A stretch of DNA of 64,000 nt, from contig NZ_JAIWPJ010000001.1 of NCBI RefSeq assembly GCF_020515625.1, positions 62,001 through 126,000 of the forward strand, given 5' to 3'. The first letter of the stretch is position 1, and the number at the start of each line of letters is the position of its first letter. Origin of the DNA: Natrinema amylolyticum (GTDB lineage: Archaea > Halobacteriota > Halobacteria > Halobacteriales > Natrialbaceae). The translations under genes and the position numbers were made by a program. Shown piece after piece: positions 1-64,000 of this stretch. The notes below the pieces were generated by a model that did not search any database, had not been told where the DNA came from, and saw nothing but the letters and a program-made list of their open reading frames with translations.

Positions 1-239
1 GAGCCCACCTCGAAGAGGACGGCGTGTTGTGAGCTGGCGCCCGGTGTATTAGGGTCGACACCAATCGTCGCCTGTGCATGTTGCAGCGCGTCTGCAGCTT
101 CATCGCCCGGTTCCTCTTGGAGTGTGGGTCGTGTTGCACCGCTAGGGTCTGAGAGGACTGTGACACCACCGCCAGCCGCTAATCTGCGTAACATCGTTCG
201 TCTTGTAGTGTGATCCTCCGTAGCGTATCTCTGGGCCAT
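1..239 (-). CDS. N-terminal part of a Tat-exported protein, runs off the window
   Basis: The frame opens at ATG 239 and stays open to base 1, giving 79 codons of the N-terminus. Residues 11-25 read TTRRTMLRRLAAGGG followed by a short hydrophobic stretch and a small-residue region. That is the usual form of a haloarchaeal twin-arginine signal peptide, so export through the Tat pathway is inferred. After the signal the chain is polar and acidic (QEEPGDEAADALQHAQ). The mature domain lies outside the window, so no function can be given. An internal ATG at 194 would remove the twin arginine and is less likely. The frame is supported by its signal-peptide pattern and absence of stops, not by a recognised family. 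Confidence 0.6.
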   Translation of the reverse strand, partial: MAQRYATEDHTTRRTMLRRLAAGGGVTVLSDPSGATRPTLQEEPGDEAADALQHAQATIGVDPNTPGASSQHAVLFEVG

Positions 240-617
240 CTGTCTGTTGTGTCAGTCTCAGTGTGGTCGGTAGTCGGGGTTGGTCTCGAACGCCAGTCTC
301 CCGACTGCTGTCTGCTGGTTTGATACCCGGGTAGTCTGTCGGCTCCAGACAGCTTTGTCCTATCCGCCTTCGCCCCACGAGGCGATCAAAGTCTTCCTAT
401 TGTGGTATGTTATCACCTGCCATATCGAGAACTTCACCAATTCCACCTATCAAACTTTTTGTTCTACTAACATGCTGACGGTCACTGAGAGCAACGAGTC
501 ACACAGGTCCCACCCGAGTCAAAAGAGAGGCCTCCTGCAGTTCCACTGGTCCGCGAGCGACTGTGGATTTCGCTCGTGCTTTCCGGTTCACTGACACCTG
601 TTAGAACTCGGCACTGT
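240..617. other. Intergenic stretch without a recognisable gene
   Basis: Open frames here on either strand have the arginine/serine-rich composition of antisense shadows and show no motif. The promoter of the minus-strand Tat-signal gene should lie in the first 60 bases, but I see no clear TATA element. Confidence 0.5.
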
Positions 618-812
618 CTAGTTCAGCACCTCCTCGACTGGTGTTCGGCCATTAAGCACTTGATTCGGCCGGTCGTGGTTGTAGTAGTGTTTAAACCGTC
701 TCAACCAGTAGCGAGCGCTGGCTGGACTGCCCCGGAAGAACGAGTGAAAGCGGTCAATCCGCACTGAGACCCTCCGACCCCACCTTCTCCTCAAACGGAC
801 CCAAACCCGCAT
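618..812 (-). pseudogene. C-terminal remnant of an integrase-type (rve) transposase
   Basis: The last 30 or so codons before the TAG at 618-620 encode RFKHYYNHDRPNQVLNGRTP followed by VEEVLN. The pattern F-x-x-YYN-x-x-RPNQ-x-L-x-GRTP is the usual C-terminal end of retroviral-integrase-type transposases (IS481/IS3-like). Only this tail is present: the DDE catalytic residues and the N-terminus are missing, and the frame upstream of about 760 looks like unrelated sequence. I read it as a decayed insertion-sequence fragment. Its IS family cannot be assigned from this piece. Confidence 0.7.
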
Positions 813-924
813 ACGTGAGAGTGTTACTTATAACGAACATCCCCTCCCCCGTCATTGAGTCTTCAGTAGTTCAGGTTCTGATCGCTGGAGGAATACTGAC
901 TGATGAGGGCTTACAGCGCAGGTG

Positions 925-1098
925 TTAGTGCTCGAGAAGGGAGGCACGCTCGCGCCAGAGCAGCATGACACCCATCCCGAATACGATCGATTCCCCGAAG
1001 AGCACAGCGTAATCGGTGGGAGTCCAGCCGTTCCACCACATGTAGCACCCAGCCACTGTCAATCCGAAGCCAATGGCTATTAGCAATTGCTTATCCAT
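925..1098 (-). CDS. 57-residue membrane protein
   Basis: ATG at 1098 and TAA at 925-927 frame a 57-residue protein beginning MDKQLLIAIGFGLTVAGCY. Two hydrophobic segments are visible, at residues 4-20 and 30-47, separated by the polar turn NGWTPTDY. A charged tail (WRERASLLEH) would lie in the cytoplasm. The length, the two-helix hairpin and the clean start make a real small membrane protein likely. No partner is evident. No family was recognised and no function is proposed. Confidence 0.55.
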   Translation of the reverse strand: MDKQLLIAIGFGLTVAGCYMWWNGWTPTDYAVLFGESIVFGMGVMLLWRERASLLEH

Positions 1099-1390
1099 GT
1101 CTGGTCGAGAGGCCGGCTCATTTTACTATTCTTTCGGCGTCCAGGAACACGAGAGAGACGGGCAGTGATCAATCAGACGGTCGCGATGAGTCGCTGCGAG
1201 AACGCAGCGGCACGTCGTCGCGTCTATCCAGCGACGCCGAATGCTCGTTCCAACAGTAATGGCAATAAATAATCGAGCACACATGTGCCGTCTCGAGACC
1301 GATCATCGGTCGCGACGAACCACGGGCCGGGGACACTGCGTCCTCACTCGTTCTCGCACACTACTTTGTTCTCCGTGACTGATACAGTAA

Positions 1391-1397
1391 TATTTAT
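1391..1397 (+). promoter_or_regulatory. TATA box of the Bax-inhibitor-like gene
   Basis: TATTTAT lies 30-36 bases upstream of ATG 1427. That spacing fits an archaeal promoter giving a nearly leaderless transcript, and it supports the start at 1427 over the in-frame ATG at 1415. Confidence 0.5.
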
Positions 1398-1426
1398 CAA
1401 CGCATTCGATAGTTGTGTGCACGAAT

Positions 1427-2125
1427 ATGTCATCAGTTCATAGCAGTACGGAGACCCGCCACTACGCGCCGACAGTCAACGTCTCGAAAGTTGCGGGGAT
1501 CGCGACCGCGCTCGTCGCGGTAAACATCCTGTTGATACTGGCGGGCAGTTACACGCCGCTCGCGGACCTCGGACTCGTTCTCTTCTCGAACTACTTCATC
1601 GGAATCGGCACCTTCGCCGCCACGATCGGTGGCGGCTTCTGGGTGTCGAACAAGGGCATCGAAGCGGGGAACGTCCCGATCGCGGGCGCCGGCGTCACGC
1701 TGATCCAGTTCGGCTATACGCTTCTCGGCTCCGCGATCCTCGTGCTTGTACCGTCCGCGCTTCAGGTTCCGGCCCTCGCCATCACGACGGTCATCACGGG
1801 GCTCCTCACGGCCGGTATCGTGGTCGTCGTCTACCGCACCGACCGATCGTTCGCGCGCTGGCAGACCTATTCCAGAGGCCTGTTCATCGCCGGATTCGCC
1901 GCGGGTGCCGTCGGGTTCTTCCTCAATCCTATGCTCATGGTCTTCGCCTCCGTCCTGTTTTTCCTCGGGTTCGTCGCGGATCTGGCGTACGAGATCTGGG
2001 CCGTCAAGGAGAGCAGGTACGCGAGTCCGATCCGGAACGCCATCGGCATCTACGTCGCCGTGATGGGCGTCTTCATCCACATCCTGCGGTTGGTGCTGTA
2101 CGTCCTCTCGCTGCTCAATAACTAA
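1427..2125 (+). CDS. Seven-helix membrane protein resembling the Bax inhibitor-1 family
   Basis: A 232-residue integral membrane protein. After a polar N-terminus of about 20 residues there are roughly seven hydrophobic segments, at about 25-45, 55-75, 85-105, 112-130, 145-165, 168-185 and 200-225. The C-terminal block, an aliphatic helix with IYVAVMGVFIHILRLVLYVL, resembles the last helix of Bax inhibitor-1/YccA proteins, which form pH-sensitive leak channels in other organisms. The resemblance is in pattern and helix number and not in a diagnostic motif, so the assignment is tentative. It stands alone, with an unrelated small gene upstream on the other strand. Confidence 0.55.
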   Translation: MSSVHSSTETRHYAPTVNVSKVAGIATALVAVNILLILAGSYTPLADLGLVLFSNYFIGIGTFAATIGGGFWVSNKGIEAGNVPIAGAGVTLIQFGYTLLGSAILVLVPSALQVPALAITTVITGLLTAGIVVVVYRTDRSFARWQTYSRGLFIAGFAAGAVGFFLNPMLMVFASVLFFLGFVADLAYEIWAVKESRYASPIRNAIGIYVAVMGVFIHILRLVLYVLSLLNN

Positions 2126-2380
2126 CTCGGCAGTCACTCTCCTCGAGCGGGTCTTCCCGCCGTCGACTTCGACGCCGTTCCGACGAGCGAGTCGCGGTCG
2201 CTTCGCGACAGTTCGGGCAGCGATGCGTTTCGGTCCGGTATCGGTGAGGTGGCTACTGCCTCCGAACGAGACGGGTACGGTGAGCTAAGTCTTAGCGGAG
2301 CGAGCAGATTCGCGGCGGCCGAGACCGAGCGGCTTCGAGACGGCGCAGTCGCTCGTGGGCGGCTCGACCGAACACGCGTT

Positions 2381-2590
2381 TCAGGTCCACTCCCTGTCGA
2401 TATCGTTGAACTCGTGCCAGACGGCGACCAGCGACAGCAGGAAGAGTCCGACGAGGGCGGCAAGCCCGACGGTTCGCATCCAGCCGCCCATTCCGGCCAC
2501 GACGAAGCCGCCGAACCACGCGACGATCAGGCTTCCGAGGCCGACGACCGCGATAATCAGGATCAGGAGGCGATCAGTGAATTCACTCAT
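2381..2590 (-). CDS. 69-residue two-helix membrane protein
   Basis: A compact protein with two strongly hydrophobic helices, at residues 8-30 and 38-58, joined by GGFVVAGMGGWM. The C-terminal tail HEFNDIDREWT is acidic. It lies downstream of the large PAS kinase on the opposite strand side of a 100-base gap and could be its own transcription unit. Haloarchaeal genomes carry many such small unassigned membrane proteins. The clear transmembrane pattern and acidic tail support a real gene. Function is unknown. Confidence 0.6.
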   Translation of the reverse strand: MSEFTDRLLILIIAVVGLGSLIVAWFGGFVVAGMGGWMRTVGLAALVGLFLLSLVAVWHEFNDIDREWT

Positions 2591-2679
2591 ACGCGGCCGT
2601 TCACACGTGACTCCGATAAGCGGCCAGCCTGAATGAGCCAGACCGACGCGGTCAGTGCGGCACGGGAGACCGAAGACGA

Positions 2680-5600
2680 TCAGTCGTCGCTCTCGAGTGA
2701 CGGTGCGGACTCGGCTTCGCTGACTGCGGGGACGGTAAACGAGAACGTCGCGCCCTCGCCGACGACGGAGTCGACCCAGAGATCGCCGCCGTGGCGCTCG
2801 ACGATGCGCTCACAGAGCGCGAGCCCGATACCGGTCCCGTCGTACTCTTCGCGGCCGTGGAGGCGCTGGAACACCTCGAAGATCCGGTCCTGTTCCTCGG
2901 GCGCGATCCCGATCCCGTCGTCGCGAATCGAAACGACCCACTCGTCGCCGTCACGGTCTGCCGAGACGTGGACCGCTGGGGGGTCGTCGCCGCTGTAGGT
3001 GATCGCGTTCGAGAGCAGGTTCTGGAACACCTGGCGCAACTGGTCCGCGTCGCCCTCGACGCGCGGCAGTTCGTCCGCGGTAACCGTCGCATCGGTCTCC
3101 TCGATCTGGAGCCACAGATCCTCGAGGACGTCCTCGAAGACCGCCTCGAGCGCCACGGGCTCGAGCGGATCGCCGCGGGTCTCGACCCGCGAGTACTCGA
3201 GGAGGGCGTCGATCATGTCCCGCATGCGCTCGGCCCCGTCGACGGCGTAGGCGATGAACTCCTTGCCGTCCGCATCGAGGGCGTCGCCGTACCGCCGTTC
3301 GATCAACTGGAGGTAGCTCGAGACCATCCGCAGCGGTTCCTGGAGGTCGTGGGAGGCGGCGTAGGCGAACTGCTCTAACCGCTCGTTCGATTCCTCTAAC
3401 TTCGCGACGAGTTCCTCGAGTCGCCGTTCGCGTTCGACCTGCTCGGTGACGTCCTGGACCAAGCTCAGGCCGGCGGCGGTCTCGCCCGCGGCGGTCCGGA
3501 GCGGTGCGGCCCACACGCGCCAGTTTCGGCCGCCGAACTCGGTCGTAGTGCTGCCGGTCTCGCCGTCCTCGACGGCGGCCCGAAACAGCGGCTCGAGATC
3601 GGCGACCGTTTTCTCGGGAAAGACGGCCGGCATCCGGCTCCCCTCGAGGCGGTCCGCGCCGGGGAGTCCATCGCCGAGGACCGCGCCCCGCGTCAGCGTG
3701 TACCGGAGGTTCTCGTCGTAGACGCCGACCGCGCCGTTCGGGAAGTTCTCCGCGAGGGTTCGGTACCGCCGCTCGGATCGCTCGAGGGCGCGTTCGCGCT
3801 CCGTGCGCTCGGTGATGTCTTCGGCGATACCGACGATTCGGGTGACGTCGCGGTCGTCGTCGTGAACCAGCGCTGCGCGAGCGCGTAGCCAGCGTACCTC
3901 GCCGTCGGGCGTGACGATCCGGAACTCCTCGTCGAACCCGTCCTCGGACAGGTCCTCGTAGGCCGTCATGACGCGCTCGCGGTCGTCCGGATGGATGCCC
4001 TCGACGAACGCGAGCGCGTCGTCGTACAAGTCGTCGCGATCGCGTCCGAAGATCTCCTCGTAGGCGGGGTTGACGTAGAGGATCTCCCGCGGCTCGGGCA
4101 TCGTGATCCAGACGATGTCCTCGAGGTTGTCGGCGAGCATCCGGAACCGCGCTTCGCTCTCGCGGAGGTCACGTTCGATCCGTTTGCGGTCGGTGATGTC
4201 CTGGACCATGACCATGCCCGCGAAGATCTCGCCGTCGTCGTTTCGGACGGGGAGAGTGTGGGCCCACACGTCGCGACCGAAGGCTCGATACTCGAACGTG
4301 TTCGACTCGCCCTCGAACGCCGCTTGGAAGTGGGGCTCGATCTCCGCGACGAGGTCGGCCGGATACCGGTCGGCGAGGGTGGAGCCGACCACCTCCTCTT
4401 CGTCCCCGATATCGAGGTCGTCGAACGCCTCGCCGCCGGCGACGATGTACTCGAGGTCCTCGTCGTACAGGCCGACCGCACCGTCCGGGAAGTGGTCGAT
4501 CAGCGTCCGGTAGCGCTGCTCCGATTCCTCGAGCCTGCGTCGCTGTTCCTTCCGGTCTGTGATATCGCGGACGACGCCGATCTGTTTCGTGTCCCCGTCT
4601 CCGGCCCGAAGCGTCGCGAAGGTCCCCTCCGTGGGAACCCGTTCCCCGTCCGCTCGCTCGATCATCGCCTCCATGGTCGGGTTCGCCTCACCGTCCATCG
4701 CCGCCCGCCGGGCCGCGGACCGTTCGACCGTTGCTTCGTCGACGACGAGCGAAGCGTGTTCGCCGACGAGTTCCTCGCGGGAGTAGCCGGTCAGGTCCGC
4801 GTAGGCGTCGTTGACCATCGTAAACCGACCGTCCTCGTCTTTGACGTAGATGCCGTCGTTGATCGTCTCGACGATCGCTTCGTACTTGGCCAACTCTCGC
4901 TCCCGTTCCTTTCGGTCCGTGATCTCGCGGGCAACGGCCATCCCGGCCGAGACGTCGCCGCGCTCGTCCGTGATCGGAACCGTCCGAACGAGCCACACTC
5001 GATCGTCGAACTCGAGTTCGACCGACCGCTCCGCTCCCTCGAGTGCCGCCCGGAAGGCGGGCTCGAGCGCGTCGGCGGTGTCGTCGGGCACGACGTCTCG
5101 GACGTATCTGCCCTCGATGTCTGCCGGATCGACGGGGAGGGCCGCGAACCCCTGCCCGGCGGCCAGCGTGTACTCGAGGTCGTGATCGAACAGCGTGACG
5201 ATTCCGTTTGGGTAGGACTCCGCGAGCGTGCGGTAGCGTCGCTCCGATTCCGCGAGGTCGCGTTCGCGCTCCTTGCGGTCGGTCACGTCCTGAACGATGC
5301 CGTCGAAGTACACCTCCCCGTCTTCCTCGGTTCGGATCGCGGTCACGGAGATCCAGATCGACTCGCCGTCGAGCGTCTCCTGTTTCAGTTCCACGTCTCG
5401 AACGATCCCGTCCCGTGAGAGTCGCCGACTGAGTTCCCGGCGCCGGGACGGCTCCGGATACAGGTCGCTGACGGCGTGCGTTTCTAACTCGTCGGGGGAG
5501 TCGGCGTCGAATATCTCCGCCAGGGCGTCGTTGCTCTCGACGAACTCACCGTCCGGACCGGGCGTGTTTCGGTAGACTCCGACGGGGAGGTTTTCGACGA

Positions 5601-6042
5601 TCCGCTCGTATCGCTCGAGTTTCCGTTCGCGCTCCGTCCGTTCGGTGATGTCGCGGACGAGACCGAGGACGCCGCGGTGCTCACCGTCGACTGCGAACGA
5701 CTCCAGTCGCAGTTCACACGCGAGCCGTTCGCCGATCGCCGTTCGAACGGTCGTCTCGAGGGTCGTGACGCCATCGGCCTCGCGGCAGTCACGGAGCGCA
5801 TCGCGAAACTCGTCGCCGTCGGCGTCGACGAGTACCGACGCGTGTTCGCCGAGTAGATCGCCGCGATCGTATCCCAATCGGTCGAGGAGGACGTCGTTGA
5901 TCGCGACGACGCGGCCGTCGGTATCGAGCTGGTAGAGACCGTCGTCGAGGAGGTCGGTGAGCGTCCGATACCGCTGGAGCGTCACCGCTTCGTCGCCGTC
6001 CTCGAGAACGGTCGTTCCAGTCACTGCGCCCCGGTCACTCAT
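2680..6042 (-). CDS. Seven-PAS sensor histidine kinase
   Basis: A 1120-residue cytoplasmic kinase without transmembrane segments. Seven PAS/PAC units follow one another at about residues 25-140, 145-262, 266-380, 384-500, 505-620, 625-750 and 755-870. Most are linked by the PAC-to-PAS coiled joint DITDRKERER or a variant. The HisKA domain follows at about 885-955 with the phosphoacceptor histidine in AASHDLQEPLRM. HATPase_c is at about 990-1105 (N box FQNLLSNAI, G1 DDGIGI, G2 GTGIGLAL). Such proteins sense small ligands or redox state through PAS domains and phosphorylate separate receivers. No receiver gene adjoins it. Its last 250 residues closely resemble the kinase at 53875-56931 on the integrated element. 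Confidence 0.9.
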   Translation of the reverse strand: MSDRGAVTGTTVLEDGDEAVTLQRYRTLTDLLDDGLYQLDTDGRVVAINDVLLDRLGYDRGDLLGEHASVLVDADGDEFRDALRDCREADGVTTLETTVRTAIGERLACELRLESFAVDGEHRGVLGLVRDITERTERERKLERYERIVENLPVGVYRNTPGPDGEFVESNDALAEIFDADSPDELETHAVSDLYPEPSRRRELSRRLSRDGIVRDVELKQETLDGESIWISVTAIRTEEDGEVYFDGIVQDVTDRKERERDLAESERRYRTLAESYPNGIVTLFDHDLEYTLAAGQGFAALPVDPADIEGRYVRDVVPDDTADALEPAFRAALEGAERSVELEFDDRVWLVRTVPITDERGDVSAGMAVAREITDRKERERELAKYEAIVETINDGIYVKDEDGRFTMVNDAYADLTGYSREELVGEHASLVVDEATVERSAARRAAMDGEANPTMEAMIERADGERVPTEGTFATLRAGDGDTKQIGVVRDITDRKEQRRRLEESEQRYRTLIDHFPDGAVGLYDEDLEYIVAGGEAFDDLDIGDEEEVVGSTLADRYPADLVAEIEPHFQAAFEGESNTFEYRAFGRDVWAHTLPVRNDDGEIFAGMVMVQDITDRKRIERDLRESEARFRMLADNLEDIVWITMPEPREILYVNPAYEEIFGRDRDDLYDDALAFVEGIHPDDRERVMTAYEDLSEDGFDEEFRIVTPDGEVRWLRARAALVHDDDRDVTRIVGIAEDITERTERERALERSERRYRTLAENFPNGAVGVYDENLRYTLTRGAVLGDGLPGADRLEGSRMPAVFPEKTVADLEPLFRAAVEDGETGSTTTEFGGRNWRVWAAPLRTAAGETAAGLSLVQDVTEQVERERRLEELVAKLEESNERLEQFAYAASHDLQEPLRMVSSYLQLIERRYGDALDADGKEFIAYAVDGAERMRDMIDALLEYSRVETRGDPLEPVALEAVFEDVLEDLWLQIEETDATVTADELPRVEGDADQLRQVFQNLLSNAITYSGDDPPAVHVSADRDGDEWVVSIRDDGIGIAPEEQDRIFEVFQRLHGREEYDGTGIGLALCERIVERHGGDLWVDSVVGEGATFSFTVPAVSEAESAPSLESDD

Positions 6043-6235
6043 GGGAGGGGCAATGTCTCTTCACTCGCATAAACCTCCCGACGCTCGCGGGATCCGCTCT
6101 CTCCGACGAGGGCCCGGACGAACGGTTCGGTCTCGGATCCGAACCCGGTCGACGCGTCTCTCGAGGCCAGTGAAGTTACCAGATGGGAGATACGATCGAC
6201 GCCCTGATATAGGTGGCGCTCACTACGATTCGAGT

Positions 6236-6634
6236 ATGAGCCGAACACGACCCGCGGACAGTTCGTCGGTGTTAGTCGAACGAACGGCCGGGCTGTCGGC
6301 GGCACTGGGCGCGTTCGTCATGGTATCGACGGCCGTCTTCACGATCACGGGAACGCTGGGCATTCACAACGTCCTCGTCGGTGCGCTGGTCGCGGTCCTC
6401 GCGTCGGTCCACGCGTATCGAACCGGCGAGCAGCGGTCGCCGAGTATCGTCCTTGCGGCGATCCTCGCGATACTCGGTATCTGGATCGCGATCGCGCCGA
6501 CGGTCGCGTTCGGCGTCGACCGGACGCTGGTGCTCGGGCTCAACGGCGTCGCCGGCGCACTCATCGCGGTTCTGTCGCTTGCCGGCGTCTACGGCACCGT
6601 CAAGACGTCGAACGCGAATACGACCGCCGCGTAA
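6236..6634 (+). CDS. SPW-repeat-like four-helix membrane protein
   Basis: Start chosen at ATG 6236 (MSRTRPADSSS). The frame is open further upstream, but that part overlaps the divergent kinase start and has shadow composition. The 132 residues contain four hydrophobic helices, at about 17-40, 42-58, 70-90 and 97-120. The arrangement of paired helices with a short RTGEQRSP loop resembles haloarchaeal SPW-repeat proteins, whose role is unknown. It is divergent from the PAS kinase across about 190 bases. Confidence 0.6.
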   Translation: MSRTRPADSSSVLVERTAGLSAALGAFVMVSTAVFTITGTLGIHNVLVGALVAVLASVHAYRTGEQRSPSIVLAAILAILGIWIAIAPTVAFGVDRTLVLGLNGVAGALIAVLSLAGVYGTVKTSNANTTAA

Positions 6635-6752
6635 CGTCGCTCCCGCTTTCGTTCCGATTCCGTTCCGTTTCCGTTTTTCGCGTCGTCTCCTCGTCATCGC
6701 GTAGCGCCCGCACCGGTACCCGTTCGAGCGACCGTTCGCCCGCCAAGCGTGC

Positions 6753-7742
6753 CTAAACGACGAAGAAGACGCCGATCGCGACGAGAATGAAAGCGGCTTT
6801 CAGACAGACGTTGACGACGATCACTTTCGCCCCGAACTCTGCCCCCCAGATGCCGAACTGGAACGGGATCGAGCGCTTGACCGTCCCGATCGTCAGCGAG
6901 ACGAGGCTGCCGACCAGCAGCGTAATCACTGCCTCGTCCGGGGTCAGCACGTCGCCGATCAGGGGCGCGACGGTGATCGCACCGGTCGTCGGATCCACCA
7001 GCGAGACGAGGATCACCGGCACCGCTGCGCCCGGCAGCCCCAGCAGGCCGGCGATCGGCTCGAGGAGTGCCCCCGGGTCGTCGATTCCGACCGACGCGAA
7101 CCCGGCGAGGATCCGCTCCGAGCGGGCGAGCGCGACGAAGACCAGCGAGTAGACCACTGCCAGTCGGGGGACGATCGATCGCAGGCGCTCGAGGGTGCTC
7201 TCTCCCGCGGTTCGGAACTTCTCTCGGTTCGTTCGGTCTTCCTCGTCGGGCGCATCGGGCTCGACGACGCTGCGGTCGTACTCGTAGCCCCGTAGGAGGA
7301 GGGAACCGGCGAGCAGACCGACGAGCGTGATCGCGAGCGAGATGCCGGCGCGAGCGCCGACGTACATGAGGCCGACCTGCAGCCCCAGGATCGGCACGAG
7401 GACGGGGCCGTAGTAGGTGAAGATGTGCTGGACGAAGCCGAAGAACGTGTTGATGACCACGGCGATCAGCGTGGCGCGGTCGTCGAGGAGCGCTTCCTCG
7501 CGGAACTCCGCGAGCATCCCGTAGCCCGCCGTCACCGAGACCGTGTTCGTGAGGACGGCGGTCCCGACCTCCGGCGGCAGGTTCGCGGGCTCCGTGAGGT
7601 AGCGGCCCGCGCGGGCGATGACCGCGACGAGTCCGTACTCGACGGCGAGGTTCGCGAGTCCGACGCCCGCGCCGATCAGGAGCGCGATCGTCAGCACGCG
7701 CGGGAGCGCCTCCTCGAGCAGCACGGAGAGGATCGACTGCAC
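6753..7742 (-). CDS. Nucleoside-recognition (gate) domain membrane protein
   Basis: A 329-residue polytopic protein with eight or more helices in two halves separated by a charged loop at about 160-185. Two stretches typical of gate-domain proteins are visible: TNTVSVTAGYGMLAEF near residue 85 and the mirrored VSLVDPTTGAITVAPLIGD near 245. Gate-domain proteins (YjiH/SpoVA-like nucleoside recognition family) are thought to transport small solutes across the membrane, and the substrate here is unknown. The gene is divergent from the flavin reductase gene at 7878. Confidence 0.7.
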   Translation of the reverse strand: MQSILSVLLEEALPRVLTIALLIGAGVGLANLAVEYGLVAVIARAGRYLTEPANLPPEVGTAVLTNTVSVTAGYGMLAEFREEALLDDRATLIAVVINTFFGFVQHIFTYYGPVLVPILGLQVGLMYVGARAGISLAITLVGLLAGSLLLRGYEYDRSVVEPDAPDEEDRTNREKFRTAGESTLERLRSIVPRLAVVYSLVFVALARSERILAGFASVGIDDPGALLEPIAGLLGLPGAAVPVILVSLVDPTTGAITVAPLIGDVLTPDEAVITLLVGSLVSLTIGTVKRSIPFQFGIWGAEFGAKVIVVNVCLKAAFILVAIGVFFVV

Positions 7743-7877
7743 GGCGACCCGTTCGCATTCCTGAGAGAAATGGTCGTCGAAGCGCCCGACGGAAACGGAC
7801 CGCCGCGGCGAGCCACGTTCGTATCAAAACTCGAAACGGTCGGGTGGCTTTTCCCGCTTCCGGTCGACGGGACGGCC

Positions 7878-8471
7878 ATGAGCGACAGCGATGTCCACGT
7901 AGCTGCACTCTGTGGCAGCCTCCGCGCGGAGAGTCACACGCGGACCGCCCTCGAGGGCGTCCTCGCCGCCGCCGAGCAGGCCGGCGCGACCACCGAGTTA
8001 CTCGATCTCCGCGAGTACGAGTTGCCGATCTTCGACGCGGACCGCGACCGCGAAGACGCGGGCGACGCCGAGCAGCTGGCGGCTCGCGTCCGTGCGGCCG
8101 ACACGATCATCCTCGGTTCGCCGATGTACCACGGCTCCTACGCCTCGCCGCTCAAGACGGCGATCGACTACTGCGGGTTCGACGAGTTCGCGGACGAGAC
8201 CGTCGGGCTGCTGGCGGTCTCGGGCGGGGCCTTCCCCGTGACGACCTTAGAGCACATGCGCTCGGTCTGTCGGGCGCTGAACGCGTGGGTGATCCCCCAC
8301 GAGGCGGCGATTCCGAACGCGAGCGCCGCCTTCGAGGACGGCGAGTTCGTCGATCCGAAACTCGAGAAACGGGTGCGGACGCTGGGCCGGCGAGCGGTCC
8401 AGTACGCGTCGATCGAGCCGGATCCGGACTCCTTCGAGAGCGATCAGAACGTGGGTGCACAGGGGAAGTGA
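7878..8471 (+). CDS. NADPH-dependent FMN reductase family flavoprotein
   Basis: Start at ATG 7878; the frame extends far upstream without a plausible start. The 197 residues have a flavodoxin-like fold. The phosphate-binding loop GSLRAESHT is near residue 12 and the flavin ring contact GSPMYHGSYASPLKTAIDY at about 77-95. GLLAVSGGAF near 115 is also typical of the family (NQR/ArsH/azoreductase type). These enzymes reduce FMN, quinones or azo compounds with NAD(P)H, and the physiological substrate is not evident. Expected as a cytoplasmic dimer. Confidence 0.85.
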   Translation: MSDSDVHVAALCGSLRAESHTRTALEGVLAAAEQAGATTELLDLREYELPIFDADRDREDAGDAEQLAARVRAADTIILGSPMYHGSYASPLKTAIDYCGFDEFADETVGLLAVSGGAFPVTTLEHMRSVCRALNAWVIPHEAAIPNASAAFEDGEFVDPKLEKRVRTLGRRAVQYASIEPDPDSFESDQNVGAQGK

Positions 8472-8498
8472 TCGCTTCGGCGGTACCGGAGAGCTGAC

Positions 8499-9152
8499 TC
8501 AGGGATCGAGAATCCGCTGGAATCGGTGCTGGTGGGCGAGAAAGGCCACGAATCCGAAGACGAGGACGCCGATATGCAGGGCGACGATCTCGACGACGAC
8601 CGTCGTGAACCCGAGCGAGAGCGGCGGCGACGAGAGCACCCAGTCGGTGAACCAGGTCGTCGCGAGCAGGGCCGATGCGCCGGCGGCCATCAACAGCCCC
8701 GAAATCGCTGCCGTGACCGTCGTCCCGTCGTTCGATCGCTTCGCTCGCAGTCGAAACACGCGTCGCTCGAGGACGAACTGTGCAGTGAGGACGCCCGCGA
8801 GAACGGTCGTTCCGACGACGACACCAATGCTTCCGCCGATCAGTTCGGCGACGAGCAGCCAGAGGACCCAGCCCGTCGTTAGCACGACCGCCGCACCGAG
8901 CCGGTGGGGTTCCAAGAGGTCGCCGAGGTCGCTGACCGTCGCACCGAAGACTCCCGCTCTGAGCAGCGACCCACAGAAGAGGATTCCGAGTCCCGCGAGT
9001 GCGGTCGATGTCGTCCGCGAGCCGACGACGAGGCCGAACCAGAGCCCGACGCCGACCGTCTCGACGGCCGCGGCCGAGAGCGCGGCGGTGACGCCGACGA
9101 CGCGCCGTCGCGTCGTTCGGCCGAGCACCTCTGGCTGGCGGATGACACTCAT
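8499..9152 (-). CDS. Six-helix membrane protein of unknown function
   Basis: Start taken at ATG 9152 (MSVIRQPEV). Upstream in-frame codons are arginine-rich and look non-coding. The 217 residues hold about six hydrophobic helices in three pairs, at about 18-38, 43-60, 75-92, 95-115, 140-160 and 172-195. Histidine-containing ends (IVALHIGVLV, AFLAHQHRF) could bind a cofactor, but nothing diagnostic is seen. It faces the reductase gene tail-to-tail across 27 bases. No family recognised. Confidence 0.65.
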   Translation of the reverse strand: MSVIRQPEVLGRTTRRRVVGVTAALSAAAVETVGVGLWFGLVVGSRTTSTALAGLGILFCGSLLRAGVFGATVSDLGDLLEPHRLGAAVVLTTGWVLWLLVAELIGGSIGVVVGTTVLAGVLTAQFVLERRVFRLRAKRSNDGTTVTAAISGLLMAAGASALLATTWFTDWVLSSPPLSLGFTTVVVEIVALHIGVLVFGFVAFLAHQHRFQRILDP

Positions 9153-9629
9153 ACTGTGCCTCCTTTCGGTCGGATCCCTTTCGTTATGGAAGGCGTTCTC
9201 TCGATCGAGCCGCGAACGGCTGCGCCGATGCGATCTTATACCACGGGTAGATCCCGATTTATCGATCGCGACAGCGCCCCGCCCGAGAAGGCGGTCATCG
9301 TCACGGACCGCCGACCGCTGAGACTCGGCGCGCGTCCGCGGCGGCGCGGCGAGTTCACGTTCCGAAATCGGTCGCTCCGCGATCAGTCGTCGGTTGAAAA
9401 CCCAACCGGCCGCAATCCGTCCCGTGAGACCTGTCATTCGGATCATTACTACGAGTCGCGGTTTTCGGTCGAGATCGCCGGTCGCTCGCAGACGGCCGGT
9501 CTGTCCGGTAGTAGACGGTAGTTATACGCCGCGTCGCGGCGATTAATTTTCGAATAATCCGCGTCGAGGTCGGATCGCTATCGGAAACGGTGAATAGAAC
9601 TATGTACGGTGGTGTGGTCGTGGCGGATT
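9153..9629. other. Intergenic stretch between divergent membrane-protein genes
   Basis: No supported gene. An AT-rich block near 9541-9556 (GATTAATTTTCG) lies too far from ATG 9630 for a leaderless transcript, so the next gene may have a leader. Nothing else stands out. Confidence 0.4.
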
Positions 9630-10169
9630 ATGCCCGAGATGGAACAACAAGACAAAACGTTGTCCGAGCTCATCGTCAAGGAAGCAGTCAACAGAGGAAT
9701 GGAGTCGCCGATGCGCGAGTCGATCCTCGAGGCCGTCGAGGAGGCGGAGGGCTCCCGCTCCGGCGGTCGGCTCCCGCTCGCGGGGGCGCTGTTCGGCCTC
9801 GGCGCGGCCGTCGGCTTTCTGGTGGGACGGCAGTCGCCCGAACTCGAGGAGTCGCCGATCGAGGACTTGGAGGAGCCGGAGATTATCGAAGACGTCATGG
9901 AAACGGCGGAGGAAACGACCGAGACGACACCCGAAATGACCAGTGAATCCGAGGAGACCGAAGGCGGATCCGGCTCGCGACTACCGAAACTCCTTCTGGC
10001 AGTCGGTGCCGTCGTGGGGGCCGTGGTCCTCCGCCGTCGCCTCTCGTCCGGCGAGGAAGAGGAGTGGGAACCGATCGAGGAGTTCGAACCGGCGACGAGC
10101 GGAGAGAGCGACGAGGAGGAGGCGGAGGAGGCCGAAGCCGAAGAGACGGACGAAGAAACCGAGGAGTGA
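9630..10169 (+). CDS. Two-helix membrane protein with long acidic tail
   Basis: ATG 9630 (MPEMEQQDKTLSELIV) is preferred to GTG or ATG codons slightly upstream. The 179-residue protein has an N-terminal amphipathic region, a glycine-rich helix LAGALFGLGAAVGFLVG near 49-65, and a second helix LLLAVGAVVGAVVLRRR near 120-136. Extremely acidic Glu/Thr/Ser linkers lie between and after them. Such architecture is common in haloarchaeal envelope proteins, but I recognise no family. It stands between unrelated genes, 173 bases before the methyltransferase gene. Confidence 0.7.
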   Translation: MPEMEQQDKTLSELIVKEAVNRGMESPMRESILEAVEEAEGSRSGGRLPLAGALFGLGAAVGFLVGRQSPELEESPIEDLEEPEIIEDVMETAEETTETTPEMTSESEETEGGSGSRLPKLLLAVGAVVGAVVLRRRLSSGEEEEWEPIEEFEPATSGESDEEEAEEAEAEETDEETEE

Positions 10170-10342
10170 GCGATCCCCGTCCGTCGGTTCCCGTGACCGC
10201 GACCGTGTTCGGACCGATTCTCTCCGTTTTCGCGTCCCCGCAGTGTACGCACCGACGCGACGGCCGCTCGTCTCCGTACTGACGGCCTCGAGTCGCCGCC
10301 CTGACGAAGGAGATAAGGGAGCCACGCCGACAGTGTGAGCCA

Positions 10343-11398
10343 ATGGAGACGACCCACCGCGTGTTCGTCGGTGACTCTCGCGATCTCTCGGCGGTCGACG
10401 ACGAATCCGTCGAACTCGTCGTGACCTCCCCGCCGTATCCGATGATCGAAATGTGGGACGACCTCTTTACGGAGCTCGATCCCGCAATCGGCGACGCGCT
10501 GGCGGCCGGGGACGGCTACGACGCCTTTGAAGCGATGCACGCCCAGCTCGAGCGCGTCTGGGACGAACTCGAGCGCGTCCTGGTCGACGGCGGGATCGCT
10601 TGTATCAACGTCGGCGACGCGACCCGGTCGGTCGACGGGAGCTTCCGGGTCTACCCGAATCACGCGCGCGTGCTCGAGTCGTTCGAGGAGCGAGGGTTCG
10701 AGCCGCTCCCGGACGTGCTCTGGCGCAAGCCGGCCAACAGCGCGGCCAAGTTCATGGGGAGCGGGATGATCCCGCCCAACGCCTACGTCACGCTGGAGCA
10801 CGAGTACATTCTGGTGTTCCGCAAGGGAGCCGAGAGCCGTGAGTTCGAGCCCCGTGCGGATCGACGCTACGAGGCCGCCTACTTCTGGGAGGAACGCAAC
10901 CGCTGGTTCACGGACGTCTGGACCGACGTGACCGGCGAGCTACAGTCGATCGACGAGCCGGCCGACGACGAACTCCGCGAGCGGTCGGCGGCCTACCCGC
11001 TCGAGATTCCCTATCGCCTGATCTGTATGTACTCGGCCTACGGTGACACCGTCCTCGACCCGTTCTGGGGCACGGGGACGACGACGCTGGCAGCGATGTG
11101 CGCCGGTCGGAGCTCGGTCGGGTCCGAACTCGAGGACGCCTTCCTCGACGTGTTCGACGACGGTGTCGACGAGGTCCCGGCGCTGTCGCGCTCGGTCGGA
11201 CGCGCGCGCCTCGAGCGCCATCGGGAGTTCGTCGAGCACCGACGCGACGAGGGGAAGGGGTTCGAGTACGAGGCCGACTACTACGAGACGCCGGTCGTCA
11301 CCAAGATGGAACGCGGCATCCGACTGCGCGAGGTGAGTGCGGTCGACGAAATCGACGACGGTTACCGAGTCGACCACGCGCCGCTCGCCCTCGAGTGA
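10343..11398 (+). CDS. zim: Beta-class DNA methyltransferase, probably the CTAG (Zim-type) enzyme
   Basis: A 351-residue methyltransferase in beta-class order. The catalytic motif IV TSPPYPMIEMW is at residues 28-38, and the S-adenosylmethionine motif I DPFWGTGTT is at about 236-244, after the target-recognition region. S-PPY is typical of N4-cytosine or N6-adenine amino-methylation. The length, the TSPPYPMI start and the solitary position without a nuclease gene fit the orphan haloarchaeal CTAG methylase called Zim, which modifies the cytosine of CTAG. That specificity is recalled from the family and cannot be proved from motifs. CTAG is scarce in the surrounding chromosome, which agrees with it. 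Confidence 0.75.
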   Translation: METTHRVFVGDSRDLSAVDDESVELVVTSPPYPMIEMWDDLFTELDPAIGDALAAGDGYDAFEAMHAQLERVWDELERVLVDGGIACINVGDATRSVDGSFRVYPNHARVLESFEERGFEPLPDVLWRKPANSAAKFMGSGMIPPNAYVTLEHEYILVFRKGAESREFEPRADRRYEAAYFWEERNRWFTDVWTDVTGELQSIDEPADDELRERSAAYPLEIPYRLICMYSAYGDTVLDPFWGTGTTTLAAMCAGRSSVGSELEDAFLDVFDDGVDEVPALSRSVGRARLERHREFVEHRRDEGKGFEYEADYYETPVVTKMERGIRLREVSAVDEIDDGYRVDHAPLALE

Positions 11399-11508
11399 GT
11401 CGGACCGCGGCACTCGGTTCCCGCGTCGGTTCGGCGCGCGAGACCGGCGTTCCGATCGCCGGCTGAAATCGACGCGAACTTTTTACCCGTTCCCGCCTAC
11501 CCAGCAGT

Positions 11509-14500
11509 ATGGCCCGCGGTCTCGAGGACGCCGAGACGACCCAGGTACGCGCCCTCGCCGTCGGTTCGTCCGAGTGGATCCGGACGGCGACGGCGGGGCT
11601 CGCCGACGAGTCAGTCACCGTGACGGACTCGGTCTCGACCGTCTCCGACCTCAGCGACGAACGGCTCGACACGGCCGACTGCGTCCTGACCGACGACCGG
11701 GACGTTCTCGGCGTCGTCGACGAGACGTATCCGGTCGTCTACGCCGTCGATCCGGCCCGAAACGAGTCGATCGACGACCTTCGCGGCGATCCCGAGGTGA
11801 TCGCCAAGACGACGATCCAGGAGCCGCGGCTCCTGGCTCAGCGGCTTCAGCGGGCCGTCGAGTTCGCTGCGATGCAGCGATCGACGACCCGGCAGACGGA
11901 GTGGTACCAGACACTGATCGAACACTCGTCGGACCTCCTGCTCGTCGTCGACGCTAACGGTGAGATCACGTACATCAGTCCGGCAGTCGAGCGCGTCGGG
12001 GGATTCGATCCGGACGATCTCTGCGGAACCGACATCCTCGAGTACGTCCATCCCGACGACAGTCAGTCGGTGGCCGACTCGTTCGACGCCATCTGTGAGG
12101 CCGACTGCGGAACGACGCGGACCATCGAGTACACGTGTCGACACTCCGATGGCTACTGGTACGTCCACGAGGCCGTGCTGACGAACCGACTCGAGGACGG
12201 GATCGTCGACGGCGTCGTCGCATCGATTCAGGATATCACCGAGCACCACCGCATCGAACAGGAGTTGGACGAGTCGTTCAAACGAGTCACCGACGCGTTT
12301 TACGCCCTCGACGCGGACTGGCGCTTTACGTACGTCAACGACCGTGCGCTCGAGCAACTCGATGTCACCCGACCCGATCTGCTCGGCCAACGGATTCTCG
12401 ACGTGTTCCCGGAGATGAAGGGAACGGTGTTCCAGCGGGAGGCGATCGAGGCGATGGAGCGACAGGAGCCCCGAACGGCCGAAGGGTATCTCGAGCGCTA
12501 CGACGCCTGGATCGAGGCTCGCATCTATCCGTCGCCGTCGGGCATCTCCGTCTACTGGCAGGACGTGACCGAGCGCGTCGAACGCGAGCGGGACCTGGCC
12601 GACCGGACGGAGCGCTTGCAGACGTTAGTCGAGAACGCCCCGGTCGTCCTGTTCGTCCTCGACGACGAGGGAACCTTCACGCTCTCGGAGGGCCGCGGCC
12701 TCGCGAACCTCGGCTTCGATTCCGACGAGATCACCGGTCGGTCGGTCTTCGACGTGTTAGCGGACTACCCCGACGCCCGCGCGGACGCGAGAGCGGCCCT
12801 CGAGGGGGAGACTGTCCACTCGCAGCGGCTGCTCGGGGACCGAGTCTTCGAAGCGTGGTATCGGCCGATTTCGGACGAGAACGGGGCCATCGATCGGGTT
12901 ATCGGCGTCGCGAACGACGTCACCGAACGGGTTCGGTATCAGGAGGCGCTCAACGCGTTACACGAGGCGACCACCCACCTATTGACCGTCGAATCGAAAG
13001 CGGACGCCTGCGAGTACATCGTCGACGTCGCGACCGACGTGCTGGATATAGACAGCGTCCTCTACCGGTTCGACGACCGGGAGAACGAACTCGTTCCGGC
13101 GGCGCATTCGCCGGCCCTCGAGTCGACGCTCGGCTCCCCGCCGCGGCTCCGGCCGAACGACGGCATCGCCTGGGAGACGTTCGTCACCGGTGAATCGGCC
13201 GTCTACGACGATATCGGCAACGAGGCCGCCCTCTCTGACGAGTCGACGGCCGCTCGGAGCGGCCTCTACGTCCCGCTGGGAGAGCATGGGGTTCTGGTCG
13301 CCCTCTCGACCGATGCGGGCGAGTACGACGAGGACACCATCGAGCTCGCCCGGCTGTTCGCGGCGACAGCGGAAGCCGCGCTCGATCGAATCGGCCGGAC
13401 CCGCCGGCTGCACGACCGCGAGCGCGAACTCGAGCGACAGAATCGAAACCTCGAGCGGCTCAACGACGCCAACGAGGTCCGCCAGGATATCGAGCAACTC
13501 CTCCTGCTAGCCGACTCCCGGACCGAGATCGAGCGCGGTGTTCCCGAGCGCCTCGCCGACCTCGAGTCGTGTTCGCTGGCCTGGATCGGCGAACCGGACC
13601 CCAGCGGGAACGAACTCCGGTCGCGGTCTCGCGCCGGGTCCGACCGGGGCTATCTCGACGCGGTGACAGTGACGACGGTCGACGAGTCGGCCGCCGAACC
13701 GACGGGACGGGCGGCTCGCACGCGAGACCCGGTCTACGTCGATAACGTCGCCGAGTCGGTCCACGACGGCGAGTGGCGAGGCGATGCGCTGTCGCGAAAC
13801 TTCCAGTCCGTGTACGCAGTCCCGCTCGTCTACGACGGGTTCCTCTACGGCGTCCTGTCGATCTACGGCGAGGAACGAGACGCGTTCGACGAGGCGCTTC
13901 GGTCGATGCTGGCGGAACTCGGCGAAACGATCGCCTACGCGGTCGACGCCGTCAAACGGAAGAACGCGCTCGTGGACGACGACTACACCGAAGTCGAACT
14001 CGAGGTCGCGGCCGACGCGACCCTCTGTCGGCTCGCGGACGTCCTCGACGGATCGCTCACGTACGAGGGCGCGACGAGGCGGGCGGACGGGTCACAGATC
14101 GTGTTCGTCGCTGCCGAGGGACCGACGGACGAGTCCGTCGCGACCATCGACCATGGGACGATCGACGGAATCGCCGCGGTGTCGACGATCGCCGAACACG
14201 ACGGCGAGACGCTCCTCCAGGTGCGGCTGACCGAGCCCTTCCTCGGGCCCATCGTCGAGACCCACGGGGCGCGGTTACGAGCGTTCGGCGCGGACCCCTC
14301 GGGCGGTCGCGCACTCATCGACGTCCCGGACACCGCCGAGGTCCGCGACGTCCTCTCCGATATCGCCCGGAGCGGCCCGGCGGTGTCGATGGTCGCCCGA
14401 CGCGAACAGCCCACGGAGGGGCCGCCGGCACTCGGCGGCCCCGCGCGCACTGCCTTGCTCGAGCGGTTCACCGATCGACAGCGCGAAGTCGTTCAGACGG

Positions 14501-14664
14501 CCTACCACGGGGGGTTCTTCGAGTGGCCGCGACGGGCGAACGGCGAGGAAATCGCGTCGTCGCTCGATATCTCCGCGCCCGCGTTTCACAAACACGTCCG
14601 GTCTGCGGAGCGGAAGCTCTTCGCGGCGCTGTTCGATGGGGCGACCGCTACGGACGTTAACTGA
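11509..14664 (+). CDS. Bat-like PAS/GAF regulator with HTH-10 output domain
   Basis: A 1051-residue regulator. Residues 1-110 look like a degenerate receiver (VLTDDRDV, no clear phosphorylation site). Three PAS domains follow at about 125-240, 250-355 and 365-470, then GAF-like domains at about 480-640 and 675-820. A bacterio-opsin-activator middle domain is at 830-960 and the HTH-10 DNA-binding domain at about 985-1040 (LLERFTDRQREVVQTAY, then EIASSLDISAPAFHKHVRSA). The plan is that of Bat, the oxygen/light regulator of bacteriorhodopsin in Halobacterium, but many paralogues exist and the target is unknown. A T-rich TATA-like element at 11480-11486 is suitably placed for a leaderless transcript. 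A HalOD1 gene follows. Confidence 0.88.
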   Translation: MARGLEDAETTQVRALAVGSSEWIRTATAGLADESVTVTDSVSTVSDLSDERLDTADCVLTDDRDVLGVVDETYPVVYAVDPARNESIDDLRGDPEVIAKTTIQEPRLLAQRLQRAVEFAAMQRSTTRQTEWYQTLIEHSSDLLLVVDANGEITYISPAVERVGGFDPDDLCGTDILEYVHPDDSQSVADSFDAICEADCGTTRTIEYTCRHSDGYWYVHEAVLTNRLEDGIVDGVVASIQDITEHHRIEQELDESFKRVTDAFYALDADWRFTYVNDRALEQLDVTRPDLLGQRILDVFPEMKGTVFQREAIEAMERQEPRTAEGYLERYDAWIEARIYPSPSGISVYWQDVTERVERERDLADRTERLQTLVENAPVVLFVLDDEGTFTLSEGRGLANLGFDSDEITGRSVFDVLADYPDARADARAALEGETVHSQRLLGDRVFEAWYRPISDENGAIDRVIGVANDVTERVRYQEALNALHEATTHLLTVESKADACEYIVDVATDVLDIDSVLYRFDDRENELVPAAHSPALESTLGSPPRLRPNDGIAWETFVTGESAVYDDIGNEAALSDESTAARSGLYVPLGEHGVLVALSTDAGEYDEDTIELARLFAATAEAALDRIGRTRRLHDRERELERQNRNLERLNDANEVRQDIEQLLLLADSRTEIERGVPERLADLESCSLAWIGEPDPSGNELRSRSRAGSDRGYLDAVTVTTVDESAAEPTGRAARTRDPVYVDNVAESVHDGEWRGDALSRNFQSVYAVPLVYDGFLYGVLSIYGEERDAFDEALRSMLAELGETIAYAVDAVKRKNALVDDDYTEVELEVAADATLCRLADVLDGSLTYEGATRRADGSQIVFVAAEGPTDESVATIDHGTIDGIAAVSTIAEHDGETLLQVRLTEPFLGPIVETHGARLRAFGADPSGGRALIDVPDTAEVRDVLSDIARSGPAVSMVARREQPTEGPPALGGPARTALLERFTDRQREVVQTAYHGGFFEWPRRANGEEIASSLDISAPAFHKHVRSAERKLFAALFDGATATDVN

Positions 14665-14773
14665 TTAACCATCCGTTCTAGTGACCGTTATACAGTTAAC
14701 GATTAGGCTCTTTGCAACCACCCGTGAACGGAGGAGTAGCTTCCCACGGACGTACTGGGGGTACGTACAATCA

Positions 14774-15073
14774 ATGACAGAGATGAGTTCACGATCGCCG
14801 TCACCCGCGATGGGAGATCACTACGCCGTGCAGTACGATCGACTCGACGACGAACCGCTGAGCGTTGCCGTAGCGGACGCCGTCGCAACATTCCGGAACG
14901 AAGCCGTCACCGAACTCGAGCCGCTCCATTACTCGATCAACGCCGACGCGCTCGAGCGGCTGTTCGAACCGCGAGCGGACGGACTTCGGTCCGGCGGGTC
15001 GGTAACGTTCGAGTACAGTAACTGTCTGGTGACGGTCACTGCAGACGGCGAGATCCGCGTCGAATCGGCCTGA
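14774..15073 (+). CDS. HalOD1 (halobacterial output domain 1) protein
   Basis: ATG 14774 (MTEMSSRSPSP) gives 99 residues. The core VAVADAVATFRNEAVTELEP, then LHYSINADALERLF, and the C-terminal beta pair with FEYSNCLVTVTADGEIRVE are the hallmarks of HalOD1. This is a small haloarchaeal domain found alone or fused to receivers and thought to act in signal output. It lies 110 bases downstream of the Bat-like regulator on the same strand, so joint action is plausible. Paralogues occur at 38748, 43075 and 44071. Confidence 0.85.
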   Translation: MTEMSSRSPSPAMGDHYAVQYDRLDDEPLSVAVADAVATFRNEAVTELEPLHYSINADALERLFEPRADGLRSGGSVTFEYSNCLVTVTADGEIRVESA

Positions 15074-15197
15074 GGATCGGCTTCTCGATATCGGCCTGCA
15101 ATACGGTTACTGTTCCGCTTTTTGGGACGCTCCCGGAGAGCCAGTTCCGAGGACGGCATCCCACAAACGTAAGCGGGTTGGCATCGAACCGGTATCC

Positions 15198-16076
15198 ATG
15201 ACCACTCGACTCCTCGTCCCGACCGATGGGAGCGACGCCGCGACGGCGGCGCTGGAGCACGCGCTGGATATCGCCGCCGACCGGGACGCGACGGTCCACT
15301 TGCTCTACGTCGCGGACACGAACGAGCCGAGTCTGACCCGGCTCGGCACCGAGGTCGTCGACGTCCTCGAGCGGGAGGGCGACGAAATCCTCGACGACGC
15401 CGCCGCGATGGCGGCGGATCGGGACGTATCCGTCACGACGGACGTCGTTCAGGGGGACCCGCGAACCGTGATCGCCGATTACGCCACCGCCGATGAGTTC
15501 GATCTCGTCGTGATGGGCGCCCACGGGCGACGCGGCATCAGCGAATACGTCCTCGGCAGCACCACGGACTGCGTCGTCAACCAGTGTTCGGTCCCCGTGG
15601 TGACCGTTCGTGCGGCCGAGGACGCGACGCGGACGTATCCCTACGCCGACGTGCTCGTTCCGACGGACGGGAGCGATCACGCGGGAGCGGCGCTGGAGCT
15701 GGGAGCGACGATCGCCGACCGACACGACGCGACGTTACATCTGCTGTCCGTCGTCGACGAACTCCCGGAGGTGTTCGACGCGGAGTCGACACAGCTCCCC
15801 GAGCAACTCGAGGAGAACGTCCAGGCGGTCCTCGACGAGGCCGAGGCGACCGCCCGGCGAGCGGGCGTCGACGATATCAGGACCACCATTCGAGCCGGCT
15901 CGGTCTCGCGGGAGATCACGTCGTACACCGACGAGGAGGGGATCGACCTCGTAGTGATGGGGACCCACGGTCACACCGGCCTCGATCGCCACCTCCTCGG
16001 GAGCTTCACCGAGCGCGTGATCCGGACGTCATCGGTCCCCGTCCTCACCACGAGAGCGGCCGACGTAGACGACTGA
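15198..16076 (+). CDS. Tandem universal stress protein (two UspA domains)
   Basis: A 292-residue cytoplasmic protein of two Usp domains, residues 1-140 and 147-288. Each has the nucleotide-binding signature G-x2-G-x9-G-S/T: MGAHGRRGISEYVLGS near 104-119 and MGTHGHTGLDRHLLGS near 253-268. It therefore probably binds ATP. The opening strand TRLLVPTDGSDAATAAL is also typical. Tandem Usp proteins act under starvation and other stress in ways that differ among organisms. Monocistronic here. Confidence 0.92.
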   Translation: MTTRLLVPTDGSDAATAALEHALDIAADRDATVHLLYVADTNEPSLTRLGTEVVDVLEREGDEILDDAAAMAADRDVSVTTDVVQGDPRTVIADYATADEFDLVVMGAHGRRGISEYVLGSTTDCVVNQCSVPVVTVRAAEDATRTYPYADVLVPTDGSDHAGAALELGATIADRHDATLHLLSVVDELPEVFDAESTQLPEQLEENVQAVLDEAEATARRAGVDDIRTTIRAGSVSREITSYTDEEGIDLVVMGTHGHTGLDRHLLGSFTERVIRTSSVPVLTTRAADVDD

Positions 16077-16185
16077 ACGGACAGGTAGACGGCTCTCGCC
16101 GACCCGACTGGTCGATGAACGCGACTGTCAGGAACTGCAAACGACGAACAATGCTACCTCGGACGGCGGGAGAGTAGGTAGTGAG

Positions 16186-17589
16186 ATGATTGCCCGATCA
16201 CGCGCCTCGCTCGCTCGCGCCGGCTCGCTCCTCTCGCGAAATCGGCTCCGAGTCGCGTTTCTCGTCGTAATCGTCCTCTCGGCGGCCGTGGTCGCCAATG
16301 CGTCCACGAACAGCCTCTCGACGGCGTCGGCCGAGGACGTTCCGGACGCACCGCCGACGGAGAATCACACGGTCGTGACCGAGTCGGGTCGTGCCGGGAC
16401 GATCACTGCCTACGCCCCCGACGGTGAGGTACTCTATTACAACAACACGCGGACGAAGTATTTCGACGTCGATCCCGTCGAGGGAGAGCCGCTGACCGTC
16501 GAGTACACCGCGACGGACACGATTCACTCCGAGGGACCGACCTGTTCCGATCCGCCGTGTGCGCTGAACGTCATCGAACGCGCGAACCTCTCGACCGGCG
16601 AGGTCGAGGTGGTCTACGAGCGCTACGACTACAAGGAGACCGCCGGCGAGTGGCACGACGCGGATCGCATCAACGAGACCCACGTCGTCGTCGCGGACAT
16701 CGTCGCAGATCAGGTGTTCGTCGTGAACACCGAGACCGAAGTCGTCGAGTGGCTCTGGGACGCCCAGAGCGACTTCCCCGTCGAGGGCGGCGGCGCGTAC
16801 CCCGGCGACTGGGCGCACATCAACGACGTCGAGTACATCGAGGACGGCGAGATGGAGGGCCGAATCATGGCCAGCCTGCGCAATCAGGATCAGGTCGTCT
16901 TCCTCGACCGACAGGAGGGGTTACTCGAGGACTGGACGCTCGGCGCGGAAGACGAGTACGACATCCAATACGAACAGCACAATCCCGATTACATTCCCGA
17001 GAGCCGGGGCGGGCCGGCCGTCGTCGTCGCGGACTCCGAGAACGGCCGCGTTCAGGAGTTCCAGCGCGAGGACGGCGCGTGGACCCGCAGCTGGGAGTGG
17101 TCCGACGACCGGATGCAGTGGCCGCGAGACGCCGACCGGCTGCCGAACGGGAACACGCTCGTCACCGACACGCACGGCAACCGCGTTATGGAGATCAACG
17201 AGTCCGGCGATATCGTCTGGCAGGTCGAATCCACGCTCCCCTACGAGGCCGAACGCCTCGAGACCGGTGACGAGAGCGCGGGCGGGCACAGTGCCCGGGA
17301 ACTCGGCCTCGAGTCGCGGACGGCGGCCGAGAGCGACGACGAGGGCGGGGACCTGTTCGGGTTCGACCCGCTCGGATTCGTCGGTGATCTCATCCAGTCG
17401 ATTCTGCCCCACCGAATCTACAACGGGCTCCTCTTCGCGACGCCGGTCTGGATCGGTCCGTCGGAGTTCGCGGCGATCGCCATCGCGCTCCTGACGGGAC
17501 TGCTCTGGGCCGGTCTGGAATTCAAGTGGCAGCTCCGGGACGCCGGGGTCAGGTTCCGACTGCCCGTCTATCGGGAGGGCGGGGACTGA
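16186..17589 (+). CDS. Arylsulfotransferase (ASST)-like propeller protein, membrane-anchored
   Basis: A 467-residue protein with an N-terminal signal-anchor helix at residues 22-42 and a C-terminal helix near 425-447. Between them is a beta-propeller-like domain with repeats ending in phrases such as VVADIVADQVFVVNTET and NTLVTDTHGNRVMEINESG. These repeats and GDWAHINDVEYIEDG match the arylsulfotransferase family of haloarchaea and bacteria. The classical enzymes move sulfate between phenols in the periplasm. The archaeal branch is uncharacterised, so transferase activity is not assured. The propeller would face the outside. Confidence 0.75.
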   Translation: MIARSRASLARAGSLLSRNRLRVAFLVVIVLSAAVVANASTNSLSTASAEDVPDAPPTENHTVVTESGRAGTITAYAPDGEVLYYNNTRTKYFDVDPVEGEPLTVEYTATDTIHSEGPTCSDPPCALNVIERANLSTGEVEVVYERYDYKETAGEWHDADRINETHVVVADIVADQVFVVNTETEVVEWLWDAQSDFPVEGGGAYPGDWAHINDVEYIEDGEMEGRIMASLRNQDQVVFLDRQEGLLEDWTLGAEDEYDIQYEQHNPDYIPESRGGPAVVVADSENGRVQEFQREDGAWTRSWEWSDDRMQWPRDADRLPNGNTLVTDTHGNRVMEINESGDIVWQVESTLPYEAERLETGDESAGGHSARELGLESRTAAESDDEGGDLFGFDPLGFVGDLIQSILPHRIYNGLLFATPVWIGPSEFAAIAIALLTGLLWAGLEFKWQLRDAGVRFRLPVYREGGD

Positions 17590-17808
17590 ATTCGACGGCC
17601 GGCGTCGGAGCGTCCTTTCGGTGGTCTCGTCCGACCGTTCGCTGCGGGATGAACGGTACGTGCAGGAGGCACACGTATCGCGGATTTCGGACGACTCCCT
17701 TCCCGACGAGATGACCAAGGCGGCCTCGATAGGGGCGCTAGTAGCGATATGCACACCTCAATAGCTCTCCTAGGAAGGTATTTCAGCCGATTCAGTCGTT
17801 CTTCGGGT

Positions 17809-18180
17809 ATGGGCCAACCGATGGAGCGAGCAGCGGGGAGAGAGCGGAAATCGGGACGCACCGCGACCGGTACCGATCGCGCCGTGCTGGGCGACCGACG
17901 ACGGGCGTGTATCCTCTCTCACCTCGTGAATATGGAGGAATCGACGGCGGAACGGTCGGAGTTAGCGGAGGAAGTGCGTCGCGATGAGCTGAAGAATCCC
18001 GACGAGAGCGAGCAGCCGACCAGAGAATCGATCGAAATCGACCTGCATCACAACCAGCTACCGCGTCTCGAAGACGCGGGATTTATCGAGTATCACCGCC
18101 GTCAGGGGACGGTCCGGTACGATGGATTGCCTGATCAGCGGCTACTCGAACGCACCTCCCTCGAGGGGATCTCACACTGA
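17809..18180 (+). CDS. DUF7344-type winged-helix protein
   Basis: ATG 17809 (MGQPMERAAG) is preferred; ATG 17821 is possible. The 123 residues show the pattern of the haloarchaeal HTH family also seen at 39041, 39596 and 42681. These are a short N-terminus, LGDRRRACILSHL, a helix with AELAEEV-type recognition, then IEIDLHHNQLPRLEDAGFIEYHRRQGTVRY. That last block matches the H-x-x-L/I-P-x-L-x-x-x-G core of the wing. Likely a DNA-binding regulator; the ligand and target are unknown. Confidence 0.75.
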   Translation: MGQPMERAAGRERKSGRTATGTDRAVLGDRRRACILSHLVNMEESTAERSELAEEVRRDELKNPDESEQPTRESIEIDLHHNQLPRLEDAGFIEYHRRQGTVRYDGLPDQRLLERTSLEGISH

Positions 18181-18306
18181 TCGTCACACGATGGCCACGT
18201 TCGCCACGTTCGATACGCACGTCTACTCCGGTCATTTCGTCCGTCTCTCTCGAGAAATCGCGGCTGACTCGCGTTCTCCGAGCTCTCAGGCGCGTTTTCG
18301 ACGCTT

Positions 18307-18828
18307 TCAGACGAGGAGATGGCCGCCGAGCAGGTAGAGGGCGGCGAGGATCGACTGGAACGACAGCGAGCCGACCGCCGACAGCACGAGAAACGAGCGG
18401 CGGTCCATCTCCGACAGGCCGGCGGGGACAGTGAGCAGCCCCCGGACGACCAGCATCGTATTGCTCACCGCCACGGCAAGTGAGCCCCAGCGGTCGAACC
18501 AGCCGTCGAAGCGCTCGAGTCGCGACTCGGTGATCGGAAACCAGCGCTTCCGGAGGACGTACTCCCGACCGGCCCGTCTGACGAGCCAGAACAGGAGGAG
18601 CTGTCCGACCGTCGTCCCGACGACCGCGAGGGCGACGATCGCGACCGCCTCGGCGACCGACGAACCGATCAGCGCCAGCGCGGCCGGCACGACGAGTTCG
18701 CTCGGCATGAATCGCAACAGCATCGCTCCCTCGAGGACGCAGATCCCGAACAACACGGCGAAGCCGACCTCGGACGTGAACAGCGACTCGAGCCAGGGCG
18801 GCGTCTCTGTGAGTTGGAGCGGGACCAT
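18307..18828 (-). CDS. DedA-family membrane protein
   Basis: A 173-residue membrane protein with about five helices. The N-terminal reentrant region LEGAMLLRFMPSELVVPAA and the later block MLVVRGLLTVPAGLSEMDRR correspond to the two conserved DedA stretches (E-x-x-x-P-x-P/S-E and R-x-x-P-A-G). The second arginine is present. DedA proteins move lipid carriers or phospholipids between membrane leaflets and use the proton-motive force. It is convergent with the winged-helix gene. Slightly shorter than bacterial DedA, which is about 200 residues. Confidence 0.8.
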   Translation of the reverse strand: MVPLQLTETPPWLESLFTSEVGFAVLFGICVLEGAMLLRFMPSELVVPAALALIGSSVAEAVAIVALAVVGTTVGQLLLFWLVRRAGREYVLRKRWFPITESRLERFDGWFDRWGSLAVAVSNTMLVVRGLLTVPAGLSEMDRRSFLVLSAVGSLSFQSILAALYLLGGHLLV

Positions 18829-19009
18829 CGATGATCGATTCGTCTCGAAGGTGACTCCGTTCGGCGACTGAAATCGTGGGCTTGCAGGTGCAGCACGCGT
18901 AAGTACCCGCGCTCGCAGATTCGCTCGAGCGACGATTGCGGCGGGGAGTCGGTGACCGAATCTCTGCGGGCCACAAGCTATATTTTACTCTTCGCCGAGT
19001 GTCGAACCA

Positions 19010-19561
19010 ATGGAGGGAGGGCGGATTCTCTTTCTGACGGTAGCGTTCGCGACACACGCTGTCGTCGGCGTCGCGCTCGCTCGCGGATTCACCGGCGTCG
19101 GTCCGCGAACGGGAGCGTGGCTGGGGATCGTCTTTGGGCTCCTCCCGGACGCGGACTTCCTCTTTCCGGCCGACTGGGGGTGGCCGTTCGTTCACCGCGG
19201 GCTCACGCACTCGCCGCTGTTCGCGCTGACGGTCGTCGCGGGCGTGTACGCAGTGGCGGTCGGGACGGCTGGCAGACGAGGACGCCGATATGCAGGCGTT
19301 CGTCGAACGCGGGCAACCGCGCTCGCCGCAGCGGTGGCGATCGGGTCCCACCTCCTCATCGACTCGCTGTCGCCGATGGGAATCCAGTGGCTGTTCCCGA
19401 TCAGGACGGCGTGGAGTCCCGGCCTCGACGTCCACGGCGTGATCGCGACGACCCTGCTCTGGTCGGTCTCGCTGGCTATTCTCGCGCGGCGGACGGACGA
19501 TCTGGACGGCGTCAGCGAGTGGGCTCGAGACGATGACTCCGCTCGTCACCCGTCGAAGTAA
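19010..19561 (+). CDS. YdjM/DUF457-type membrane-bound metal-dependent hydrolase
   Basis: 183 residues with four or five helices and the metal-site motifs of the family: FATHAVVG near residue 16, LLPDADFLFP near 44, HRGLTHSPLF near 62 and GSHLLIDSLSP near 113. These His/Asp positions (H-x-n-D-x-D-x-n-HRG-x-TH-x-n-H-x-x-x-D) define the YdjM superfamily. A phospholipase-C-like hydrolytic site in the membrane is predicted and the substrate is unknown. A TATA-like TATATTTTAC at 18979-18988 lies about 22-31 bases upstream of the ATG. Confidence 0.8.
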   Translation: MEGGRILFLTVAFATHAVVGVALARGFTGVGPRTGAWLGIVFGLLPDADFLFPADWGWPFVHRGLTHSPLFALTVVAGVYAVAVGTAGRRGRRYAGVRRTRATALAAAVAIGSHLLIDSLSPMGIQWLFPIRTAWSPGLDVHGVIATTLLWSVSLAILARRTDDLDGVSEWARDDDSARHPSK

Positions 19562-19596
19562 TACGTCGGCTGCGTTCGACGCTCGAACCGGCGGCG

Positions 19597-20094
19597 TCAC
19601 GGGAGCGGCCGATAGACCGCCACCAGTAACGCCCCTGTCAACGCCGTCGAGCCGGCGAGCAGGAACACCCGATTGACCCGCTCGTTCTTCGATTTGAACC
19701 AGTCGAGGGTCACGTGGACCCGCGAGACGGGCGCGAACGGGCTGATCCCCATCGGCGTTACGACGTCCCCCGCGAGGTGGGCGAGGATGCCGCAGGTCCC
19801 CACGACGAATCCGAAATCGAAACCGAACCCGCCACCGGAGCCGAAACTCGAGCGGGCGACGAGCGCCGTCCCGGCACCGGCCACCAGTCCGATCAGGAGG
19901 GCGAACCAGACGGTGTGGGTCGGTCCGCGGTGCTCGATCCACGGGAGCCCCTGATCGAAGTCGGGGAGGGTCGCTGCGGCGAGCGCGAGGACCGCACCCC
20001 AGAGGGCCGCCTCGAACGAGTAGCCGGCGCTGACGAGCGGGACGAAGGGAGCGTACAGGAGTGCGTTGAATCCGGCGTGGCCGTCTCGGTACAT
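19597..20094 (-). CDS. Second YdjM-type membrane-bound metal-dependent hydrolase
   Basis: 165 residues with the same motif series as its convergent neighbour: DGHAGFNALLY at the N-terminus, LPDFDQGLPWIEHRGPTH at about 42-59 and LAHLAGDVVTPMGISP at about 104-119. A basic C-terminal region (DWFKSKNERVNR) precedes a last helix. The two paralogues lie tail-to-tail 35 bases apart but differ strongly outside the motifs, so this is not a recent duplication. Substrate unknown. Confidence 0.8.
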   Translation of the reverse strand: MYRDGHAGFNALLYAPFVPLVSAGYSFEAALWGAVLALAAATLPDFDQGLPWIEHRGPTHTVWFALLIGLVAGAGTALVARSSFGSGGGFGFDFGFVVGTCGILAHLAGDVVTPMGISPFAPVSRVHVTLDWFKSKNERVNRVFLLAGSTALTGALLVAVYRPLP

Positions 20095-20176
20095 CGCGTT
20101 CGGGTAGTCGTTCGCGTTCGGGTGGCTGGCGGGTTAACTGCTCGGGATCGAGGGCACCTGCTCGGACCGGCCCGCC

Positions 20177-21196
20177 TCACTTGACGGTCCGAATGCCGAA
20201 CGCCGACACGGACGCACCGCCGATGAGGATCGGCATCCAGTAGACCGCGCCTCTGAAGAGCAGGACGGCCGCCGTGACGGCCGATGCCGCGACCCCCGTC
20301 GTCGGGACGAGCAGCGTGACGAACGCCGCCTCGATCCCGCCGAGTCCGCCCGGGAGCGGGGCCGCACCGGCGATGTTCGCGAGCGGAATCGCGAACAGGA
20401 GAACGTACACCGGGACGCTGTACCCCAGCGCGGCGAACGCCGCCAGCAGCGCCGCGGTCTGGAAGAGCCAGCCGCACAGCGAGAGGCCGATGATCGCGCC
20501 GAGCCGCCACCGGTTCGTCGCGATCCGCTCGATGTTCTCGAAGAACCGGCCCATTCGGTCCGCGAGGTCGTCCTCGAGCGTCTCCGAATCGAATCGCTCG
20601 AGGCCGAGTCGACCGATGCGGGGCGCGATGATGGCCGGGAGCCGCTCGATGATCGCGTCCCGGTACCGCCAGACGAGCCCCATCGCGAGCAAGATTGCGC
20701 TGATCAGCACGACGGCCGATCCGACGGCCGTCTCGAGGCGGTCGCCGATGGCGGCGGTGGTCGCGTAGTAGCCGACGCCGACGAAGACGAGCGAGATCGA
20801 GGGGATGACGTTGAGGACGTCGACGCTCGCGATCCCGACGAGTCCGGTCTCGTAGCGCGAGTCGGAGACCTTCGAGATGAGCAGCGCCGCGATCGGTTCG
20901 CCGCCGGCCTGACCGAACGGGGTGACGTTGTTGGCGAAGACGGCCCCGGCGTAGACGAAAAACGACTTGACGAGCGGAATTTCGACGCCGAGCGTGGCGA
21001 GGACGGTTCGGAGCATCAGGCTCCAGGCGGCCAGCCAGCAGAGTGCCAGACCGAACGTCACCGCGACGAGAGAGAGGTCGGCCGAGAGCAACGAGTCGAG
21101 AATCGGGCGCGCACCGACGATGAAGAAGAGGACGGCGAGGACCGCGATCGCTCCGAAGCCACCGATAAGAAACGCGCGCCGGTTTCGCTCGTCCAT
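20177..21196 (-). CDS. UPF0104 / lysylphosphatidylglycerol-synthase-like flippase domain protein
   Basis: 339 residues with eight or more helices. The signature NNVTPFGQAGGEPIAALLIS at about 95-114 and the later PLPGGLGGIEAAFVTLLVP near 285-303 are the conserved blocks of the LPG synthase transmembrane region (UPF0104). In archaea this family includes AglD, of the protein N-glycosylation pathway. The gene lies beside two phosphatase-superfamily genes and two glycosyltransferase genes, which favours a role in moving or modifying lipid-linked sugars or glycolipids. This is inference from context. Confidence 0.8.
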   Translation of the reverse strand: MDERNRRAFLIGGFGAIAVLAVLFFIVGARPILDSLLSADLSLVAVTFGLALCWLAAWSLMLRTVLATLGVEIPLVKSFFVYAGAVFANNVTPFGQAGGEPIAALLISKVSDSRYETGLVGIASVDVLNVIPSISLVFVGVGYYATTAAIGDRLETAVGSAVVLISAILLAMGLVWRYRDAIIERLPAIIAPRIGRLGLERFDSETLEDDLADRMGRFFENIERIATNRWRLGAIIGLSLCGWLFQTAALLAAFAALGYSVPVYVLLFAIPLANIAGAAPLPGGLGGIEAAFVTLLVPTTGVAASAVTAAVLLFRGAVYWMPILIGGASVSAFGIRTVK

Positions 21197-21523
21197 GGCT
21201 GGTATGAATCGTCAGGCGACTTGAAACGTCTGATTGCTATCAGCACCGACCGTCGAGCGGATATCGCTGTCGACTCGCCGTCGGCCGATAGCTCTGCCCC
21301 TTGCGGTCGAATCGGGAACTGGGCGAGTGGGGACCGTTCACACCGACGAACCCGATACTGCGGTCTCGAGGCGAGGGATCGAAGCCGACCGCTGAGTCCG
21401 ATCGATAACCGATTTCGACCGTCGAACCCGGATCAATGATCCACTACGACAGTGTGTAGTCGGTTTCCGCCGTGTACCCGCTCCATAACAAATTGCGGAC
21501 CGTCCGAGTAACGCAGTAGTTCC
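21197..21523. other. Divergent promoter region, no gene
   Basis: Between the divergent UPF0104 and phosphodiesterase genes. I see no coding frame with credible composition and no strong TATA box. Confidence 0.4.
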
Positions 21524-23197
21524 ATGACCGAGCTCGCGCTCCCGGCAGCGCCGTCGCTACGCTTCGACGACGATACGCATTCGCGGTCGACGGCTCGCGG
21601 AAGCACGGCGGGCCGGCGGCGAGACGAGACGGCTCCGTCGAACGTCCTCTTCGTCGTCCTGGACACGGTCCGGAAGGATCACCTCGGACCGTACGGGTAC
21701 GACCGGGAGACGACGCCCGCCCTCTCCCGGTTCGCCGAGGAAGCGACCGTCTTCGAATCGGCGGTCGCGCCCGCGCCGTGGACGCTGCCGGTCCACGCCT
21801 CGCTGTTCACCGGCCTCTATCCGAGCCAGCACGGGGCCGATCAGGGGAGTCCGTACCTCGACGACGTCACGACCCTCGCGTCGGTCCTGTCGGCCGCGGG
21901 GTACGATACGGCGTGTTACTCCTCGAACGCCTGGATCACCCCCTACACCAGCCTCACCGACGGCTTCGGCGAGCACGACTCGTTTTTCGAGGCCCTCCCT
22001 CGAGACGTGCTCTCCGGGCCGCTGGCGAGCGCGTGGCAGGCCGTCAACGACAACGACTACCTCCGCGAGATGGCGTCGCGGCTCGTCAGACTCGGGGCGA
22101 TGGCACACGAGCGACTGGCCAGCGGCGAGGGAGCCGACACGAAGACGCCGTCGGTCATCGATCGGACGAGGTCCTTCGTCGACGACAGCGAGAGCGACCG
22201 CGGCTGGTTCGCGTTCGTGAACCTGATGGACGCCCACTTGCCCTACTATCCGCCCGACGAGTACCGCGAGGCGTTCGCTCCCGGCGTCGACCCGGACGCC
22301 GTCTGCCAGAACTCGAAGGAGTACAACGCCGGCGTCCGGGACATCGACGACGAGGAGTGGGACGACATTCGGGGGCTGTACGACGCCGAAATCGCCCACA
22401 TGGACGCCGAACTCGGTCGCTTGTTCGACTGGCTGCGCGCGACCGACCAGTGGGACGAGACGACCGTCGTCGTCTGTGCGGACCACGGTGAACTCCACGG
22501 CGAGCACGACCTCTACGGCCACGAGTTCGCGCTCTACGACGAACTGATCAACGTCCCGCTGCTGGTGAAACACCCCGACCTCGAGGCCGGGCGGCGAGAC
22601 GATCTCGTCGAGTTGCTCGACCTCTATCACACGACCCTGGACGCGCTGGCCGTCGATCCCGACGCCGCGGTCGGGACGGGGACGGAGAACGGACCCGTCG
22701 CCCGCGACCCGACGCGCTCGCTACTCTCGAGCGAGTACAGGGCCTTCGACGGGGTCGCGGAGCCGGATCCCGGTCAACGGGCCGTTCTGGGTGGCAGTGA
22801 CGAGACCGATTACGCGTTCGTGGAGTACGCCCAGCCGGTCATCGAACTCCACCACCTGGAGCAGAAGGCCAGCGAGGCCGGGACCACGCTCCCGGCGGAT
22901 CACCGGGCCTACTCGCGGCTCCGGGCCGCCCGCAGCACCGACGCCAAGTACGTCCGTGCAGATCTCGTCGCGGACGAAGGGTACCGGCTCGACGACGATC
23001 CGCGCGAGGAGTCAGCGATCGATCCGGCGGACGACGACGTCGTGGCCGCGACCGAACGGGCGCTCGCCCGGTTCGAGGACACCGTCGGCGGCGCGTGGGA
23101 CGATCCGAGCGAGACGGCCGCCGACGACGCGGACGCCTTAGCCGAAGCCGACGAGGCGACTCAGGATCGGTTGCGCGAACTCGGCTATCTCGAGTGA
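21524..23197 (+). CDS. Sulfatase-fold (alkaline phosphatase superfamily) hydrolase with Thr nucleophile
   Basis: A 557-residue protein of the sulfatase fold: metal strand NVLFVVLDTVRKDHLGPYGY at about 40-59, a nucleophile region APWTLPVHASLFTG at 84-97, and the metal site CADHGELHGEHDLYGHE near 320. In true sulfatases the nucleophile is Cys or Ser in C/S-x-P-x-R, converted to formylglycine. Here the aligned sequence is T-L-P-V-H (Thr87, Pro89, His91), so formylglycine chemistry is not possible. A Thr-nucleophile phosphodiesterase or phospho-transferase is more likely. The C-terminal 100 residues are acidic. It is the first of four co-directional genes ending at 26364. Confidence 0.8.
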   Translation: MTELALPAAPSLRFDDDTHSRSTARGSTAGRRRDETAPSNVLFVVLDTVRKDHLGPYGYDRETTPALSRFAEEATVFESAVAPAPWTLPVHASLFTGLYPSQHGADQGSPYLDDVTTLASVLSAAGYDTACYSSNAWITPYTSLTDGFGEHDSFFEALPRDVLSGPLASAWQAVNDNDYLREMASRLVRLGAMAHERLASGEGADTKTPSVIDRTRSFVDDSESDRGWFAFVNLMDAHLPYYPPDEYREAFAPGVDPDAVCQNSKEYNAGVRDIDDEEWDDIRGLYDAEIAHMDAELGRLFDWLRATDQWDETTVVVCADHGELHGEHDLYGHEFALYDELINVPLLVKHPDLEAGRRDDLVELLDLYHTTLDALAVDPDAAVGTGTENGPVARDPTRSLLSSEYRAFDGVAEPDPGQRAVLGGSDETDYAFVEYAQPVIELHHLEQKASEAGTTLPADHRAYSRLRAARSTDAKYVRADLVADEGYRLDDDPREESAIDPADDDVVAATERALARFEDTVGGAWDDPSETAADDADALAEADEATQDRLRELGYLE

Positions 23198-23323
23198 GTC
23201 ACCGCATCGACCCGCTGGCGGAAACGGGCGCCAGAGCGGATAGATCCGGTCGATCGGGGCGGTGACGGTGACTTTCAAGAACCAATAAGAATACAGGGGT
23301 CGAATCGAAAGGTAGCCCAACGA

Positions 23324-24190
23324 ATGGACGACCAGCACTTCCTCGAGTCGGAGTGGGACTACTGTCTGGTGCTGGATGCGTGCCGGTACGACGTGTTCAG
23401 CGACGTGTACGACGAGTACCTCGACGGGACCTTAGAGAAGCGCTGGAGTACGGGGTCCTCGACGCCGGAGTGGGCGTATCGGACCTTTACCGGCGAGCAC
23501 GATATCGCGTACTTCTCGGGGAACCCCTTCATCAACGATCTCGGCATTCCGCTGAACGAACTCAAGTGGGGAGCGAGTTGCGACTACGAGTGGTCGGCGT
23601 CCGACCACATCAGCGATGTCTTCGACGTCTGGAAGTCCGGCTGGGACGACGATCTCGGAACGGTGCCGCCCGAGAGTCTGGCGGAGGCGTTCCGAAACAA
23701 TCCCGAGGCCGTCGAGGGAGCCGAGCGGACGGTGATTCACTACATGCAGCCCCACGCTCCCTATCTCTCTCGCGGAAAGGGCCAGAAGCTCAAGCAGATC
23801 CAGAAGGGGATCCGCAAACAGGAGGAGGCCGAAAAGGGCACCGATGGCGGTGACGACGGCGGTGCGCTCTCGTCGCTGGGCGACTCGATCCGGCCGAAAG
23901 TCGAAAACACGCTCGAGGGCAGCGAACTCGCCCAGAAGGCGGGACTTTGGCTCGAACTCGATCCGGCCGATCTCGTCAAGAACGGGACGCGAGAGGCAGC
24001 GCTGGAACTGTACGAGGAGAACCTCCGGATCGCACTCGAGTCCGTCGCCGATCTGGTCGAGGAGTTGGACGGTCGCGTCGTCGTGACCGCCGATCACGGG
24101 GAGGCGTTCGGCGAGGAGGGCGTCTGGGAACACCACATCGAAACGCACATCCCGGCGCTCATGGAGGTACCGTGGCTCGAAGTCGCGTAG
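23324..24190 (+). CDS. Small alkaline-phosphatase-superfamily hydrolase
   Basis: 288 residues. The N-terminal metal strand YCLVLDACRYDVF (Asp at about 17), a likely nucleophile in GSSTPEWAYRTF (about 41-52), VIHYMQPHAPYLSRG near 140, and the C-terminal VVTADHGEAFGEEGVWEHH match the minimal sulfatase/phosphatase domain. A lysine-rich linker (about 152-170) is unusual for this acidic proteome. It lies 126 bases behind the larger relative and before two glycosyltransferases. A role in editing phosphate or sulfate groups of surface glycans or lipids is inferred. Confidence 0.75.
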   Translation: MDDQHFLESEWDYCLVLDACRYDVFSDVYDEYLDGTLEKRWSTGSSTPEWAYRTFTGEHDIAYFSGNPFINDLGIPLNELKWGASCDYEWSASDHISDVFDVWKSGWDDDLGTVPPESLAEAFRNNPEAVEGAERTVIHYMQPHAPYLSRGKGQKLKQIQKGIRKQEEAEKGTDGGDDGGALSSLGDSIRPKVENTLEGSELAQKAGLWLELDPADLVKNGTREAALELYEENLRIALESVADLVEELDGRVVVTADHGEAFGEEGVWEHHIETHIPALMEVPWLEVA

Positions 24191-24282
24191 CTCCCGCGCG
24201 TTCGGATGGAGACGGCGTGTGCCGGTCCGAACCGGGACGCTCGAGCATCGGGCGGTAACCACAGTCGGTCAGGGACTCCGCC

Positions 24283-25266
24283 ATGAAGATCAGCCACTAC
24301 TTCGAGTTCGAGGACCACGTCACCGGCGGGATTCACGAGTCCGTCGTCCACCAGCGGAAGATGCTGGACCGACTTGATGTGGAGTATACCGTCGAGCCGA
24401 CGCTCGACGCCGACGTGTTCCACTGCAATCTCATGGGGCCGCGGTCCGTCTGGTACGCGACGCGGGCCCGTTCTCGAGGCGTGCCCGTCGTCGCGAACAC
24501 GCACGTGACCGCGGAGGACTTCGGGGACAGTTTCCGGTTTACCAACGCCCTCGCGAAACCGCTGCGGCCCTACCTCCGGTGGGCTTACGGGCTGGCCGAC
24601 GCCCTGGTCTGCCCGTCGGAATACAACCGACGGCTGATCGAAACCTATACCGACGCGCCGACGACGGTCATCTCGAACGGCGTCGACCGCGAGAAACTCG
24701 AGGGGTTCGAGTCGCTCGAGGCCGAGTACCGCGAGCGGTACGATCTCAGCCCGCCGACCGTCTTCCTCGTCGGCCACGTTATCAAGCGCAAGGGCCTCGA
24801 GACGTTCGTCGAACTGGCACGCCGACTGCCGGAGCTTGACTTCGCGTGGTTCGGCCCGTTGGACCTCTCTCTGAAGGGGCGGGAGACGACGGCGCTGATC
24901 GAGGACTCCCCGGACAACTGTACGTTCACCGGCTTCGTCGACGACATCCGCGGTGCGTACGCGGCGGGCGACATCTTCTGTTTCCCCACGCACGAGGAAA
25001 ACGAGGGGATCGCGCTCTTGGAGGCGATGACCGCCGGCAAACCCCTCCTCGTCCGAGACATCGAGACGTTCTCGTGGCTCGAGGACGGCGAGGACTGCCT
25101 GAAGGTGGCCGACTCCGGCGTTCGCGGGTTCGTGGACGCACTGGAGCGACTCAGAGAGCCGACACTCCGGAACCGGCTCGGAACGAACGCGGCCCGTCGG
25201 AGCGAGGAATTCTCGCTGTCGACGGTCGCGAACCGATATCAGTCGCTGTACGAGGAGGTGGCCTGA
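24283..25266 (+). CDS. GT4-type glycosyltransferase
   Basis: 327 residues with the two-Rossmann GT-B fold. The N-terminal half begins KISHYFEFEDHVTGGIHESV. The C-terminal half has VFLVGHVIKRKGLETFVELA and the donor site HEENEGIALLEAMTAGKPLL, with the E-x7-E pair of family GT4. Donor and acceptor cannot be told. The TGA is immediately followed by the ATG of the next glycosyltransferase without a gap, so the pair is surely co-transcribed. Confidence 0.85.
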   Translation: MKISHYFEFEDHVTGGIHESVVHQRKMLDRLDVEYTVEPTLDADVFHCNLMGPRSVWYATRARSRGVPVVANTHVTAEDFGDSFRFTNALAKPLRPYLRWAYGLADALVCPSEYNRRLIETYTDAPTTVISNGVDREKLEGFESLEAEYRERYDLSPPTVFLVGHVIKRKGLETFVELARRLPELDFAWFGPLDLSLKGRETTALIEDSPDNCTFTGFVDDIRGAYAAGDIFCFPTHEENEGIALLEAMTAGKPLLVRDIETFSWLEDGEDCLKVADSGVRGFVDALERLREPTLRNRLGTNAARRSEEFSLSTVANRYQSLYEEVA

Positions 25267-26364
25267 ATGAAAATCGGATTCTTTACGGACAGTTATTTCC
25301 CCGAGATAGACGGCGTAACGTATACGATCAAGCTCTGGCGCGAGGAGTTAGAACGGAAAGGCCACGAGGTATACGTCGTTTATCCCGACGGCGACTACGA
25401 GCCCGGCGATCGCGAGTACCCCGTCAGCTCGCTGCCGAACCCGTTCTACGCCGGCTATCGGATCCCGCTCACCAGACGCACGTCGACGCTTCCCGAACTC
25501 GACGTCGTCCACTGTCACGGCCCCGCACCCATCGGCATTCTCGGCCGGTACTACGCCTGGAAACACGACCTCCCGACGATATACACGCATCACACGCCCC
25601 TCGAGGAGTACTTCCACCAGAGCATCAAGCTCGAGTCGGTCGCGGGACTGCTCTCGAAGCTGTACGTCCCCTGCGAGAACGCCTTCCTCCGGAGTTTCGA
25701 CGTCGTGACCGCCTCGACGGAGCGGATCGAGCGCGACGTCGAACACGTCCAGTTGCCGGTCGGGATCGACATGGACTTCTTCCAGTCGACCGAGGAGGAC
25801 TGGTATCCCGACCGGACGGTGATCGGCTACAGCGGCCGGCTCAGCATGGAGAAAAACGTCAACGAGATCCTCCGGGCCGCCGAGGAGCTGCCGGAGTACG
25901 ACTTCGTCATCGTCGGCGAGGGCCCCTACCGCGACTCCCTCGAACGGAACGCACCGGACAACGTCGAACTCCGCGATTTCCTCCCCCGCGAGGAGCTCCC
26001 GATCTTCTACTCCTCGATCGACGCCTTCGTCACCGCCTCGACCGCCGACACCCTCGGGCTCTCGACGCTCGAGGCCAACGCCTGTGGAACCCCCGTCGCG
26101 GCCACCGACGCGCCGCCGTTCGACCGGACGATCGGTCCCGACAACGGCGAACGGTTCGCGTACGGCGACCTCGACTCGATGGTCGAGGCCATCGAGACCT
26201 GTCTGTCGACCGACCGCGAGACCAGAGCGGCCGTCGAACGCTACTCGGTCGAGTACACGATGACGCACCTCGAACAGTTGTATCACAACGTGCCGCTCTC
26301 GAAGGACGAGGCCGCGACGGACGTCGAGAGCCCGTGGCGGTTCTCCGAAGAAGAGCGGAGCTGA
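25267..26364 (+). CDS. GT4-type glycosyltransferase, second of a pair
   Basis: 365 residues. The N-terminal acceptor domain has FFTDSYFPEIDGVTYTIKLW. The donor domain starts YSGRLSMEKNVNEILRAA, has IVGEGPYRDSLE, and ends in the donor site ASTADTLGLSTLEANACGTP (E-x7-E type). It resembles glycolipid mannosyl- or glucosyltransferases of the PimB/SQD2 type, in which the acceptor is often a membrane lipid. The zero-gap junction with the preceding gene suggests translational coupling and consecutive steps of one pathway. Confidence 0.87.
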   Translation: MKIGFFTDSYFPEIDGVTYTIKLWREELERKGHEVYVVYPDGDYEPGDREYPVSSLPNPFYAGYRIPLTRRTSTLPELDVVHCHGPAPIGILGRYYAWKHDLPTIYTHHTPLEEYFHQSIKLESVAGLLSKLYVPCENAFLRSFDVVTASTERIERDVEHVQLPVGIDMDFFQSTEEDWYPDRTVIGYSGRLSMEKNVNEILRAAEELPEYDFVIVGEGPYRDSLERNAPDNVELRDFLPREELPIFYSSIDAFVTASTADTLGLSTLEANACGTPVAATDAPPFDRTIGPDNGERFAYGDLDSMVEAIETCLSTDRETRAAVERYSVEYTMTHLEQLYHNVPLSKDEAATDVESPWRFSEEERS

Positions 26365-26538
26365 ACCGATTCCCGACGACAGCTGCGTCCGGCCAGTTCG
26401 ATGGCCCTCACCGGAACGTCACCGTCGCTCGGAAGACCGCGCCAGAGAAGCGACGCACCGGCTGTGCCGGCCCGCCGCAGCTACGAGGGCGCTGGCCGAC
26501 GTATATTCGTCGCACTTCGTCGTGGTATCGAGTAACCC

Positions 26539-27291
26539 ATGTCCCGACGGAACTCCGCGTTCGATCCGACGCACGTCTTGGTCGTGACCGGCGATCAGGC
26601 GGCCGAGATTCGCGCGACGAACGCCGCACTCGATGCGGTTCTCGATCACGCGGACACCGTCGGCATCTGGATCGAGGAAGCGCAGTTGGACGACGACCAC
26701 CCGGCCCTCGTCGCGTCCCTGTGCGACGCGTTCACTCGCGTGAACGGTGAACGACCGCGTCCCGATCACTTCACGGGAACCGTCGACGACGTCAGGAGCA
26801 GCCTCTCGGAGTTACTGTCGACGACTTCCTTCCACCGATTCGTCTCGCTCACGCGTCTGGACGCGTCTCGAGACGGCTGCCGACTGTTCACCTACGTTCC
26901 GGACCATCGCACCTTCGAGGTGGATGCGTCCGTCAGTCCCGGTCTCGACGCTGCGATTCGCGCCAGTATCGAAACCGAATCCGCAGCACTTCTTCCGGCC
27001 GGAACGCTCGCCGACTGGGACGCTGACGGCCGACACTACGAGCTCTCGCCGCCGCACCTCTGTCTCGAGGGCGACGGCTGCCACGCGCTGACGAACGTAT
27101 CCGGCGTCGACCTCAACGACGAACGCCGCGAGATACGCCTCGAGTGGGAGACCGATTCGGATTCGATCGTCTCCAAAGTAATCACCAAACTCGGCCCCGA
27201 GAGACCGAGTCGGTTTCGGTTCGATTCGGCCGACCGGTACGAAGACGTCGCGAGCGCGTTCGACGAACTCAGCACCGAACTCGAGTGGTAG
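26539..27291 (+). CDS. Hypothetical acidic protein
   Basis: A 250-residue soluble acidic protein without signal or membrane helix. The N-terminal half (HVLVVTGDQAAEIRATNAAL) reads like a Rossmann-type strand-helix start, and GWTRVNGERPRPDH-like loops follow. The C-terminal half from about residue 155 is beta-rich (YELSPPHLCLEGDGCHALT, EIRLEWETDSDSIVSKVIT). Cysteines at about 62, 120, 179 and 185 are not in a clear metal motif. A TATA-like CGTATATTC at 26499-26507 supports the start. No family recognised. Confidence 0.7.
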   Translation: MSRRNSAFDPTHVLVVTGDQAAEIRATNAALDAVLDHADTVGIWIEEAQLDDDHPALVASLCDAFTRVNGERPRPDHFTGTVDDVRSSLSELLSTTSFHRFVSLTRLDASRDGCRLFTYVPDHRTFEVDASVSPGLDAAIRASIETESAALLPAGTLADWDADGRHYELSPPHLCLEGDGCHALTNVSGVDLNDERREIRLEWETDSDSIVSKVITKLGPERPSRFRFDSADRYEDVASAFDELSTELEW

Positions 27292-27604
27292 CACTCGCGT
27301 TCGTCGGTCCGGCAGATGCCCGATGTACACCCGCGGAGCCGCGCGCGGTCCGACCGTCTCCCTCCGCGCCGCTGATTGGGCTCCGTCGTAGTGTTCCTCA
27401 CGCCCGGCCGACCGGTCGGAAACGGAGAATTTCACGAACAGCGCCCCTGACGAGGGAGACGAGAAGGCCTATAACCGATACGGGCGGGGTGCCAGATAGC
27501 TCATCGAACGGGACCGACCCGTCCGTTTCCACGATGTCAACTCGAACACTCATCGCCGGGGGTGACCGGCTATCGATCGACGAACGCTGATCGCGCTGGG
27601 GGCG

Positions 27605-28822
27605 TTGGCTCTCGTCCTCGTCGCACTGGTCTTCGGTTCGACGGCGGCCCCCTCGTCATCTTCCGCTGACCCCGAAATCGATCGACAGGACCAACTGGTG
27701 GCCGTCGACGAGGATTCGTCGCTGTGGCCGTACACGAGCCGCACGACGGGGTTCGAGGAGCGCACGCTCGCGATCAACGTCGTTGTCGCCGGCGATCCGG
27801 CGGAGACGCGTCGCCACCTCGAGGAGCGGAGCCGCGGCGAGTGGAACGAGACCGCGCCGGAACAGGAGGACGTCAGCGCACCGGGTGACGACGAGGCCGT
27901 CGGCACGGCGACGGCGTGGGGCAGCGCCGACGGTTCGACCCGGTATGTCTACGTCGCGACCGACGACGATCCGACCGGCGGGGTGTGGCTCGACGAGAGC
28001 TACCAGTTACACGACGGCGACTACCTCGGCTCCCGTCACCATATCCGGGCCTACGCGTCCCCCGACGAGGACGACGAGTGGACGGCGATTCAGGCCCATC
28101 GGGAACACTGGGACTGGTTTCGGCTCAGCCACACGGTCAGCGGCGTCGAGGACTCACAGCGACACGTCGAACGCGAGTTCATGGACCGCCGCTACGTGTC
28201 CGCCGTCTCGCGCGACCATTTGGGGAACGATCGCGGCTTCGATTCCGACGGCTGGGTGACGACCATCGATCTCGACGGCGACGACGACCCGCCGTTTCGT
28301 CTCGCGATCGCGGGACTCCTTCCGGGTGCGATGCTCGCGGGCCGCGTCGCGACGCGGACCGCTCCTCGAGCGCTCGGGTCCCCGCGGGTCCGGCACGCGC
28401 TCCTGTTGGCCGGGTCGCTGATCGGCCTCTCGCTGTTCGTCCGGTTCGGCGCGATCGCCGTCGAGGCGCGACTCGGCGATCTCGATCCGCGGATCGTCGC
28501 GGGCGCGTTCTACCCGCTGATCGCCGTCGGACTGCCGACCTGTACGTACTACTTCGCGCGCCCGCTCGACCGGCCGACGGCCTTCGCCGCCGGCGCGGTC
28601 GGCTTCGCGACGGCGATCCTGCTCGATTACACCCTGCTCGGCGTGACGCGGCTGCCCGTCAACGCCGTCGTCCATCGGTTCTCGACGGCGATCGCGCTCG
28701 GCTTCATCGCCGTCGGCGCGTCGCACGCGGAACGGATCGATCCGGACGATCACGGCTTCGTCCGAATGGGGGCGCTGCTCTGGGGCGTGACGCTCCTCGT
28801 ACCGCTGCTTCGGTTCCTGTAG
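27605..28822 (+). CDS. Secreted or membrane protein, LssY-C-like domain plus five helices; start uncertain
   Basis: About 405 residues from TTG 27605. Residues 1-17 are hydrophobic. The extracellular part (20-230) has TRTTGFEERTLAINVVVAGD, SRHHIRAYASPD and FRLSHTVSGVEDSQRHVERE, a pattern reminiscent of the LssY C-terminal domain. About five helices follow from 235 to 405. No ATG or GTG occurs in frame between the upstream TGA (27563-27565) and TTG. The in-frame codons just before TTG encode DRRTLIALGA, which looks like part of a signal peptide, and a GTG at 27562 opens in another frame. Either the start is TTG or CTG, or a small indel has broken the true start. Confidence 0.65.
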   Translation: MALVLVALVFGSTAAPSSSSADPEIDRQDQLVAVDEDSSLWPYTSRTTGFEERTLAINVVVAGDPAETRRHLEERSRGEWNETAPEQEDVSAPGDDEAVGTATAWGSADGSTRYVYVATDDDPTGGVWLDESYQLHDGDYLGSRHHIRAYASPDEDDEWTAIQAHREHWDWFRLSHTVSGVEDSQRHVEREFMDRRYVSAVSRDHLGNDRGFDSDGWVTTIDLDGDDDPPFRLAIAGLLPGAMLAGRVATRTAPRALGSPRVRHALLLAGSLIGLSLFVRFGAIAVEARLGDLDPRIVAGAFYPLIAVGLPTCTYYFARPLDRPTAFAAGAVGFATAILLDYTLLGVTRLPVNAVVHRFSTAIALGFIAVGASHAERIDPDDHGFVRMGALLWGVTLLVPLLRFL

Positions 28823-28849
28823 CGCCGCTCCGATCGGGATCACTCGAAA

Positions 28850-29158
28850 TCACTCGAAATCGTCCGGACTCACGTAGGGGCGCGACCACGGCGTCGTCGC
28901 CTGCGTGTAGCCGACGACGCCCACGAACGTGACGGCGTAGCACAGCCACCGCGGCACGCCGAATCCCTGGATCCAGAGCGTCATCACCAGCGCCCAGGCC
29001 ACCAGCACCGCCGTATCGCGGCAGATCCGCTCTCCGTTGTGTCGACAGTACGCGAACAAGCGGCGGCGTCGCGACTCGAGGACCGGTCGATCGTCCCGCT
29101 CGACCTCGGGTTCGTCCCCGATATCCGTTACGAGGTGATCGGTCTCCGTGCGACTCAC
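28850..29158 (-). CDS. 102-residue two-helix membrane protein
   Basis: GTG 29158 is the best start; the frame is open far upstream, but that part overlaps the next gene antisense and has shadow composition. The acidic head is followed by RRRRLFAYCRHNGERICRD, helix AVLVAWALVMTLWIQGF (51-67), helix LCYAVTFVGVVGYTQA (72-87), and a polar tail TTPWSRPYVSPDDFE. The Arg/Cys motif before the first helix is distinctive and would lie at the cytoplasmic face. It is known as a haloarchaeal conserved protein without function. Confidence 0.65.
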   Translation of the reverse strand: MSRTETDHLVTDIGDEPEVERDDRPVLESRRRRLFAYCRHNGERICRDTAVLVAWALVMTLWIQGFGVPRWLCYAVTFVGVVGYTQATTPWSRPYVSPDDFE

Positions 29159-29317
29159 TGCTGTGGCAGTGGTTCGGGAGCGGTCGAATACGCCTTTCGG
29201 TTCGTCGGACCTCGGAGACAGCACGCTCTCGTCACCGAACCTGTCTTTCACGGTACAGCCCCGTCCGAGAATTGAACCAGAACGACCTCCATACGGGACG
29301 CCCTCTCTCCGCACGTG

Positions 29318-29902
29318 ATGGAATACATCGAACGCCTGCTCGTCGTCGGACTGGTCGCGCTCCTGCTGGTCGGTGCCGTCGGACCGGCCGCCGCTCACGA
29401 GAGCCAGACTGTCGCCGGGAACGACGTGACCTTCGGCGGCGCGGACGAACCGCTGATCACCGGCGAGCGGATGTGGCTCGAGTTCGAGATCGTCGACGCG
29501 GAGTCGGGCGAACCGGTCGAGAACCTGTCCGAGAACCTGACCGTCTCGGTCCAAACTGGCGACCACGAGAAGCGAGCTCTCGAGGTCAGTGAAAAACACG
29601 GCGAACCGGTCGTGTACGAAGCGCCGGTCGTCTTCACCGACGCGGGCGACTACGTCGTCCACTTGGAAGGGACCATCGACGGGGAAGACGTGCACACGCA
29701 CTTCGAGAAGACGGTTCACGACCGGTCCGACCTCGAGTATCCCGCTGACGACTCCCAGTCCAGCGTCGACGGCGACGAGTCACAGTCCGACGAGAACGAA
29801 ACGCAGGCGGCCGGCCTCGTATCGGGCACCACCGTCGCCGTTGCCGTCGGTGCAGTCGGGCTCGCCACGGCGGGCGTGACGATGCTCCTGCGCCGACGAT
29901 AA
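29318..29902 (+). CDS. Secreted, C-terminally anchored protein with Ig-like domain
   Basis: ATG 29318 is preferred over the adjoining GTG. The 194 residues comprise a cleavable signal (LLVVGLVALLLVGAVGPAAAH), a beta-sandwich-like region (about 28-130) with LWLEFEIVDAESGEPVENL and YVVHLEGTIDGEDVHTHFEK, an acidic Ser/Asp linker, and a C-terminal helix VAVAVGAVGLATAGVTMLL followed by RRR. The domain resembles YtkA/FixH-type folds that bind or deliver metal, and His pairs HTHF and VHD may serve this. The topology is outside domain with tail anchor. Confidence 0.65.
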   Translation: MEYIERLLVVGLVALLLVGAVGPAAAHESQTVAGNDVTFGGADEPLITGERMWLEFEIVDAESGEPVENLSENLTVSVQTGDHEKRALEVSEKHGEPVVYEAPVVFTDAGDYVVHLEGTIDGEDVHTHFEKTVHDRSDLEYPADDSQSSVDGDESQSDENETQAAGLVSGTTVAVAVGAVGLATAGVTMLLRRR

Positions 29903-30036
29903 CGCCGACGCGGCCCGTCCGTCCGCGGCGTCTGTCAGTGCTGCTTCGAACCCCGGCCGGCGGGCGGTCGACGGTCTGGTAGCGTCCGTGCACAGTCAGT
30001 TAGCAATTATATGAGTCGCTCCACTCTAGTACCGAT

Positions 30037-31470
30037 ATGAGCGATCCGTTCGTCGTCGTCGGCGGTGACGCGGCGGGAATGTCCGCGGCGAGCAAGGCCA
30101 GACGCGACGATCCCGACCGCGATATCGTCGTCTTCGAGAAGGGCGAGTGGGTGTCCTATGGCGCGTGCGGGCTCCCCTACTACGTCAAAGGGGAGATTCA
30201 GTCGCTCGAGGACCTCGTCTCGGTCACGCCCGAGGAGTTCCGCGAGGAGCGCGACATCGATCTCCGGACGGGCCACGAGGTCGTCGAGATCGACACCGAC
30301 GAGCGGACGGTCACCGCCGAGGGCGACTCCGGACGTGTCGTCCAGCCGTACGGCCACCTGCTGATCGCGACGGGTTCGGAGGCCGTGGTCCCGCCGATCG
30401 ACGGTACCGACCGCGAGGGCGTGTACACGCTCGGCTCGATGAGCGACGGGAAGGAACTGCGCGAGTACGTCGCCCGCGCCCGCGACGGCGAGGACCTCCA
30501 GCAGCCCGATCGGGGGCCGGCCTGTCGGTATCTCGAGGACTGTACCGGTCCAGTCGCGGTCGTCGGCGGCGGCTACATCGGCATCGAGATGGCCGAGGCC
30601 CTCGCGGCGAACGGGTTCGAGGTGAACCTCTTCCAGCGCGGCGACCGCGTCCTGAAAGGGTTCAGCGACGAAACGAGCGAGTACGTCGCCGATCACCTCC
30701 GAGAGGAGGACGTCGCGCTCCATCTCGATGCCGAGGTCCGGGAACTGTCGGGCGGAGAGCGGGTCGAGGCGGTCGTCACGGCCGACGGCCGAATCGAGGT
30801 CGAGATGGTGCTGATCGGAACCGGCGTTCGGCCTCGAACGGAGCTCGCCGAGGCGGCCGGGATCGAACTCGGCGAAACCGGGGCGATCGCGACCGACGCC
30901 TATCGCGAGACGAGCGCGCCCGACGTCTACGCGGCGGGCGACTGCGCCGAGGCCACCCACGTCGTCACGGGCGAGCCGGCGTACGTTCCGCTGGCGCTGA
31001 CCGCCAATCGACACGGCCGCGCGGTCGGACAGACGGTCACCGGGACCCCGACCGAGGGCGGCGATATTGCCGGTACGGCGGCGGTCAAGGCCTTCGACGT
31101 CGAAGCCGCCCGAACCGGCATTCTGGACCCCGACGAGGCCCGCGCGGCCGGGTTCGATCCGGTGACCGAGACAGTGACGGCGAAATCGCGGGCGGGTTAC
31201 TACCCCGACGGCGGGAACGTGACGATCACGCTGACCGCCGACCGCGACTCCGAGCGCGTCCTCGGCGCGAGCCTCGTCAGCGAGTACGGCGAGGGTGCAG
31301 TCCACCGCAGTCACGCGATCGTCGCCGCGCTTTCGGAGGGGGCCACCGTCGCAGACCTGGAGAACTACGATCTCGCGTACGCGCCGCCGTTCAATACCAC
31401 GTGGGATCCGATCCTGGTCGCCGCAAAGGTGCTCGCCGAATCGGTACGGGAGACCGAGTCCGATCCGTGA
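30037..31470 (+). CDS. CoA-disulfide reductase / NADH oxidase-like flavoenzyme
   Basis: 477 residues. FAD motif VVVGGDAAGMSAAS is at 6-19. A single redox cysteine, Cys44, lies in SYGACGLPYYVKG, exactly as in CoA-disulfide reductases and NADH oxidases of the single-cysteine branch. The NAD motif VAVVGGGYIGIEMAEAL is near 177-193, FAD site VYAAGDCAEATH near 301-312, and the dimerisation domain extends to 460 (YAPPFNTTWDPI). It would reduce CoA disulfide, polysulfide or oxygen with NAD(P)H in the cytoplasm. Haloarchaea use gamma-glutamylcysteine as main thiol, so the true substrate is open. Confidence 0.9.
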   Translation: MSDPFVVVGGDAAGMSAASKARRDDPDRDIVVFEKGEWVSYGACGLPYYVKGEIQSLEDLVSVTPEEFREERDIDLRTGHEVVEIDTDERTVTAEGDSGRVVQPYGHLLIATGSEAVVPPIDGTDREGVYTLGSMSDGKELREYVARARDGEDLQQPDRGPACRYLEDCTGPVAVVGGGYIGIEMAEALAANGFEVNLFQRGDRVLKGFSDETSEYVADHLREEDVALHLDAEVRELSGGERVEAVVTADGRIEVEMVLIGTGVRPRTELAEAAGIELGETGAIATDAYRETSAPDVYAAGDCAEATHVVTGEPAYVPLALTANRHGRAVGQTVTGTPTEGGDIAGTAAVKAFDVEAARTGILDPDEARAAGFDPVTETVTAKSRAGYYPDGGNVTITLTADRDSERVLGASLVSEYGEGAVHRSHAIVAALSEGATVADLENYDLAYAPPFNTTWDPILVAAKVLAESVRETESDP

Positions 31471-31609
31471 CCGCCTCGCTATCCGACCGCCGACGGCGCT
31501 CGAGGGGAGCGACGAGACGGGATCGGGAACTACCAAGTAGCTCTCCGACGACGGATCAAACCCTCATGACTGCCGACGACATCGAACCGCTCGCGGAGGT
31601 CGATCGACC

Positions 31610-31864
31610 GTGACCGACGGTCGTCTGTCACGCGCCAAGACACGGATCGGGGACCGTCTCGAGGGGCTTCGCTGGTGGGTTGCCTTACGAGTCGGCGGCG
31701 CGCCGCGATGTGCAGAGTGCGGCGACGAGGCGGCGTGGATCGCCGAAGCGGAGGCAGAACCGCGCTGTTTCAAGCACATTCCGAGCGAGGGAATGGACGC
31801 GATCCGGGATGTCGAACCCGAGGATTGCTTCACCGATTGGGACGAGGCGTCCGCCGACGCCTGA
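31610..31864 (+). CDS. 84-residue zinc-site protein
   Basis: Start GTG 31610. The chain has a basic amphipathic N-terminus and the pair CAECGDEAAWIAEAEAEPRC, then a final Cys in EDCFTDW, so Cys37, Cys40, Cys53 and a His may hold a zinc ion. The GTG overlaps the TGA of a 15-codon frame that begins at ATG 31566, which could be a coupled leader peptide. No known function. Confidence 0.6.
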   Translation: MTDGRLSRAKTRIGDRLEGLRWWVALRVGGAPRCAECGDEAAWIAEAEAEPRCFKHIPSEGMDAIRDVEPEDCFTDWDEASADA

Positions 31865-32260
31865 TCGCGCTCAGGGCCTCCTCGAGGTGAACGCCGTCGC
31901 GACGGCGTCGACGTTCGTCCGGTCGGCTCCGAAGGACCATTCGCGACCGGCGTCGATGGGATTCGACCGACCCGACAGTAACGACGCAACCGATTCACAC
32001 ACTGATCGCACAGCCATCGTGCGATCGGGAGCGCAGTGACTATCAGTGGATCCTGTCGCCAGGCGCTACGCTCGGCTCGAGGTACCGCACTCTCGATCCG
32101 TGCCATTCGTGCCGTGGACTGCTCGCCGAAGACACGGCGGGATTCGACCACTCGACGGTCCGATGGCTGTTCTGAACGCCGTTACCGGTAGTTTCGAAAT
32201 GGCTGGCTCGAGCCATTAATTCAAAACATTAATTATAGGATGATTGTAACTCTGTGAGGA
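31865..32260. other. Intergenic region with AT-rich lipoprotein promoter
   Basis: No gene seen. At 32213-32235 the word CATTAATT occurs twice around CAAAA, just before TATAGG. This is the probable promoter of the lipoprotein gene at 32261 and may be a regulator site. Confidence 0.45.
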
Positions 32261-32998
32261 ATGCAACGACGAACGCTGTTAGCGGGGGGCGGGACCGTAC
32301 TCTCGGCGCTGGTCGCTGGCTGTGCGGCCGACGAGATCGAGAATATCGATGGTGGGACGCGCGATAACCCGAGTGAAAGCGACGGAGAGTTTCTCGGATC
32401 GGCAGATCTGGAAATCGTCGATCACGAGATGGTCCTCGACGAGGAGGGATACGGTACGGACGTCTACGTAGAGGCGACGGTCGAAAACAACGGTTCGACC
32501 CCGAGTGGAGACGTCGATCTCCGGGTCGATTGGTACGATTCTGATGGGAATTATCTCGACAACGATACGGCCCAATTGACGTCACTCGGAGACGGCGAAC
32601 GGTGGGTGGCCCGCGTGTACAACCTCCTCACGGACGAGGCGGATATCGACGACTACGAACTCGAGGGCGAATTCAGTGAAGACGCCTACGAGCCGACCGA
32701 TGAGTTGTCCCTCGTCGGGAGTTCGATGAACGTCGTGGACGAGGAGTTCGGAGATGGCGAGTTGAACGTTCGGGGAGAGGTCAGCAACGACAGCGATGCC
32801 GCACAGAGTTATGTCGAGGCCGTCGCGAAGATATACGACGACGACGGGAACGTCTTGGGCGACGACCGGACGAACATCACCGACCTTCCCGGCGGGGAGA
32901 CGTGGGCGTTCACCATCGACTACTTCTCGCGAGACGTGGACAATCGCGCCGGCGAGGCCGCCGATCACGAGATCCTGATCAAAGACTCGCCGTGGTAA
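32261..32998 (+). CDS. Lipoprotein with FxLYD-like domain
   Basis: 245 residues with signal peptide MQRRTLLAGGGTVLSALVAG and lipobox VAGC (Cys21). QRR is a weak Tat-like motif, common in haloarchaeal lipoproteins. Two related beta-domains follow, at about 50-140 and 150-240. Each contains a phrase of FxLYD type, VEATVENNGSTPSGDVDLRV and VRGEVSNDSDAAQSYVEAVA, then W-x-AxxY. They would be displayed on the outer face of the membrane. It is the last gene before the integrase region. Confidence 0.8.
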   Translation: MQRRTLLAGGGTVLSALVAGCAADEIENIDGGTRDNPSESDGEFLGSADLEIVDHEMVLDEEGYGTDVYVEATVENNGSTPSGDVDLRVDWYDSDGNYLDNDTAQLTSLGDGERWVARVYNLLTDEADIDDYELEGEFSEDAYEPTDELSLVGSSMNVVDEEFGDGELNVRGEVSNDSDAAQSYVEAVAKIYDDDGNVLGDDRTNITDLPGGETWAFTIDYFSRDVDNRAGEAADHEILIKDSPW

Positions 32999-33076
32999 CG
33001 GCCGTACTGCCGGTTTAATCGCGGTCTCGATCGGGTCATCCCGTTCTGTCGCTCTCTCGACTCGAGATATGGATGG

Positions 33077-33254
33077 AAAGCATGCTCGGGTGGGCTCCGA
33101 ACCGCGGAAATACTCGCTTCGCTCGTCTTTCCCGCCTTGCGTCGCTCACGGAAGACCGCCGGGTTCGGAGCGGATCGGACATGCTTCTCGGCATTGTCAC
33201 TCGTCTTCGACTCGTGACGTTCGTGAGAAGCATGCCCGGGGAGGGATCCACACC
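33077..33254. repeat. Three copies of an AAGCATG-containing sequence before the integrase (att-like)
   Basis: Copy a is at 33077-33103 (AAGCATGCTCGGGTGGG, then CTCCGAACC). Copy b is inverted at 33162-33189 (GGTTCGGAGC, then ACATGCTTCTC). Copy c is direct at 33225-33254 (GAGAAGCATGCCCGGGGAGG). Copies a and b can pair as a long imperfect hairpin. Repeats of this kind beside a tyrosine recombinase gene are typical of attachment sites with arm-binding sequences. No tRNA 3' end was recognised here. Confidence 0.5.
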
Positions 33255-33272
33255 CGATCTTTACATGCCCAT

Positions 33273-33287
33273 ACTTATAGTATAAGT
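33273..33287. promoter_or_regulatory. Perfect palindrome over the integrase promoter
   Basis: ACTTATA-G-TATAAGT is a perfect 7-1-7 palindrome. It ends one base before the integrase ATG at 33289 and contains TATA-like words on both strands. It is too close to the start codon to be the TATA box, so an operator that blocks transcription or translation start is the best reading. Confidence 0.5.
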
Positions 33288-33288
33288 T

Positions 33289-34515
33289 ATGACCTCGAAT
33301 CCGGGCCAGTCGATCAAACGCCTCCGAGAGCGGATCGACGAGATCCAGGACATGAGCGAGGCCGACGCTGAGGCCCTTCGCCGTATGTCCGATCGAATCC
33401 GCATCCTCGGCCCATCGAAGTACAGCGACTTCGCTCACGAAAAGTACCTCATGCGAGCAGTGAAGATGGCTCAGGAGGTCGGTGGTCTCGCCGACGCTCT
33501 CGAGGACCGCGATGCCGCCGAACGTCTCGTCGCCTGGATCAACACCGAGAAGGCCAACTCGCCGGAGACCAACAAAGACTACCGCGTCACCCTCCGGCAG
33601 TTCGGGAAACTCGCTAGCGACGACGACGTTGACGAAATCCCCGAGAGCCTCGAGTGGGTCCCAGGCGGCTATCCCAGCAACTACGATCCCGCACCGGACC
33701 CCGGCGACATGCTCCGCTGGGAAGAGGACATCCTCCCGATGATCGATGCCTGTTCGAACCTCCGCGATCGCGCGCTGATCGCGCTGGCCTGGGACCTCGG
33801 CCCGCGGCCGTACGAACTGTTCGACCTCACGCCGAAGCAGATCTCCGACCACAAGTACGGGCTCCAGGTCACTGTCGACGGTAAGCAGGGGCGGCGATCG
33901 CCCGTCCTGATCCCGTCGGTCCCCTACGTCAACCGATGGCTTGAGATCCATCCCGGCAGTGGGAGTGATCCGCTCTGGTGCAGGCTCAACGGTGGCGGGG
34001 AGATCACGAACAACCGCGTCCGCGACATCCTGAAAGAGAAGGCCCGAAAGGCTGGCGTCGATCGGCCGGTTACGCCCTCGAACTTCCGGAAGTCCTCGGC
34101 GTCGCACCTCGCAAGTCAGGGAATCTCCCAAGCTCACCTCGAGGACCATCACGGCTGGACGCGTGGTTCGGACATCGCTGCACGCTACGTCTCGGTATTC
34201 GCCGACGCGAACGATCGCGAAATCGCGAAGGCTCACGGGATCGACGTCCAGGAGGACGAGCACGACGACCTCGCACCGCTCGCGTGTCCCCGATGCGACC
34301 GGGAGACGCCCCGCGAAAACGATGTCTGTGTCTGGTGTGGGCAGGCTCTCTCCCAGCGGGCGATCGACGAGGAAGACGAGCTCGAGCGCCGGTGGATGGA
34401 AAGTGCCGGTGAGGTCGCCGAACTCGAGGACCTCACCCTCGATGACATCATGGAGGCGAAGGACGCCGTTGACGACAACGCGGCGCTTCGACAGCTGCTC
34501 CTCGGCGACGACTGA
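33289..34515 (+). CDS. Tyrosine recombinase (phage/plasmid integrase) with C-terminal zinc ribbon
   Basis: 408 residues. An N-terminal SAM-like core-binding domain (about 45-115) is followed by the catalytic domain (about 145-305). Arg173 lies in GPRPYELFDLT, Arg267 in NFRKSSASHLA, His287/288 in EDHHGW and the nucleophile Tyr300 in ARYVSVF. The usual first histidine of the H-x-x-R box is replaced by Ser264. A four-cysteine zinc ribbon (CPRCDRETPRENDVCVWCG) sits near 328-348, followed by an acidic helical tail. This archaeal Int plan is that of integrating haloarchaeal plasmids and viruses. It should recombine the element at the adjoining repeats. Confidence 0.9.
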   Translation: MTSNPGQSIKRLRERIDEIQDMSEADAEALRRMSDRIRILGPSKYSDFAHEKYLMRAVKMAQEVGGLADALEDRDAAERLVAWINTEKANSPETNKDYRVTLRQFGKLASDDDVDEIPESLEWVPGGYPSNYDPAPDPGDMLRWEEDILPMIDACSNLRDRALIALAWDLGPRPYELFDLTPKQISDHKYGLQVTVDGKQGRRSPVLIPSVPYVNRWLEIHPGSGSDPLWCRLNGGGEITNNRVRDILKEKARKAGVDRPVTPSNFRKSSASHLASQGISQAHLEDHHGWTRGSDIAARYVSVFADANDREIAKAHGIDVQEDEHDDLAPLACPRCDRETPRENDVCVWCGQALSQRAIDEEDELERRWMESAGEVAELEDLTLDDIMEAKDAVDDNAALRQLLLGDD

Positions 34516-34530
34516 AGACGACGCCAGCAT

Positions 34531-34683
34531 CTACTTGTCACCTCCGTCGACAAGTTCGAGGACGCGCTCGATATCGTCCGAAATAGGGAGGTCGGCCTCG
34601 GCGATCCGTTCGAACAGGTCCTGCTTTTCTTCGACAGTCTCTCTCGCTTCGGTCTCGGGATCGGAGGTTTTGCTCTGACTCAT
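34531..34683 (-). CDS. 50-residue acidic protein, last gene of the coupled operon
   Basis: ATG 34683 overlaps the TGA of the upstream gene (ATGA), and TAG is at 34531-34533. The sequence MSQSKTSDPETEAREH-like start is polar, followed by a predicted helix EEKQDLFERIAEADLPISDD and a short helix IERVLELVDGG. It lacks any motif, but the translational coupling and clean acidic composition argue for a real gene. Convergent to the integrase gene with a 15-base gap. Confidence 0.6.
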   Translation of the reverse strand: MSQSKTSDPETEARETVEEKQDLFERIAEADLPISDDIERVLELVDGGDK

Positions 34684-34994
34684 AGGTCGGTCACCTGGGA
34701 TCGGATGTACTGCTGTTCAGTTCGTGAACGGTCCTCCAACGGGATGCAGGTCACGAGTCGCCCGTTGGGCTCGGCCAGCAGGATCATCTCCGTGACCTCG
34801 TGGAGCCGCGCACACTCTGCTGGCGGCTTCGCGCTAGGGTAGTCGACCGGAATGGCCTCGAGCCACGCGATCTGTGGGTTCAGCTGCGGCCGGTCTGACC
34901 GTTTGGACCACTGCTCTGGGAAGTGCTCGTCGACGAAGATCTCCTCGTAGCGTGGCGTCGGCGTCACGTCGACGTCGGTCTCGACGACGCTCAT
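34680..34994 (-). CDS. Hypothetical 104-residue plasmid protein
   Basis: Start at ATG 34994 inside the stop of the upstream gene. The upstream open part is arginine-rich shadow. The protein is soluble, with FVDEHFPEQWSKRSDRPQLN, PAECARLHEVTEMILLAEPN and a final RTEQQYIRSQVTDL. The pattern of an alpha/beta fold with charged surfaces is visible but no family is recognised. Member of the eight-gene minus-strand operon 37807-34531, all joined by ATGA overlaps. Confidence 0.6.
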   Translation of the reverse strand: MSVVETDVDVTPTPRYEEIFVDEHFPEQWSKRSDRPQLNPQIAWLEAIPVDYPSAKPPAECARLHEVTEMILLAEPNGRLVTCIPLEDRSRTEQQYIRSQVTDL

Positions 34995-35485
34995 GGGAAC
35001 ATCACCACGAGTGCGAAGGCGACGCCGAGAGTGAGCGCGCAAGCGGTCGCGAACGCGAGCAACCCGGTCGGGGTCAGCTGACCGCGATCGCCCCCACCAC
35101 ACTCGCGTGTGAAATCGTCTGCCACGGGCCCGCGGACGGACGTACTCCCGCGTCCTGTGTCAGCGACCATCCGGATGTCGCTGTTCTTCGCGACGCGGTG
35201 GAGGACCGACGCCCGCCAGGCGTTGCCGGTCGCCGCCCGCAGCGCCGCCTTGGCCTGCGGGTTATCGACCTCGTCCTGGAGCGCCTTGAGCTCCGAGCAG
35301 ATGTCGTCGATCGTCTCGACGATCTCGCGCTCGCCAACCAGGAGGCCGCCGTCCGCAGCCTCGGTGATCGTCACGCGGCGCTCGATCGAACTGCCGTCGT
35401 CGACGGCCTCGCCACAGAACGGGCAGTAGTTGGCGGCGGCCGTGAACTGCTTCTCGCAGTCCTTACAGGTCCGCTCGTAGCTCAT
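34991..35485 (-). CDS. Zinc-ribbon membrane protein
   Basis: 164 residues. Residues 7-26 hold a zinc ribbon (CKDCEKQFTAAANYCPFCG). A coiled helical region around 52-95 follows (IVETIDDICSELKALQDEVD). A single C-terminal helix LLAFATACALTLGVAFALVVM (143-163) anchors it, with the ribbon inside the cell. Such zinc-ribbon plus tail-anchor proteins are frequent in haloarchaeal plasmids without known role. ATGA overlaps join it to both neighbours. Confidence 0.65.
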   Translation of the reverse strand: MSYERTCKDCEKQFTAAANYCPFCGEAVDDGSSIERRVTITEAADGGLLVGEREIVETIDDICSELKALQDEVDNPQAKAALRAATGNAWRASVLHRVAKNSDIRMVADTGRGSTSVRGPVADDFTRECGGGDRGQLTPTGLLAFATACALTLGVAFALVVMFP

Positions 35486-35895
35486 GGCGACCCACCTCGG
35501 TTGAGGTCAACGTCGTCGCGATCGTGGACCTCTTCGCAGACGCCACACGAGATGCCGTCGACGCCACGTTCGTTCTTGATCGCAGAGTGACCGCACGGGA
35601 GCAGTCCGTCGCGATCGGTTCCCTCGAGGACGTCGTGGATCTGCTGGTAGGCGTCGGGTTTGGTCTCCCAGAGACAGCGGGGCTTCTTCCACTTCGAAGA
35701 GGTAACCCGCTTGACGGACGTAACGATCTCCTTGTTCTCGAGACCGATGAGCTGGTTCGCGAGTTCGTCTGGGATCTGCTCGGCTAACCAGTGTTCACCA
35801 GGCTCTGGGAGCTCTGCGAGCAGGGTGGCGTTCCGGCGGATGAACGGCAACTGGTTATCGGGTGCGTTGCCGCGAGGGACACCTCCGGCACTCAT
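35482..35895 (-). CDS. Winged-helix-like protein with C-terminal zinc site
   Basis: 137 residues. The middle (about 35-92) reads like a winged helix: HWLAEQIPDELANQLIGLEN, then VTSVKRVTSSKWKKPRCLWE. The end has LLPCGHSAIKNERGVDGISC followed by GVCEEVHDRDD, a Cys/His set able to hold zinc. DNA binding is plausible and function is unknown. ATGA overlap with the upstream gene. Confidence 0.6.
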   Translation of the reverse strand: MSAGGVPRGNAPDNQLPFIRRNATLLAELPEPGEHWLAEQIPDELANQLIGLENKEIVTSVKRVTSSKWKKPRCLWETKPDAYQQIHDVLEGTDRDGLLPCGHSAIKNERGVDGISCGVCEEVHDRDDVDLNRGGSP

Positions 35896-36629
35896 GCCGC
35901 CTCACCCTCCGTGGTCGCGACCTCGGGCTCGGCGGCCTCGTCGTCCTGCGCTGCTTTCTTCTTCGCGATCAGCGTGTTGCACTTCCCGACGAGGATCTGT
36001 CGGGTGATCTCGTGCTCTTCGTGCTCGACGCGGACGATCTCTCGAAGCCGGTCGACCTCGGCGCGGGCCAGTAGCCCGTGCCACGAGAGGAGGTCCTCGT
36101 TGTCGACCGCGCGGGCGATCGCCGCTTCGACGTCGTCCTTGCTGACACCGTCGAGCTTCCGTCCGTGGTGGACAAGGTTCCCTCGAGAGCCCCAGCGGGA
36201 GTCCGTCCCGGCGGGATACTCGTGAACGTTCTCGAGCACCCACTGGTCGACGTCGACGGAGCCGCCGTCGGCTCGAAGCTCGCTCGCCGTCGCGAACTCG
36301 CCACCGTCGGGGACGGTCTCGTCCTTGTCGGCCTCGAGGGCGGCCTCGCAGTCGTCGCAGGTGTGCTCGTCGCCGAGCCGTCGCGGATCGTCGCGAACAT
36401 CGGTAACTGGCGTCTCAAGGATCTCCCCGCACGCGGAGACGTGACGCGTCCCCTCGAAGCACATCGAGGCGTGCCAGTCGCCGTTGAGGTCCTGGATCCA
36501 GCAGACGATACCCGCGTCAGCGTCGAAGTGATCCGACGGCAGGCCGAGGCGATCCTCGAGCTCGTCCATCTTGCACTGCTGGCAGAGGTAGTCGCGGTTG
36601 CCGCAGGTCGGACAGCTACTCATCGTCAT
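35892..36629 (-). CDS. Zinc-finger-rich hypothetical protein
   Basis: ATG 36629 or 36623 may be the start; 245 residues from the former. It opens with a zinc ribbon CPTCGNRDYLCQQC and has a second set HVSACGEILETPV...HTCDDC near 85-115. An acidic linker and a helical C-terminal half (about 150-225) with VEAAIARAVDNEDLLSWHGL and DRLREIVRVEHEEHEITRQI follow. It overlaps the preceding small gene by a few bases. Family unknown; probably a nucleic-acid-associated plasmid protein. Confidence 0.6.
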   Translation of the reverse strand: MTMSSCPTCGNRDYLCQQCKMDELEDRLGLPSDHFDADAGIVCWIQDLNGDWHASMCFEGTRHVSACGEILETPVTDVRDDPRRLGDEHTCDDCEAALEADKDETVPDGGEFATASELRADGGSVDVDQWVLENVHEYPAGTDSRWGSRGNLVHHGRKLDGVSKDDVEAAIARAVDNEDLLSWHGLLARAEVDRLREIVRVEHEEHEITRQILVGKCNTLIAKKKAAQDDEAAEPEVATTEGEAA

Positions 36630-36756
36630 CACCCGCCGGTTCGGCGATCAGGAGGTCGTCGTCACCGTCGTCGACGAGGATCAGGTCAGGATCGGCCGTG
36701 AACGAGTCCGCGACCGAGCGATCGACCTTCCCGATGACGTCGTAGTAGACGGTCAT
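36616..36756 (-). CDS. 46-residue acidic protein
   Basis: ATG 36756 overlaps the upstream TGA and TAG is at 36616-36618. The sequence MTVYYDVIGKVDRSVADSF, then PDLILVDDGDDDLLIAEPAG, has a beta-strand-rich, highly acidic character. Coupling on both sides supports it although the size is small. Confidence 0.55.
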   Translation of the reverse strand: MTVYYDVIGKVDRSVADSFTADPDLILVDDGDDDLLIAEPAGDDDE

Positions 36757-37496
36757 GCTTCCGCCCCACTCTCCTCGAGCGTCACCTGTTCGGCCTCCTG
36801 CTCCTCGTCGACTTCGACGTCGTCGGCGAACGTCGCGATCGGGAGGATCTCCTCGTCGACGAACCGACCGAGTTCCTCCGGCGGCATCTCGGCGGGTTCC
36901 CAGATCGCGAGGTAGCCGCTGGCGTAGATGACCAGCCGGATGTGGGTCTCGTGCCAGAACGTCGTCAGCGCGACGCCGACGTCGGCGTTCACGGCTTTGG
37001 ATTTGAGCGCGCCGTGGCCCCACTCGATCGAGACGTCGTCGAGGTTGGACTCATGGGTGGCCATCTCGACGGTCCACTCACGATTGGCGTCGCGCTGGTT
37101 GCGCACGAACTCCCAGGGCTTGAGTCGGACCGGCGCGATCTCCGGGCCGGCGAACCGCGAGAAGTCGTTGAACGGCCAGTCGGGCTCGTGATCGAGATCG
37201 CTCGAGTGCGTTCGCTCGGCGAGGATCCAGCCCTCGCCGTCGACGTCGGCGACCCACTCGCTTGCGACTCGGCGGGTGACCTTGCGAGTCTCGGTCTCGA
37301 TCTCGTGGCCGTCCAGGAGGACGCGCTCTTCCTCCTGGGGGACTTCGCCGGCGACGAGTCCTGACTGGATCGTCAGGTCGTCACCGAGGTAGGTCTGGGT
37401 CTCCTCGACCTCGAGAGCGCGTCCCGTCTGATCATGGTGAGACTCGAGGGGATCGGCGGCGGGTTCGGCGAGGAACGCGAGCTGACCAGCGATCAT
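36753..37496 (-). CDS. Hypothetical 247-residue plasmid protein
   Basis: A soluble acidic protein. Residues 30-165 are beta-rich with repeated edge phrases ETETRKVTRRVASEWVADVD and GEGWILAERTH. Residues 170-220 have WGHGALKSKAVNADVGVALT and RLVIYASGYLAIWEP. A highly acidic tail follows. The length and conserved aromatic pattern suggest the largest functional subunit of this operon, but no family is recognised. Coupled by ATGA to both neighbours. Confidence 0.6.
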   Translation of the reverse strand: MIAGQLAFLAEPAADPLESHHDQTGRALEVEETQTYLGDDLTIQSGLVAGEVPQEEERVLLDGHEIETETRKVTRRVASEWVADVDGEGWILAERTHSSDLDHEPDWPFNDFSRFAGPEIAPVRLKPWEFVRNQRDANREWTVEMATHESNLDDVSIEWGHGALKSKAVNADVGVALTTFWHETHIRLVIYASGYLAIWEPAEMPPEELGRFVDEEILPIATFADDVEVDEEQEAEQVTLEESGAEA

Positions 37497-37807
37497 CGGC
37501 CGTTATCTCCGTCGAACCCGATCGCGACAACGTGGTTGCTCGCGATCCACTCGTCATCGCCGTCGCCGGTCGCGAGGTAGCGGTGTGCGCCGAGCATCGG
37601 ACCGCCCTCGAGTAAGTCGGGCGTCTCCGCGCGGGCTTCGGCGTCGTCGAACTGCTGGGCGATCTCGAGGTGGCGGACGAGCATGGCCGCCTCGTCGACC
37701 TTGCCATCCTCGAGGCGCTCGAGGGAGCCGCGGACAGCTCCGGGCAGGGTCGTGTTGGTACTATCTGATCCGTCAGCGTTTTCGTCGTGGTCTCTGTTTG
37801 TAGTCAT
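37493..37807 (-). CDS. First gene of the eight-gene plasmid operon, 104 residues
   Basis: Begins MTTNRDHDENADGSD and contains a helical part RGSLERLEDGKVDEAAMLVR and a beta part ending WIASNHVVAIGFDGDNGR. The first 18 bases of its coding region are repeated 56 bases upstream, so a tandem duplication created a second copy of the codon 2-8 sequence without start codon. The upstream promoter and palindrome at 37821-37842 must control the whole operon. Confidence 0.6.
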   Translation of the reverse strand: MTTNRDHDENADGSDSTNTTLPGAVRGSLERLEDGKVDEAAMLVRHLEIAQQFDDAEARAETPDLLEGGPMLGAHRYLATGDGDDEWIASNHVVAIGFDGDNGR

Positions 37808-37859
37808 GGCTGCAGATAGTGCGGGAGGTGATCTCCTCCCGCGTGGTCTCTGTTTGTAG
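37786..37859. promoter_or_regulatory. Direct repeats and palindrome at the operon start
   Basis: CGTGGTCTCTGTTTGTAG occurs at 37786-37803 (inside the first codons of the operon) and again at 37842-37859. Between them GCGGGAGG and CCTCCCGC (37821-37828, 37835-37842) form an 8-base stem with a 6-base spacer. The set could be an operator or a translation-controlling hairpin in the leader. The rest up to 38120 has no gene but contains one GTTTCGAAAC palindrome (37967-37976). Confidence 0.45.
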
Positions 37860-38120
37860 CCCGCGGACAGCCGGAGCGCGATAGTTGGTACCTGGCGCGC
37901 TCCGGCGGTGGCCGCGAGTAACTGATCCTCTGTTGAACCCGATACACACTAAAAGTGATCCGCGTCGTTTCGAAACAGCCGCGTCGCGGAGTAATTGGCT
38001 GCTACCGGTGGTACTGTCCGGTGTAGCCGCCGCATTACGATGTCCATGTACCGCGTCTGTGATCATGCGTATCAGGGTTTGTTGCGGGCCGGGTGCTGGT
38101 GACACCCGGCTCATTCTTGT

Positions 38121-38324
38121 TTAATTCGTAGCCTGTGCTCCGTCGACCGAGTCATCGTTTGCTTGGCCTGATCGGCGGTCTTGACGCTCGAGATATTCCT
38201 CGATCGCCTCTCGGATGATCTCTGAGCGGCTCACCGAGTTGCCTGGTTCGCTACGCTCGTAGGCAATTTCGTCGACGTCCTCGATCATTTCGTCCGGGAT
38301 GCTTACCCCTGGAGATGCCATCAT
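38121..38324 (-). CDS. Ribbon-helix-helix (CopG-type) regulator
   Basis: ATG 38324 or 38321; about 67 residues. The ribbon strand SPGVSIPDEMIEDVDEIAYE and helices SRSEIIREAIEEYLERQ are a canonical RHH fold. Such dimers bind short inverted words and often control plasmid maintenance or toxin genes. It is divergent from the second RHH gene; both promoters lie among TACCA/TGGTA boxes that probably are their operator. Confidence 0.8.
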   Translation of the reverse strand: MMASPGVSIPDEMIEDVDEIAYERSEPGNSVSRSEIIREAIEEYLERQDRRSGQANDDSVDGAQATN

Positions 38325-38330
38325 CACCAT

Positions 38331-38420
38331 GTTACCAGCGTACCAGCATAAAGGTTTGGTAGCTCACCAGACTGTTTAGACCACTAGCATTTATGGTACC
38401 AAGCTACCAATCCGGTAGTA
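38331..38420. promoter_or_regulatory. Shared operator of the divergent RHH genes
   Basis: TACCA or its complement TGGTA occurs at 38333-38337, 38341-38345, 38357-38361, 38394-38401 (palindromic TGGTACCA) and 38405-38409, with a degenerate CGGTA at 38413-38417. TATA-like CATTTATG (38388-38395) serves the plus gene and CATAAAGG (38347-38354, read in reverse) the minus gene. Boxes overlap both promoters, which fits autorepression. Confidence 0.65.
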
Positions 38421-38611
38421 TGGCAAATACTGGGATTACTGTTCCCGACGAGCTGCTCGAGGACTTCGACGACAAAGTCTTCGAGATGAAGGCCGAGGGA
38501 GAGATCGATCGCGATGCTTCGAGGAGCGAGGTTATTCGCACCCTCATGGAGGAGTGGGTAGAGGGAAACTCGACGTCCGATTCGACGGCAACGATGGCGA
38601 CAGCTAACTAA
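38420..38611 (+). CDS. Second ribbon-helix-helix regulator
   Basis: ATG 38420 gives 63 residues; an upstream in-frame ATG would include the operator and is rejected. The strand GITVPDELLEDFDDKVFEM and the helices SRSEVIRTLMEEWVEGN form an RHH fold. It differs from its divergent partner by a longer loop (KAEGEIDRDA). The two may form homo- or heterodimers on the boxes between them. The tail is Ser/Thr-rich. Confidence 0.75.
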   Translation: MANTGITVPDELLEDFDDKVFEMKAEGEIDRDASRSEVIRTLMEEWVEGNSTSDSTATMATAN

Positions 38612-38747
38612 TTCGGACCTGTGAAGTCAGAATTTGGCTAAAGTGTATCGGACAAGATCACTAGGTTAACTACTTTTCAAGCTTGTGATTGACACGCGTT
38701 ATGGCACCTCGCTCAGATTTATATATGAGTCTGTAGCACAATAGTCT

Positions 38748-39044
38748 ATGTCAGAGGGGGAGGCGATAAGTCTCAAAGTTGTTGAAGAAGTAGCTGACCG
38801 GGAAGAAATAGACCCGGCAGAACTTCAGCCACCACTACACACCGTGATTGATACAGAGGCTCTAGATACCTTATTTCGATCTACACCCACTACAGCCAGG
38901 GGAGACGGAACAATCGAATTTGAATACCGGGGCTACAAGATCCAAGTTGATGGTTCTGGAGAAGTGCAGATAGGCGAACAACTTTCGTTCACTGAGCGAT
39001 CCGAGCCGTGCACACAGCGGGCTAAAGACACGGTCAACGACTAG
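38748..39044 (+). CDS. HalOD1 protein
   Basis: 98 residues with the HalOD1 core: ISLKVVEEVADREEIDPAEL, then LHTVIDTEALDTLF and FEYRGYKIQVDGSGEVQI. The promoter TTTATATATG (38718-38727) lies about 21-30 bases upstream of the ATG, so the messenger is leaderless. A C-terminal extension of about 18 polar residues is unusual. Its stop overlaps that of the convergent DUF7344 gene by four bases. Confidence 0.8.
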   Translation: MSEGEAISLKVVEEVADREEIDPAELQPPLHTVIDTEALDTLFRSTPTTARGDGTIEFEYRGYKIQVDGSGEVQIGEQLSFTERSEPCTQRAKDTVND

Positions 39045-39400
39045 TCTGACGGCTGTTTTGGTAGATCATCCGGGGGCCAACCTTCTAATTCCTCAGCAGC
39101 GTCAAACAGCTGGATTACATCACCGTCATCGATGAGTGATATGCTGTTCTCATCCCAGTTAACGTCAATAACGCCCTTCTCTTGTAGCATCGGAAAATGG
39201 GTATGAACCAATCGGACATGTGCACGCTCAACGTGGGTATCACTAATTTTCTCGGGAGAGACTTGATGTCTCCTAATGGCTACCTGCTGCGAAATTTCCT
39301 CTACACTGGCCACTTCATCCTGTTCTAATAACTCTTGGAGTACAAGTTGGCGATCGGCGCTGGCGAGAATACGAAATGCCTCTATCTGGTTCATTTCCAC
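39041..39400 (-). CDS. DUF7344-type winged-helix protein
   Basis: 119 residues: helix FRILASADRQLVLQELLEQ, recognition region VEEISQQVAIRRHQVSPEKI, and the diagnostic VERAHVRLVHTHFPMLQEKG with following wing VIDVNWDENSISLID. Probable DNA-binding regulator. It is convergent with a HalOD1 gene (4-base tail overlap), and a second DUF7344 gene follows at 39596. DUF7344 and HalOD1 genes are also neighbours at 42681-43332. Confidence 0.78.
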   Translation of the reverse strand: MEMNQIEAFRILASADRQLVLQELLEQDEVASVEEISQQVAIRRHQVSPEKISDTHVERAHVRLVHTHFPMLQEKGVIDVNWDENSISLIDDGDVIQLFDAAEELEGWPPDDLPKQPSD

Positions 39401-39595
39401 TTGTACTTGGAACCATGGGTCTAGTGATGAAAACTACGTGGTCTAATCATGATGGTATACTTGCGAACACCGAGTGTTCGATTAAGACAGTCCTCGATTC
39501 AGTAAGTACGTGTGCATATTGACTGTCATCTCTGCTCTACACATGGCTGAACATAGTCGAGGTACCACGTCATTCAAAGATGACTGTGAACAATC

Positions 39596-39955
39596 TCACA
39601 GCGCAACTGGTGGGTCAAGAATGGGGTCTGCGTCAATAATGGCTGACAGCTGGGGTTGCAACTGATCAAACTGGAGAGTTGGCTCCACCAGTTGGCGTTC
39701 CTGATCGTATTCAACAAGCGATTGGTCTTCTAACTTCGGGATATGCACGTGGTGCAGTTCCACCTGAATCTGCATCGATTCTTCTTTGGAAATCTCTCTC
39801 AGCGGTGTGTGGTGATTGTGTTTAATGATTGCCTTCGTGAGATCGTTCACCGTTAGCGACCGCTTCTCACTTGCGAGTACTGCAAGGATGATGCGACGGT
39901 GTTGATCTTGACACAATTCGAGAAGCGTATCGAACTCGGTAGCAGGCCCAACCAT
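39596..39955 (-). CDS. DUF7344-type winged-helix protein
   Basis: 119 residues: LLELCQDQHRRIILAVLASE, LTVNDLTKAIIKHNHHTPLR and the family core QIQVELHHVHIPKLEDQSLV followed by EYDQERQLVEPT. Compared with its neighbour at 39041 the two share only the core, so divergence is old. The AT-rich sequence and codon choice differ from the chromosome. DNA-binding regulator by fold; target unknown. Confidence 0.78.
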   Translation of the reverse strand: MVGPATEFDTLLELCQDQHRRIILAVLASEKRSLTVNDLTKAIIKHNHHTPLREISKEESMQIQVELHHVHIPKLEDQSLVEYDQERQLVEPTLQFDQLQPQLSAIIDADPILDPPVAL

Positions 39956-40044
39956 GGATGGATAAATAAGCCCCTTGCGGAAGAGGAGAAGGGCTGTATA
40001 GTACTACTTTCGACAGTGGCGTCTAGATCTTCCGGGTTGATGAA

Positions 40045-40713
40045 TTAGTCTTTATCCTCGTCTGGATGGCTGATCGTCAACGTACTGGTAATGAGATTGT
40101 TGTATGCGGCGCGGAATCGGTTTGAAAGTGTCTGTTGAGCAACCCCCATTTGTTCCGCCAGTTCCCTCATCGTTACTGCGCGTGGAACCTCATAGTAGCC
40201 TGCTTCGAGCGCAGTTACCAGTGTCTCCCGTTGCGTCGGCGTGAGATCGTACTGGGCGCTCGCCATCGGTTGTTCCTGTTCTTGGGTTCGATTAAGTTCG
40301 AATGAAATACTATTCTCATTACAGTATTTTTGAAATTCCGAGAGAGCGTCCTGACTGTCGAATCGAATTCGCAATTCCCAGTCTTCCGCTTTGCCGATTG
40401 CTTGCATGAGTGTCGCGCCGAGTTCAACGTATGCATAGATGAGGGTCTCGACGTTTGCCGTCCACTCGGCCCGATACAATCTCGCACCCTCTACTTCGTC
40501 GATAACAGCGATGTTTGTCACGGATTCATCGTCCTGAAACGCATCTTCGAACTCTGTGTGATCACCACCGCTCACCCAGAAATAAGGCATAATCCGATCT
40601 TCCATCGTCGCCACGACCTGTTCGATCTCGACGATCATCTGCGGAGCAGCTGTGAGTGCGTGGTTCAGTGCGAAATCGTCTGATTTGACGGAAAACTCGG
40701 CGATAATACTCAT
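40045..40713 (-). CDS. HTH-10 (Bat-type) transcription regulator
   Basis: 222 residues: an N-terminal bacterio-opsin-activator domain (about 1-150) starting IIAEFSVKSDDFALNHAL, and a C-terminal HTH-10 domain LTPTQRETLVTALEAGYYEV, then MRELAEQMGVAQQTLSNRFR. It lacks PAS or GAF sensors, so the signal must come by another route, perhaps the N-terminal domain itself. A paralogue is at 49222, and the chromosomal Bat-like protein at 11509 has the same output domain. Confidence 0.87.
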   Translation of the reverse strand: MSIIAEFSVKSDDFALNHALTAAPQMIVEIEQVVATMEDRIMPYFWVSGGDHTEFEDAFQDDESVTNIAVIDEVEGARLYRAEWTANVETLIYAYVELGATLMQAIGKAEDWELRIRFDSQDALSEFQKYCNENSISFELNRTQEQEQPMASAQYDLTPTQRETLVTALEAGYYEVPRAVTMRELAEQMGVAQQTLSNRFRAAYNNLITSTLTISHPDEDKD

Positions 40714-40893
40714 ACCGCTGGTTGGTGGTCAAGCACAATAAGTCACAATCAGAATATCGTGTTCCTGTGCTATCCATATGGAGTGTTCAGTCCATCACCT
40801 ATACTTGCCGTGAGTTGTACGGGTATTTCTGAATAAAGAAAACGTGCTACTATCTACTGATAGGCTAAGGAGTCGCCGTAGATGCAGCACCGG

Positions 40894-41334
40894 TTAGTCT
40901 TCTCGTATAACTGCCAACCGAAACTGCTCAAACGATCGAATGAGCTCAACGAACTCACTGGGATCAACCGGCTTTTCGAGGACTGCATCTTCGTCCGCAT
41001 CATGATCAAGATCACGCGATTCAATCAGGTCTTCATCCATCCCCGTCAGGACGATCACTGTTGTCTGATCCAGTTCGGGGTGATGTTTGATTTCGTGTAG
41101 AACATCTTCACCGTCCACTTTCGGCAGTTTCAGATCGAGCAGCACAATATCCGGTCGAGAAGCGTCCTCGTACTCTCCTCGTTGATTAATGAAGTCGAGT
41201 GCTTCTTGGCCATCAGTAACGGTGGTAAGTGTGTTTCCGATATTGCCGTCTGAGAAGGCTTCTTCGATGAGGCGAATATCACCGGGATTGTCTTCTACTA
41301 GCAGTATGACCGCCTCCGATGACCCATCTCCCAT
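40894..41334 (-). CDS. Single-domain response regulator (receiver only)
   Basis: ATG 41334 (MGDGSSEAVILLVEDNPGD) gives 146 residues. The acidic pair is in LLVEDNPGD, the phosphorylated aspartate in PDIVLLDLKLPKVDGEDVL, the Thr switch in VIVLTGMDED and the lysine in VLEKPVDPSEF. This Rcp1-type receiver, with long alpha4 insertion, usually works with phytochrome- or PAS-type kinases. The PAS kinase on the same island (53875) has no receiver of its own and is a candidate partner. It lies 117 bases downstream of the initiator gene on the same strand. Confidence 0.88.
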   Translation of the reverse strand: MGDGSSEAVILLVEDNPGDIRLIEEAFSDGNIGNTLTTVTDGQEALDFINQRGEYEDASRPDIVLLDLKLPKVDGEDVLHEIKHHPELDQTTVIVLTGMDEDLIESRDLDHDADEDAVLEKPVDPSEFVELIRSFEQFRLAVIRED

Positions 41335-41450
41335 CTTATAATGGTCTGAGTTAGCGGGGTATAAGAGATCCGGCGGGGTGAGTCGTAGACAAGTTGCTGT
41401 AGTGAAGTCCATAAGATTCGGCATCTGAATACCGCGTTTTACCGAGTCAA

Positions 41451-42524
41451 TTACCCCAGTTCCACAGCCTCTCGAGGGTTGAACTCGACAGGTGCTTCTA
41501 ATTCCGGATCGACCGCTTCGTACCGCTTCGCGTTCGTTTCGCCAGGCATTCTGATCAAGCTGTAGTCGGCCATTTTGTCAAGATAGTTCCAGGCCTGCCG
41601 CCAACTCACAGGATTGATTCCCTGCCCTTCGAAGATCTCGCTTTTGAATTGCCAGTAGGTCGTTTTCATCTCGCTCCCGGAGATCGGCCCGATCACGCGC
41701 ACGAGCTCGTAGAGCCGCTGGTGAGGCAGTGGCAGCGACCGGAGGTTCGCCTTCCGGATCTTCCGCTTTGCTCGCTCGAAGGCATCCGCGACGTCCTCGT
41801 CGTGGAAGTGATCGTGCTTCCGCTCGAGGGCCAGCTCCGCAGCGGACAATACCGACTTGATCGCCCACCGTGCAACACCACCGGTCTCGTCGGCGATCCA
41901 TTCAAGGTCACCGTTCCGAGTTGGGTCGCCCTCGAGGCCGTGCTCGACGCGGGGCTGGAGAATGTCGACGAGTTCGTCGACGCCGTACTTCCGAAACTCG
42001 ATTTGAGAGTCACCACGGAAGTGAGACCGGAAGTCACGATCGACGCGGTTGAGCCACTCGACCTGCTGGTGGGCGATCGCGACCACGGAGACGCCGTCGA
42101 CGGCGAACAGATCCTCGAGGACGTCCAGGTCAGGGATGACGTCGGCCTCGTCGAGTACGAGCACGTAGGGGCCATCGCCGACGGCTGTCGCGAGTCCGTC
42201 GACGAGCTCGTCACGGGGCTGGTTGCGATGCACTACCCCACTATTGGAGTGTTCGGTGACCGCTTCGTGGATGATCCCGTTGCGAGTCTTCCCTGAGCAC
42301 TCGACGACAGTTGACTCGAGCCCCCACTGCTGCTGGAGTTTGCGAAGCATCCACCTGGCCGACGCGGTCTTCCCGACGCCGCTCGGGCCATGGATTAGCA
42401 CGTCTTCCGCTCGCCGGCCGTATCCCGTCGGCTTGAGCGCCCTCGAGAGCGCGTTTAACTCCGTATTCCGATGGAGGATGGGGGTAGGGTAGTCATCTCT
42501 GAAGACGTACCGAGACTCAATCAT
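41451..42524 (-). CDS. Orc1/Cdc6-type replication initiator, plasmid class
   Basis: 357 residues. AAA+ ATPase with Walker A GPSGVGKT (46-53), Walker B YVLVLDEAD (about 119-127), sensor-1 region VVAIAHQQVEWLNRV, and lid. A C-terminal winged helix (about 270-340) has LPLPHQRLYELVRVIGPIS and a YWQFKS phrase. It is shorter than chromosomal Orc1/Cdc6 proteins (about 400) and belongs to the extrachromosomal type. It probably starts replication of the element when free. Its 5' 160 bases and promoter are duplicated at 43466-43683. Confidence 0.87.
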   Translation of the reverse strand: MIESRYVFRDDYPTPILHRNTELNALSRALKPTGYGRRAEDVLIHGPSGVGKTASARWMLRKLQQQWGLESTVVECSGKTRNGIIHEAVTEHSNSGVVHRNQPRDELVDGLATAVGDGPYVLVLDEADVIPDLDVLEDLFAVDGVSVVAIAHQQVEWLNRVDRDFRSHFRGDSQIEFRKYGVDELVDILQPRVEHGLEGDPTRNGDLEWIADETGGVARWAIKSVLSAAELALERKHDHFHDEDVADAFERAKRKIRKANLRSLPLPHQRLYELVRVIGPISGSEMKTTYWQFKSEIFEGQGINPVSWRQAWNYLDKMADYSLIRMPGETNAKRYEAVDPELEAPVEFNPREAVELG

Positions 42525-42579
42525 AACGGACCGTTTCGATGGGTGTCATAAAAGCCGTAATGGGCGGCGTTTCGAAACA
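42361..42579. repeat. 219-bp direct repeat, copy 1 (5' end and promoter of orc1)
   Basis: Runs from inside the Walker A coding region to the palindrome GTTTCGAAAC (42569-42578). It matches 43466-43683 at almost every base apart from about ten changes and one deleted G. The region upstream of orc1 includes a TATA-like TTTTATGA (reverse strand) within GGGTGTCATAAAAG (42541-42554). Confidence 0.85.
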
Positions 42580-42680
42580 CCAGTCGTTGATCACAATGGC
42601 GAGAAGATAATTCACGCAGTATATCAGGTATGCCCAAACATTACTACCTCGGAGCCATTAGTAATGAATAATGATCAAGG

Positions 42681-43025
42681 ATGGGGCAAGACAACCACGA
42701 TTCCAACGGTAGCAACCTTTCCCTTGACGCATGCCTCGAGTTACTGGCAAACCGGCAGCGCCGGGCAATTATCGAGTTTTTCCTTGATTCAGAGACAGAC
42801 CATGTCCCGATAGATGAGCTCATTTCCACAATTTTGGACGAGGAAGTAAGCGCTACAGGAGAGCGTCCTGGCCACGATTCTGTTGCAGCCACATTGTACC
42901 ATGTCCATTTGCCGAAATTTACTGATGCTGGTATTTTGGAATATGACACCCGAAACCTCGATGTTCGATATCATGGAGATGATCGGGTTGAAAAATTGTA
43001 CGAAGCAATTCAAGAGTTCGAGTGA
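42681..43025 (+). CDS. DUF7344-type winged-helix protein
   Basis: 114 residues: SLDACLELLANRQRRAIIEF, VPIDELISTILDEEVSATGE and the core SVAATLYHVHLPKFTDAGIL with wing EYDTRNLDVRYHG. Closest in layout to the chromosomal copy at 17809. It is followed after 49 bases by a HalOD1 gene, and the pair sits between the two copies of the orc1 5' repeat, so it looks like an inserted cassette. AT-rich relative to the flanks. Confidence 0.8.
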   Translation: MGQDNHDSNGSNLSLDACLELLANRQRRAIIEFFLDSETDHVPIDELISTILDEEVSATGERPGHDSVAATLYHVHLPKFTDAGILEYDTRNLDVRYHGDDRVEKLYEAIQEFE

Positions 43026-43074
43026 GAAGCCACTGACCTAATACAATATACATAATTAATATTATAATAATAAA

Positions 43075-43332
43075 ATGTTTTATAGATATCGGCCATCCAC
43101 GATGATTATGGACTGCGTCAACACTTGTTCACAAGAGAGTTCAGTAGTTGTTGATATAATACAAACTGTTTCCTCTAAGGAGGATTGTGATCCCAGCGAG
43201 CTACCCCCGCTGAATGACTCAATTGATTCTGATGCGCTCGGTCGTCTTGCCACGGCGGATACGACTATTCACTTCACGTATTGCGGACACGAGATAACAA
43301 TCGAAAACAGCGAGGTGACTGTTGCAACATGA
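43075..43332 (+). CDS. HalOD1 protein
   Basis: About 85 residues from ATG 43075, or 76 from the ATG at 43102. Core VVVDIIQTVSSKEDCDPSEL, LNDSIDSDALGRL and FTYCGHEITIENSEVTV. An AT-rich promoter (TATTATAATAATAAA) lies immediately before ATG 43075, which makes the later start or a leadered transcript possible. It shares with the protein at 44071 the phrase SSK/LKECDP, so the two are close relatives. Confidence 0.75.
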   Translation: MFYRYRPSTMIMDCVNTCSQESSVVVDIIQTVSSKEDCDPSELPPLNDSIDSDALGRLATADTTIHFTYCGHEITIENSEVTVAT

Positions 43333-43465
43333 GTTCCCATAAACAGTGATCTCGATATCGTCAACAGTGGGTTCTACTCCATGATCGGACCAGGAACGCG
43401 CCCTGAGGTTGGACCGTCGTGATCGCGCAATCAGCGCTGGCCAGCGTCCAGAGAACGCTCGGCGA

Positions 43466-43628
43466 GACGCGGTCTTCCCGACGCCGCTCGGACCGTGGAT
43501 TAACACGTCCTCCGCTCGCCGGCCGTATCCGGTCGGCTTGAACGCCCTCAGGAGCGCGTTTAACTCCGTATTCCGGTGGAGGATGGGGTAGGGTAGTCAT
43601 CTCTGAAGACGTACCGGGACTCAATCAT
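43466..43628 (-). pseudogene. Truncated, frameshifted copy of the orc1/cdc6 5' end
   Basis: The first 54 codons of an Orc1/Cdc6 gene in the same orientation as the intact gene. ATG at 43628, loss of one G near 43588 shifts the frame, and homology stops after the Walker A codons at 43466. Its promoter and GTTTCGAAAC are preserved to 43683. The copy ends where module A begins. Confidence 0.85.
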
Positions 43629-43683
43629 AACAGACCCTTTCGATGGGTGTCATAAAAGCCGTAATGGGCAGCGTTTCGAAACA
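43466..43683. repeat. 218-bp direct repeat, copy 2
   Basis: Second copy of 42361-42579 in the same orientation, 1.1 kb away. With copy 1 it brackets the DUF7344 and HalOD1 genes. The left inverted end of module A follows after nine bases. Confidence 0.85.
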
Positions 43684-43862
43684 GCTGAGGAAGTCATAGA
43701 ACGTTCCCACGCCACCTCTCTGCAACTACCCGACGAACGGTAAATACAGGTGAAGTACTTAGCGCAGGTGAATTGCATAGTAACACTGAGTCCGACATTT
43801 TATATTGGTTTCATAGCAAACCCACGGGAGAACATTATAGTGTTCCCCGGAGTGAAGTGGAT

Positions 43863-44057
43863 ATGCGGATTGTCCTAAACCAGTCAACGGAAACGATCCA
43901 TAAACCGTCACATCACACCACTTTTCAGCCGACAGCCTGTGGCGCACTCAGACATGTCTCAGACGACCATATTTATGTGACTACCGAGGAAGAGATCGAG
44001 GCCAATCACAAGATGGATCATTGTGGGCGTTGCTTTGAGGATGCAGGTGGATATTAG
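43863..44057 (+). CDS. 64-residue Cys/His protein with CGRC motif
   Basis: ATG 43863 (MRIVLNQSTETIHKPSHH); a TTG 90 bases upstream is in frame but less likely. The pattern I-H-K-P, TACGALRHV, TTEEEIEANHKMDHCGRC and FEDAGGY is distinctive. Cys and His residues in these blocks could bind one zinc ion. I know this as a conserved haloarchaeal small protein type often near HalOD1 genes, without a function. It is cargo of module A. Confidence 0.65.
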   Translation: MRIVLNQSTETIHKPSHHTTFQPTACGALRHVSDDHIYVTTEEEIEANHKMDHCGRCFEDAGGY

Positions 44058-44070
44058 CAGAAAGTCGTAC

Positions 44071-44349
44071 TCAAGCCGCTGGTTGAAGTAGAAGATACTC
44101 GCCTCTCTCAACGGTGATGTGAAAGTTACTGAAGACGAATTTGACTGTCCCATCCTGCTGTGACTTACACAGGTCATCCAACATGTCTGGATCTATTGTC
44201 TCATATAATGGGGTTAAATTGCAAGGATCGCACTCTTTTAGTGAACTTACAGCACGAATAGTCGCTATACTCACTGATTCTCCTTCCGGAATTTCATACT
44301 CTACTATCACATGATCTTCCGGGAGTGAGTGTGGACTGTCCGGGGGCAT
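44071..44349 (-). CDS. HalOD1 protein
   Basis: ATG 44349 (MPPDSPHSLPED) gives 92 residues; an upstream ATG at 44481 is possible. Core VSIATIRAVSSLKECDPCNL, LYETIDPDMLDDLCKSQQDG and FVFSNFHITVERGEYLL. It is convergent with the CGRC protein, 13 bases apart, within module A. The resemblance to the HalOD1 protein at 43075 suggests exchange of such genes between cassettes. Confidence 0.78.
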   Translation of the reverse strand: MPPDSPHSLPEDHVIVEYEIPEGESVSIATIRAVSSLKECDPCNLTPLYETIDPDMLDDLCKSQQDGTVKFVFSNFHITVERGEYLLLQPAA

Positions 44350-44562
44350 ATTCTGAGTTACTCGGATAATCCTTACACCTGAAGTGGGGTGGTCCTGTCG
44401 GGTGCGCTCGCAGGCGTATCGGTCCAAACCACCGGCTACAATCCCTGTGAGTGGATTTTTCTTTTCACTTGAGAGTCTCATCTGGGGGTGTGATCCATCC
44501 CGGCTTACTCTGTACTGTCCACCAAGTGCTACGATAACTCCTTCGCCTAAACTGAGCGACCA

Positions 44563-44766
44563 CTACCGTCGCAAATCGAGCCGAATCTCGTGGTGCATTC
44601 GCGTTGTATATTCAGCACGGCTCTGCCAACATCTCCGATAGCTAATAGAAATACCAGCGTTAGACACGCACCTGTACTTGCCAGTCAGCACACTGTATGG
44701 ATATTCCCATTTCACAGATATTATCGCACTTTCCTGATCATTAATCACAAAGAGATTTTTCTCCAA
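44563..44766 (-). CDS. Possible 67-residue protein
   Basis: TTG 44766 would start it, next to the stop of the upstream 42-codon gene (TGAGTTG arrangement). The sequence NLFVINDQESAIISVKWEYP and later RCWQSRAEYTTRMHHEIRL have balanced composition. No motif, no ATG: weak candidate. Confidence 0.3.
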   Translation of the reverse strand: MEKNLFVINDQESAIISVKWEYPYSVLTGKYRCVSNAGISISYRRCWQSRAEYTTRMHHEIRLDLRR

Positions 44767-44767
44767 C

Positions 44768-44896
44768 TCATTTAGAACTAAGATCGTTGGTAATTTTGTA
44801 AGTTAGAGCCAAAATTCCAAGAATAATTCCGCTCCCTATGCCTAATAAAAACGGCGATTTTTTAGGAACAGAGGCATATATTTCTACTCTCTCCAT
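44768..44896 (-). CDS. Possible 42-residue single-helix membrane protein
   Basis: ATG 44896 to TGA 44768-44770. A short polar head with lysines (VPKKSP) precedes a helix FLLGIGSGIILGILALTY, then a polar tail KITNDLSSK. A typical small membrane protein in form, but the AT-rich setting makes chance frames common. Positively charged residues before the helix suggest the N-terminus stays inside. Confidence 0.4.
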   Translation of the reverse strand: MERVEIYASVPKKSPFLLGIGSGIILGILALTYKITNDLSSK

Positions 44897-45219
44897 CGTC
44901 ACATTGGGTTGGACTACTGACACAGCCCCATATATTCCTCTGAACTATATTGTTATCCAATAAGTATTGTTAATATATCGCTGTGTGAACACATAGGAAT
45001 TCTATTATATCCAACTTATCTTCTATAGTGAGCATGGTTTTGACCAAGGCTTGAATGAGTTCAGTGTGTCCTGAAAATTCGCCTAAAGAGGCGTTTTCAG
45101 ATTATACTACACTACCACACCCTGTCTGGATGTATCGGTTGGCTCACCGGAATAGGGGTGAAAACAACTCCATGAGACTAGTTCTATGACACCTCCACAG
45201 CTGCGAAAACAGGAATGGA
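44897..45219. other. AT-rich non-coding segment with the right end of module A
   Basis: No gene seen. Bases 45131-45197 are the conserved right subterminal sequence (TATCGGTTGG, TGAAAACAACTCCATGAGA) shared with 57067-57133. Confidence 0.5.
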
Positions 45220-45417
45220 CTACTCGCCGATCGCGACGCCGTCCGCACACTCGAGGGCGACGTCCTCGACGCGTTCGCACCCGGTCTCACGCCACTGGCA
45301 GCCGTTCCACTCGAGGGTCACCCGCAACCAGCCACCGTCGGACCGTGGCCGGAACGAGACCTTCCGCGGCGGGCCGCCGGTCGGTCGGTGTCGGATGTCA
45401 ATCGCGCCGTCAGTCAT
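45220..45417 (-). CDS. 65-residue plasmid protein, last gene of the second operon
   Basis: ATG 45417 overlaps the stop of the 39-codon gene upstream. It contains IDIRHRPTGGPPRKVSFRPR, a Trp-rich beta part GGWLRVTLEWNGCQWRETGC and an acidic end. A single small beta-domain seems likely. GC-rich and in codon use like the 34-38 kb operon. Function unknown. Confidence 0.6.
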   Translation of the reverse strand: MTDGAIDIRHRPTGGPPRKVSFRPRSDGGWLRVTLEWNGCQWRETGCERVEDVALECADGVAIGE

Positions 45418-45529
45418 TGCCGTCCTCCAGGGACTCGGCGATCGCTCGGCAGCGCTCGGCGACCTTCTCCTCGGTCAGTGGTCGATCGAAGTGGAGCGTC
45501 ATCGCGACCTCGTCACCGCTGGCCGCCAT
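45410..45529 (-). CDS. 39-residue protein in the second plasmid operon
   Basis: ATG 45529 directly abuts the TAG of the gene before it, and the TGA overlaps the next gene. Sequence MAASGDEVAMTLHFDRPLTE then EKVAERCRAIAESLEDG: one strand, one helix. Position within a tightly packed operon is the main support. Confidence 0.5.
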   Translation of the reverse strand: MAASGDEVAMTLHFDRPLTEEKVAERCRAIAESLEDGND

Positions 45530-45790
45530 CTACTCGAGCACCTCCTCGGCGCGGACCTCAAGCGCATCGCGCAACTCGTCGGCCGCGGTGTCGGTGTGGC
45601 GGGCGATATCGCCTTCGAGATCGTCACCGTACCGGTGGGTAATATTCAGTTCGTGGAGGCAGTGGGCGATCGTCCCGAACGTCTCGTCTGAGACCAACTG
45701 CTCGGCCTGGGTGCCATTCGGATCCTCGCCGTTCGTGAACTCGTCGGCGTACGTCCCAGCCGCCTCGCGGATCTGTGAGAGTTGCGCCAT
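45530..45790 (-). CDS. 86-residue helical plasmid protein
   Basis: ATG 45790 overlaps the upstream stop (TGATG). Helical throughout: LSQIREAAGTYADEFTNGED, QLVSDETFGTIAHCLHELN and a long C-terminal helix TADELRDALEVRAEEVLE-like. Soluble and acidic. No family recognised. Belongs to the coupled group 46658-45220. Confidence 0.6.
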   Translation of the reverse strand: MAQLSQIREAAGTYADEFTNGEDPNGTQAEQLVSDETFGTIAHCLHELNITHRYGDDLEGDIARHTDTAADELRDALEVRAEEVLE

Positions 45791-46272
45791 CACTCGCTCA
45801 CCTCGCTGTCGTCGCGATCGTGGATCGGATTCTCAAGCACCAGCTTCGACCGCGGGTAGGGGTACCGCTGGAGCCCGTCGACGTCTTTCGTCGTCCGATC
45901 GAGGAACTCGACCTGGTAGACGTCCTCGTCAGGGTCGCAGTCGTTGTACTCCGCGACTGTCTCGTCACTGTTGGGCAACGAGTACTCGCTGGCAGTGTTG
46001 CTGCTCAAGCGGACGACGAGCATCTTCGGCCCATCCGATTCGCCGCGTTCGCTGACGTGGTCACCGACGTGCAACAGTGGACGGTCGCGTTCCTCCTGGA
46101 GCTTTGCAGGCTGGTTGACCGTCGACGCATGACCGTTCTCCTCGCCACTACCGTCGGCTCGGAGATCGGGCCCGGCGACCGCCTCGGCGATCTGGCGCTG
46201 GCGGATGTCCTCCTGGCCCTCGCGCTCGAGCTGATCGCCGCGGAGACTCTCGTGCTTCTTGCTCGCCGCCAT
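45790..46272 (-). CDS. 160-residue plasmid protein
   Basis: An N-terminal helical, glutamate-rich part (LEREGQEDIRQRQIAEAVAG) and a C-terminal beta part HVGDHVSERGESDGPKMLVV followed by YQVEFLDRTTKDVDGLQRYP and RSKLVLENPIHD. Two residues separate it from the first gene of the operon. The C-terminal half resembles small SH3-like beta barrels in pattern only. Function unknown. Confidence 0.6.
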   Translation of the reverse strand: MAASKKHESLRGDQLEREGQEDIRQRQIAEAVAGPDLRADGSGEENGHASTVNQPAKLQEERDRPLLHVGDHVSERGESDGPKMLVVRLSSNTASEYSLPNSDETVAEYNDCDPDEDVYQVEFLDRTTKDVDGLQRYPYPRSKLVLENPIHDRDDSEVSE

Positions 46273-46274
46273 CG

Positions 46275-46658
46275 TTAGAGTTCCTCCTCAAGGATGTCCT
46301 GCGCTTCGTCGGCCGCCGAGACCGGACGTTCGGCCCACCCGCCACACTCCTCGTCGACGAACTGGATCCAGCGGCGGAGATCGTCACCGCCGGCACCGTT
46401 CGAGGCGAGCACGATGCCCTCCACGTGGAGGATTGGCTCTCGCAGCGAGAACACCGGTACGCCACCGGAGTCGTCCCGATCGGCCTCGTCCTTCGTGACG
46501 ACGATGCGCTCGAGCTTGCGGTCGACGTGGTGATGGCGCCCGCGGTTGTCTTCGCCGATGTAGCCGTAGTTCCACGAGCGGCGCTCGAGGACGACGTCGT
46601 CGGTCTGTGCCTGTCCGTCAGTCGTAACGGTTTCATCCGTTGGCTGTTGTACGCTCAT
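46275..46658 (-). CDS. First gene of the second plasmid operon, 127 residues
   Basis: ATG 46658 (MSVQQPTDETVTTDGQAQ). Beta-rich: LERRSWNYGYIGEDNRGRHH, KLERIVVTKDEADRDDS, PVFSLREPILHVEGIVLASN, then a helical acidic end with VDEECGGWAERPVSAADEAQ. The divergent gene at 46842 has an upstream word CACTTGTAAA similar to CTTGTAAAG near 46760, so both directions may share control. No family recognised. Confidence 0.6.
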   Translation of the reverse strand: MSVQQPTDETVTTDGQAQTDDVVLERRSWNYGYIGEDNRGRHHHVDRKLERIVVTKDEADRDDSGGVPVFSLREPILHVEGIVLASNGAGGDDLRRWIQFVDEECGGWAERPVSAADEAQDILEEEL

Positions 46659-46841
46659 ATGCTGGTTTCCTTCCAGCACGGGAGGTCGGTGCTGTAACAC
46701 CGGCCTCAGAGTTTTCCGAGGCATCCCGTGCTCATCCTATAGTAGTACACTTGCGCTTGTAAAGATTGCGGTTGTCAATAGCGGTCGTAGATGGACGGCC
46801 GAAACTATTTCCCGAGACGCCGTCGAACGTTGCACTTGTAA

Positions 46842-47099
46842 ATGGCGGTGAGAAACCAGAGTGGTGTGACTCTTACACCCGACGACCTGAACGATCTCGA
46901 CAAGCAAATCGTCGAGTACCTCGCCACAGAGGGCCGTGCGTCACCGACGCTGTTCATGCGCGCAGAGGATATCGACACCTCGAGACAGTGGGTCTCGAGC
47001 CGATTTACCCGGCTGGCCGAACACGAACACATCCAGGACCTCTACGAGACTGGGATCTACGAACTCGTCGAGGATCCTCGAGAGGGCAGCGATGACTGA
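46842..47099 (+). CDS. Winged-helix regulator, 85 residues
   Basis: TPDDLNDLDKQIVEYLATEG, then SPTLFMRAEDIDTSRQWVSS and RFTRLAEHEHIQDLYETGIY form a clear winged helix of the MarR/Lrp-like archaeal type. ATG 46842 directly follows CACTTGTAA; the related words CACTTGCGCTTGTAAAG (46749-46765) and GCACTTGTAAATG are spaced about 75 bases apart between the divergent genes and may be its operator. Coupled to the zinc-finger gene by an 8-base overlap. Confidence 0.72.
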   Translation: MAVRNQSGVTLTPDDLNDLDKQIVEYLATEGRASPTLFMRAEDIDTSRQWVSSRFTRLAEHEHIQDLYETGIYELVEDPREGSDD

Positions 47100-47307
47100 C
47101 TCCGAGACCTCGGACAGCGTCCGGACGTGGTCGTGCCCGTCGCCCGATGACTGCGACTTCACTGCCGGCGGCGCGGCTGAACTGGCCGATCACGTCAACA
47201 CCGAGCACGCCGGCGAGTACCACCGAGACGACTGGCCGGATACCTCTGTTGCCCAGGAAGAACAAGATCTGGACGAAGACGACAGCGACGAATCGACCGA
47301 CGAATAG
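47092..47307 (+). CDS. C2H2-type zinc-finger small protein
   Basis: 71 residues. WSCPSPDDCDFTAGGAAELA then DHVNTEHAGEYH hold the Cys/Cys...His/His set of a single C2H2 finger, followed by a very acidic tail. Small archaeal C2H2 proteins are common on haloarchaeal plasmids and viruses and probably bind DNA or protein. ATG lies inside the end of the winged-helix gene, so the pair is translated together. Confidence 0.72.
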   Translation: MTDSETSDSVRTWSCPSPDDCDFTAGGAAELADHVNTEHAGEYHRDDWPDTSVAQEEQDLDEDDSDESTDE

Positions 47308-47840
47308 ATAGGGCCGTTATCGGCCATTTTGGACGGTAACAGGGCTGTATTCCTGCTATCGATCCAACAGAACTAATTGGTTACAGTACTGAGATGCTGA
47401 TGGCGAGGGGTGGGGGATCCGGCCGAAACATCCACTACCAGATCGCTCCGAGACATACCTCTCGCCACTCCTGAGATCGGCCCACTGAACGTCCGTTGGC
47501 CCGGTTTCAGGCCCCACCCAATTGACACACCACTTGAGGGATGGAGGTTCCGACGTTGGCCTCTGGCCGGCGCTTCTGAAGATCACTCTGCCTTTCTCCA
47601 AAATCGATCAGTATTGCTGGGGTCGATGGCTTTATCACCTTTAACTCAAAATCTCTCCTGTCCGGGTAACTCACATCCAAAACTCACATCCAAGTTGGTA
47701 GCACAACTTTCACCAACCCGGACACTTCCTAATTGAGATTAGCAGCGGATAGTTGCTATACCACACTATGTTGAGGTTCCCACATAGGATGATACGGCCT
47801 CTTCTTCAAGAGCAAAAAACGATAGGCAGCAGTAACTGGC
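47308..47840. other. Non-coding stretch holding direct-repeat copy 1
   Basis: No gene supported. It contains the first copy of the 200-bp repeat (47376-47583) and then AT-rich sequence up to the TrmB stop. Confidence 0.5.
47376..47583. repeat. Long direct repeat, copy 1
   Basis: About 205 bases from ATTGGTT to GGCGCTTCT that match 50492-50693 at roughly four of five positions, including CTCCGAGACATACCTCTCGC and GGCCTCTGGCCGGCGCTTCT. No open frame is conserved between the copies, so it is not simply a gene duplicate. Confidence 0.75.
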
Positions 47841-48635
47841 TTAGTTATCTTGTTTGTGGTTAGTTCTATCTGATCTATCTTCGAGGAGTTCCGGCATCCA
47901 TGCGGCAAATCCATGGTCACGTCCGTTGGTCCACATTGCCGTTTCTTCTTTAACACCTGGAAGGTCACTGTTTTCAACGCCACTCACAAGGGCTGCTTGC
48001 TTGTCCACCAGTACCAACTGACCTGGCCACTTCTGCCCGACCTTCTGTGTCTCTTGCAAACTCTCTGTCACTATGATGGAGGCATCTGGAATAGCCTGCT
48101 GAACACGGTTTTGCACTGAGCTAGACGGTACTTCTACGATAACTGTGATATCACGATCACAGGCTGCTGCCAATCGGTCAAGAGTGGCCTGCTCAAACAT
48201 CGTTTCATCAGCAATGATAAAATGGACGTGCTCGTCTGCGTTGTCAATAAGATCAACTAGCCGGTCCGTCACGTGGCCAGCATCGGCGATTGCCCAGACA
48301 CCTTTCTCCTCCTGCGTCTTGGTCGACTCAACTCGGTCTAAGGCCGCATCTGCCGCTTCAATACTGGAATTATAGTCTTCACGTAGTCTATCAAATGCTT
48401 GTTCTTTCGAAATAGCCCGGAACTCCCGCGGTTCGGATTGCTGTATGTCCACTAGCCCACGCCGATGGAGTCGATCAACTGTATCATAAACCCTTGACCG
48501 GGGAATATCTGAAATCTGACTTATTTCCTTTGCAGTTCCCTGTGCAATACGAGTAAGCGCAACAAAACATCTCGCTTCGTACTCGGTTAACCCTAACTGC
48601 TCTAATGCTGAGATAGCAGGTTCTTCGTTGGACAT
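47841..48635 (-). CDS. TrmB-family transcription regulator
   Basis: 264 residues. The N-terminal winged helix ISALEQLGLTEYEARCFVAL, GTAKEISQISDIPRSRVYDT and VDRLHRRGLVDIQQSEPREF is diagnostic for TrmB. It is followed by a short coil (about 85-110) and a C-terminal effector domain of the phospholipase-D-like type (HVHFIIADETMFEQATLDRL). TrmB proteins sense sugars or other small molecules. The domain here lacks the long sugar-binding extension, so a different signal is likely. Confidence 0.85.
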   Translation of the reverse strand: MSNEEPAISALEQLGLTEYEARCFVALTRIAQGTAKEISQISDIPRSRVYDTVDRLHRRGLVDIQQSEPREFRAISKEQAFDRLREDYNSSIEAADAALDRVESTKTQEEKGVWAIADAGHVTDRLVDLIDNADEHVHFIIADETMFEQATLDRLAAACDRDITVIVEVPSSSVQNRVQQAIPDASIIVTESLQETQKVGQKWPGQLVLVDKQAALVSGVENSDLPGVKEETAMWTNGRDHGFAAWMPELLEDRSDRTNHKQDN

Positions 48636-49221
48636 GAACGACCAAGTGCCCTCAAACAGTTAACCCATTGGTGAACCCGTTCTGACTTCGGAGGACATCT
48701 TGGCGTTGATTTCAAAGTCTGTTTTCGAAACCATCTCTAAATACCTATGTGGACTAAACGGAAGGCCAATCCCAGTTCAGATATAATGGAATGTAATTAC
48801 CATAAGTAATCCTTATATCACACCTGCGTTTTATGGTACATGATACCAAACTAAGACTATGCTTCTGCAAGAACATCAATCGACACGACAGGACTTACCC
48901 GGGTGATGTCGATCTCCAATAGAAACGAAGGGTGTGGGAGCGTGTGACAGGACTTGACCACCAGGCCCTTCACTGTCAACATTTATGTTGTGTTACTTAA
49001 TTCTGGGTTCGTCCTACATCAAGCGATAGGTGAGTTATTTAGACCGAATACGATATTCTGATCGGAACTACCTGCAAAGAAGGACAGCGGTTTCCTATGT
49101 CGGTGTACTGACTGAGCATGTACTACGAGATTCTTTAAGATAGTATAAGGCACAGACAGAGATAGTCTTCAAAGTCCACACTGGTAATTATTAGCACAGA
49201 GGCCGTTTACTAAGTGTATAT
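48636..49221. other. Gene-free AT-rich stretch
   Basis: No coding frame supported. The word ACAGGACTT occurs twice (48890-48898 and 48946-48954). ATCGACA and TGTCGAT (48880-48886, 48908-48914) form a loose inverted repeat around the first. TATA-like sequence near 48814-48820 and 49199-49207 (GTGTATATA) could serve the flanking genes. Confidence 0.4.
49011..49027. repeat. GTCCTACATC direct repeat flanking the HTH-10 gene, copy 1
   Basis: GTCCTACATCaAgCGAT here and GTCCTACATCtAaCGAT at 49937-49953 agree in 15 of 17 bases and enclose the HTH-10 gene with its promoter (about 930 bases). Confidence 0.5.
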
Positions 49222-49890
49222 ATGGCAACAATCGCTAAGTTCCAAATCCCCGCTAGTGATACAGCGCTCGGAGCTACATTTGAAGATATCCCCTCACTCG
49301 TCTGTGAAATGGAACAGGCGATCGCAATAGACGATTTTGGAATTTGGTTAAGCGGAGCAGACATCTCAGCAATTAACTCTGCGCTTGAGGCAGATTCGAC
49401 TGTTACTGTACATTCGGTCATCAGAAGTGCCGATGAGAGTTGGCTATACAATATCAGATTCTCAGATGAAATCATAGGCATGATCTCTCTCATCGTTGAA
49501 GAGGGAGGAACAGCACTCAAAGCGAGAGCAAAAAATGGAAGATGGACTGTCGAGTTACGTTTTCCTACTCGAGAGGATGTCAGTCAAGTCTATGAGCAGT
49601 TGAGAGGGCGTGATGTTCAGGTCGATGTTGTACAAATCCAGCCATTCTCAAAGGACACTGCTGATGAGATTAGATTGACTCCCGCACAGTCTGAAGCCCT
49701 CCTTGCTGCGATCCAACATGGCTACTTTGAGATACCACGTGAAATATCACAGGAGGAACTTGCAACTGAACTTGAAATATCGCACCAAGCACTTTCTGAA
49801 CGATTTCGTCGTGGATTCCGTACACTCGCTACTACAGAAATCAAAACCGCTGAAAAAGATAGACAGCAATCTATAGGTTCTATTTATTAA
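49222..49890 (+). CDS. HTH-10 (Bat-type) transcription regulator
   Basis: 222 residues, same length and plan as the protein at 40045. The N-terminal Bat domain starts TIAKFQIPASDTALGATFED and has DEIIGMISLIVEEGGTALKA. The C-terminal HTH-10 is LTPAQSEALLAAIQHGYFEI with EELATELEISHQALSERFRR. The two paralogues are only moderately similar. A TATA-like GTGTATATA precedes the ATG by few bases, and a better box was not found. AT-rich and CTAG-containing, unlike the chromosome. Confidence 0.87.
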   Translation: MATIAKFQIPASDTALGATFEDIPSLVCEMEQAIAIDDFGIWLSGADISAINSALEADSTVTVHSVIRSADESWLYNIRFSDEIIGMISLIVEEGGTALKARAKNGRWTVELRFPTREDVSQVYEQLRGRDVQVDVVQIQPFSKDTADEIRLTPAQSEALLAAIQHGYFEIPREISQEELATELEISHQALSERFRRGFRTLATTEIKTAEKDRQQSIGSIY

Positions 49891-49936
49891 CAATGTATAC
49901 ACTGGATAGACTATAGCTCGTAGCGTTAGGGTGCTT

Positions 49937-49953
49937 GTCCTACATCTAACGAT
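49937..49953. repeat. GTCCTACATC direct repeat, copy 2
   Basis: Pairs with 49011-49027; see that entry. Confidence 0.5.
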
Positions 49954-50143
49954 CAGAATGTCTGGTTGAGGTTGTGAGTGAGACGGCTGAGGGCGAGTTC
50001 AGGGAATTGCTTCCACCAATGCTGAGAATAGGGGCGCATCGTATTTCCGTTTGAGACGAGAGCCCATCGTCTCGTTCTGACCTTCGTCGCTAAATTCGGG
50101 ATCGGGGAGTGTACTCAGAGATGGTTTCTTCGAGGAAAGCCAC

Positions 50144-50310
50144 AAAAACGCCCGGATGGGCACAGGGTAACGGCCGCCGGGCGGTGGGACAAGATGAGAT
50201 CGAGGTGGATGTTGGTTGGATCGTCCATGTCGCGCAGAGAACGCGACAGTGAATATGTTCGCCGGATCCCTTATCAACCCCTCCCGATTCCAGCATACTC
50301 GGAATCGGCA
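50144..50310. repeat. Copy of the 57.17-57.33 kb repeat (EVE-gene tail)
   Basis: About 170 bases matching 57167-57335 at roughly 80 percent, with identical blocks GTTGGATCGT and AACGCGACAGTGAATATGTTC shortened at either side. Same orientation. At 57.2 kb this sequence supplies the C-terminal codons of a truncated EVE-like gene. Confidence 0.7.
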
Positions 50311-50491
50311 CCTACTAATCTCTAAATCCTATTTGCGACACTCCTTAGATCTCATTCTCAGCCGAAGGGGGATTGGGAAAGGTTGCCTCCGGAAGGGGAG
50401 AGGAATGGGGGGATCGGAGGCAGTTGGTTGTTTTTGGGTATTGCTATTAACTATTTTGGGTAGTGTTGATTGCCCAATAGGTTGATAGCAT

Positions 50492-50693
50492 ATTGGTTCC
50501 AAGACGCAGTTGGCGAGGGATGGGGAGATCCGGTCGTCTATCCGCTACCAGATCCGCTCCGAGACATACCTCTCGCCATACCTGAGATCGGTTCATCAAA
50601 CGCCATGATATCCAGATTTCAGGCCCACCCTGATTGACACACCACCTGAGGGGATGGGGTTCCGACGTCGGCCTCTGGCCGGCGCTTCTCGAG
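50492..50693. repeat. Long direct repeat, copy 2
   Basis: Second copy of 47376-47583. The 2.9 kb between the copies carries the TrmB and HTH-10 genes. Confidence 0.75.
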
Positions 50694-50901
50694 ATACCAA
50701 ATTACGTTGGAGACACCGGTATCAGTATACCGACGATATGTAGAAGTACGGCAGGGCGCCACATCATCACCTGCGCCATACACGCACACTGCTCTGCCAG
50801 CGTACCTTCATAACCCACCCAACACCCTATCTTTTACGAGCAGCTGTATCCAGTAGCGCCGAGCTTGATGTTTATATACGAAGCCGCGGCCAACGCCAGC
50901 G

Positions 50902-51069
50902 ATGCTCTCTGACCGACAGCAAGACCTCCTGGTCGCCGTCGCATTGACCGAGTTCAGCATTCACTACGAGCAAGCTGATCCCGAACTCTCGAGAGAAGCC
51001 TGGCAGCTGGCCGCGGATCACCTCGTCGATCACGATGTCGAGCCCGCCGAGGTCGTCGCCACAGTTTAG
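50902..51069 (+). CDS. 55-residue helical protein, copy 1
   Basis: MLSDRQQDLLVAVALTEFSI, then DPELSREAWQLAADHLVDHD and VEPAEVVATV: two or three amphipathic helices, acidic. Preceded by GTTTATATACGAAGCCGCGG, a promoter conserved word for word in copy 2 (53389) apart from a few changes. Substitutions between the copies are mostly silent or conservative, so selection on the protein is likely. Function unknown. Confidence 0.7.
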   Translation: MLSDRQQDLLVAVALTEFSIHYEQADPELSREAWQLAADHLVDHDVEPAEVVATV

Positions 51070-51181
51070 ATTTCACCCCATATTTCTATATTTACAATTT
51101 GTATATGAATGCTACATACTGATGTTTTCTATAAATATATTAGAAGTCAACCTTTATACTCGTTCAGTCTAACCTGTCGGT

Positions 51182-53275
51182 ATGGAAGACTTAGAAGGAA
51201 AGCTACAGTCAATAGGTGCTACCAGAGTGTTTTTGGCCATCCTTTTGGCTGCAGCTGTCGGACTAGCGGCGGTCGGTCTTCCGGCCGTCTATGGGGGAAC
51301 GACAACAACTGCTCAGGCACACGCTTCGTCTGAACCCTCCCCCTACGTCGAATCGTACGAAGATATTTCTCAAGCAGAGTTGGCACAAGAAGAGTCGGGA
51401 CTCGACCCAGCCGACGATGTATATCTCCGTGACGATGGCAGTGCGGTCCTTCACTATCAAAACGACTCTGATGTCAACCGGGTCGAGGTAGGAATGGACG
51501 CGAGCGAGGGCCTCATGCGGATGCTTGTTGTCGACGATATTGAGAATGAAAGTGAGGAGTTAGAGAAGGCGAACTTCTCGGCAGTCCTCGATAATAATGG
51601 CTTCTCCAGTGAGGGGTCGTTCATTATGAAGCAACCGGACGAACTCGACGATCTCGAGGTTGATGTGTCCGGCCAGATCACTGACGAGACAAATCAATTC
51701 AACGCGAGTGCGAGTGGCTCATTCCAGAGCGAGGCTACAAGTACATCCGCAGCCGCCACAGAAGGGAAGATCACAGCCACTGCAGATCGGCTAGAAACGA
51801 GCGGACAGATCTCCGTTGACGGTGCAACTAGCGGCACTTCGACTGAGAAGGGTACATCATTAGCAGTCTCACTGACCGATACAGAGGAAGGATACACAGC
51901 CGATGTTCAGCAAGAACGTACGGTCTACAATTGGTCGGCCAGTCAGTGGGACACTCGTGAACAGGCAAAACAGACGCTCAATCAACAGTATGGCGCTCTC
52001 GCTGCGGATCTTGGTGGCACAAGCGAGATCACAATTTCGAACTATGACTTCGAAGAACAGAGTTCAGGTCAATACCGACTCAATATCGAGTTTACCGTCG
52101 AATACATCGGTATTGATGACGGGATCGAACAGCAGTTGACCGACCAATTAGTGAACGATCCCGAAACCGATCTGAGCCAATCAGAGGCCGAAAAGATTGC
52201 GACTAGCGTTACTGATCTCGAGATCGAAACCTTCGAATTCGCCCTAAGCGAGAATAGCAGTTCGATGGATGCCGGTTGGAACATCGCCCTTGCGAACTAT
52301 GACGAACTCACGCTCGCGATGGTTGATTTAGCCGAAGCAAGTTCCACGGGCACCGAGACATCGCAAAGTGACCTCGAGAATGCTCGGACAGCTATCGAAG
52401 CACAACAGGCAGCAGATCTCGAGTGGACTCTCGAATGGGATACAGCTGCCGAACAGACGTTGAACCAGGGAATACAATTTGACGCCGAAATCACGAGTAC
52501 TACCGAAAACTGGGGTGCATATATTGACGAGCTCCAGGCTAACGATATTGAGACCCCGAAAAACATTGACTTCGAGCTAACTGCTAATACCGACGGAGAG
52601 AACCTCTCAGTTGATGCACAGTTTGATGTCGAAGCTAAAGATTTGGCCAGCCAGTCCATTAAGTCGTTAGCAACGTCTGTCCAGAGTGGACCAACGAGTA
52701 CGACCGGATCCTCGAGCGCTAACGAGTTTATAACCGCATTGTCTGAATCCGAACTCGAGGTTGCTCGCATCGATGCGAACATCGGTAACGGTGAGGTGCG
52801 TGTCGAAGGTGGGGCGAAGTTCGAGAACATGAGCAAGATGATGGATTCCCTTAGTGGAGCGCTCCCTATTGGGGGGGTAGCGACAGAACAAGGTGATGAT
52901 TCCGTATCGATGTACGTCTACGTCGACGATATGGGCGACATTGACACCGAGTCGGCGACAAAATCGGACCTTGAGCACCTCAGTGTGGTTAATTCTGAAA
53001 CGACCATTCATGAGGCTGGTAAATGGGACAAAGACTTCCCCCAGCCAGCTTCCGATGAAATAAGAGAGTACCTGAATGTGGAGAACGAAAGTAGCGACAG
53101 TGATGGTGGAGAGCAAAATAGCGGTGCTGATCTTCCCTATACAAATGAAAGCGGTATCGTTGATGAAGATGGATTCAACGCTGCTGTCAGCGATTTCCTG
53201 AGTGGTGAACTCAAAGGCGATTACAACTTCAATGAACTCGTCTCGGCATACCTCTCGGGTGAACCACTAGAATAA
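51182..53275 (+). CDS. Large secreted surface protein, 697 residues
   Basis: The N-terminal signal is VFLAILLAAAVGLAAVGLPA (residues 16-35) with cleavage probably after the AQA near 45. The mature chain is very acidic and rich in Ser/Thr/Gln with many N-glycosylation sequons (NES, NFS, NAS, NWS, NSS, NLS, NMS). Beta-rich regions dominate. The end DEDGFNAAVSDFLSGELKGD, then NFNELVSAYLSGEPLE resembles the second half of a dockerin-like calcium loop. No membrane anchor or sorting motif is seen at the C-terminus. TATA box TTTATAC at 51151-51157 gives a leaderless transcript. The gene lies between the two copies of a small helical-protein gene. Confidence 0.75.
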   Translation: MEDLEGKLQSIGATRVFLAILLAAAVGLAAVGLPAVYGGTTTTAQAHASSEPSPYVESYEDISQAELAQEESGLDPADDVYLRDDGSAVLHYQNDSDVNRVEVGMDASEGLMRMLVVDDIENESEELEKANFSAVLDNNGFSSEGSFIMKQPDELDDLEVDVSGQITDETNQFNASASGSFQSEATSTSAAATEGKITATADRLETSGQISVDGATSGTSTEKGTSLAVSLTDTEEGYTADVQQERTVYNWSASQWDTREQAKQTLNQQYGALAADLGGTSEITISNYDFEEQSSGQYRLNIEFTVEYIGIDDGIEQQLTDQLVNDPETDLSQSEAEKIATSVTDLEIETFEFALSENSSSMDAGWNIALANYDELTLAMVDLAEASSTGTETSQSDLENARTAIEAQQAADLEWTLEWDTAAEQTLNQGIQFDAEITSTTENWGAYIDELQANDIETPKNIDFELTANTDGENLSVDAQFDVEAKDLASQSIKSLATSVQSGPTSTTGSSSANEFITALSESELEVARIDANIGNGEVRVEGGAKFENMSKMMDSLSGALPIGGVATEQGDDSVSMYVYVDDMGDIDTESATKSDLEHLSVVNSETTIHEAGKWDKDFPQPASDEIREYLNVENESSDSDGGEQNSGADLPYTNESGIVDEDGFNAAVSDFLSGELKGDYNFNELVSAYLSGEPLE

Positions 53276-53388
53276 TACCGCATATATCTATCAATAATTT
53301 TCTAACCGGCTTCTCCTCTAATTGTGAGCACTAAAGCCAGCAGGACTGAGTCAAAGGTTTATATCAGAAGCCGCGGCTAACGTCGGCG

Positions 53389-53565
53389 ATGCTATCCAAC
53401 CGACAGCGAGACCTCCTGGTCGCCGTCGCACTGACCGAGTTCAGCGTCCACTACGAAGCCGCTGATCCCGAACTCTCGGAAGAAGCCTGGCAGCTGGCCG
53501 CCGATCGCCTCGTTGAGCACGATGTCGAGCCCGCCGAAGCGGTCGGGGAACTCGAGATTGGATGA
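53389..53565 (+). CDS. 58-residue helical protein, copy 2
   Basis: MLSNRQRDLLVAVALTEFSV, DPELSEEAWQLAADRLVEHD and VEPAEAVGELEIG. About 80 percent identical to copy 1 over 50 residues; only the last residues differ, where the sequence runs into module B. Its TGA (53563-53565) lies inside the 15-base inverted end of that module. Promoter GTTTATATCAGAAGCCGCGG is shared with copy 1. Confidence 0.7.
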   Translation: MLSNRQRDLLVAVALTEFSVHYEAADPELSEEAWQLAADRLVEHDVEPAEAVGELEIG

Positions 53566-56500
53566 GGGTGTCATAGAATAGTTCGCACGCCCCTCCGCGA
53601 CTACTGATGAACGGTAAGTACAGGTGAAGGCGTTACCAGAGTAGCTATTGATCTATCCAATGGCTGTTAAAAATCGCGTGCTAAATACAGAGGATAGATT
53701 CAGAGCAGTGGCTCCCGTCAGCGGTGTCCTAAGGAGATCCTCACCTGACGCGAGACAGGGGCTGGATTCCGGAAGGAGAGCAACCCGCTATCTCGTGATA
53801 TCCAATCCACGACCGGTTCCGGACCCGGTCAATACACGATGAATTTTTCCTACCCGAGATGCATTACCGGTCATATGAGCGATCAAGCCGGTACTACAGA
53901 GGGCGGGTTTTGGGCGGACGCTACCGGCGAGCGCGCGCTCGATCGTTACTCGAAGCTGGTCAATATGGTAGACGACGGGATCTACCAACTCGATGCCGAG
54001 GGGCGGTTCGTCGCTGTCAACGACACCATTGTCGAGGTTACCGGCTACTCCCGGGAGGAGCTTCTCAACGAGTACGCGTCGCTTGTGCTCGCCGACGAGG
54101 ACGTCAGTCGTCTCCAGCGCGAAATCGACCGACGGCTCACCGACGACGACCGCCGGGACGATCCGATCGAATTCACGGCCCGGACAGCTGACGGCGACGC
54201 GATCCCGTGTGAACTGGAGTTACACCTACTCGTCGAGGACGGCGCGTTTCAGGGGTCCATAGGAGTCGTACGCGACATCACCGAACGCAGGCAGGTAGAA
54301 CGCGACCTCCAACAGGAACGTGATCTCCTCGAGGGGGTCGTGGAAACCAGCCCCGTGGGGATCGCGGTTGTCGACGCCGACGGCAAGGTAACGTTCGCCA
54401 ACGAGCACGCCGAGGAAATTTACGGTCGCTCTCGCGACGAACTCAGCCAGTTCTCCCACGACGACCCTCGCTTGGACCTCGTCGACGAGAACAGCGAGCC
54501 AGTCGAGAGGGGGGAAATGCCGTTCGACCGCGTAGTCACACAGGAAGAGGCGATACACGATCAGATCCTCGGCCTTCGCAGACCCTCTAGTGACCGCGTC
54601 TGGGTGTCAGTCAACGGCGCCCCGCAATGGAACGAAGACGATGAACTCGAACGGGCCGTGTTCGCCTTCGAGGATGTCACCGAGCAACGGGAGAACGAAC
54701 GCGAGCTTGAAAAGAGCGAGCGGCGGTACCGGACGCTCATTGAAAACTTCCCGAACGGAGCGGTGGGTATGTTCGATGAGAACATGCGGTACACCGCCGT
54801 TGGCGGACAGCTCCTGAAAAGTCTCGATATAGAGCCGGAGGACCGAATCGGGAGCACTATCCACGAACTCCATCCGGACGTCCTCGTCGAACAGATCGAG
54901 CCGTACTTCGCGGGGGCACTCGATGGAGAAGCCGATTCCTTCGAGATCGAGTTCGGGGGCCGACACCTCCACGCGCACGCTCTCCCCGTCAGAGACGCCA
55001 CAGACGAGGTATTCGCCGGCATGGTCGTCGTCAGGGACGTCACCGAGCGCAAAGAATACAAACGCGAGATCGAGCGGCACAACGAACAACTCGAGACCAT
55101 GTTCGAGGTGCTCCCGGTCGGTGTCGTCGTCGCAGAGGCCGACGGGCAGATCGTCGAGGCCAACGAGAACGCACACGACATCTGGGGCGGGGACGTATTC
55201 GACGCAGATTCTGTCGCCGAGTACGAACAGTACCCAGTGAGATGGGCCGAATCGGGTGACCGGGTCGAGCCTGAGGAGATGACCCTGGCTCGCGTGATCA
55301 ACGGCGAAGAGGTGGGCGAACCCGAAATCTTCGAGATCGAGACTGCTGATGGCGAGCGCCGCCTCGTCGAAGCGGAGGGCATGCCGATCCGAGACGAGAA
55401 CGGCGAGGTAGATCGCGGCGTCATCACCTTGAGCGACGTCACCGAGCGCATGGAGGCCCAGCGCCAACTCGAGGAATCTGAACGTCTCTACCGAACGCTC
55501 GCCGAGCACTTCCCGAACGGTGTCGTTGGCGTCTACGACCACGACCTTCGGTACACGCTGGCGGCGGGCGAGAAGGCCGGCGACCCAGCGCCCAGCGCAG
55601 AGGAGGGCCTGGGGACGCGAATGCCGGATCTCTACCCCGACGACGCCGTGGCCGACCTCGAACCGCTGTTCCGGGCCGCTATCGAGGACGGCGAAAGCGG
55701 GAGTATTGAAACCCAGGTTGTCGGTCGGCACTGGCGAGTGTGGGCCATGCCGCTACGGGACGGTGACGGCGATATCTTCGCCGGTCTGAGCTTCGCCCAA
55801 GATATCACCGAGCGCAAGCAGCGTGAACGCGAACTCGAACGGACGCTCGGCTTACTCGAGCGGACCGAGCGTATCGCGGACGTCGGCGGGTGGGAGATCG
55901 ACCCGAAGACCCAGGACGTGTTCTGGACCGACAACATCTTCGAACTGCTAGAGGTGCCCGGCGACGAGGAACCGCCGCTGGACGAGGCGCTGGACATGTA
56001 CCACGAGGAGGACAGGCCGCGGGTCGAGGCGGCCATCGAGGACGCGCTCGCCTCTGGCAATCCCTTCGACATCGAGGTACGGCTCCGGACCGCGGCCAGC
56101 AGTGAGGTGCGCTGGCTCCGGCTACAGGGAGTCCCGGAAACTGCCGACGGCGAGGTCGTCTCGTTCCGCGGTGCGGCCCAGGACATCACCGAGCGCAAAC
56201 AGCGCGAACAACAACTCGAAAAGCTGATCGAGAGACTCGAAGAATCGAATGAGCGCCTCGAACAGTTCGCCTACGCCGCATCGCACGACCTGCAAGAACC
56301 CCTGCGGATGGTGTCGAGCTACCTGCAGCTGATCGAACAGCGCTACGGGGACGCCCTTGACGAGGACGGCGAGGAATTCCTCGAGTTCGCGGTTGACGGC
56401 GCGGATCGGATGCGCAACATGATCGAGGGACTCCTCCAGTACTCCCGAGTCGAGACACAGGGCGACGACTTCGCGCCCGTCGATCTGGACGATGTTATCG

Positions 56501-57133
56501 CAGACGTCCACAACGATCTCCAGGTCCGGATCGAGGAGAACGACGCCGAGATAACCGCCGACGCGTTACCCGTCGTGGAGGGGGACGGCGGACAGTTACG
56601 CCAGGTGTTCCAGAACCTGCTTGACAACGCCATCGAGTATAGCAGCGACGGACCGCCCCGGGTTAATATCTCGGCCGAACGAAACGAGGGCCAGTGGGTT
56701 GTCTCGGTTAGCGACGAGGGGATCGGTATCGACCCATCCGACACCGACCGCGTCTTCGAGGTGTTCCAGAGCCTCCACGCGAATGACGAGCACACGGGGA
56801 CGGGAATCGGCCTCGCGCTGTGCGAGCGCATCATCGAGCGCCACGGTGGCGAGATATGGGTCGAGTCCGAGCCCGGCGAGGGAGCGACGTTTTCCTTTAC
56901 ACTCCCTGCGGCGAGTGACCAGAAGAGATAGGTTCGCTTTACCACCCGGTTTAATTTATTGGTTTGATACCGCCCACAGTGATGTGTACGCGCCCTGTAC
57001 TCCGTACACTCCTGTGGACTTAGTCCGTATCTGATAGAATCCTCGTTGGTCAGTGCGCACACCTACGTATCGGTTGGTTCTCCGAAATCGGAATGAAAAC
57101 AGCTCCATGAGAATCGTACTATGACACCCTCAT
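53562..57133. mobile_element. Module B: 3.6-kb inverted-end element carrying a PAS kinase
   Basis: ATGAGGGTGTCATAG at 53562-53576 and its exact complement at 57119-57133 are perfect 15-base inverted ends. Inside the ends lie conserved stretches also found in module A: left CACGCC, ACGGTAAGTACAGGTGAAG; right TATCGGTTGG, TGAAAACAGCTCCATGAGA. The only cargo is the histidine kinase gene. No transposase frame exists between the ends. Confidence 0.68.
53875..56931 (+). CDS. Six-PAS sensor histidine kinase, element-borne
   Basis: ATG 53875 (MSDQAGTTEGGFW) is chosen by likeness to the chromosomal kinase start MSDRGAVTG; 1018 residues. Six PAS units lie at about 20-145, 150-290, 293-405, 410-530, 535-645 and 655-780; the last is a PAS_3 type with GGWEIDPKTQDVFWTDNIFE. 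HisKA is at about 795-865 (H in AASHDLQEPLRM) and HATPase_c at about 900-1012 (FQNLLDNAIEYSS, DEGIGI, GTGIGLAL). No transmembrane segment. The kinase half is closely similar to that of the 2680-6042 gene. The receiver at 40894 is a possible partner. It fills module B alone. Confidence 0.9.
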   Translation: MSDQAGTTEGGFWADATGERALDRYSKLVNMVDDGIYQLDAEGRFVAVNDTIVEVTGYSREELLNEYASLVLADEDVSRLQREIDRRLTDDDRRDDPIEFTARTADGDAIPCELELHLLVEDGAFQGSIGVVRDITERRQVERDLQQERDLLEGVVETSPVGIAVVDADGKVTFANEHAEEIYGRSRDELSQFSHDDPRLDLVDENSEPVERGEMPFDRVVTQEEAIHDQILGLRRPSSDRVWVSVNGAPQWNEDDELERAVFAFEDVTEQRENERELEKSERRYRTLIENFPNGAVGMFDENMRYTAVGGQLLKSLDIEPEDRIGSTIHELHPDVLVEQIEPYFAGALDGEADSFEIEFGGRHLHAHALPVRDATDEVFAGMVVVRDVTERKEYKREIERHNEQLETMFEVLPVGVVVAEADGQIVEANENAHDIWGGDVFDADSVAEYEQYPVRWAESGDRVEPEEMTLARVINGEEVGEPEIFEIETADGERRLVEAEGMPIRDENGEVDRGVITLSDVTERMEAQRQLEESERLYRTLAEHFPNGVVGVYDHDLRYTLAAGEKAGDPAPSAEEGLGTRMPDLYPDDAVADLEPLFRAAIEDGESGSIETQVVGRHWRVWAMPLRDGDGDIFAGLSFAQDITERKQRERELERTLGLLERTERIADVGGWEIDPKTQDVFWTDNIFELLEVPGDEEPPLDEALDMYHEEDRPRVEAAIEDALASGNPFDIEVRLRTAASSEVRWLRLQGVPETADGEVVSFRGAAQDITERKQREQQLEKLIERLEESNERLEQFAYAASHDLQEPLRMVSSYLQLIEQRYGDALDEDGEEFLEFAVDGADRMRNMIEGLLQYSRVETQGDDFAPVDLDDVIADVHNDLQVRIEENDAEITADALPVVEGDGGQLRQVFQNLLDNAIEYSSDGPPRVNISAERNEGQWVVSVSDEGIGIDPSDTDRVFEVFQSLHANDEHTGTGIGLALCERIIERHGGEIWVESEPGEGATFSFTLPAASDQKR

Positions 57134-57174
57134 TGGATAGCTATCGCTAAGCGTCAAATCACCTTGAAAAGACC
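56932..57174. other. Right flank of module B
   Basis: No gene. AT-rich GTTTAATTTATTGGTTTG follows the kinase stop and may end transcription. The conserved right subterminal sequence is 57067-57133. Confidence 0.45.
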
Positions 57175-57699
57175 TCAAAAGGCCGCCCGGATGGGCGCAG
57201 GGGGATGGCCGCCGGACGGTATGGACAAGATCGGGATGGGTTGGGTGCTGGTTGGATCGTGTCGCGCGGTGGGGAACGCGACAGTGAATATGTTCACCCT
57301 GACCCATATCAACCCCGCTCCGATTCCAAGTATGTTGGAATCGTCCTCTTTCTGTAGCGAGGATCCTCTCCCTTCCAAGAGTGGCTCGCGAAGAACAGCG
57401 CCGACCTCGAGTTCATCTGGCCAGAGCGGTTTATCTTTCTTTGATTTTCTCCCTACTACACCATATCCAATGATTCCCCACTCTGTGTTATCGCTAAATT
57501 CGCGGTCTGTCCGAAAAAGGACAACATCTCCGATCGATAATTCGTCATACCGGGCTTCTAGACCTTCTCGCATTCCCCACAAGTTATGGCGATAGGCTGT
57601 GAGCCAATTCTCGGGATTTCCCATTGCTTGTTTGAACGTCAGATTCGCATTAGCGGTAGACAACATCTGTCCACCGGTAGAATCAGCTCTATCTGACAT
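57175..57699 (-). pseudogene. EVE/PUA-like domain gene with replaced C-terminus
   Basis: ATG 57699. Residues 1-135 look intact: LTFKQAMGNPENWLTAYRHN, LWGMREGLEARYDELSIGDV, VLFRTDREFSDNTEWGIIGY, then DDSNILGIGAGLIW. That is the beta-barrel pattern of EVE/PUA-type domains, which recognise modified bases and often accompany defence nucleases. From residue 136 on (VRVNIFTVAFPTARHD) the codons come from the 170-bp repeat also present at 50144-50310, so the native end has been lost. The chain is therefore called a truncated, possibly inactive copy. Confidence 0.55.
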
Positions 57700-57750
57700 T
57701 ATACTAGTCCGAGAAGCAGACAATGGTGATTAGTTTTCCGACACATGCTT

Positions 57751-57804
57751 GCATGCCCCTAAGGGGGCAGGGCAATTGCGCGGCGCGCAGAGCGCGCGCC
57801 GCGC
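57751..57804. other. Two tandem strong hairpins
   Basis: GCCCC-TAA-GGGGGC (57754-57768 region) is followed by GCGCGGCGCGC (57778-57788), loop AGAGC and GCGCGCCGCGC (57794-57804), a perfect 11-base stem. They lie in a gene-free 480 bases between the EVE-like gene and the membrane-protein gene. Terminator, replication or recombination site are all possible; nothing decides. Confidence 0.6.
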
Positions 57805-58179
57805 TAGCGAAAAGTCAGACTGGCCGATTCGAGACGGTACAACGGTGCTGCTCCAGCAGTAGGAGAGGATAGGACCTCGATAGCGAGTGTTGTCGAGTCC
57901 GCTTAGGAGGGAAGAGAATAGACTATGGCCGAGCGGTAAGTACAGGGACCGCATGTACCGCAATGACTATCGATCTCTCTGAAATCAATCAAAAACGCGG
58001 TACAAGACTTAGAGAATGTATTTATCACAGGAACAAATTTTCCCCAACCTAATTCAAATGAACCCACTGTTAGATAACTGGATATTCGGAGCGTGCTTCG
58101 TGCGTTCGAACGCCTGGGAAATCTCCTTCGCGGACTACGTGGGCGACCTGCGTAGTACGCGTTTGAATCTGGTAGTAGG

Positions 58180-59175
58180 TTAGCTAAGCATGAGCGGTCC
58201 CATTGAGAGAGTCTGTTTGGCGAGCGTCGCGAGCCGCAGGATGTAGGATGTGAACAGGAGAAATGGCAGCACTGAGATGGCAAACGCGGCGCTAACAACC
58301 CAGAGAACGCTCTCGATGCCGAGGAACGTGCCGGTGAACGTTGCCAGATCGACGAAGACGACCATCCCCCCAGAGACGGTGAGTGCAATCACTGCGGCAT
58401 ACAGGATGGCTCGTGAGAGTTTTACCAGCGCCCACTGGATGTAGAGATCCTTGATGTATTCGCGGACCACCCCGTACATCGTGAGCGCCTCGAGCAAATT
58501 TCTGAACGCGCTTCGTTCCTCGTCGGTGAGGGAATCTTCGTACTCCATCCCGAGCCGGCGAACGTCGTGCATCTTCCGATCGTAGTTGTAATCGAGCGCG
58601 GGCGATACGACGCCGAAGGTGCCGAAATCCGTGTCTTCGAGGAGGTTGCGTGCGTGATCGGCGTTCTCCAACAGGTCGGTGACGTACTCGTCCACTTTCT
58701 CGTAGACCTCCTTGTTTTCAGTCTCGGAGAGCGTGTCTCGCAGTGTCTTTGCTCGCTGTTCGCTCGTTTCGATAAGCGCATGGAGGTAGGCCGCTGGGTC
58801 GCCGGGTGTCGTCATCCCGAGGAGGCTGTCGGTGTTCTGGCGGAAATCCATCGTCGTGTCCATCCGACTACGCTGGCTCCCGAGCGAACCGATCTCCTGG
58901 GAGAGGACGAGCTGATTGATCGAGACGACGAGCGTCGTTCCCGTGATGATCGCGCCGACGAGACCGGCGAATACCGTCTCGACCATGTCGCTCGACTGCA
59001 TGGTCGAGTGCAACGATACCGGCTTCATCACGCCCCAGATCATAAACACGAGGAAGATCAGGAAAGCGAGCCCACCGGCGACGACCCACCGGTTGGCCCC
59101 GATCAGCAACCAGAACCAGTACTTGTTGACGTCCGTCCGCTCACGTAACGTGTTGTCCGTCGAGAGGTCATTCAT
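58180..59175 (-). CDS. Four-helix membrane protein with cytoplasmic helical domain
   Basis: ATG 59175 (MNDLSTDNTLRER); 331 residues. Two N-terminal helices (about 33-52, 68-92) are followed by a soluble helical stretch (about 95-225) with a signature FGTFGVVSPALDYNYDRKMH. Two C-terminal helices pack at about 245-270 and 280-315. The start overlaps the DUF4177 stop (ATGAATGA), so both are made together. Similar haloarchaeal proteins are annotated only as membrane proteins. Function unknown. Confidence 0.7.
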   Translation of the reverse strand: MNDLSTDNTLRERTDVNKYWFWLLIGANRWVVAGGLAFLIFLVFMIWGVMKPVSLHSTMQSSDMVETVFAGLVGAIITGTTLVVSINQLVLSQEIGSLGSQRSRMDTTMDFRQNTDSLLGMTTPGDPAAYLHALIETSEQRAKTLRDTLSETENKEVYEKVDEYVTDLLENADHARNLLEDTDFGTFGVVSPALDYNYDRKMHDVRRLGMEYEDSLTDEERSAFRNLLEALTMYGVVREYIKDLYIQWALVKLSRAILYAAVIALTVSGGMVVFVDLATFTGTFLGIESVLWVVSAAFAISVLPFLLFTSYILRLATLAKQTLSMGPLMLS

Positions 59176-59365
59176 GAGAAACTGGACGTTTGAACAGCAG
59201 TAGTTTCGTGCCGCCACCGTCGTAGCTGATCGTCTCTGCGAGTTCCCAGCCCTCTGCACCGAGGCGGTTGAGTTCGTCTGTTGGATCGACTGTCTCTCGC
59301 TTGGTCAATCCCTTTGGCGGTTCGAGTGTCTTGTATTCCCATTGCTGGTGCATTTCGGTACCCAT
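59168..59365 (-). CDS. DUF4177-type small protein
   Basis: 65 residues: WEYKTLEPPKGLTKRETVDP, then LNRLGAEGWELAETISYDGG and TKLLLFKRPVSHE. The GAEGWEL core with flanking W-EYK and LLLFKR strands is the DUF4177 signature. Members are small alpha/beta proteins of unknown role, often paired with membrane proteins as here. ATG 59365 or 59353 may be used. Confidence 0.85.
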   Translation of the reverse strand: MGTEMHQQWEYKTLEPPKGLTKRETVDPTDELNRLGAEGWELAETISYDGGGTKLLLFKRPVSHE

Positions 59366-59654
59366 GAGTTGATATCAGCACTCACGGTGATGACTCTGCT
59401 GACAGGCTGTTTCTCGTCGTGTAATGATTGAGAACGGAGCGGTGTGCTCATGCATTGTCGTCTATACTGCCTGGGGTTGTACGCCGACAGAATCCGAATT
59501 CCCGAATATGCACACGAGACGCGACTCGTCATGTGCATATCTCGAGTCGATCTCGTTTGAGACGGTATTCTTCTATGGATAGTAGACACGTTTCTCCGAT
59601 TTGGGGCCGAAATAGCCCGCTCAGTGAGTCGAAAAAGCTAGGATTTCGGGGGTC

Positions 59655-59825
59655 GTGTGTACGAGTATACGAATCAGAACCGACAGTGACTATGCGTACC
59701 GCCGAGACGCCATCGAACGCGCAGCCGACTTCTACGACTGTAACAAGACGAAAGCCGTGGTGAGTGCTTGTGACGACGTTCCGAAGGTCGACGCACTCGT
59801 GCTCGGTAGTACTATTTCTGATTGA
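59655..59825 (+). CDS. DUF7692-like small regulator, probably truncated
   Basis: GTG 59655 gives 56 residues: SIRIRTDSDYAYRRDAIERA, ADFYDCNKTKAVVSACDDVP, then a short KVDALVLGSTISD. The strand-helix-helix order with Asn/Lys-Thr-Lys-Ala-Val matches ribbon-helix-helix-like haloarchaeal proteins that I know under the name DUF7692. Usual members continue for 15-20 more residues after CDDVP, so this copy seems shortened by a frameshift. It lies 50 bases before the nuclease gene. Confidence 0.55.
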   Translation: MCTSIRIRTDSDYAYRRDAIERAADFYDCNKTKAVVSACDDVPKVDALVLGSTISD

Positions 59826-59875
59826 GATCCAGAGCAGCAATCAGCCTTTTGAACTATCAGCCGAGATGGGTAGTT

Positions 59876-61219
59876 ATGGAATGCCCCTCATGTGGGGACG
59901 AAATAGAAGAGGGCAGCGAGTTCTGTCGCTTCTGTGGCGAGGAACTACCTGCGGTCCCCGATGATTTCGACTTGAAGACCGAACTTCAGTCGATGGATGA
60001 TTACGAGTTCGAACACTTCGTCGCCGGTCTCTGGGAAAAGATGGGCTGGGATTGCGAGGTTTCGACAGCGTCGAACGACAAGGGAATCGACGTCCGAGCT
60101 CGAAAAACGGACCCATATGAACAAAAAGCACTGATTCAGGCGAAGCGCTATGGTGAGGGCAACAAGGTCGGTAGTCCCGATATCCAGCAGTACTCGAGCC
60201 TCAAGCATCAGGAACCCAACGTCGACAAAGTGATCATGGTGACGACGTCGTCGTACTCGAGAAACGCCGAGGAGTTAGCTAGCGACCTCAACGTAAAGCT
60301 GATTGGTGGTGACGATCTCGTTGACCTGGTTGATCAAGAAGGGGCCGAGGAACTGATCTCTGAGTATATCGATATTGAAACCGAGATTCCCGAACCGGAT
60401 ATCGAAGAGGAGAACGATAGTGCTGTACTGGAAGATAGTCAAAGAACAAGACCGACAGCGCCATCTGGGTTAGAAACAGAGACAACCGCGACTCATACGG
60501 ACAATAGTGATGTGCAGCTACCGGAAACCATCTGGTTAAAGGGTATTATCGGCTGTACAATCGGATTATGGATCGCAGGTATGGGGATGGGAACACTTCC
60601 GACAATAGTTGTCGATCCATTGTTATTCATCAGTTGGATTGGACTTCCAATCTGTCTCTATAAGGATTCACAAGCGACCCTCAAAGCTACGGAATGGCCA
60701 CAGCGGCGGAAGTACTATATCGGAATTGCTGTTCTACCAGGCTTTGGCCTCTTTATTGGCCCGGTATATCTGCTTGTTCGGTACGCAGTACACAAGGGAT
60801 ACAGTAGCAGTCAACAGACTATATCCCGCAATACAACTGCTAAAAAAGATAGTACTTCCGACAGAAAGAGTACGTCGACGGATCTCAGTGGTGTCGCTGC
60901 TAGATTAGGAGTTAACCATTATACAGATGCGACCGACCATGTAAAGAAGTTTAAACGTGAGGGCAAACATGACGCTGCTGAGGAGCTACTACTTTGGTGT
61001 ATAGACCAGGCAGAAGCTGAAGCAAGAGCAAAGAATTACTCGACACCACCGAAGTGGTACTACGAACACCTTGGAATTATTTACCGAAAAGATGGTCGCT
61101 ATGAGGATGAGCGTGCCCTTCTTGAGCGGTATATGTCTGTCTGCAGTAGTCTTGGTGGTGAGCCCCGGAAGGAACTCGTCGACCGACTTGAGCGCTCACA
61201 GGAGATGGCGGCGAAGTAG
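59876..61219 (+). CDS. Membrane-associated Mrr-like restriction endonuclease
   Basis: ATG 59876 (MECPSCGDEIEEGSEFCRFC) gives 447 residues. A zinc ribbon (2-22) is followed by a PD-(D/E)xK Mrr domain at 35-160: FEHFVAGLWEKMGWDCEV, then NDKGIDVRARKTDPYEQKAL and IQAKRYGEGNKVGSPDIQQY, with Asp, Gln and Lys of the active site (GID...QAK). Two helices near 225-265 and one near 282-305 follow, then a helical TPR-like tail (about 350-445). Mrr enzymes cut methylated DNA. Anchored to the membrane it may attack incoming DNA. Cleavage specificity is unknown. Confidence 0.82.
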   Translation: MECPSCGDEIEEGSEFCRFCGEELPAVPDDFDLKTELQSMDDYEFEHFVAGLWEKMGWDCEVSTASNDKGIDVRARKTDPYEQKALIQAKRYGEGNKVGSPDIQQYSSLKHQEPNVDKVIMVTTSSYSRNAEELASDLNVKLIGGDDLVDLVDQEGAEELISEYIDIETEIPEPDIEEENDSAVLEDSQRTRPTAPSGLETETTATHTDNSDVQLPETIWLKGIIGCTIGLWIAGMGMGTLPTIVVDPLLFISWIGLPICLYKDSQATLKATEWPQRRKYYIGIAVLPGFGLFIGPVYLLVRYAVHKGYSSSQQTISRNTTAKKDSTSDRKSTSTDLSGVAARLGVNHYTDATDHVKKFKREGKHDAAEELLLWCIDQAEAEARAKNYSTPPKWYYEHLGIIYRKDGRYEDERALLERYMSVCSSLGGEPRKELVDRLERSQEMAAK

Positions 61220-61943
61220 CAAACCCCAGCGACGACAGTATTGTCACGAATTTAGACATCTATATTGATATGAATCAACGGAAGCTACTCCTCGGAACCG
61301 GCACAACACTCTCGTAGCATTTCAAGTCACCACCGTCGATCACTTCATTTCGACCTTACAAGGGTTCGTCTGAAACCATATCGGAATTCCGGCTCTGAAG
61401 CCACTATTGGATGCTTACACAAATTGATCTCCGTCGACCCTGAATAGTCTAACTAGCCCAGGGGGTCGATGATTGGCCCCTTTAGTGGCGATGATGATAG
61501 GACGACGATGAGGACAAACTGACGGAGACATCGTCGACGATCGAGACGAAGTGCAGCGTTGATCACGACCAGCGTCGCGGCGACGCGAGCAGCGGGACGT
61601 CGTCACCCAGCCCTCGAGCAGCGGTCTCCCCTTGATCTACGAGCGTAACAATATCACCGATGGACGGGCAGGACCTCGAACACGTTATCGGCGTAATCAC
61701 AGTTCCAGAAACAGTACTCGATACCGAAGACTGAGATAATCAACCTAAGATGGGATCACAGGCCAGGTGGCTCTGATAGGATAGCGTATTTACAATCGTG
61801 CTTTTGATCTCCAAGGATGAATCAGGCGAATAGAATAGGATCCTCGAGTTCATAGAAAATGAAGAAGTACATACAGGGACGCATCTAGCCAGAAAAATAG
61901 TCAATACGCTACTCTACCTTGGTCAAGATACGGTGACACCTGA
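61220..61943. other. Decayed region with a lipoprotein start relic
   Basis: ATG 61270 opens MNQRKLLLGTGTTLS and stops at 61315-61317. This is the beginning of a lipoprotein signal like those at 32261 and 62477, so the rest of that gene has been lost. The remaining 600 bases show no intact frame. A CRISPR-repeat-like word lies at 61349-61378. Confidence 0.55.
61349..61378 (-). repeat. Solitary CRISPR-repeat-like sequence
   Basis: On the minus strand GTTTCAGACGAACCCTTGT equals the first 19 bases of the known 30-base haloarchaeal (Haloferax type) CRISPR repeat, followed by AAGGTCGAAATGAAG in place of the usual GGGATTGAAGC. No second copy at a spacer distance, so it is not an array. Confidence 0.6.
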
Positions 61944-62378
61944 ATGGAGGAGACTAAACTAAGTGAGTTTGAGGAATTGAACCGACCGAAAATAGATCAG
62001 CATCAGGTCGGCTTCAAGATTGGAAAGCGTAGTGTTCCAAATGATGCCCCAGACCGGTGGGGAGATGATTTTGCGCTTGTCGCAGCGGATGTTCTACCGC
62101 GGATGCGCCCTGGACCACGCCTAGATTACCGTGCGGAAGTAGCTTATCGCTTCCAGAAACATGATCATGAGCCTCCGAAACGCCGGAAAGGAAAACGATA
62201 CCGGACGGAAGCAGAATCTCGTCTCGATCGGGCCTTCACTAAGGTTGCAGAAGAGTATGACAAGACCGAACCTACAATTCGAGAGGCTTGCACACGTCCA
62301 TATGAGGAGGATTCACCCACTGAAGAGTTCCGCCAACATTGTATTACGATCATGGATCGGCTTTCTTCTGGCCAATAG
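61944..62378 (+). CDS. Hypothetical 144-residue protein
   Basis: A soluble basic-to-neutral protein: ELNRPKIDQHQVGFKIGKRS, then WGDDFALVAADVLPRMRPGP, AYRFQKHDHEPPKRRKGKRY and SRLDRAFTKVAEEYDKTEPT plus IREACTRPYEED. The last helical part reads like a helix-turn-helix (AEEYDKTEPTIREACTR). The basic stretch KRRKGKR is uncommon for haloarchaea and suits nucleic-acid binding. Not recognised further. Confidence 0.6.
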   Translation: MEETKLSEFEELNRPKIDQHQVGFKIGKRSVPNDAPDRWGDDFALVAADVLPRMRPGPRLDYRAEVAYRFQKHDHEPPKRRKGKRYRTEAESRLDRAFTKVAEEYDKTEPTIREACTRPYEEDSPTEEFRQHCITIMDRLSSGQ

Positions 62379-62476
62379 CCCTGAGACACACTGAATTATC
62401 ACAGTAATCACGCCTGACCTATCTCCCCGCTCGTAACGCCGATATTCTTATCACGAAACCGTCCAGTAGGGCTGAT

Positions 62477-63013
62477 ATGAATCGACGAGCGCTGTTGGTG
62501 GGATCCGGAGCCGCGGTCTCGACGACCGTCGCCGGATGTGCGAGCGATCAGACCAAAGACGAAACCGGGAGTGGGAACGGCAACAGCAGCGAGGACGACG
62601 GTGGCTTCGAGCATACTGGCATCGAACCAGGACCGCCGAAGATCGATGACGTCGGCCTCGTTAGCGAATGGGAGGAATACGGCGATCTCACGAGCAACGC
62701 GATCGAGACCGGAACGCTGGATGCGAATCAAGTCGTCGTAGCATTCCGGTACAACGTCTATTCCCACGATGGCGAGGTCCAGTACACGACACAGGCCAAA
62801 CTCTACGGACCTGACGGCAGCCGCGTTGACCGATCTTCCCGAGAAATCGAGGAGCTGACTGGGGAGGACGGGTGGATGAAGCCCGAGGTGGCAGCTCGTT
62901 TCCAACCAGAAGACGACTGGTCGGCTGGCGAGTACGAGGCCGAGATCATCATGCGCGACGAGATCCTCGACGAAGTTGGCGACCCGGGAACGGGAACCTT
63001 CGAACTCGAGTAG
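62477..63013 (+). CDS. Lipoprotein, 178 residues
   Basis: Signal MNRRALLVGSGAAVSTTVAG and lipobox VAGC (Cys21), then a Gly/Asn/Ser/Asp linker and a beta-rich domain: VVVAFRYNVYSHDGEVQYTT, QAKLYGPDGSRVDRSSREIE, WSAGEYEAEIIMRDEILDEV. The plan resembles Ig-like lipoproteins. It is convergent with the repeat protein at the right edge, 4 bases apart. Confidence 0.72.
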   Translation: MNRRALLVGSGAAVSTTVAGCASDQTKDETGSGNGNSSEDDGGFEHTGIEPGPPKIDDVGLVSEWEEYGDLTSNAIETGTLDANQVVVAFRYNVYSHDGEVQYTTQAKLYGPDGSRVDRSSREIEELTGEDGWMKPEVAARFQPEDDWSAGEYEAEIIMRDEILDEVGDPGTGTFELE

Positions 63014-63017
63014 GGGC

Positions 63018-64000
63018 TCACTTCTCCGCGAGTTCCAGACCAACTCGCCAGCGGTAGTCCTGATAACCGCCGTGTGAGAGCGACCAGCCCTGCACGAAGT
63101 ACTGTCCCGGCTCGATACTCGCCCCCGTCGGCGCTGTGATCGTTACAGTCTGCTTGCCGTCGCTGGAGTCCTCGAGACGATCCGGGCCGTCGGGGACCAT
63201 CCGCTCGACGATCGCGTCAGGTACAGTCCCCGTATCTGCGAGCAACGCTGCCTGCTCGTCGGTCAGCCGTAGCGGGAGCGTGGTGGTCCCGCCTGATGTC
63301 GTCCCGGAGCGTGAGATCTGCCCGACCTGCCTGTCCTCGAGGGCGACCGTGCCGCGATCGGTGTCGATCGACCAGGACTCACCAGCCTCGTCGACGGGAT
63401 CGAACATCGGGTCGCGATCAGAGAGCCGATGGAACGTCAGCGTGAGCTCAAAACGATCGGCAGCAACCTGCTCTTCCTCGTAGCTATTGACGTACCACTC
63501 CGATCCAGCTTGGAATGGGGGCTGCTCCGAGTCAGGTGCCTCGACGATCGTCGGAGAGTCACGGCCGGCGGAGTCGATCGCGCGGAACTGGCCGCCGTAG
63601 CCGATCTGGATGCCGAGGTCGCCGGCACGGTCGTACTGCCGCCAGTGGCCAATGTCGTCACGTGTCGCCTCAAACGACAGCGAGAGTGTTTTTGGCGTAA
63701 GCTCGGGCTCGGTCGCTTGGATCATCCGGCGACCGATCGCCCAGCCGGCGAAGTCGAATCGGACGATCGCGCTGCCAGTGCCGGTCGCCACGACCGTGCG
63801 ATCGGACGTCGCAGTTCGCGAGACCGTCGCGCCGCCGGTGCCGGACGCCAACAGAGACCGATCCGCCGTAGCTGTCCGCGAGATCGTCGCACTTCCGGTC
63901 CCACTGGCCGTTGTCGATCGCGCGCCCGTCCACTCGCGTGAGACGGTCGCCGAGCCTGATCCGGTGGCGGTGACCGTCCGGTCGAACCGAACTAAGATGC
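63018..64000 (-). CDS. C-terminal part of a protein with 20-residue tandem repeats
   Basis: Open from base 64000 to the stop at 63018, so the start is outside. The visible N-terminal part consists of tandem units of 20 residues: TGSGSATVSREWTGARSTTA, SGTGSATISRTATADRSLLA and SGTGGATVSRTATSDRTVVA, with a last partial TGTGSAIVRF. A beta-rich domain of about 270 residues follows (WRQYDRAGDLGIQIGYGGQF, LTDEQAALLADTGTVPD and a final YFVQGWSLSHGGYQDYRWRV). The Thr/Ser-rich repeats recall haloarchaeal virus or plasmid surface proteins. Function unknown. Confidence 0.65.
   Translation of the reverse strand, partial: ILVRFDRTVTATGSGSATVSREWTGARSTTASGTGSATISRTATADRSLLASGTGGATVSRTATSDRTVVATGTGSAIVRFDFAGWAIGRRMIQATEPELTPKTLSLSFEATRDDIGHWRQYDRAGDLGIQIGYGGQFRAIDSAGRDSPTIVEAPDSEQPPFQAGSEWYVNSYEEEQVAADRFELTLTFHRLSDRDPMFDPVDEAGESWSIDTDRGTVALEDRQVGQISRSGTTSGGTTTLPLRLTDEQAALLADTGTVPDAIVERMVPDGPDRLEDSSDGKQTVTITAPTGASIEPGQYFVQGWSLSHGGYQDYRWRVGLELAEK

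Follow-up and report, generated by a model that had tools for sequence, protein, structure and literature searches.

Two members, here called A and B, of a large and apparently undescribed family of haloarchaeal gene cassettes lie in the DNA of Natrinema amylolyticum that was analyzed (the window, 64,000 nucleotides). A and B are non-autonomous cassettes, probably moved in trans by the transposase of an insertion sequence (IS). Each cassette consists of an asymmetric left and right end around foreign cargo, with the outer ~16–28 bp as terminal repeats that also terminate a ~1069-bp IS of the DDE_Tnp_1 type. Most likely, the IS transposase would act in trans on the cassette ends, and insertion would generate a 7–9 bp target duplication. 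After insertion, the ends would be passed on together with the site, and the enclosed cargo would be replaced or inverted, most likely when a second cassette serves as partner for homologous recombination or gap repair via the common ends.

Ends and precise insertion of A and B

The boundaries of the two cassettes were located with models of the left end (R1) and the right end (R2), built from sequence only, and from the target copies that flank the elements:

43687–45195, + strand: cassette A, whole element (left and right end models; target duplication; same site occupied by another cassette in genome G053, locus L192)
43680–43686: A left target copy, AACAGCT, read from the sequence (same target, AACAG(T/C)T, around L192)
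43687–43757, + strand: A left end, terminal repeat GAGGAAGTCATAG and conserved subterminal region (R1, 56.5 bits, E 1.3e-16)
45127–45195, + strand: A right end, terminating in CTATGACACCTC (R2, 65.3 bits, E 2.6e-19)
45196–45202: A right target copy, CACAGCT, 6/7 identical to the left copy
53389–53565, + strand: 58-aa ORF into which B is inserted (target gene); the first bases of B contribute its stop codon (ORF; congener comparison)
53564–57131, + strand: cassette B, whole element (end models; perfect target duplication; unoccupied target in congeners)
53557–53563: B left target copy, ATTGGAT
53564–53629, + strand: B left end (R1, 60.7 bits, E 6.4e-18)
57058–57131, + strand: B right end (R2, 72.8 bits, E 1.2e-21)
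57132–57138: B right target copy, ATTGGAT

The terminal inverted repeats of A and B are 12–13 bp long and read outwards as GAGGGTGTCATAG. A sequence-only reading of the window had delimited A by inverted GTCATAG ends. This motif is indeed present in A at 43693 (+) and 45184 (-), and in B at 53570 (+) and 57119 (-), but the actual boundaries lie a few bases further out. GTCATAG alone was rejected as a diagnostic motif because it occurs 6 times in the window, which is not above the chance expectation of 4.6.

The ends are asymmetric, ~70 bp each, and 79% identical for the left pair and 84% for the right pair, so the earlier estimate of about three quarters was slightly low. Self-comparison of the window gave 78.9% identity for the left ends (43686–43755 vs 53563–53629, E 6e-7) and 83.9% for the right ends (45132–45193 vs 57067–57128, E 6e-10). 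The alignment of the A and B ends that had been proposed as a check placed the similarity far above chance on both sides: the local alignment score was 39 for the left ends and 42 for the right ends, whereas at 11,777 other window positions the best score was 16 in either case. The target duplication is 7 bp in both cassettes, perfect in B and 6/7 in A. A is 1.5 kb and B 3.6 kb long, and both contain intact ORFs.

The left flank of B (the end of the 58-aa gene) and its right flank are contiguous in a congeneric genome (locus L200), which has one target copy and no B. L200 reads CTCGAG-ATCGGGT-AACTATCGCTAAGCG, compared with CTCGAG-ATTGGAT-(B)-ATTGGAT-AGCTATCGCTAAGCG at the B locus. The two flanks also abut in L201–L204 and L206. 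Similarly, L179 is the unoccupied target of an acetyltransferase cassette (L178), with a less clean duplication.

The 58-aa gene (MLSNRQRDLLVAVALTEF...), together with ~200 bp downstream, forms a repeat at 50136–50307, 50838–51069, 53326–53565, and 57168–57343; this repeat is the target of B and has several copies in congeners. Directly left of A, a direct duplication that takes in the 5′ part of an orc1/cdc6-like gene plus the sequence upstream (42361–42579 vs 43466–43683, 94% identical) brackets a DUF7344 + HalOD1 gene pair at a locus that is variable in relatives (L193–L198). A 190-bp direct repeat, 81% identical, was found at 47392–47583 and 50502–50695 and also occurs twice in L206.

Cargo and inner modules of A and B

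The following features lie between the ends:

43863–44057, + strand: A cargo, 64-aa ORF with a CGRC motif (no Pfam match)
44071–44481, - strand: A cargo, HalOD1-domain protein of 136 aa (PF18545, E 1.3e-15)
44551–44690, + strand: displaced right inner module and apparent truncated right end in A (common to L192, L116, L131, and L132)
44768–44923, - strand: 51-aa ORF in the extra right segment of A (ORF only; no Pfam match)
53675–53708, + strand: B left inner module, CGTGCTAAATACAGAG... (motif at +115; 1 mismatch to TGCTGAATAYAGAG)
53839–56931, + strand: B cargo, sensor histidine kinase rich in PAS domains; 1030 aa if translation begins here, but the start may be a later ATG (PAS_4, HisKA, HATPase_c)

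The ORFs and the PF18545 match bear out the initial description of the A cargo as a CGRC-motif protein, a HalOD1 protein, and tiny genes. The 64-aa ORF may encode a small zinc-binding protein, and the 51-aa ORF probably encodes a membrane peptide. Because the right module of A, at 44604, is followed by ~0.45 kb and a second right end, the structure suggests that A may be a fusion of two cassettes.

Homologs of the A HalOD1 protein, ~70% identical, were found in other genomes. At 11 loci with such homologs, the left-end model had no match, and just two matches, both weak and partial, came from the right-end model; these loci are therefore probably not cassettes. Relatives of the B kinase are the cargo of L141 and L145, in two other genera, and the L145 kinase has the opposite orientation to that of B.

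A subset of cassettes has a longer common end with an inner module (TGCTGAATAYAGAG...TTCAGCA) near +115 and its complement near -138, and the module resembles a palindrome. The inner motif is not a common genome word, since it matched 17 times in the source genome at ≤1 mismatch compared to once for the reversed control. Opposite-strand pairs of TGCTGAATAYAGAG, 0.6–1.8 kb apart, were found outside the window on G000:C2 and C10 (e.g., L225/L232, L226/L227, L228/L234, and L240/L241), and L225 and L233 have GAAGGTGTCATAG-like termini. Such pairs are probably further, diverged cassettes.

A widespread cassette family with paired ends

With the right end of B as a DNA query, relatives were found in 29 of the 125 genomes of the family. 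The profile search of both ends across Halobacteria, which the sequence-only reading had proposed, reached further: at E 0.01, the right-end model matched 106/125 family genomes and the left-end model 103/125, counts that may include the ends of IS copies, as the termini are common to both. At 1e-6, the right-end model matched 124 of the 392 genomes of the order, including families other than that of the window.

The ends also pair outside A and B. Among the 150 best matches to each end, left and right ends ≤4 kb apart stood in the correct order and strand in 67 cases, compared to 6 in other arrangements (2 reversed, 4 opposite). This gave 64 paired elements outside the genome of the window, about 0.3 to 3.8 kb in length. 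The family has members in Natrialba aegyptia, Natrialba taiwanensis, Natronococcus jeotgali, Natrinema zhouii, and Natrinema sp. SYSU A 869. By a fixed score, a target duplication was recognized in 28/64 pairs, compared to 8/1203 shuffled flank pairs used as a control. These duplications are mostly 6–9 bp, and about half of the paired elements have none that is recognizable. The common ends, their pairing elsewhere, and the target duplications confirm the initial proposal that A and B are two members of one family. In some members, end extensions reach ~160–190 bp.

A viral reservoir of the cassettes was considered and set aside, as neither the right-end pattern nor the HalOD1 protein of A had a relative in viral contigs. 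No earlier description of the family was found in the open-access papers covered, which on this subject yielded only mobile insertion cassettes and MITEs in general and Haloquadratum MITEs. The terminal 13-mers did not occur there, and for the inner motif and GTCATAGAAC only unrelated subjects appeared among the matches listed.

tblastn with the IS transposase detected no transposase in the 64 elements, in A, in B, or elsewhere in the window. The cassettes are thus non-autonomous, as first proposed, and do not qualify as autonomous transposons, which would encode their own transposase. Their cargo includes an enzyme of the tryptophanyl/tyrosyl-tRNA-synthetase family, SnoaL-like, LUD, cupin, cold-shock, GNAT, FKBP, PIN/MazE, TrkA-C, TrmB, HTH_10, and DUF7344 proteins, a glycine transporter, an ABC transporter together with its binding protein, a response regulator, histidine kinases, and many small membrane proteins. 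For A (CGRC/HalOD1) and B (PAS histidine kinase), the cargo had been characterized as unlike and regulatory; across the family, it is not mainly regulatory. The main cargo ORF runs in either direction (28 vs 30), so neither end is a fixed promoter.

One 1.7-kb cassette in Natronococcus jeotgali (G087, L134), with an 8-bp duplication, has a class I aminoacyl-tRNA synthetase of the W/Y type as its only cargo; judged from its sequence, this enzyme appears TrpRS-like. L082–L087 (284–300 bp) are cargo-less and contain a GC-rich hairpin-forming segment with T-runs, conserved between genera in some cases. This segment is possibly a small RNA or a MITE core. A known RNA was rejected for these ~290-bp elements, which had no Rfam match and folding z values of only -2.1 to -2.6.

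Candidate mobilizing IS

The candidate mobilizer is an IS of ~1069 bp with a 330-aa DDE_Tnp_1 transposase. It was left unnamed because its matches to the NCBIfam IS1182 and IS5 models were weak and all far below cut-off. The IS termini are GAGGGTGTCATAGAAC, in common with the cassettes. Beyond this sequence the match is partial and extends to about 28 bp; strict identity covers only ~16 bp. The target duplications of the IS are 7–10 bp, and its copies had no common target sequence by eye, so a strong site preference is not obvious. Since the cassettes have no transposase and the IS has the same termini and duplication length, the simplest reading is that the IS likely mobilizes the cassettes in trans. 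The initial proposal of mobilization in trans thus gains support as the best reading.

It is unlikely that another, undetected transposase moves the cassettes and that the IS just happens to use these termini as well. In favor of such a transposase, the conserved subterminal 40 bp of the cassettes are missing from the IS, and some cassette-rich genomes (G000, G019, G027, G028, G043, G047, and G092) contain no intact IS copy; in the source genome, a 30-residue remnant of the IS transposase is all that was detectable. However, the absence of the IS is explicable by its later loss or by transposition before transfer, and the identity of termini and duplication lengths argues for the IS. The IS transposase, found in 61/125 genomes, also co-occurs with strong left ends (E below 1e-10, a threshold that we set): it was present in 39/58 genomes with such ends compared to 22/67 without (p 1.6e-4, not corrected for kinship), leaving 19/58 strong-left-end genomes without transposase at that threshold. 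Finally, L039 is an IS/cassette hybrid: an IS end and part of the transposase lie at one side, and the opposite side is a cassette right end.

Same sites with unlike cargo

Six sites have conserved flanks, target, and ends in different species but unrelated cargo:

A/L192
L083/L136
L094/L135
L092/L119/L127
L115/L122/L145 (L103 has one flank in common)
L090/L124–L125 (conservation reaches the element on one side and begins only at some distance from it on the other)

Flank identity is roughly 83–93% over ≤2.5 kb at the best sites and 71–79% at the site of A. Homology ends at about +60 to +85 and starts again at about -70 to -90. In the congener genome G053 (L192), the site of A is occupied by a LysE-type transporter (PF01810, E 7.5e-40) in place of CGRC + HalOD1. 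The nearest relative of an end is often its same-site counterpart: similarity is 0.97 for L083/L136 (next 0.77), 0.91 for L092/L119 (best off-site 0.76), and 0.94 for L094/L135 (0.88). In addition, the cargoes of L136 and L138 are 81% identical over 1.8 kb within ends that are only 64–68% alike, and the cargo is inverted relative to the ends. L180 combines the left flank of one site with the right flank of a neighboring site, as expected of recombination between cassettes. Apparently, the ends stay with the site while the cargo is exchanged in place.

If such exchange never occurred, same-site cassettes with unlike cargo would be independent insertions into hot spots. We regard this as quite improbable, because repeated independent insertion does not readily account for ends that are mutual nearest relatives by a margin at several sites, nor for the L136/L138 cargo within dissimilar ends. 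The identical targets at these sites do fit hot spots, as do the L115/L122/L145 group and A/L192, in which same-site ends are not each other's closest relatives.

In-place exchange may also have dedicated sequences, although we doubt it: the long ends and inner inverted modules would together form a cargo-exchange platform, on which cargo is swapped or flipped by recombination at modules or ends while the cassettes stay long at fixed genomic docking sites. Two breakpoints of the L136/L138 inversion, at +136 and -142, adjoin the inner modules, and the other two are further off. Such a platform, if real, would be an archaeal functional counterpart of integrons, made from transposon ends.

That A and B resemble each other only through local promoter or regulatory sequence can be practically dismissed: nothing was found in its favor, and, even if the ends could still carry expression signals, the similarity stops exactly at the target duplications, the ends pair, the main ORF runs in either direction, and the unoccupied targets, with the flanks of B contiguous in congeners, refute it.

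Significance and comparison with known systems

The cassettes provide Natrialbaceae-type and other Halobacteria with a concrete and testable vehicle for the movement of single genes; among those carried are a tRNA synthetase, transporters, regulators, and a toxin-antitoxin pair. That HalOD1, HTH_10, PAS kinases, and similar regulators are patchily distributed may be explained in part by such movement. The cargo differences at the same sites open the turnover of accessory genes at fixed loci to direct testing, and other haloarchaeal genomes can be annotated with the two end models.

PATE or IS605-type elements have neither terminal inverted repeats nor target duplications; the cassettes have both and are therefore not of this type. 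Integron cassettes have an attC site, depend on a tyrosine integrase, lie in arrays, and make no target duplication. As a functional analogy only, they resemble the haloarchaeal cassettes in being mostly single-gene mobile units of unrelated functions that are mutually exchanged. The target duplications, terminal inverted repeats, transposon ends, and scattered rather than arrayed positions of the latter argue against an integron cassette.

Haloquadratum ISH2-type MITEs depend on a transposase in trans and have the terminal repeat and duplication length of the parent transposon, and one haloarchaeal MITE type has a short expressed non-transposase ORF (PMC3119063). The cassettes have parent-type terminal repeats and duplication lengths in common with these MITEs, and probably also mobilization in trans. 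MITEs are, however, short, nearly all non-coding, and of one sequence per family, whereas the cassettes reach ~3.8 kb and carry many unrelated cargoes. With 1.5 kb and 3.6 kb and intact ORFs, A and B are not MITEs in this sense; only the ~290-bp cargo-less members resemble them.

Mobile insertion cassettes (MICs) are known from the Bacillus cereus group (MIC231/IS231; Chen et al. 1999, De Palmenaer et al. 2004, as cited in PMC2266710 and PMC6542083). By the accounts in these sources, MICs have IS-like ends, no transposase, a passenger gene, and reliance on a transposase from elsewhere. The haloarchaeal cassettes likewise have terminal inverted repeats that match an IS (GAGGGTGTCATAGAAC in common with the DDE_Tnp_1 IS, partial to ~28 bp), passenger genes without a transposase (tblastn negative in the 64 elements, A, B, and the window), and target duplications of IS length (mostly 6–9 bp, compared to 7–10 bp for the IS). 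They differ from the MICs of those accounts in several respects: the hosts are archaea, the transposase is of a different type, the cargo ranges far more widely, asymmetric conservation of the ends extends past the terminal repeat, and one occupied site can hold different cargo in different species. MICs and coding MITEs are thus the closest known kinds, and the family is a haloarchaeal variant with apparent in-place cargo exchange, set apart from both by its cargo breadth, by ends that are asymmetric yet conserved, and by cargo that differs at the same sites.

What the first reader, a model, noticed from the sequence alone, without database searches (positions are those of the whole stretch)
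53562..57133. A PAS histidine kinase packaged alone between perfect 15-base inverted ends
ATGAGGGTGTCATAG at 53562-53576 recurs exactly, inverted, at 57119-57133. The only gene between is a 1018-residue sensor kinase; there is no transposase. A transposon-like unit whose sole cargo is a signal-transduction kinase would be a new way to spread sensory modules. The observation of the ends is direct; mobility is inference.
Basis: partly seen in the sequence, partly recalled or inferred. Interest (0 to 1): 0.75.

Follow-up and report, generated by a model that had tools for sequence, protein, structure and literature searches.

The report
Transposase-less cassette carrying a sensor kinase
A sensor-kinase gene in a salt-loving archaeon sits inside a real but transposase-less jumping cassette, one of a large, apparently undescribed family whose members sit at fixed sites with very different genes inside, so these archaea may swap sensors and other genes in and out of ready-made slots.

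Summary
The inverted ends are real, but a 15-bp match alone is near chance in this window. The ends match IS5-family ISH11-group insertion sequences, which duplicate 6-9 bp. No transposase lies inside; the genome keeps only a decayed ISH11 fragment. So this is a mobile insertion cassette (MIC), presumably moved in trans.

It is not unique. End models found 62 facing pairs (281-3,831 bp) in Natrialbaceae, against 7 wrong-way neighbours; 35 have direct repeats of 5 bp or more, against 3.4% in controls. A second one (43687-45196, HalOD1) lies in this window. Cargo includes PAS kinases (three separate lineages), response regulators, Bat/HalOD1/DUF7344 regulators, transporters and enzymes. None of the proteins scanned is a transposase.

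Most surprising: ends and cargo are uncoupled. Cassettes at one site, with matching flanks and end modules, hold unrelated interiors, and one gene cluster occurs inverted between different ends. So interiors appear to be replaced in place; by homologous or site-specific recombination is unresolved.

"A new way to spread sensory modules" is overstated for mobility (MICs are known) and too narrow for cargo.

The parts
53389..53565 (+). 58-aa target gene of a multi-copy flank module; the cassette landed on its stop codon (TAG in empty sites, TGA here), leaving the protein unchanged
53557..53563 (+). left copy of 7-bp target-site duplication ATTGGAT
53564..53576 (+). left terminal inverted repeat GAGGGTGTCATAG (first 13 bp of an ISH11-type end)
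53564..53624 (+). left end module, conserved across the cassette family, ending ...GAACGGTAAGTACAGG
   Evidence: model R1 match G000:C1:115564-115624
53637..57019 (+). cargo segment shared with a Natrinema zhouii chromosomal kinase locus that has no cassette ends
53839..56931 (+). cargo: soluble sensor histidine kinase, multiple PAS domains + HisKA + HATPase_c; 1018 aa if started at ATG 53875
57062..57131 (-). right end module, conserved across the cassette family
   Evidence: model R2 match G000:C1:119062-119131
57119..57131 (-). right terminal inverted repeat
57132..57138 (+). right copy of target-site duplication ATTGGAT
43687..45196 (+). second cassette of the same family in the window, TSD ACAGCTG (43681-43687 / 45197-45203), left module 43687-43750, right module 45127-45194, no transposase
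44071..44481 (-). HalOD1-domain protein, main cargo of the second cassette

Best explanation
The unit 53564-57131 is a non-autonomous mobile insertion cassette: two end modules whose outer parts are ISH11-group (IS5 family) terminal repeats, enclosing a captured PAS sensor-kinase gene with its upstream region. Shown: TIRs, 7-bp TSD, empty sites, ISH11-type ends, no transposase inside, a wide family with other cargo, and a cargo homologue outside any cassette. Inferred: it inserted when an ISH11-group transposase, now only a remnant in this genome, acted in trans on its ends; the kinase was carried as a passenger and stays functional. Family-level inference: once inserted, a cassette works as a slot whose interior can be replaced by recombination at or near the conserved inner motifs of the two end modules.
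For: TIR and TSD. ISH11, ISNpe17 and ISHla6-type elements carry the same TIR: ISH11 on pNRC100 is 1068 bp with TSD GTTCAAGG, and the ISNpe17 left end matches 26 of the first 28 bp of the cassette left consensus. Published ISH11 TSDs are 6, 8 and 9 bp (PMC10264941). The same TIR adjoins a decayed ISH11-type transposase C-terminus in this genome. Empty sites read straight through GAGATxGGATAGCTATCGCT. Natrinema zhouii has an 80% identical kinase whose DNA homology runs only 53637-57019 and has no ends; dN/dS is about 0.15 and kinase motifs are intact. 62 facing end pairs versus 7 wrong arrangements; 35/62 with TSD of 5 bp or more versus 3.4% control. Genomes with an ISH11-type transposase have left ends more often (50/53 versus 44/72, p=1.5e-5). 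Same site, same modules, unrelated interiors; same cargo inverted between different ends (L130/L134).
Against: No transposition was observed and no intact ISH11 transposase was found in this genome. The cassettes share only about 26-28 terminal bp with ISH11-group elements, so another transposase could move them. 27 of 62 pairs have no recognisable TSD. Genomes are phylogenetically related, so the transposase/end association is confounded. The empty sites are copies of a multi-copy module about 75-83% identical, not the same locus in a sister strain.
Confidence: 0.88

Rival explanations
1. The ends are a chance inverted repeat around an ordinary kinase gene.
For: A 15-bp exact inverted match within 6 kb is expected about 1.4 times per 64 kb by simulation, and seven such pairs exist in this window.
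Against: 7-bp TSD, empty sites, a family of 62 paired ends and a second cassette about 8 kb away.
Confidence: 0.01
2. The kinase is a chance nested insertion inside a decayed ISH11-type IS, or next to one, not a cassette cargo.
For: ISH11-group TIRs are shared and a decayed ISH11-type remnant exists elsewhere in the genome.
Against: No transposase remnant inside; end modules and their inner motifs are conserved between cassettes with unrelated cargo and are absent from ISH11 beyond about 28 bp; none of the cargo proteins scanned is a transposase.
Confidence: 0.04
3. Site-specific slot: a dedicated recombinase (integron-like or Xer-like) exchanges cargo at the inner motifs (left ...RAACGGTAAGTAC..., right ...GAACGGATAGTTC...), which are imperfect direct repeats flanking the cargo, while the TIRs only move the slot.
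For: Same-site cassettes keep flank and both end modules (81-89% mean identity, 100% for the modules of L134/L184) but interiors are at random identity (49%) just inside the inner motif; inner motif columns are invariant or nearly so in 21 aligned left ends; the same cargo occurs in both orientations.
Against: No recombinase was linked to the motifs. The conserved ~25-bp inner motifs would also be the best substrate for ordinary homologous recombination or gene conversion, or could be transposase-binding sites. The sample of same-site sets is small (6 sets, 16 cassettes).
Confidence: 0.2
4. Composite of two miniature elements (MITEs) that happened to flank a gene and moved together.
For: ~290-bp cassettes with only a non-coding interior exist.
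Against: Each cassette was found as one left and one right module, with no extra inner ends next to the cargo in the window cassette; the small ones carry their own related ~150-bp interior, which is not present in the cargo-bearing same-site partner.
Confidence: 0.06

Closest known systems
Mobile insertion cassettes, type case MIC231 of Bacillus cereus (IS231, IS4 family)
   Same: IS-type terminal repeats, target duplication, passenger gene, no transposase; expected to move in trans; IS231-MIC231 elements are described as modular (title cited in PMC2266710; definition in PMC3129680)
   Different: IS5/ISH11-type ends, archaeal, long asymmetric end modules (63 and 72 bp) with conserved inner motifs, much broader cargo, same-site replacement of the interior
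ISH11 group (ISH11, ISHla6, ISNpe17, ISHma6; IS5 family)
   Same: 13-28 bp terminal sequence and 6-9 bp target duplications
   Different: cassettes carry no transposase, and the end modules beyond about 28 bp are unrelated
Haloarchaeal MITEs such as ISH2 (moved by ISH8) and the HqIRS elements of Haloquadratum
   Same: transposase-free elements moved in trans, sharing only terminal bases with the helper IS (PMC10264941; PMC3119063)
   Different: known ones are short and mostly non-coding; only the ISH2-type was reported there to hold a likely ORF
Integron gene cassettes / Xer-site (pdif) modules (from general knowledge)
   Same: a fixed slot with exchangeable gene content would work alike
   Different: no attC-like or dif-like site or recombinase identified; each slot holds one interior; membership not claimed

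Membership tests
Mobile insertion cassette (MIC) | flanked by the terminal inverted repeats of a known IS | tested here: met
   ISH11/ISNpe17/ISHla6-type TIR
Mobile insertion cassette (MIC) | no transposase gene inside | tested here: met
   window element; no transposase domain in 40 cargo proteins scanned
Mobile insertion cassette (MIC) | passenger gene unrelated to transposition | tested here: met
   PAS histidine kinase; diverse cargo
Mobile insertion cassette (MIC) | target-site duplication and empty sites | tested here: met
   ATTGGAT; empty sites in homologous copies of the flank module
Mobile insertion cassette (MIC) | mobilisation in trans by the cognate IS transposase | not testable with these tools
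   only statistical association of transposase and ends across genomes
ISH11 group insertion sequence | encodes the IS5-family DDE transposase | tested here: not met
   no transposase ORF in the unit
ISH11 group insertion sequence | terminal repeat and TSD type | tested here: met
MITE | short, usually non-coding, ends of an autonomous IS | tested here: not met
   3,568 bp with a full kinase gene; the ~290-bp relatives do fit
Integron-like site-specific cassette system | recombinase acting on a defined recombination site | not tested
   sharp boundaries seen, no recombinase searched for or linked

The most novel reading that the evidence does not exclude
The cassettes are two-layer mobile systems: ISH11-type TIRs move the slot between sites, and a second, site-specific reaction at the inner motifs exchanges the gene inside the slot, so that haloarchaeal megaplasmids carry integron-like sockets loaded with sensors, regulators and enzymes.
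Probability: 0.2. Interest if true: 0.88.

Novelty: new variant of a known kind. Interest (0 to 1): 0.62.

Why it matters
Haloarchaea have very large, variable sets of PAS kinases, HalOD1 proteins and Bat-type regulators, and how these shuffle between replicons is poorly explained (general knowledge). A widespread family of transposase-less cassettes that carry such genes, and whose contents appear to be replaced in place at fixed sites, offers a concrete and testable route. It also warns that many 'hypothetical' genes on haloarchaeal plasmids are cassette cargo with unannotated ends.

Tried and rejected
Rfam scan of the window gave nothing. The recurring ~90-nt sequence starting GGTAAGTACAGG (53610-53712) was suspected to be an RNA; the script that aligned 48 copies produced no usable alignment (MAFFT output empty and RNAalifold energy 0), so that run says nothing either way and the question was left open. 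The TIR-like sites in this genome other than C1:1162047 are one-mismatch matches, treated as chance or remnants without full study. The insertion found at the homologous site in G335 (L214, L215) was inspected and does not show the cassette TIR. Chance repeat and nested-insertion readings were rejected. Enrichment of regulators over the genomic background was not tested. Literature searches found no description of ISH11-type cargo cassettes, but most subscription journals and ISfinder itself were not searchable.

Full report
Observation. The exact 15-mer is weak evidence by itself: first-order simulations of the window give 0-7 such pairs (mean 1.4) and the window holds seven. Two facts make it real. 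First, shifting the border by two bases gives a 13-bp perfect TIR, GAGGGTGTCATAG, at 53564-53576 and 57119-57131, immediately flanked by the 7-bp direct repeat ATTGGAT. Second, other genomes of the family carry the same flanking module (a 58-aa gene plus downstream DNA) uninterrupted through this point, reading GAGATxGGATAGCTATCGCT in the best-matching copies. The insertion hit the stop codon of the 58-aa gene and left a stop codon in place (TAG to TGA). These empty sites are 75-83% identical copies of a multi-copy module, not a sister-strain orthologue.

The cargo. The only substantial gene inside is a soluble PAS/HisKA/HATPase_c kinase, with H, N and G box motifs present. Compared with a Natrinema zhouii chromosomal homologue (L112, 80% aa identity), dN is 0.105 and dS 0.69, so it is under purifying selection. 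DNA homology to that locus runs from 53637 to 57019 only; N. zhouii has different sequence outside and no cassette ends. A Natrinema sp. DC36 plasmid also has an 80% identical kinase with no recognised cassette ends, about 2 kb from an uninterrupted copy of the flank module. The kinase is therefore separable from the ends.

Which element family. A 1,069-bp IS with the same TIR in related haloarchaea (L088, L089) encodes a DDE transposase, 99.7% identical to ISHla6 and 85% to ISH11. ISH11 on pNRC100 has TIR GAGGGTGTCATAGAAC and TSD GTTCAAGG; the ISNpe17 left end matches the cassette left consensus at 26 of 28 positions. Published ISH11 duplications are 6, 8 and 9 bp (PMC10264941). In the window's own genome only a decayed ISH11-type C-terminus survives, about 12 bp from an exact TIR. 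Absence of a functional partner is familiar: PMC3119063 reports a haloarchaeal MITE whose matching transposases are all broken.

A family. BLAST with each end found matches in 60 and 137 of 392 genomes of the order. Profile models of the left (63 positions) and right (72 positions) modules matched 94 and 95 of 125 Natrialbaceae genomes. The top 150 left and 150 right hits form 62 facing pairs of 281-3,831 bp, against 7 neighbours in wrong arrangements. 35 of 62 have direct repeats of 5 bp or more at the ends, against 3.4% when flanks are mismatched between elements. Genomes with an ISH11-type transposase have left ends in 50 of 53 cases, those without in 44 of 72 (p=1.5e-5, not corrected for phylogeny). 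A second member lies in this window at 43687-45196, with TSD ACAGCTG and a HalOD1 protein.

Cargo census. Three cassettes carry PAS kinases: this one, L123 (opposite strand) and L129. On a tree with homologues lacking recognised ends the three do not group together; well-supported branches require at least three label changes, so the kinase subfamily entered or left cassettes repeatedly. Others carry response regulators (L127, L130, L155), Bat HTH regulators (L130, L131, L134), HalOD1 (L131 and the second window cassette), DUF7344 (L130, L157), TrmB, HTH_63, ABC importer parts with a ModE-like regulator, Cys/Met PLP enzyme with MOSC, SnoaL, LUD, FKBP, a class I tRNA-synthetase-like protein and more. 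No transposase domain was found among 40 proteins scanned. Whether regulators are enriched over background was not tested.

Ends and cargo are uncoupled. In six sets, cassettes share flanks, and usually the target duplication, but hold unrelated interiors. In L134 (2,061 bp, DUF7344-like and Bat genes) and L184 (284 bp), flanks are 92-98% identical and both modules 100% identical up to GTACAGG on the left and CGCATACC on the right; the interiors then diverge completely, and the small interior is not a piece of the large one. Across sets, mean same-site module identity is 83-89% for inner and outer halves, like the flanks (81-84%), while interiors are at 49%; different-site pairs have 65-79% modules and 49% interiors. 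Conversely, one 1.8-kb gene cluster (L130, L134) is 81% identical but inverted relative to the ends, whose identity is at the different-site level. L182 joins the left flank of L162's site to the right flank of another site, a likely recombinant, which may explain some missing TSDs. So interiors appear to be replaced in place, at or near the inner motifs (left GAACGGTAAGTACAG, right GAACGGATAGTTC, an imperfect direct repeat). Because the inner motifs are nearly invariant, the exact crossover points cannot be placed inside them. Homologous recombination through these motifs and a dedicated site-specific reaction are both open. One set (TGGAACA) sits in a dispersed repeat and could include independent insertions at a preferred target.

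Mechanism proposed. Shown: insertion with TSD, ISH11-type ends, no transposase, passenger gene, family, same site with different interiors. Inferred: trans-mobilisation by an ISH11-group transposase; exchange by recombination at the inner motifs; function of the kinase in its host.

Known or new. This is a mobile insertion cassette, a category whose type case is IS231/MIC231 in Bacillus (PMC3129680; PMC2266710). New here, as far as the searched open literature shows, are the ISH11-type haloarchaeal family, its asymmetric end modules, its breadth of cargo including sensors, and the same-site interior replacement.

Noticed in passing
window 43687-45196: Second cassette of the same family with HalOD1 cargo and 7-bp TSD ACAGCTG, about 8 kb upstream of the kinase cassette.
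   Followed up: yes
window 53610-53712 and about 57922-58020; also L002, L003, L004, L102, L115, L119, L120, L121: A ~90-nt recurring sequence GGTAAGTACAGG..GTTACC..(N)..GCTGAATACAGAGGAT occurs inside some cassettes and also without cassette ends, with unrelated upstream sequence; GGTAA/TTACC can pair (one compensatory change, L058). RNA, operator or recombination scar is unknown.
   Followed up: partly
L179-L184 interiors: The smallest cassettes (~290 bp) share a related ~150-bp GC-rich, hairpin-like interior, as if a default filler occupies otherwise empty slots.
   Followed up: partly
window 53263-53565 and 57132-57440: The 58-aa gene and its downstream DNA form a multi-copy module in this genus (partial copies also near window 50149-51058); in G335 a different ~390-bp stretch with a small Cys-rich ORF sits at the same point.
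   Followed up: partly
L138 467-1774: A cassette (TSD GAACACAC) carries a 436-aa class I tRNA-synthetase (W/Y type) protein, an unusual passenger.
   Followed up: no
L136 / L137 / L172: The same cassette site (TSD CTCGTGG) in three genomes of three genera holds three unrelated interiors.
   Followed up: yes
G237, G252, G406, G407: In these four genomes all listed top left ends (23) lie on secondary replicons, none on the largest one; in G154 two of four lie on the largest contig.
   Followed up: no
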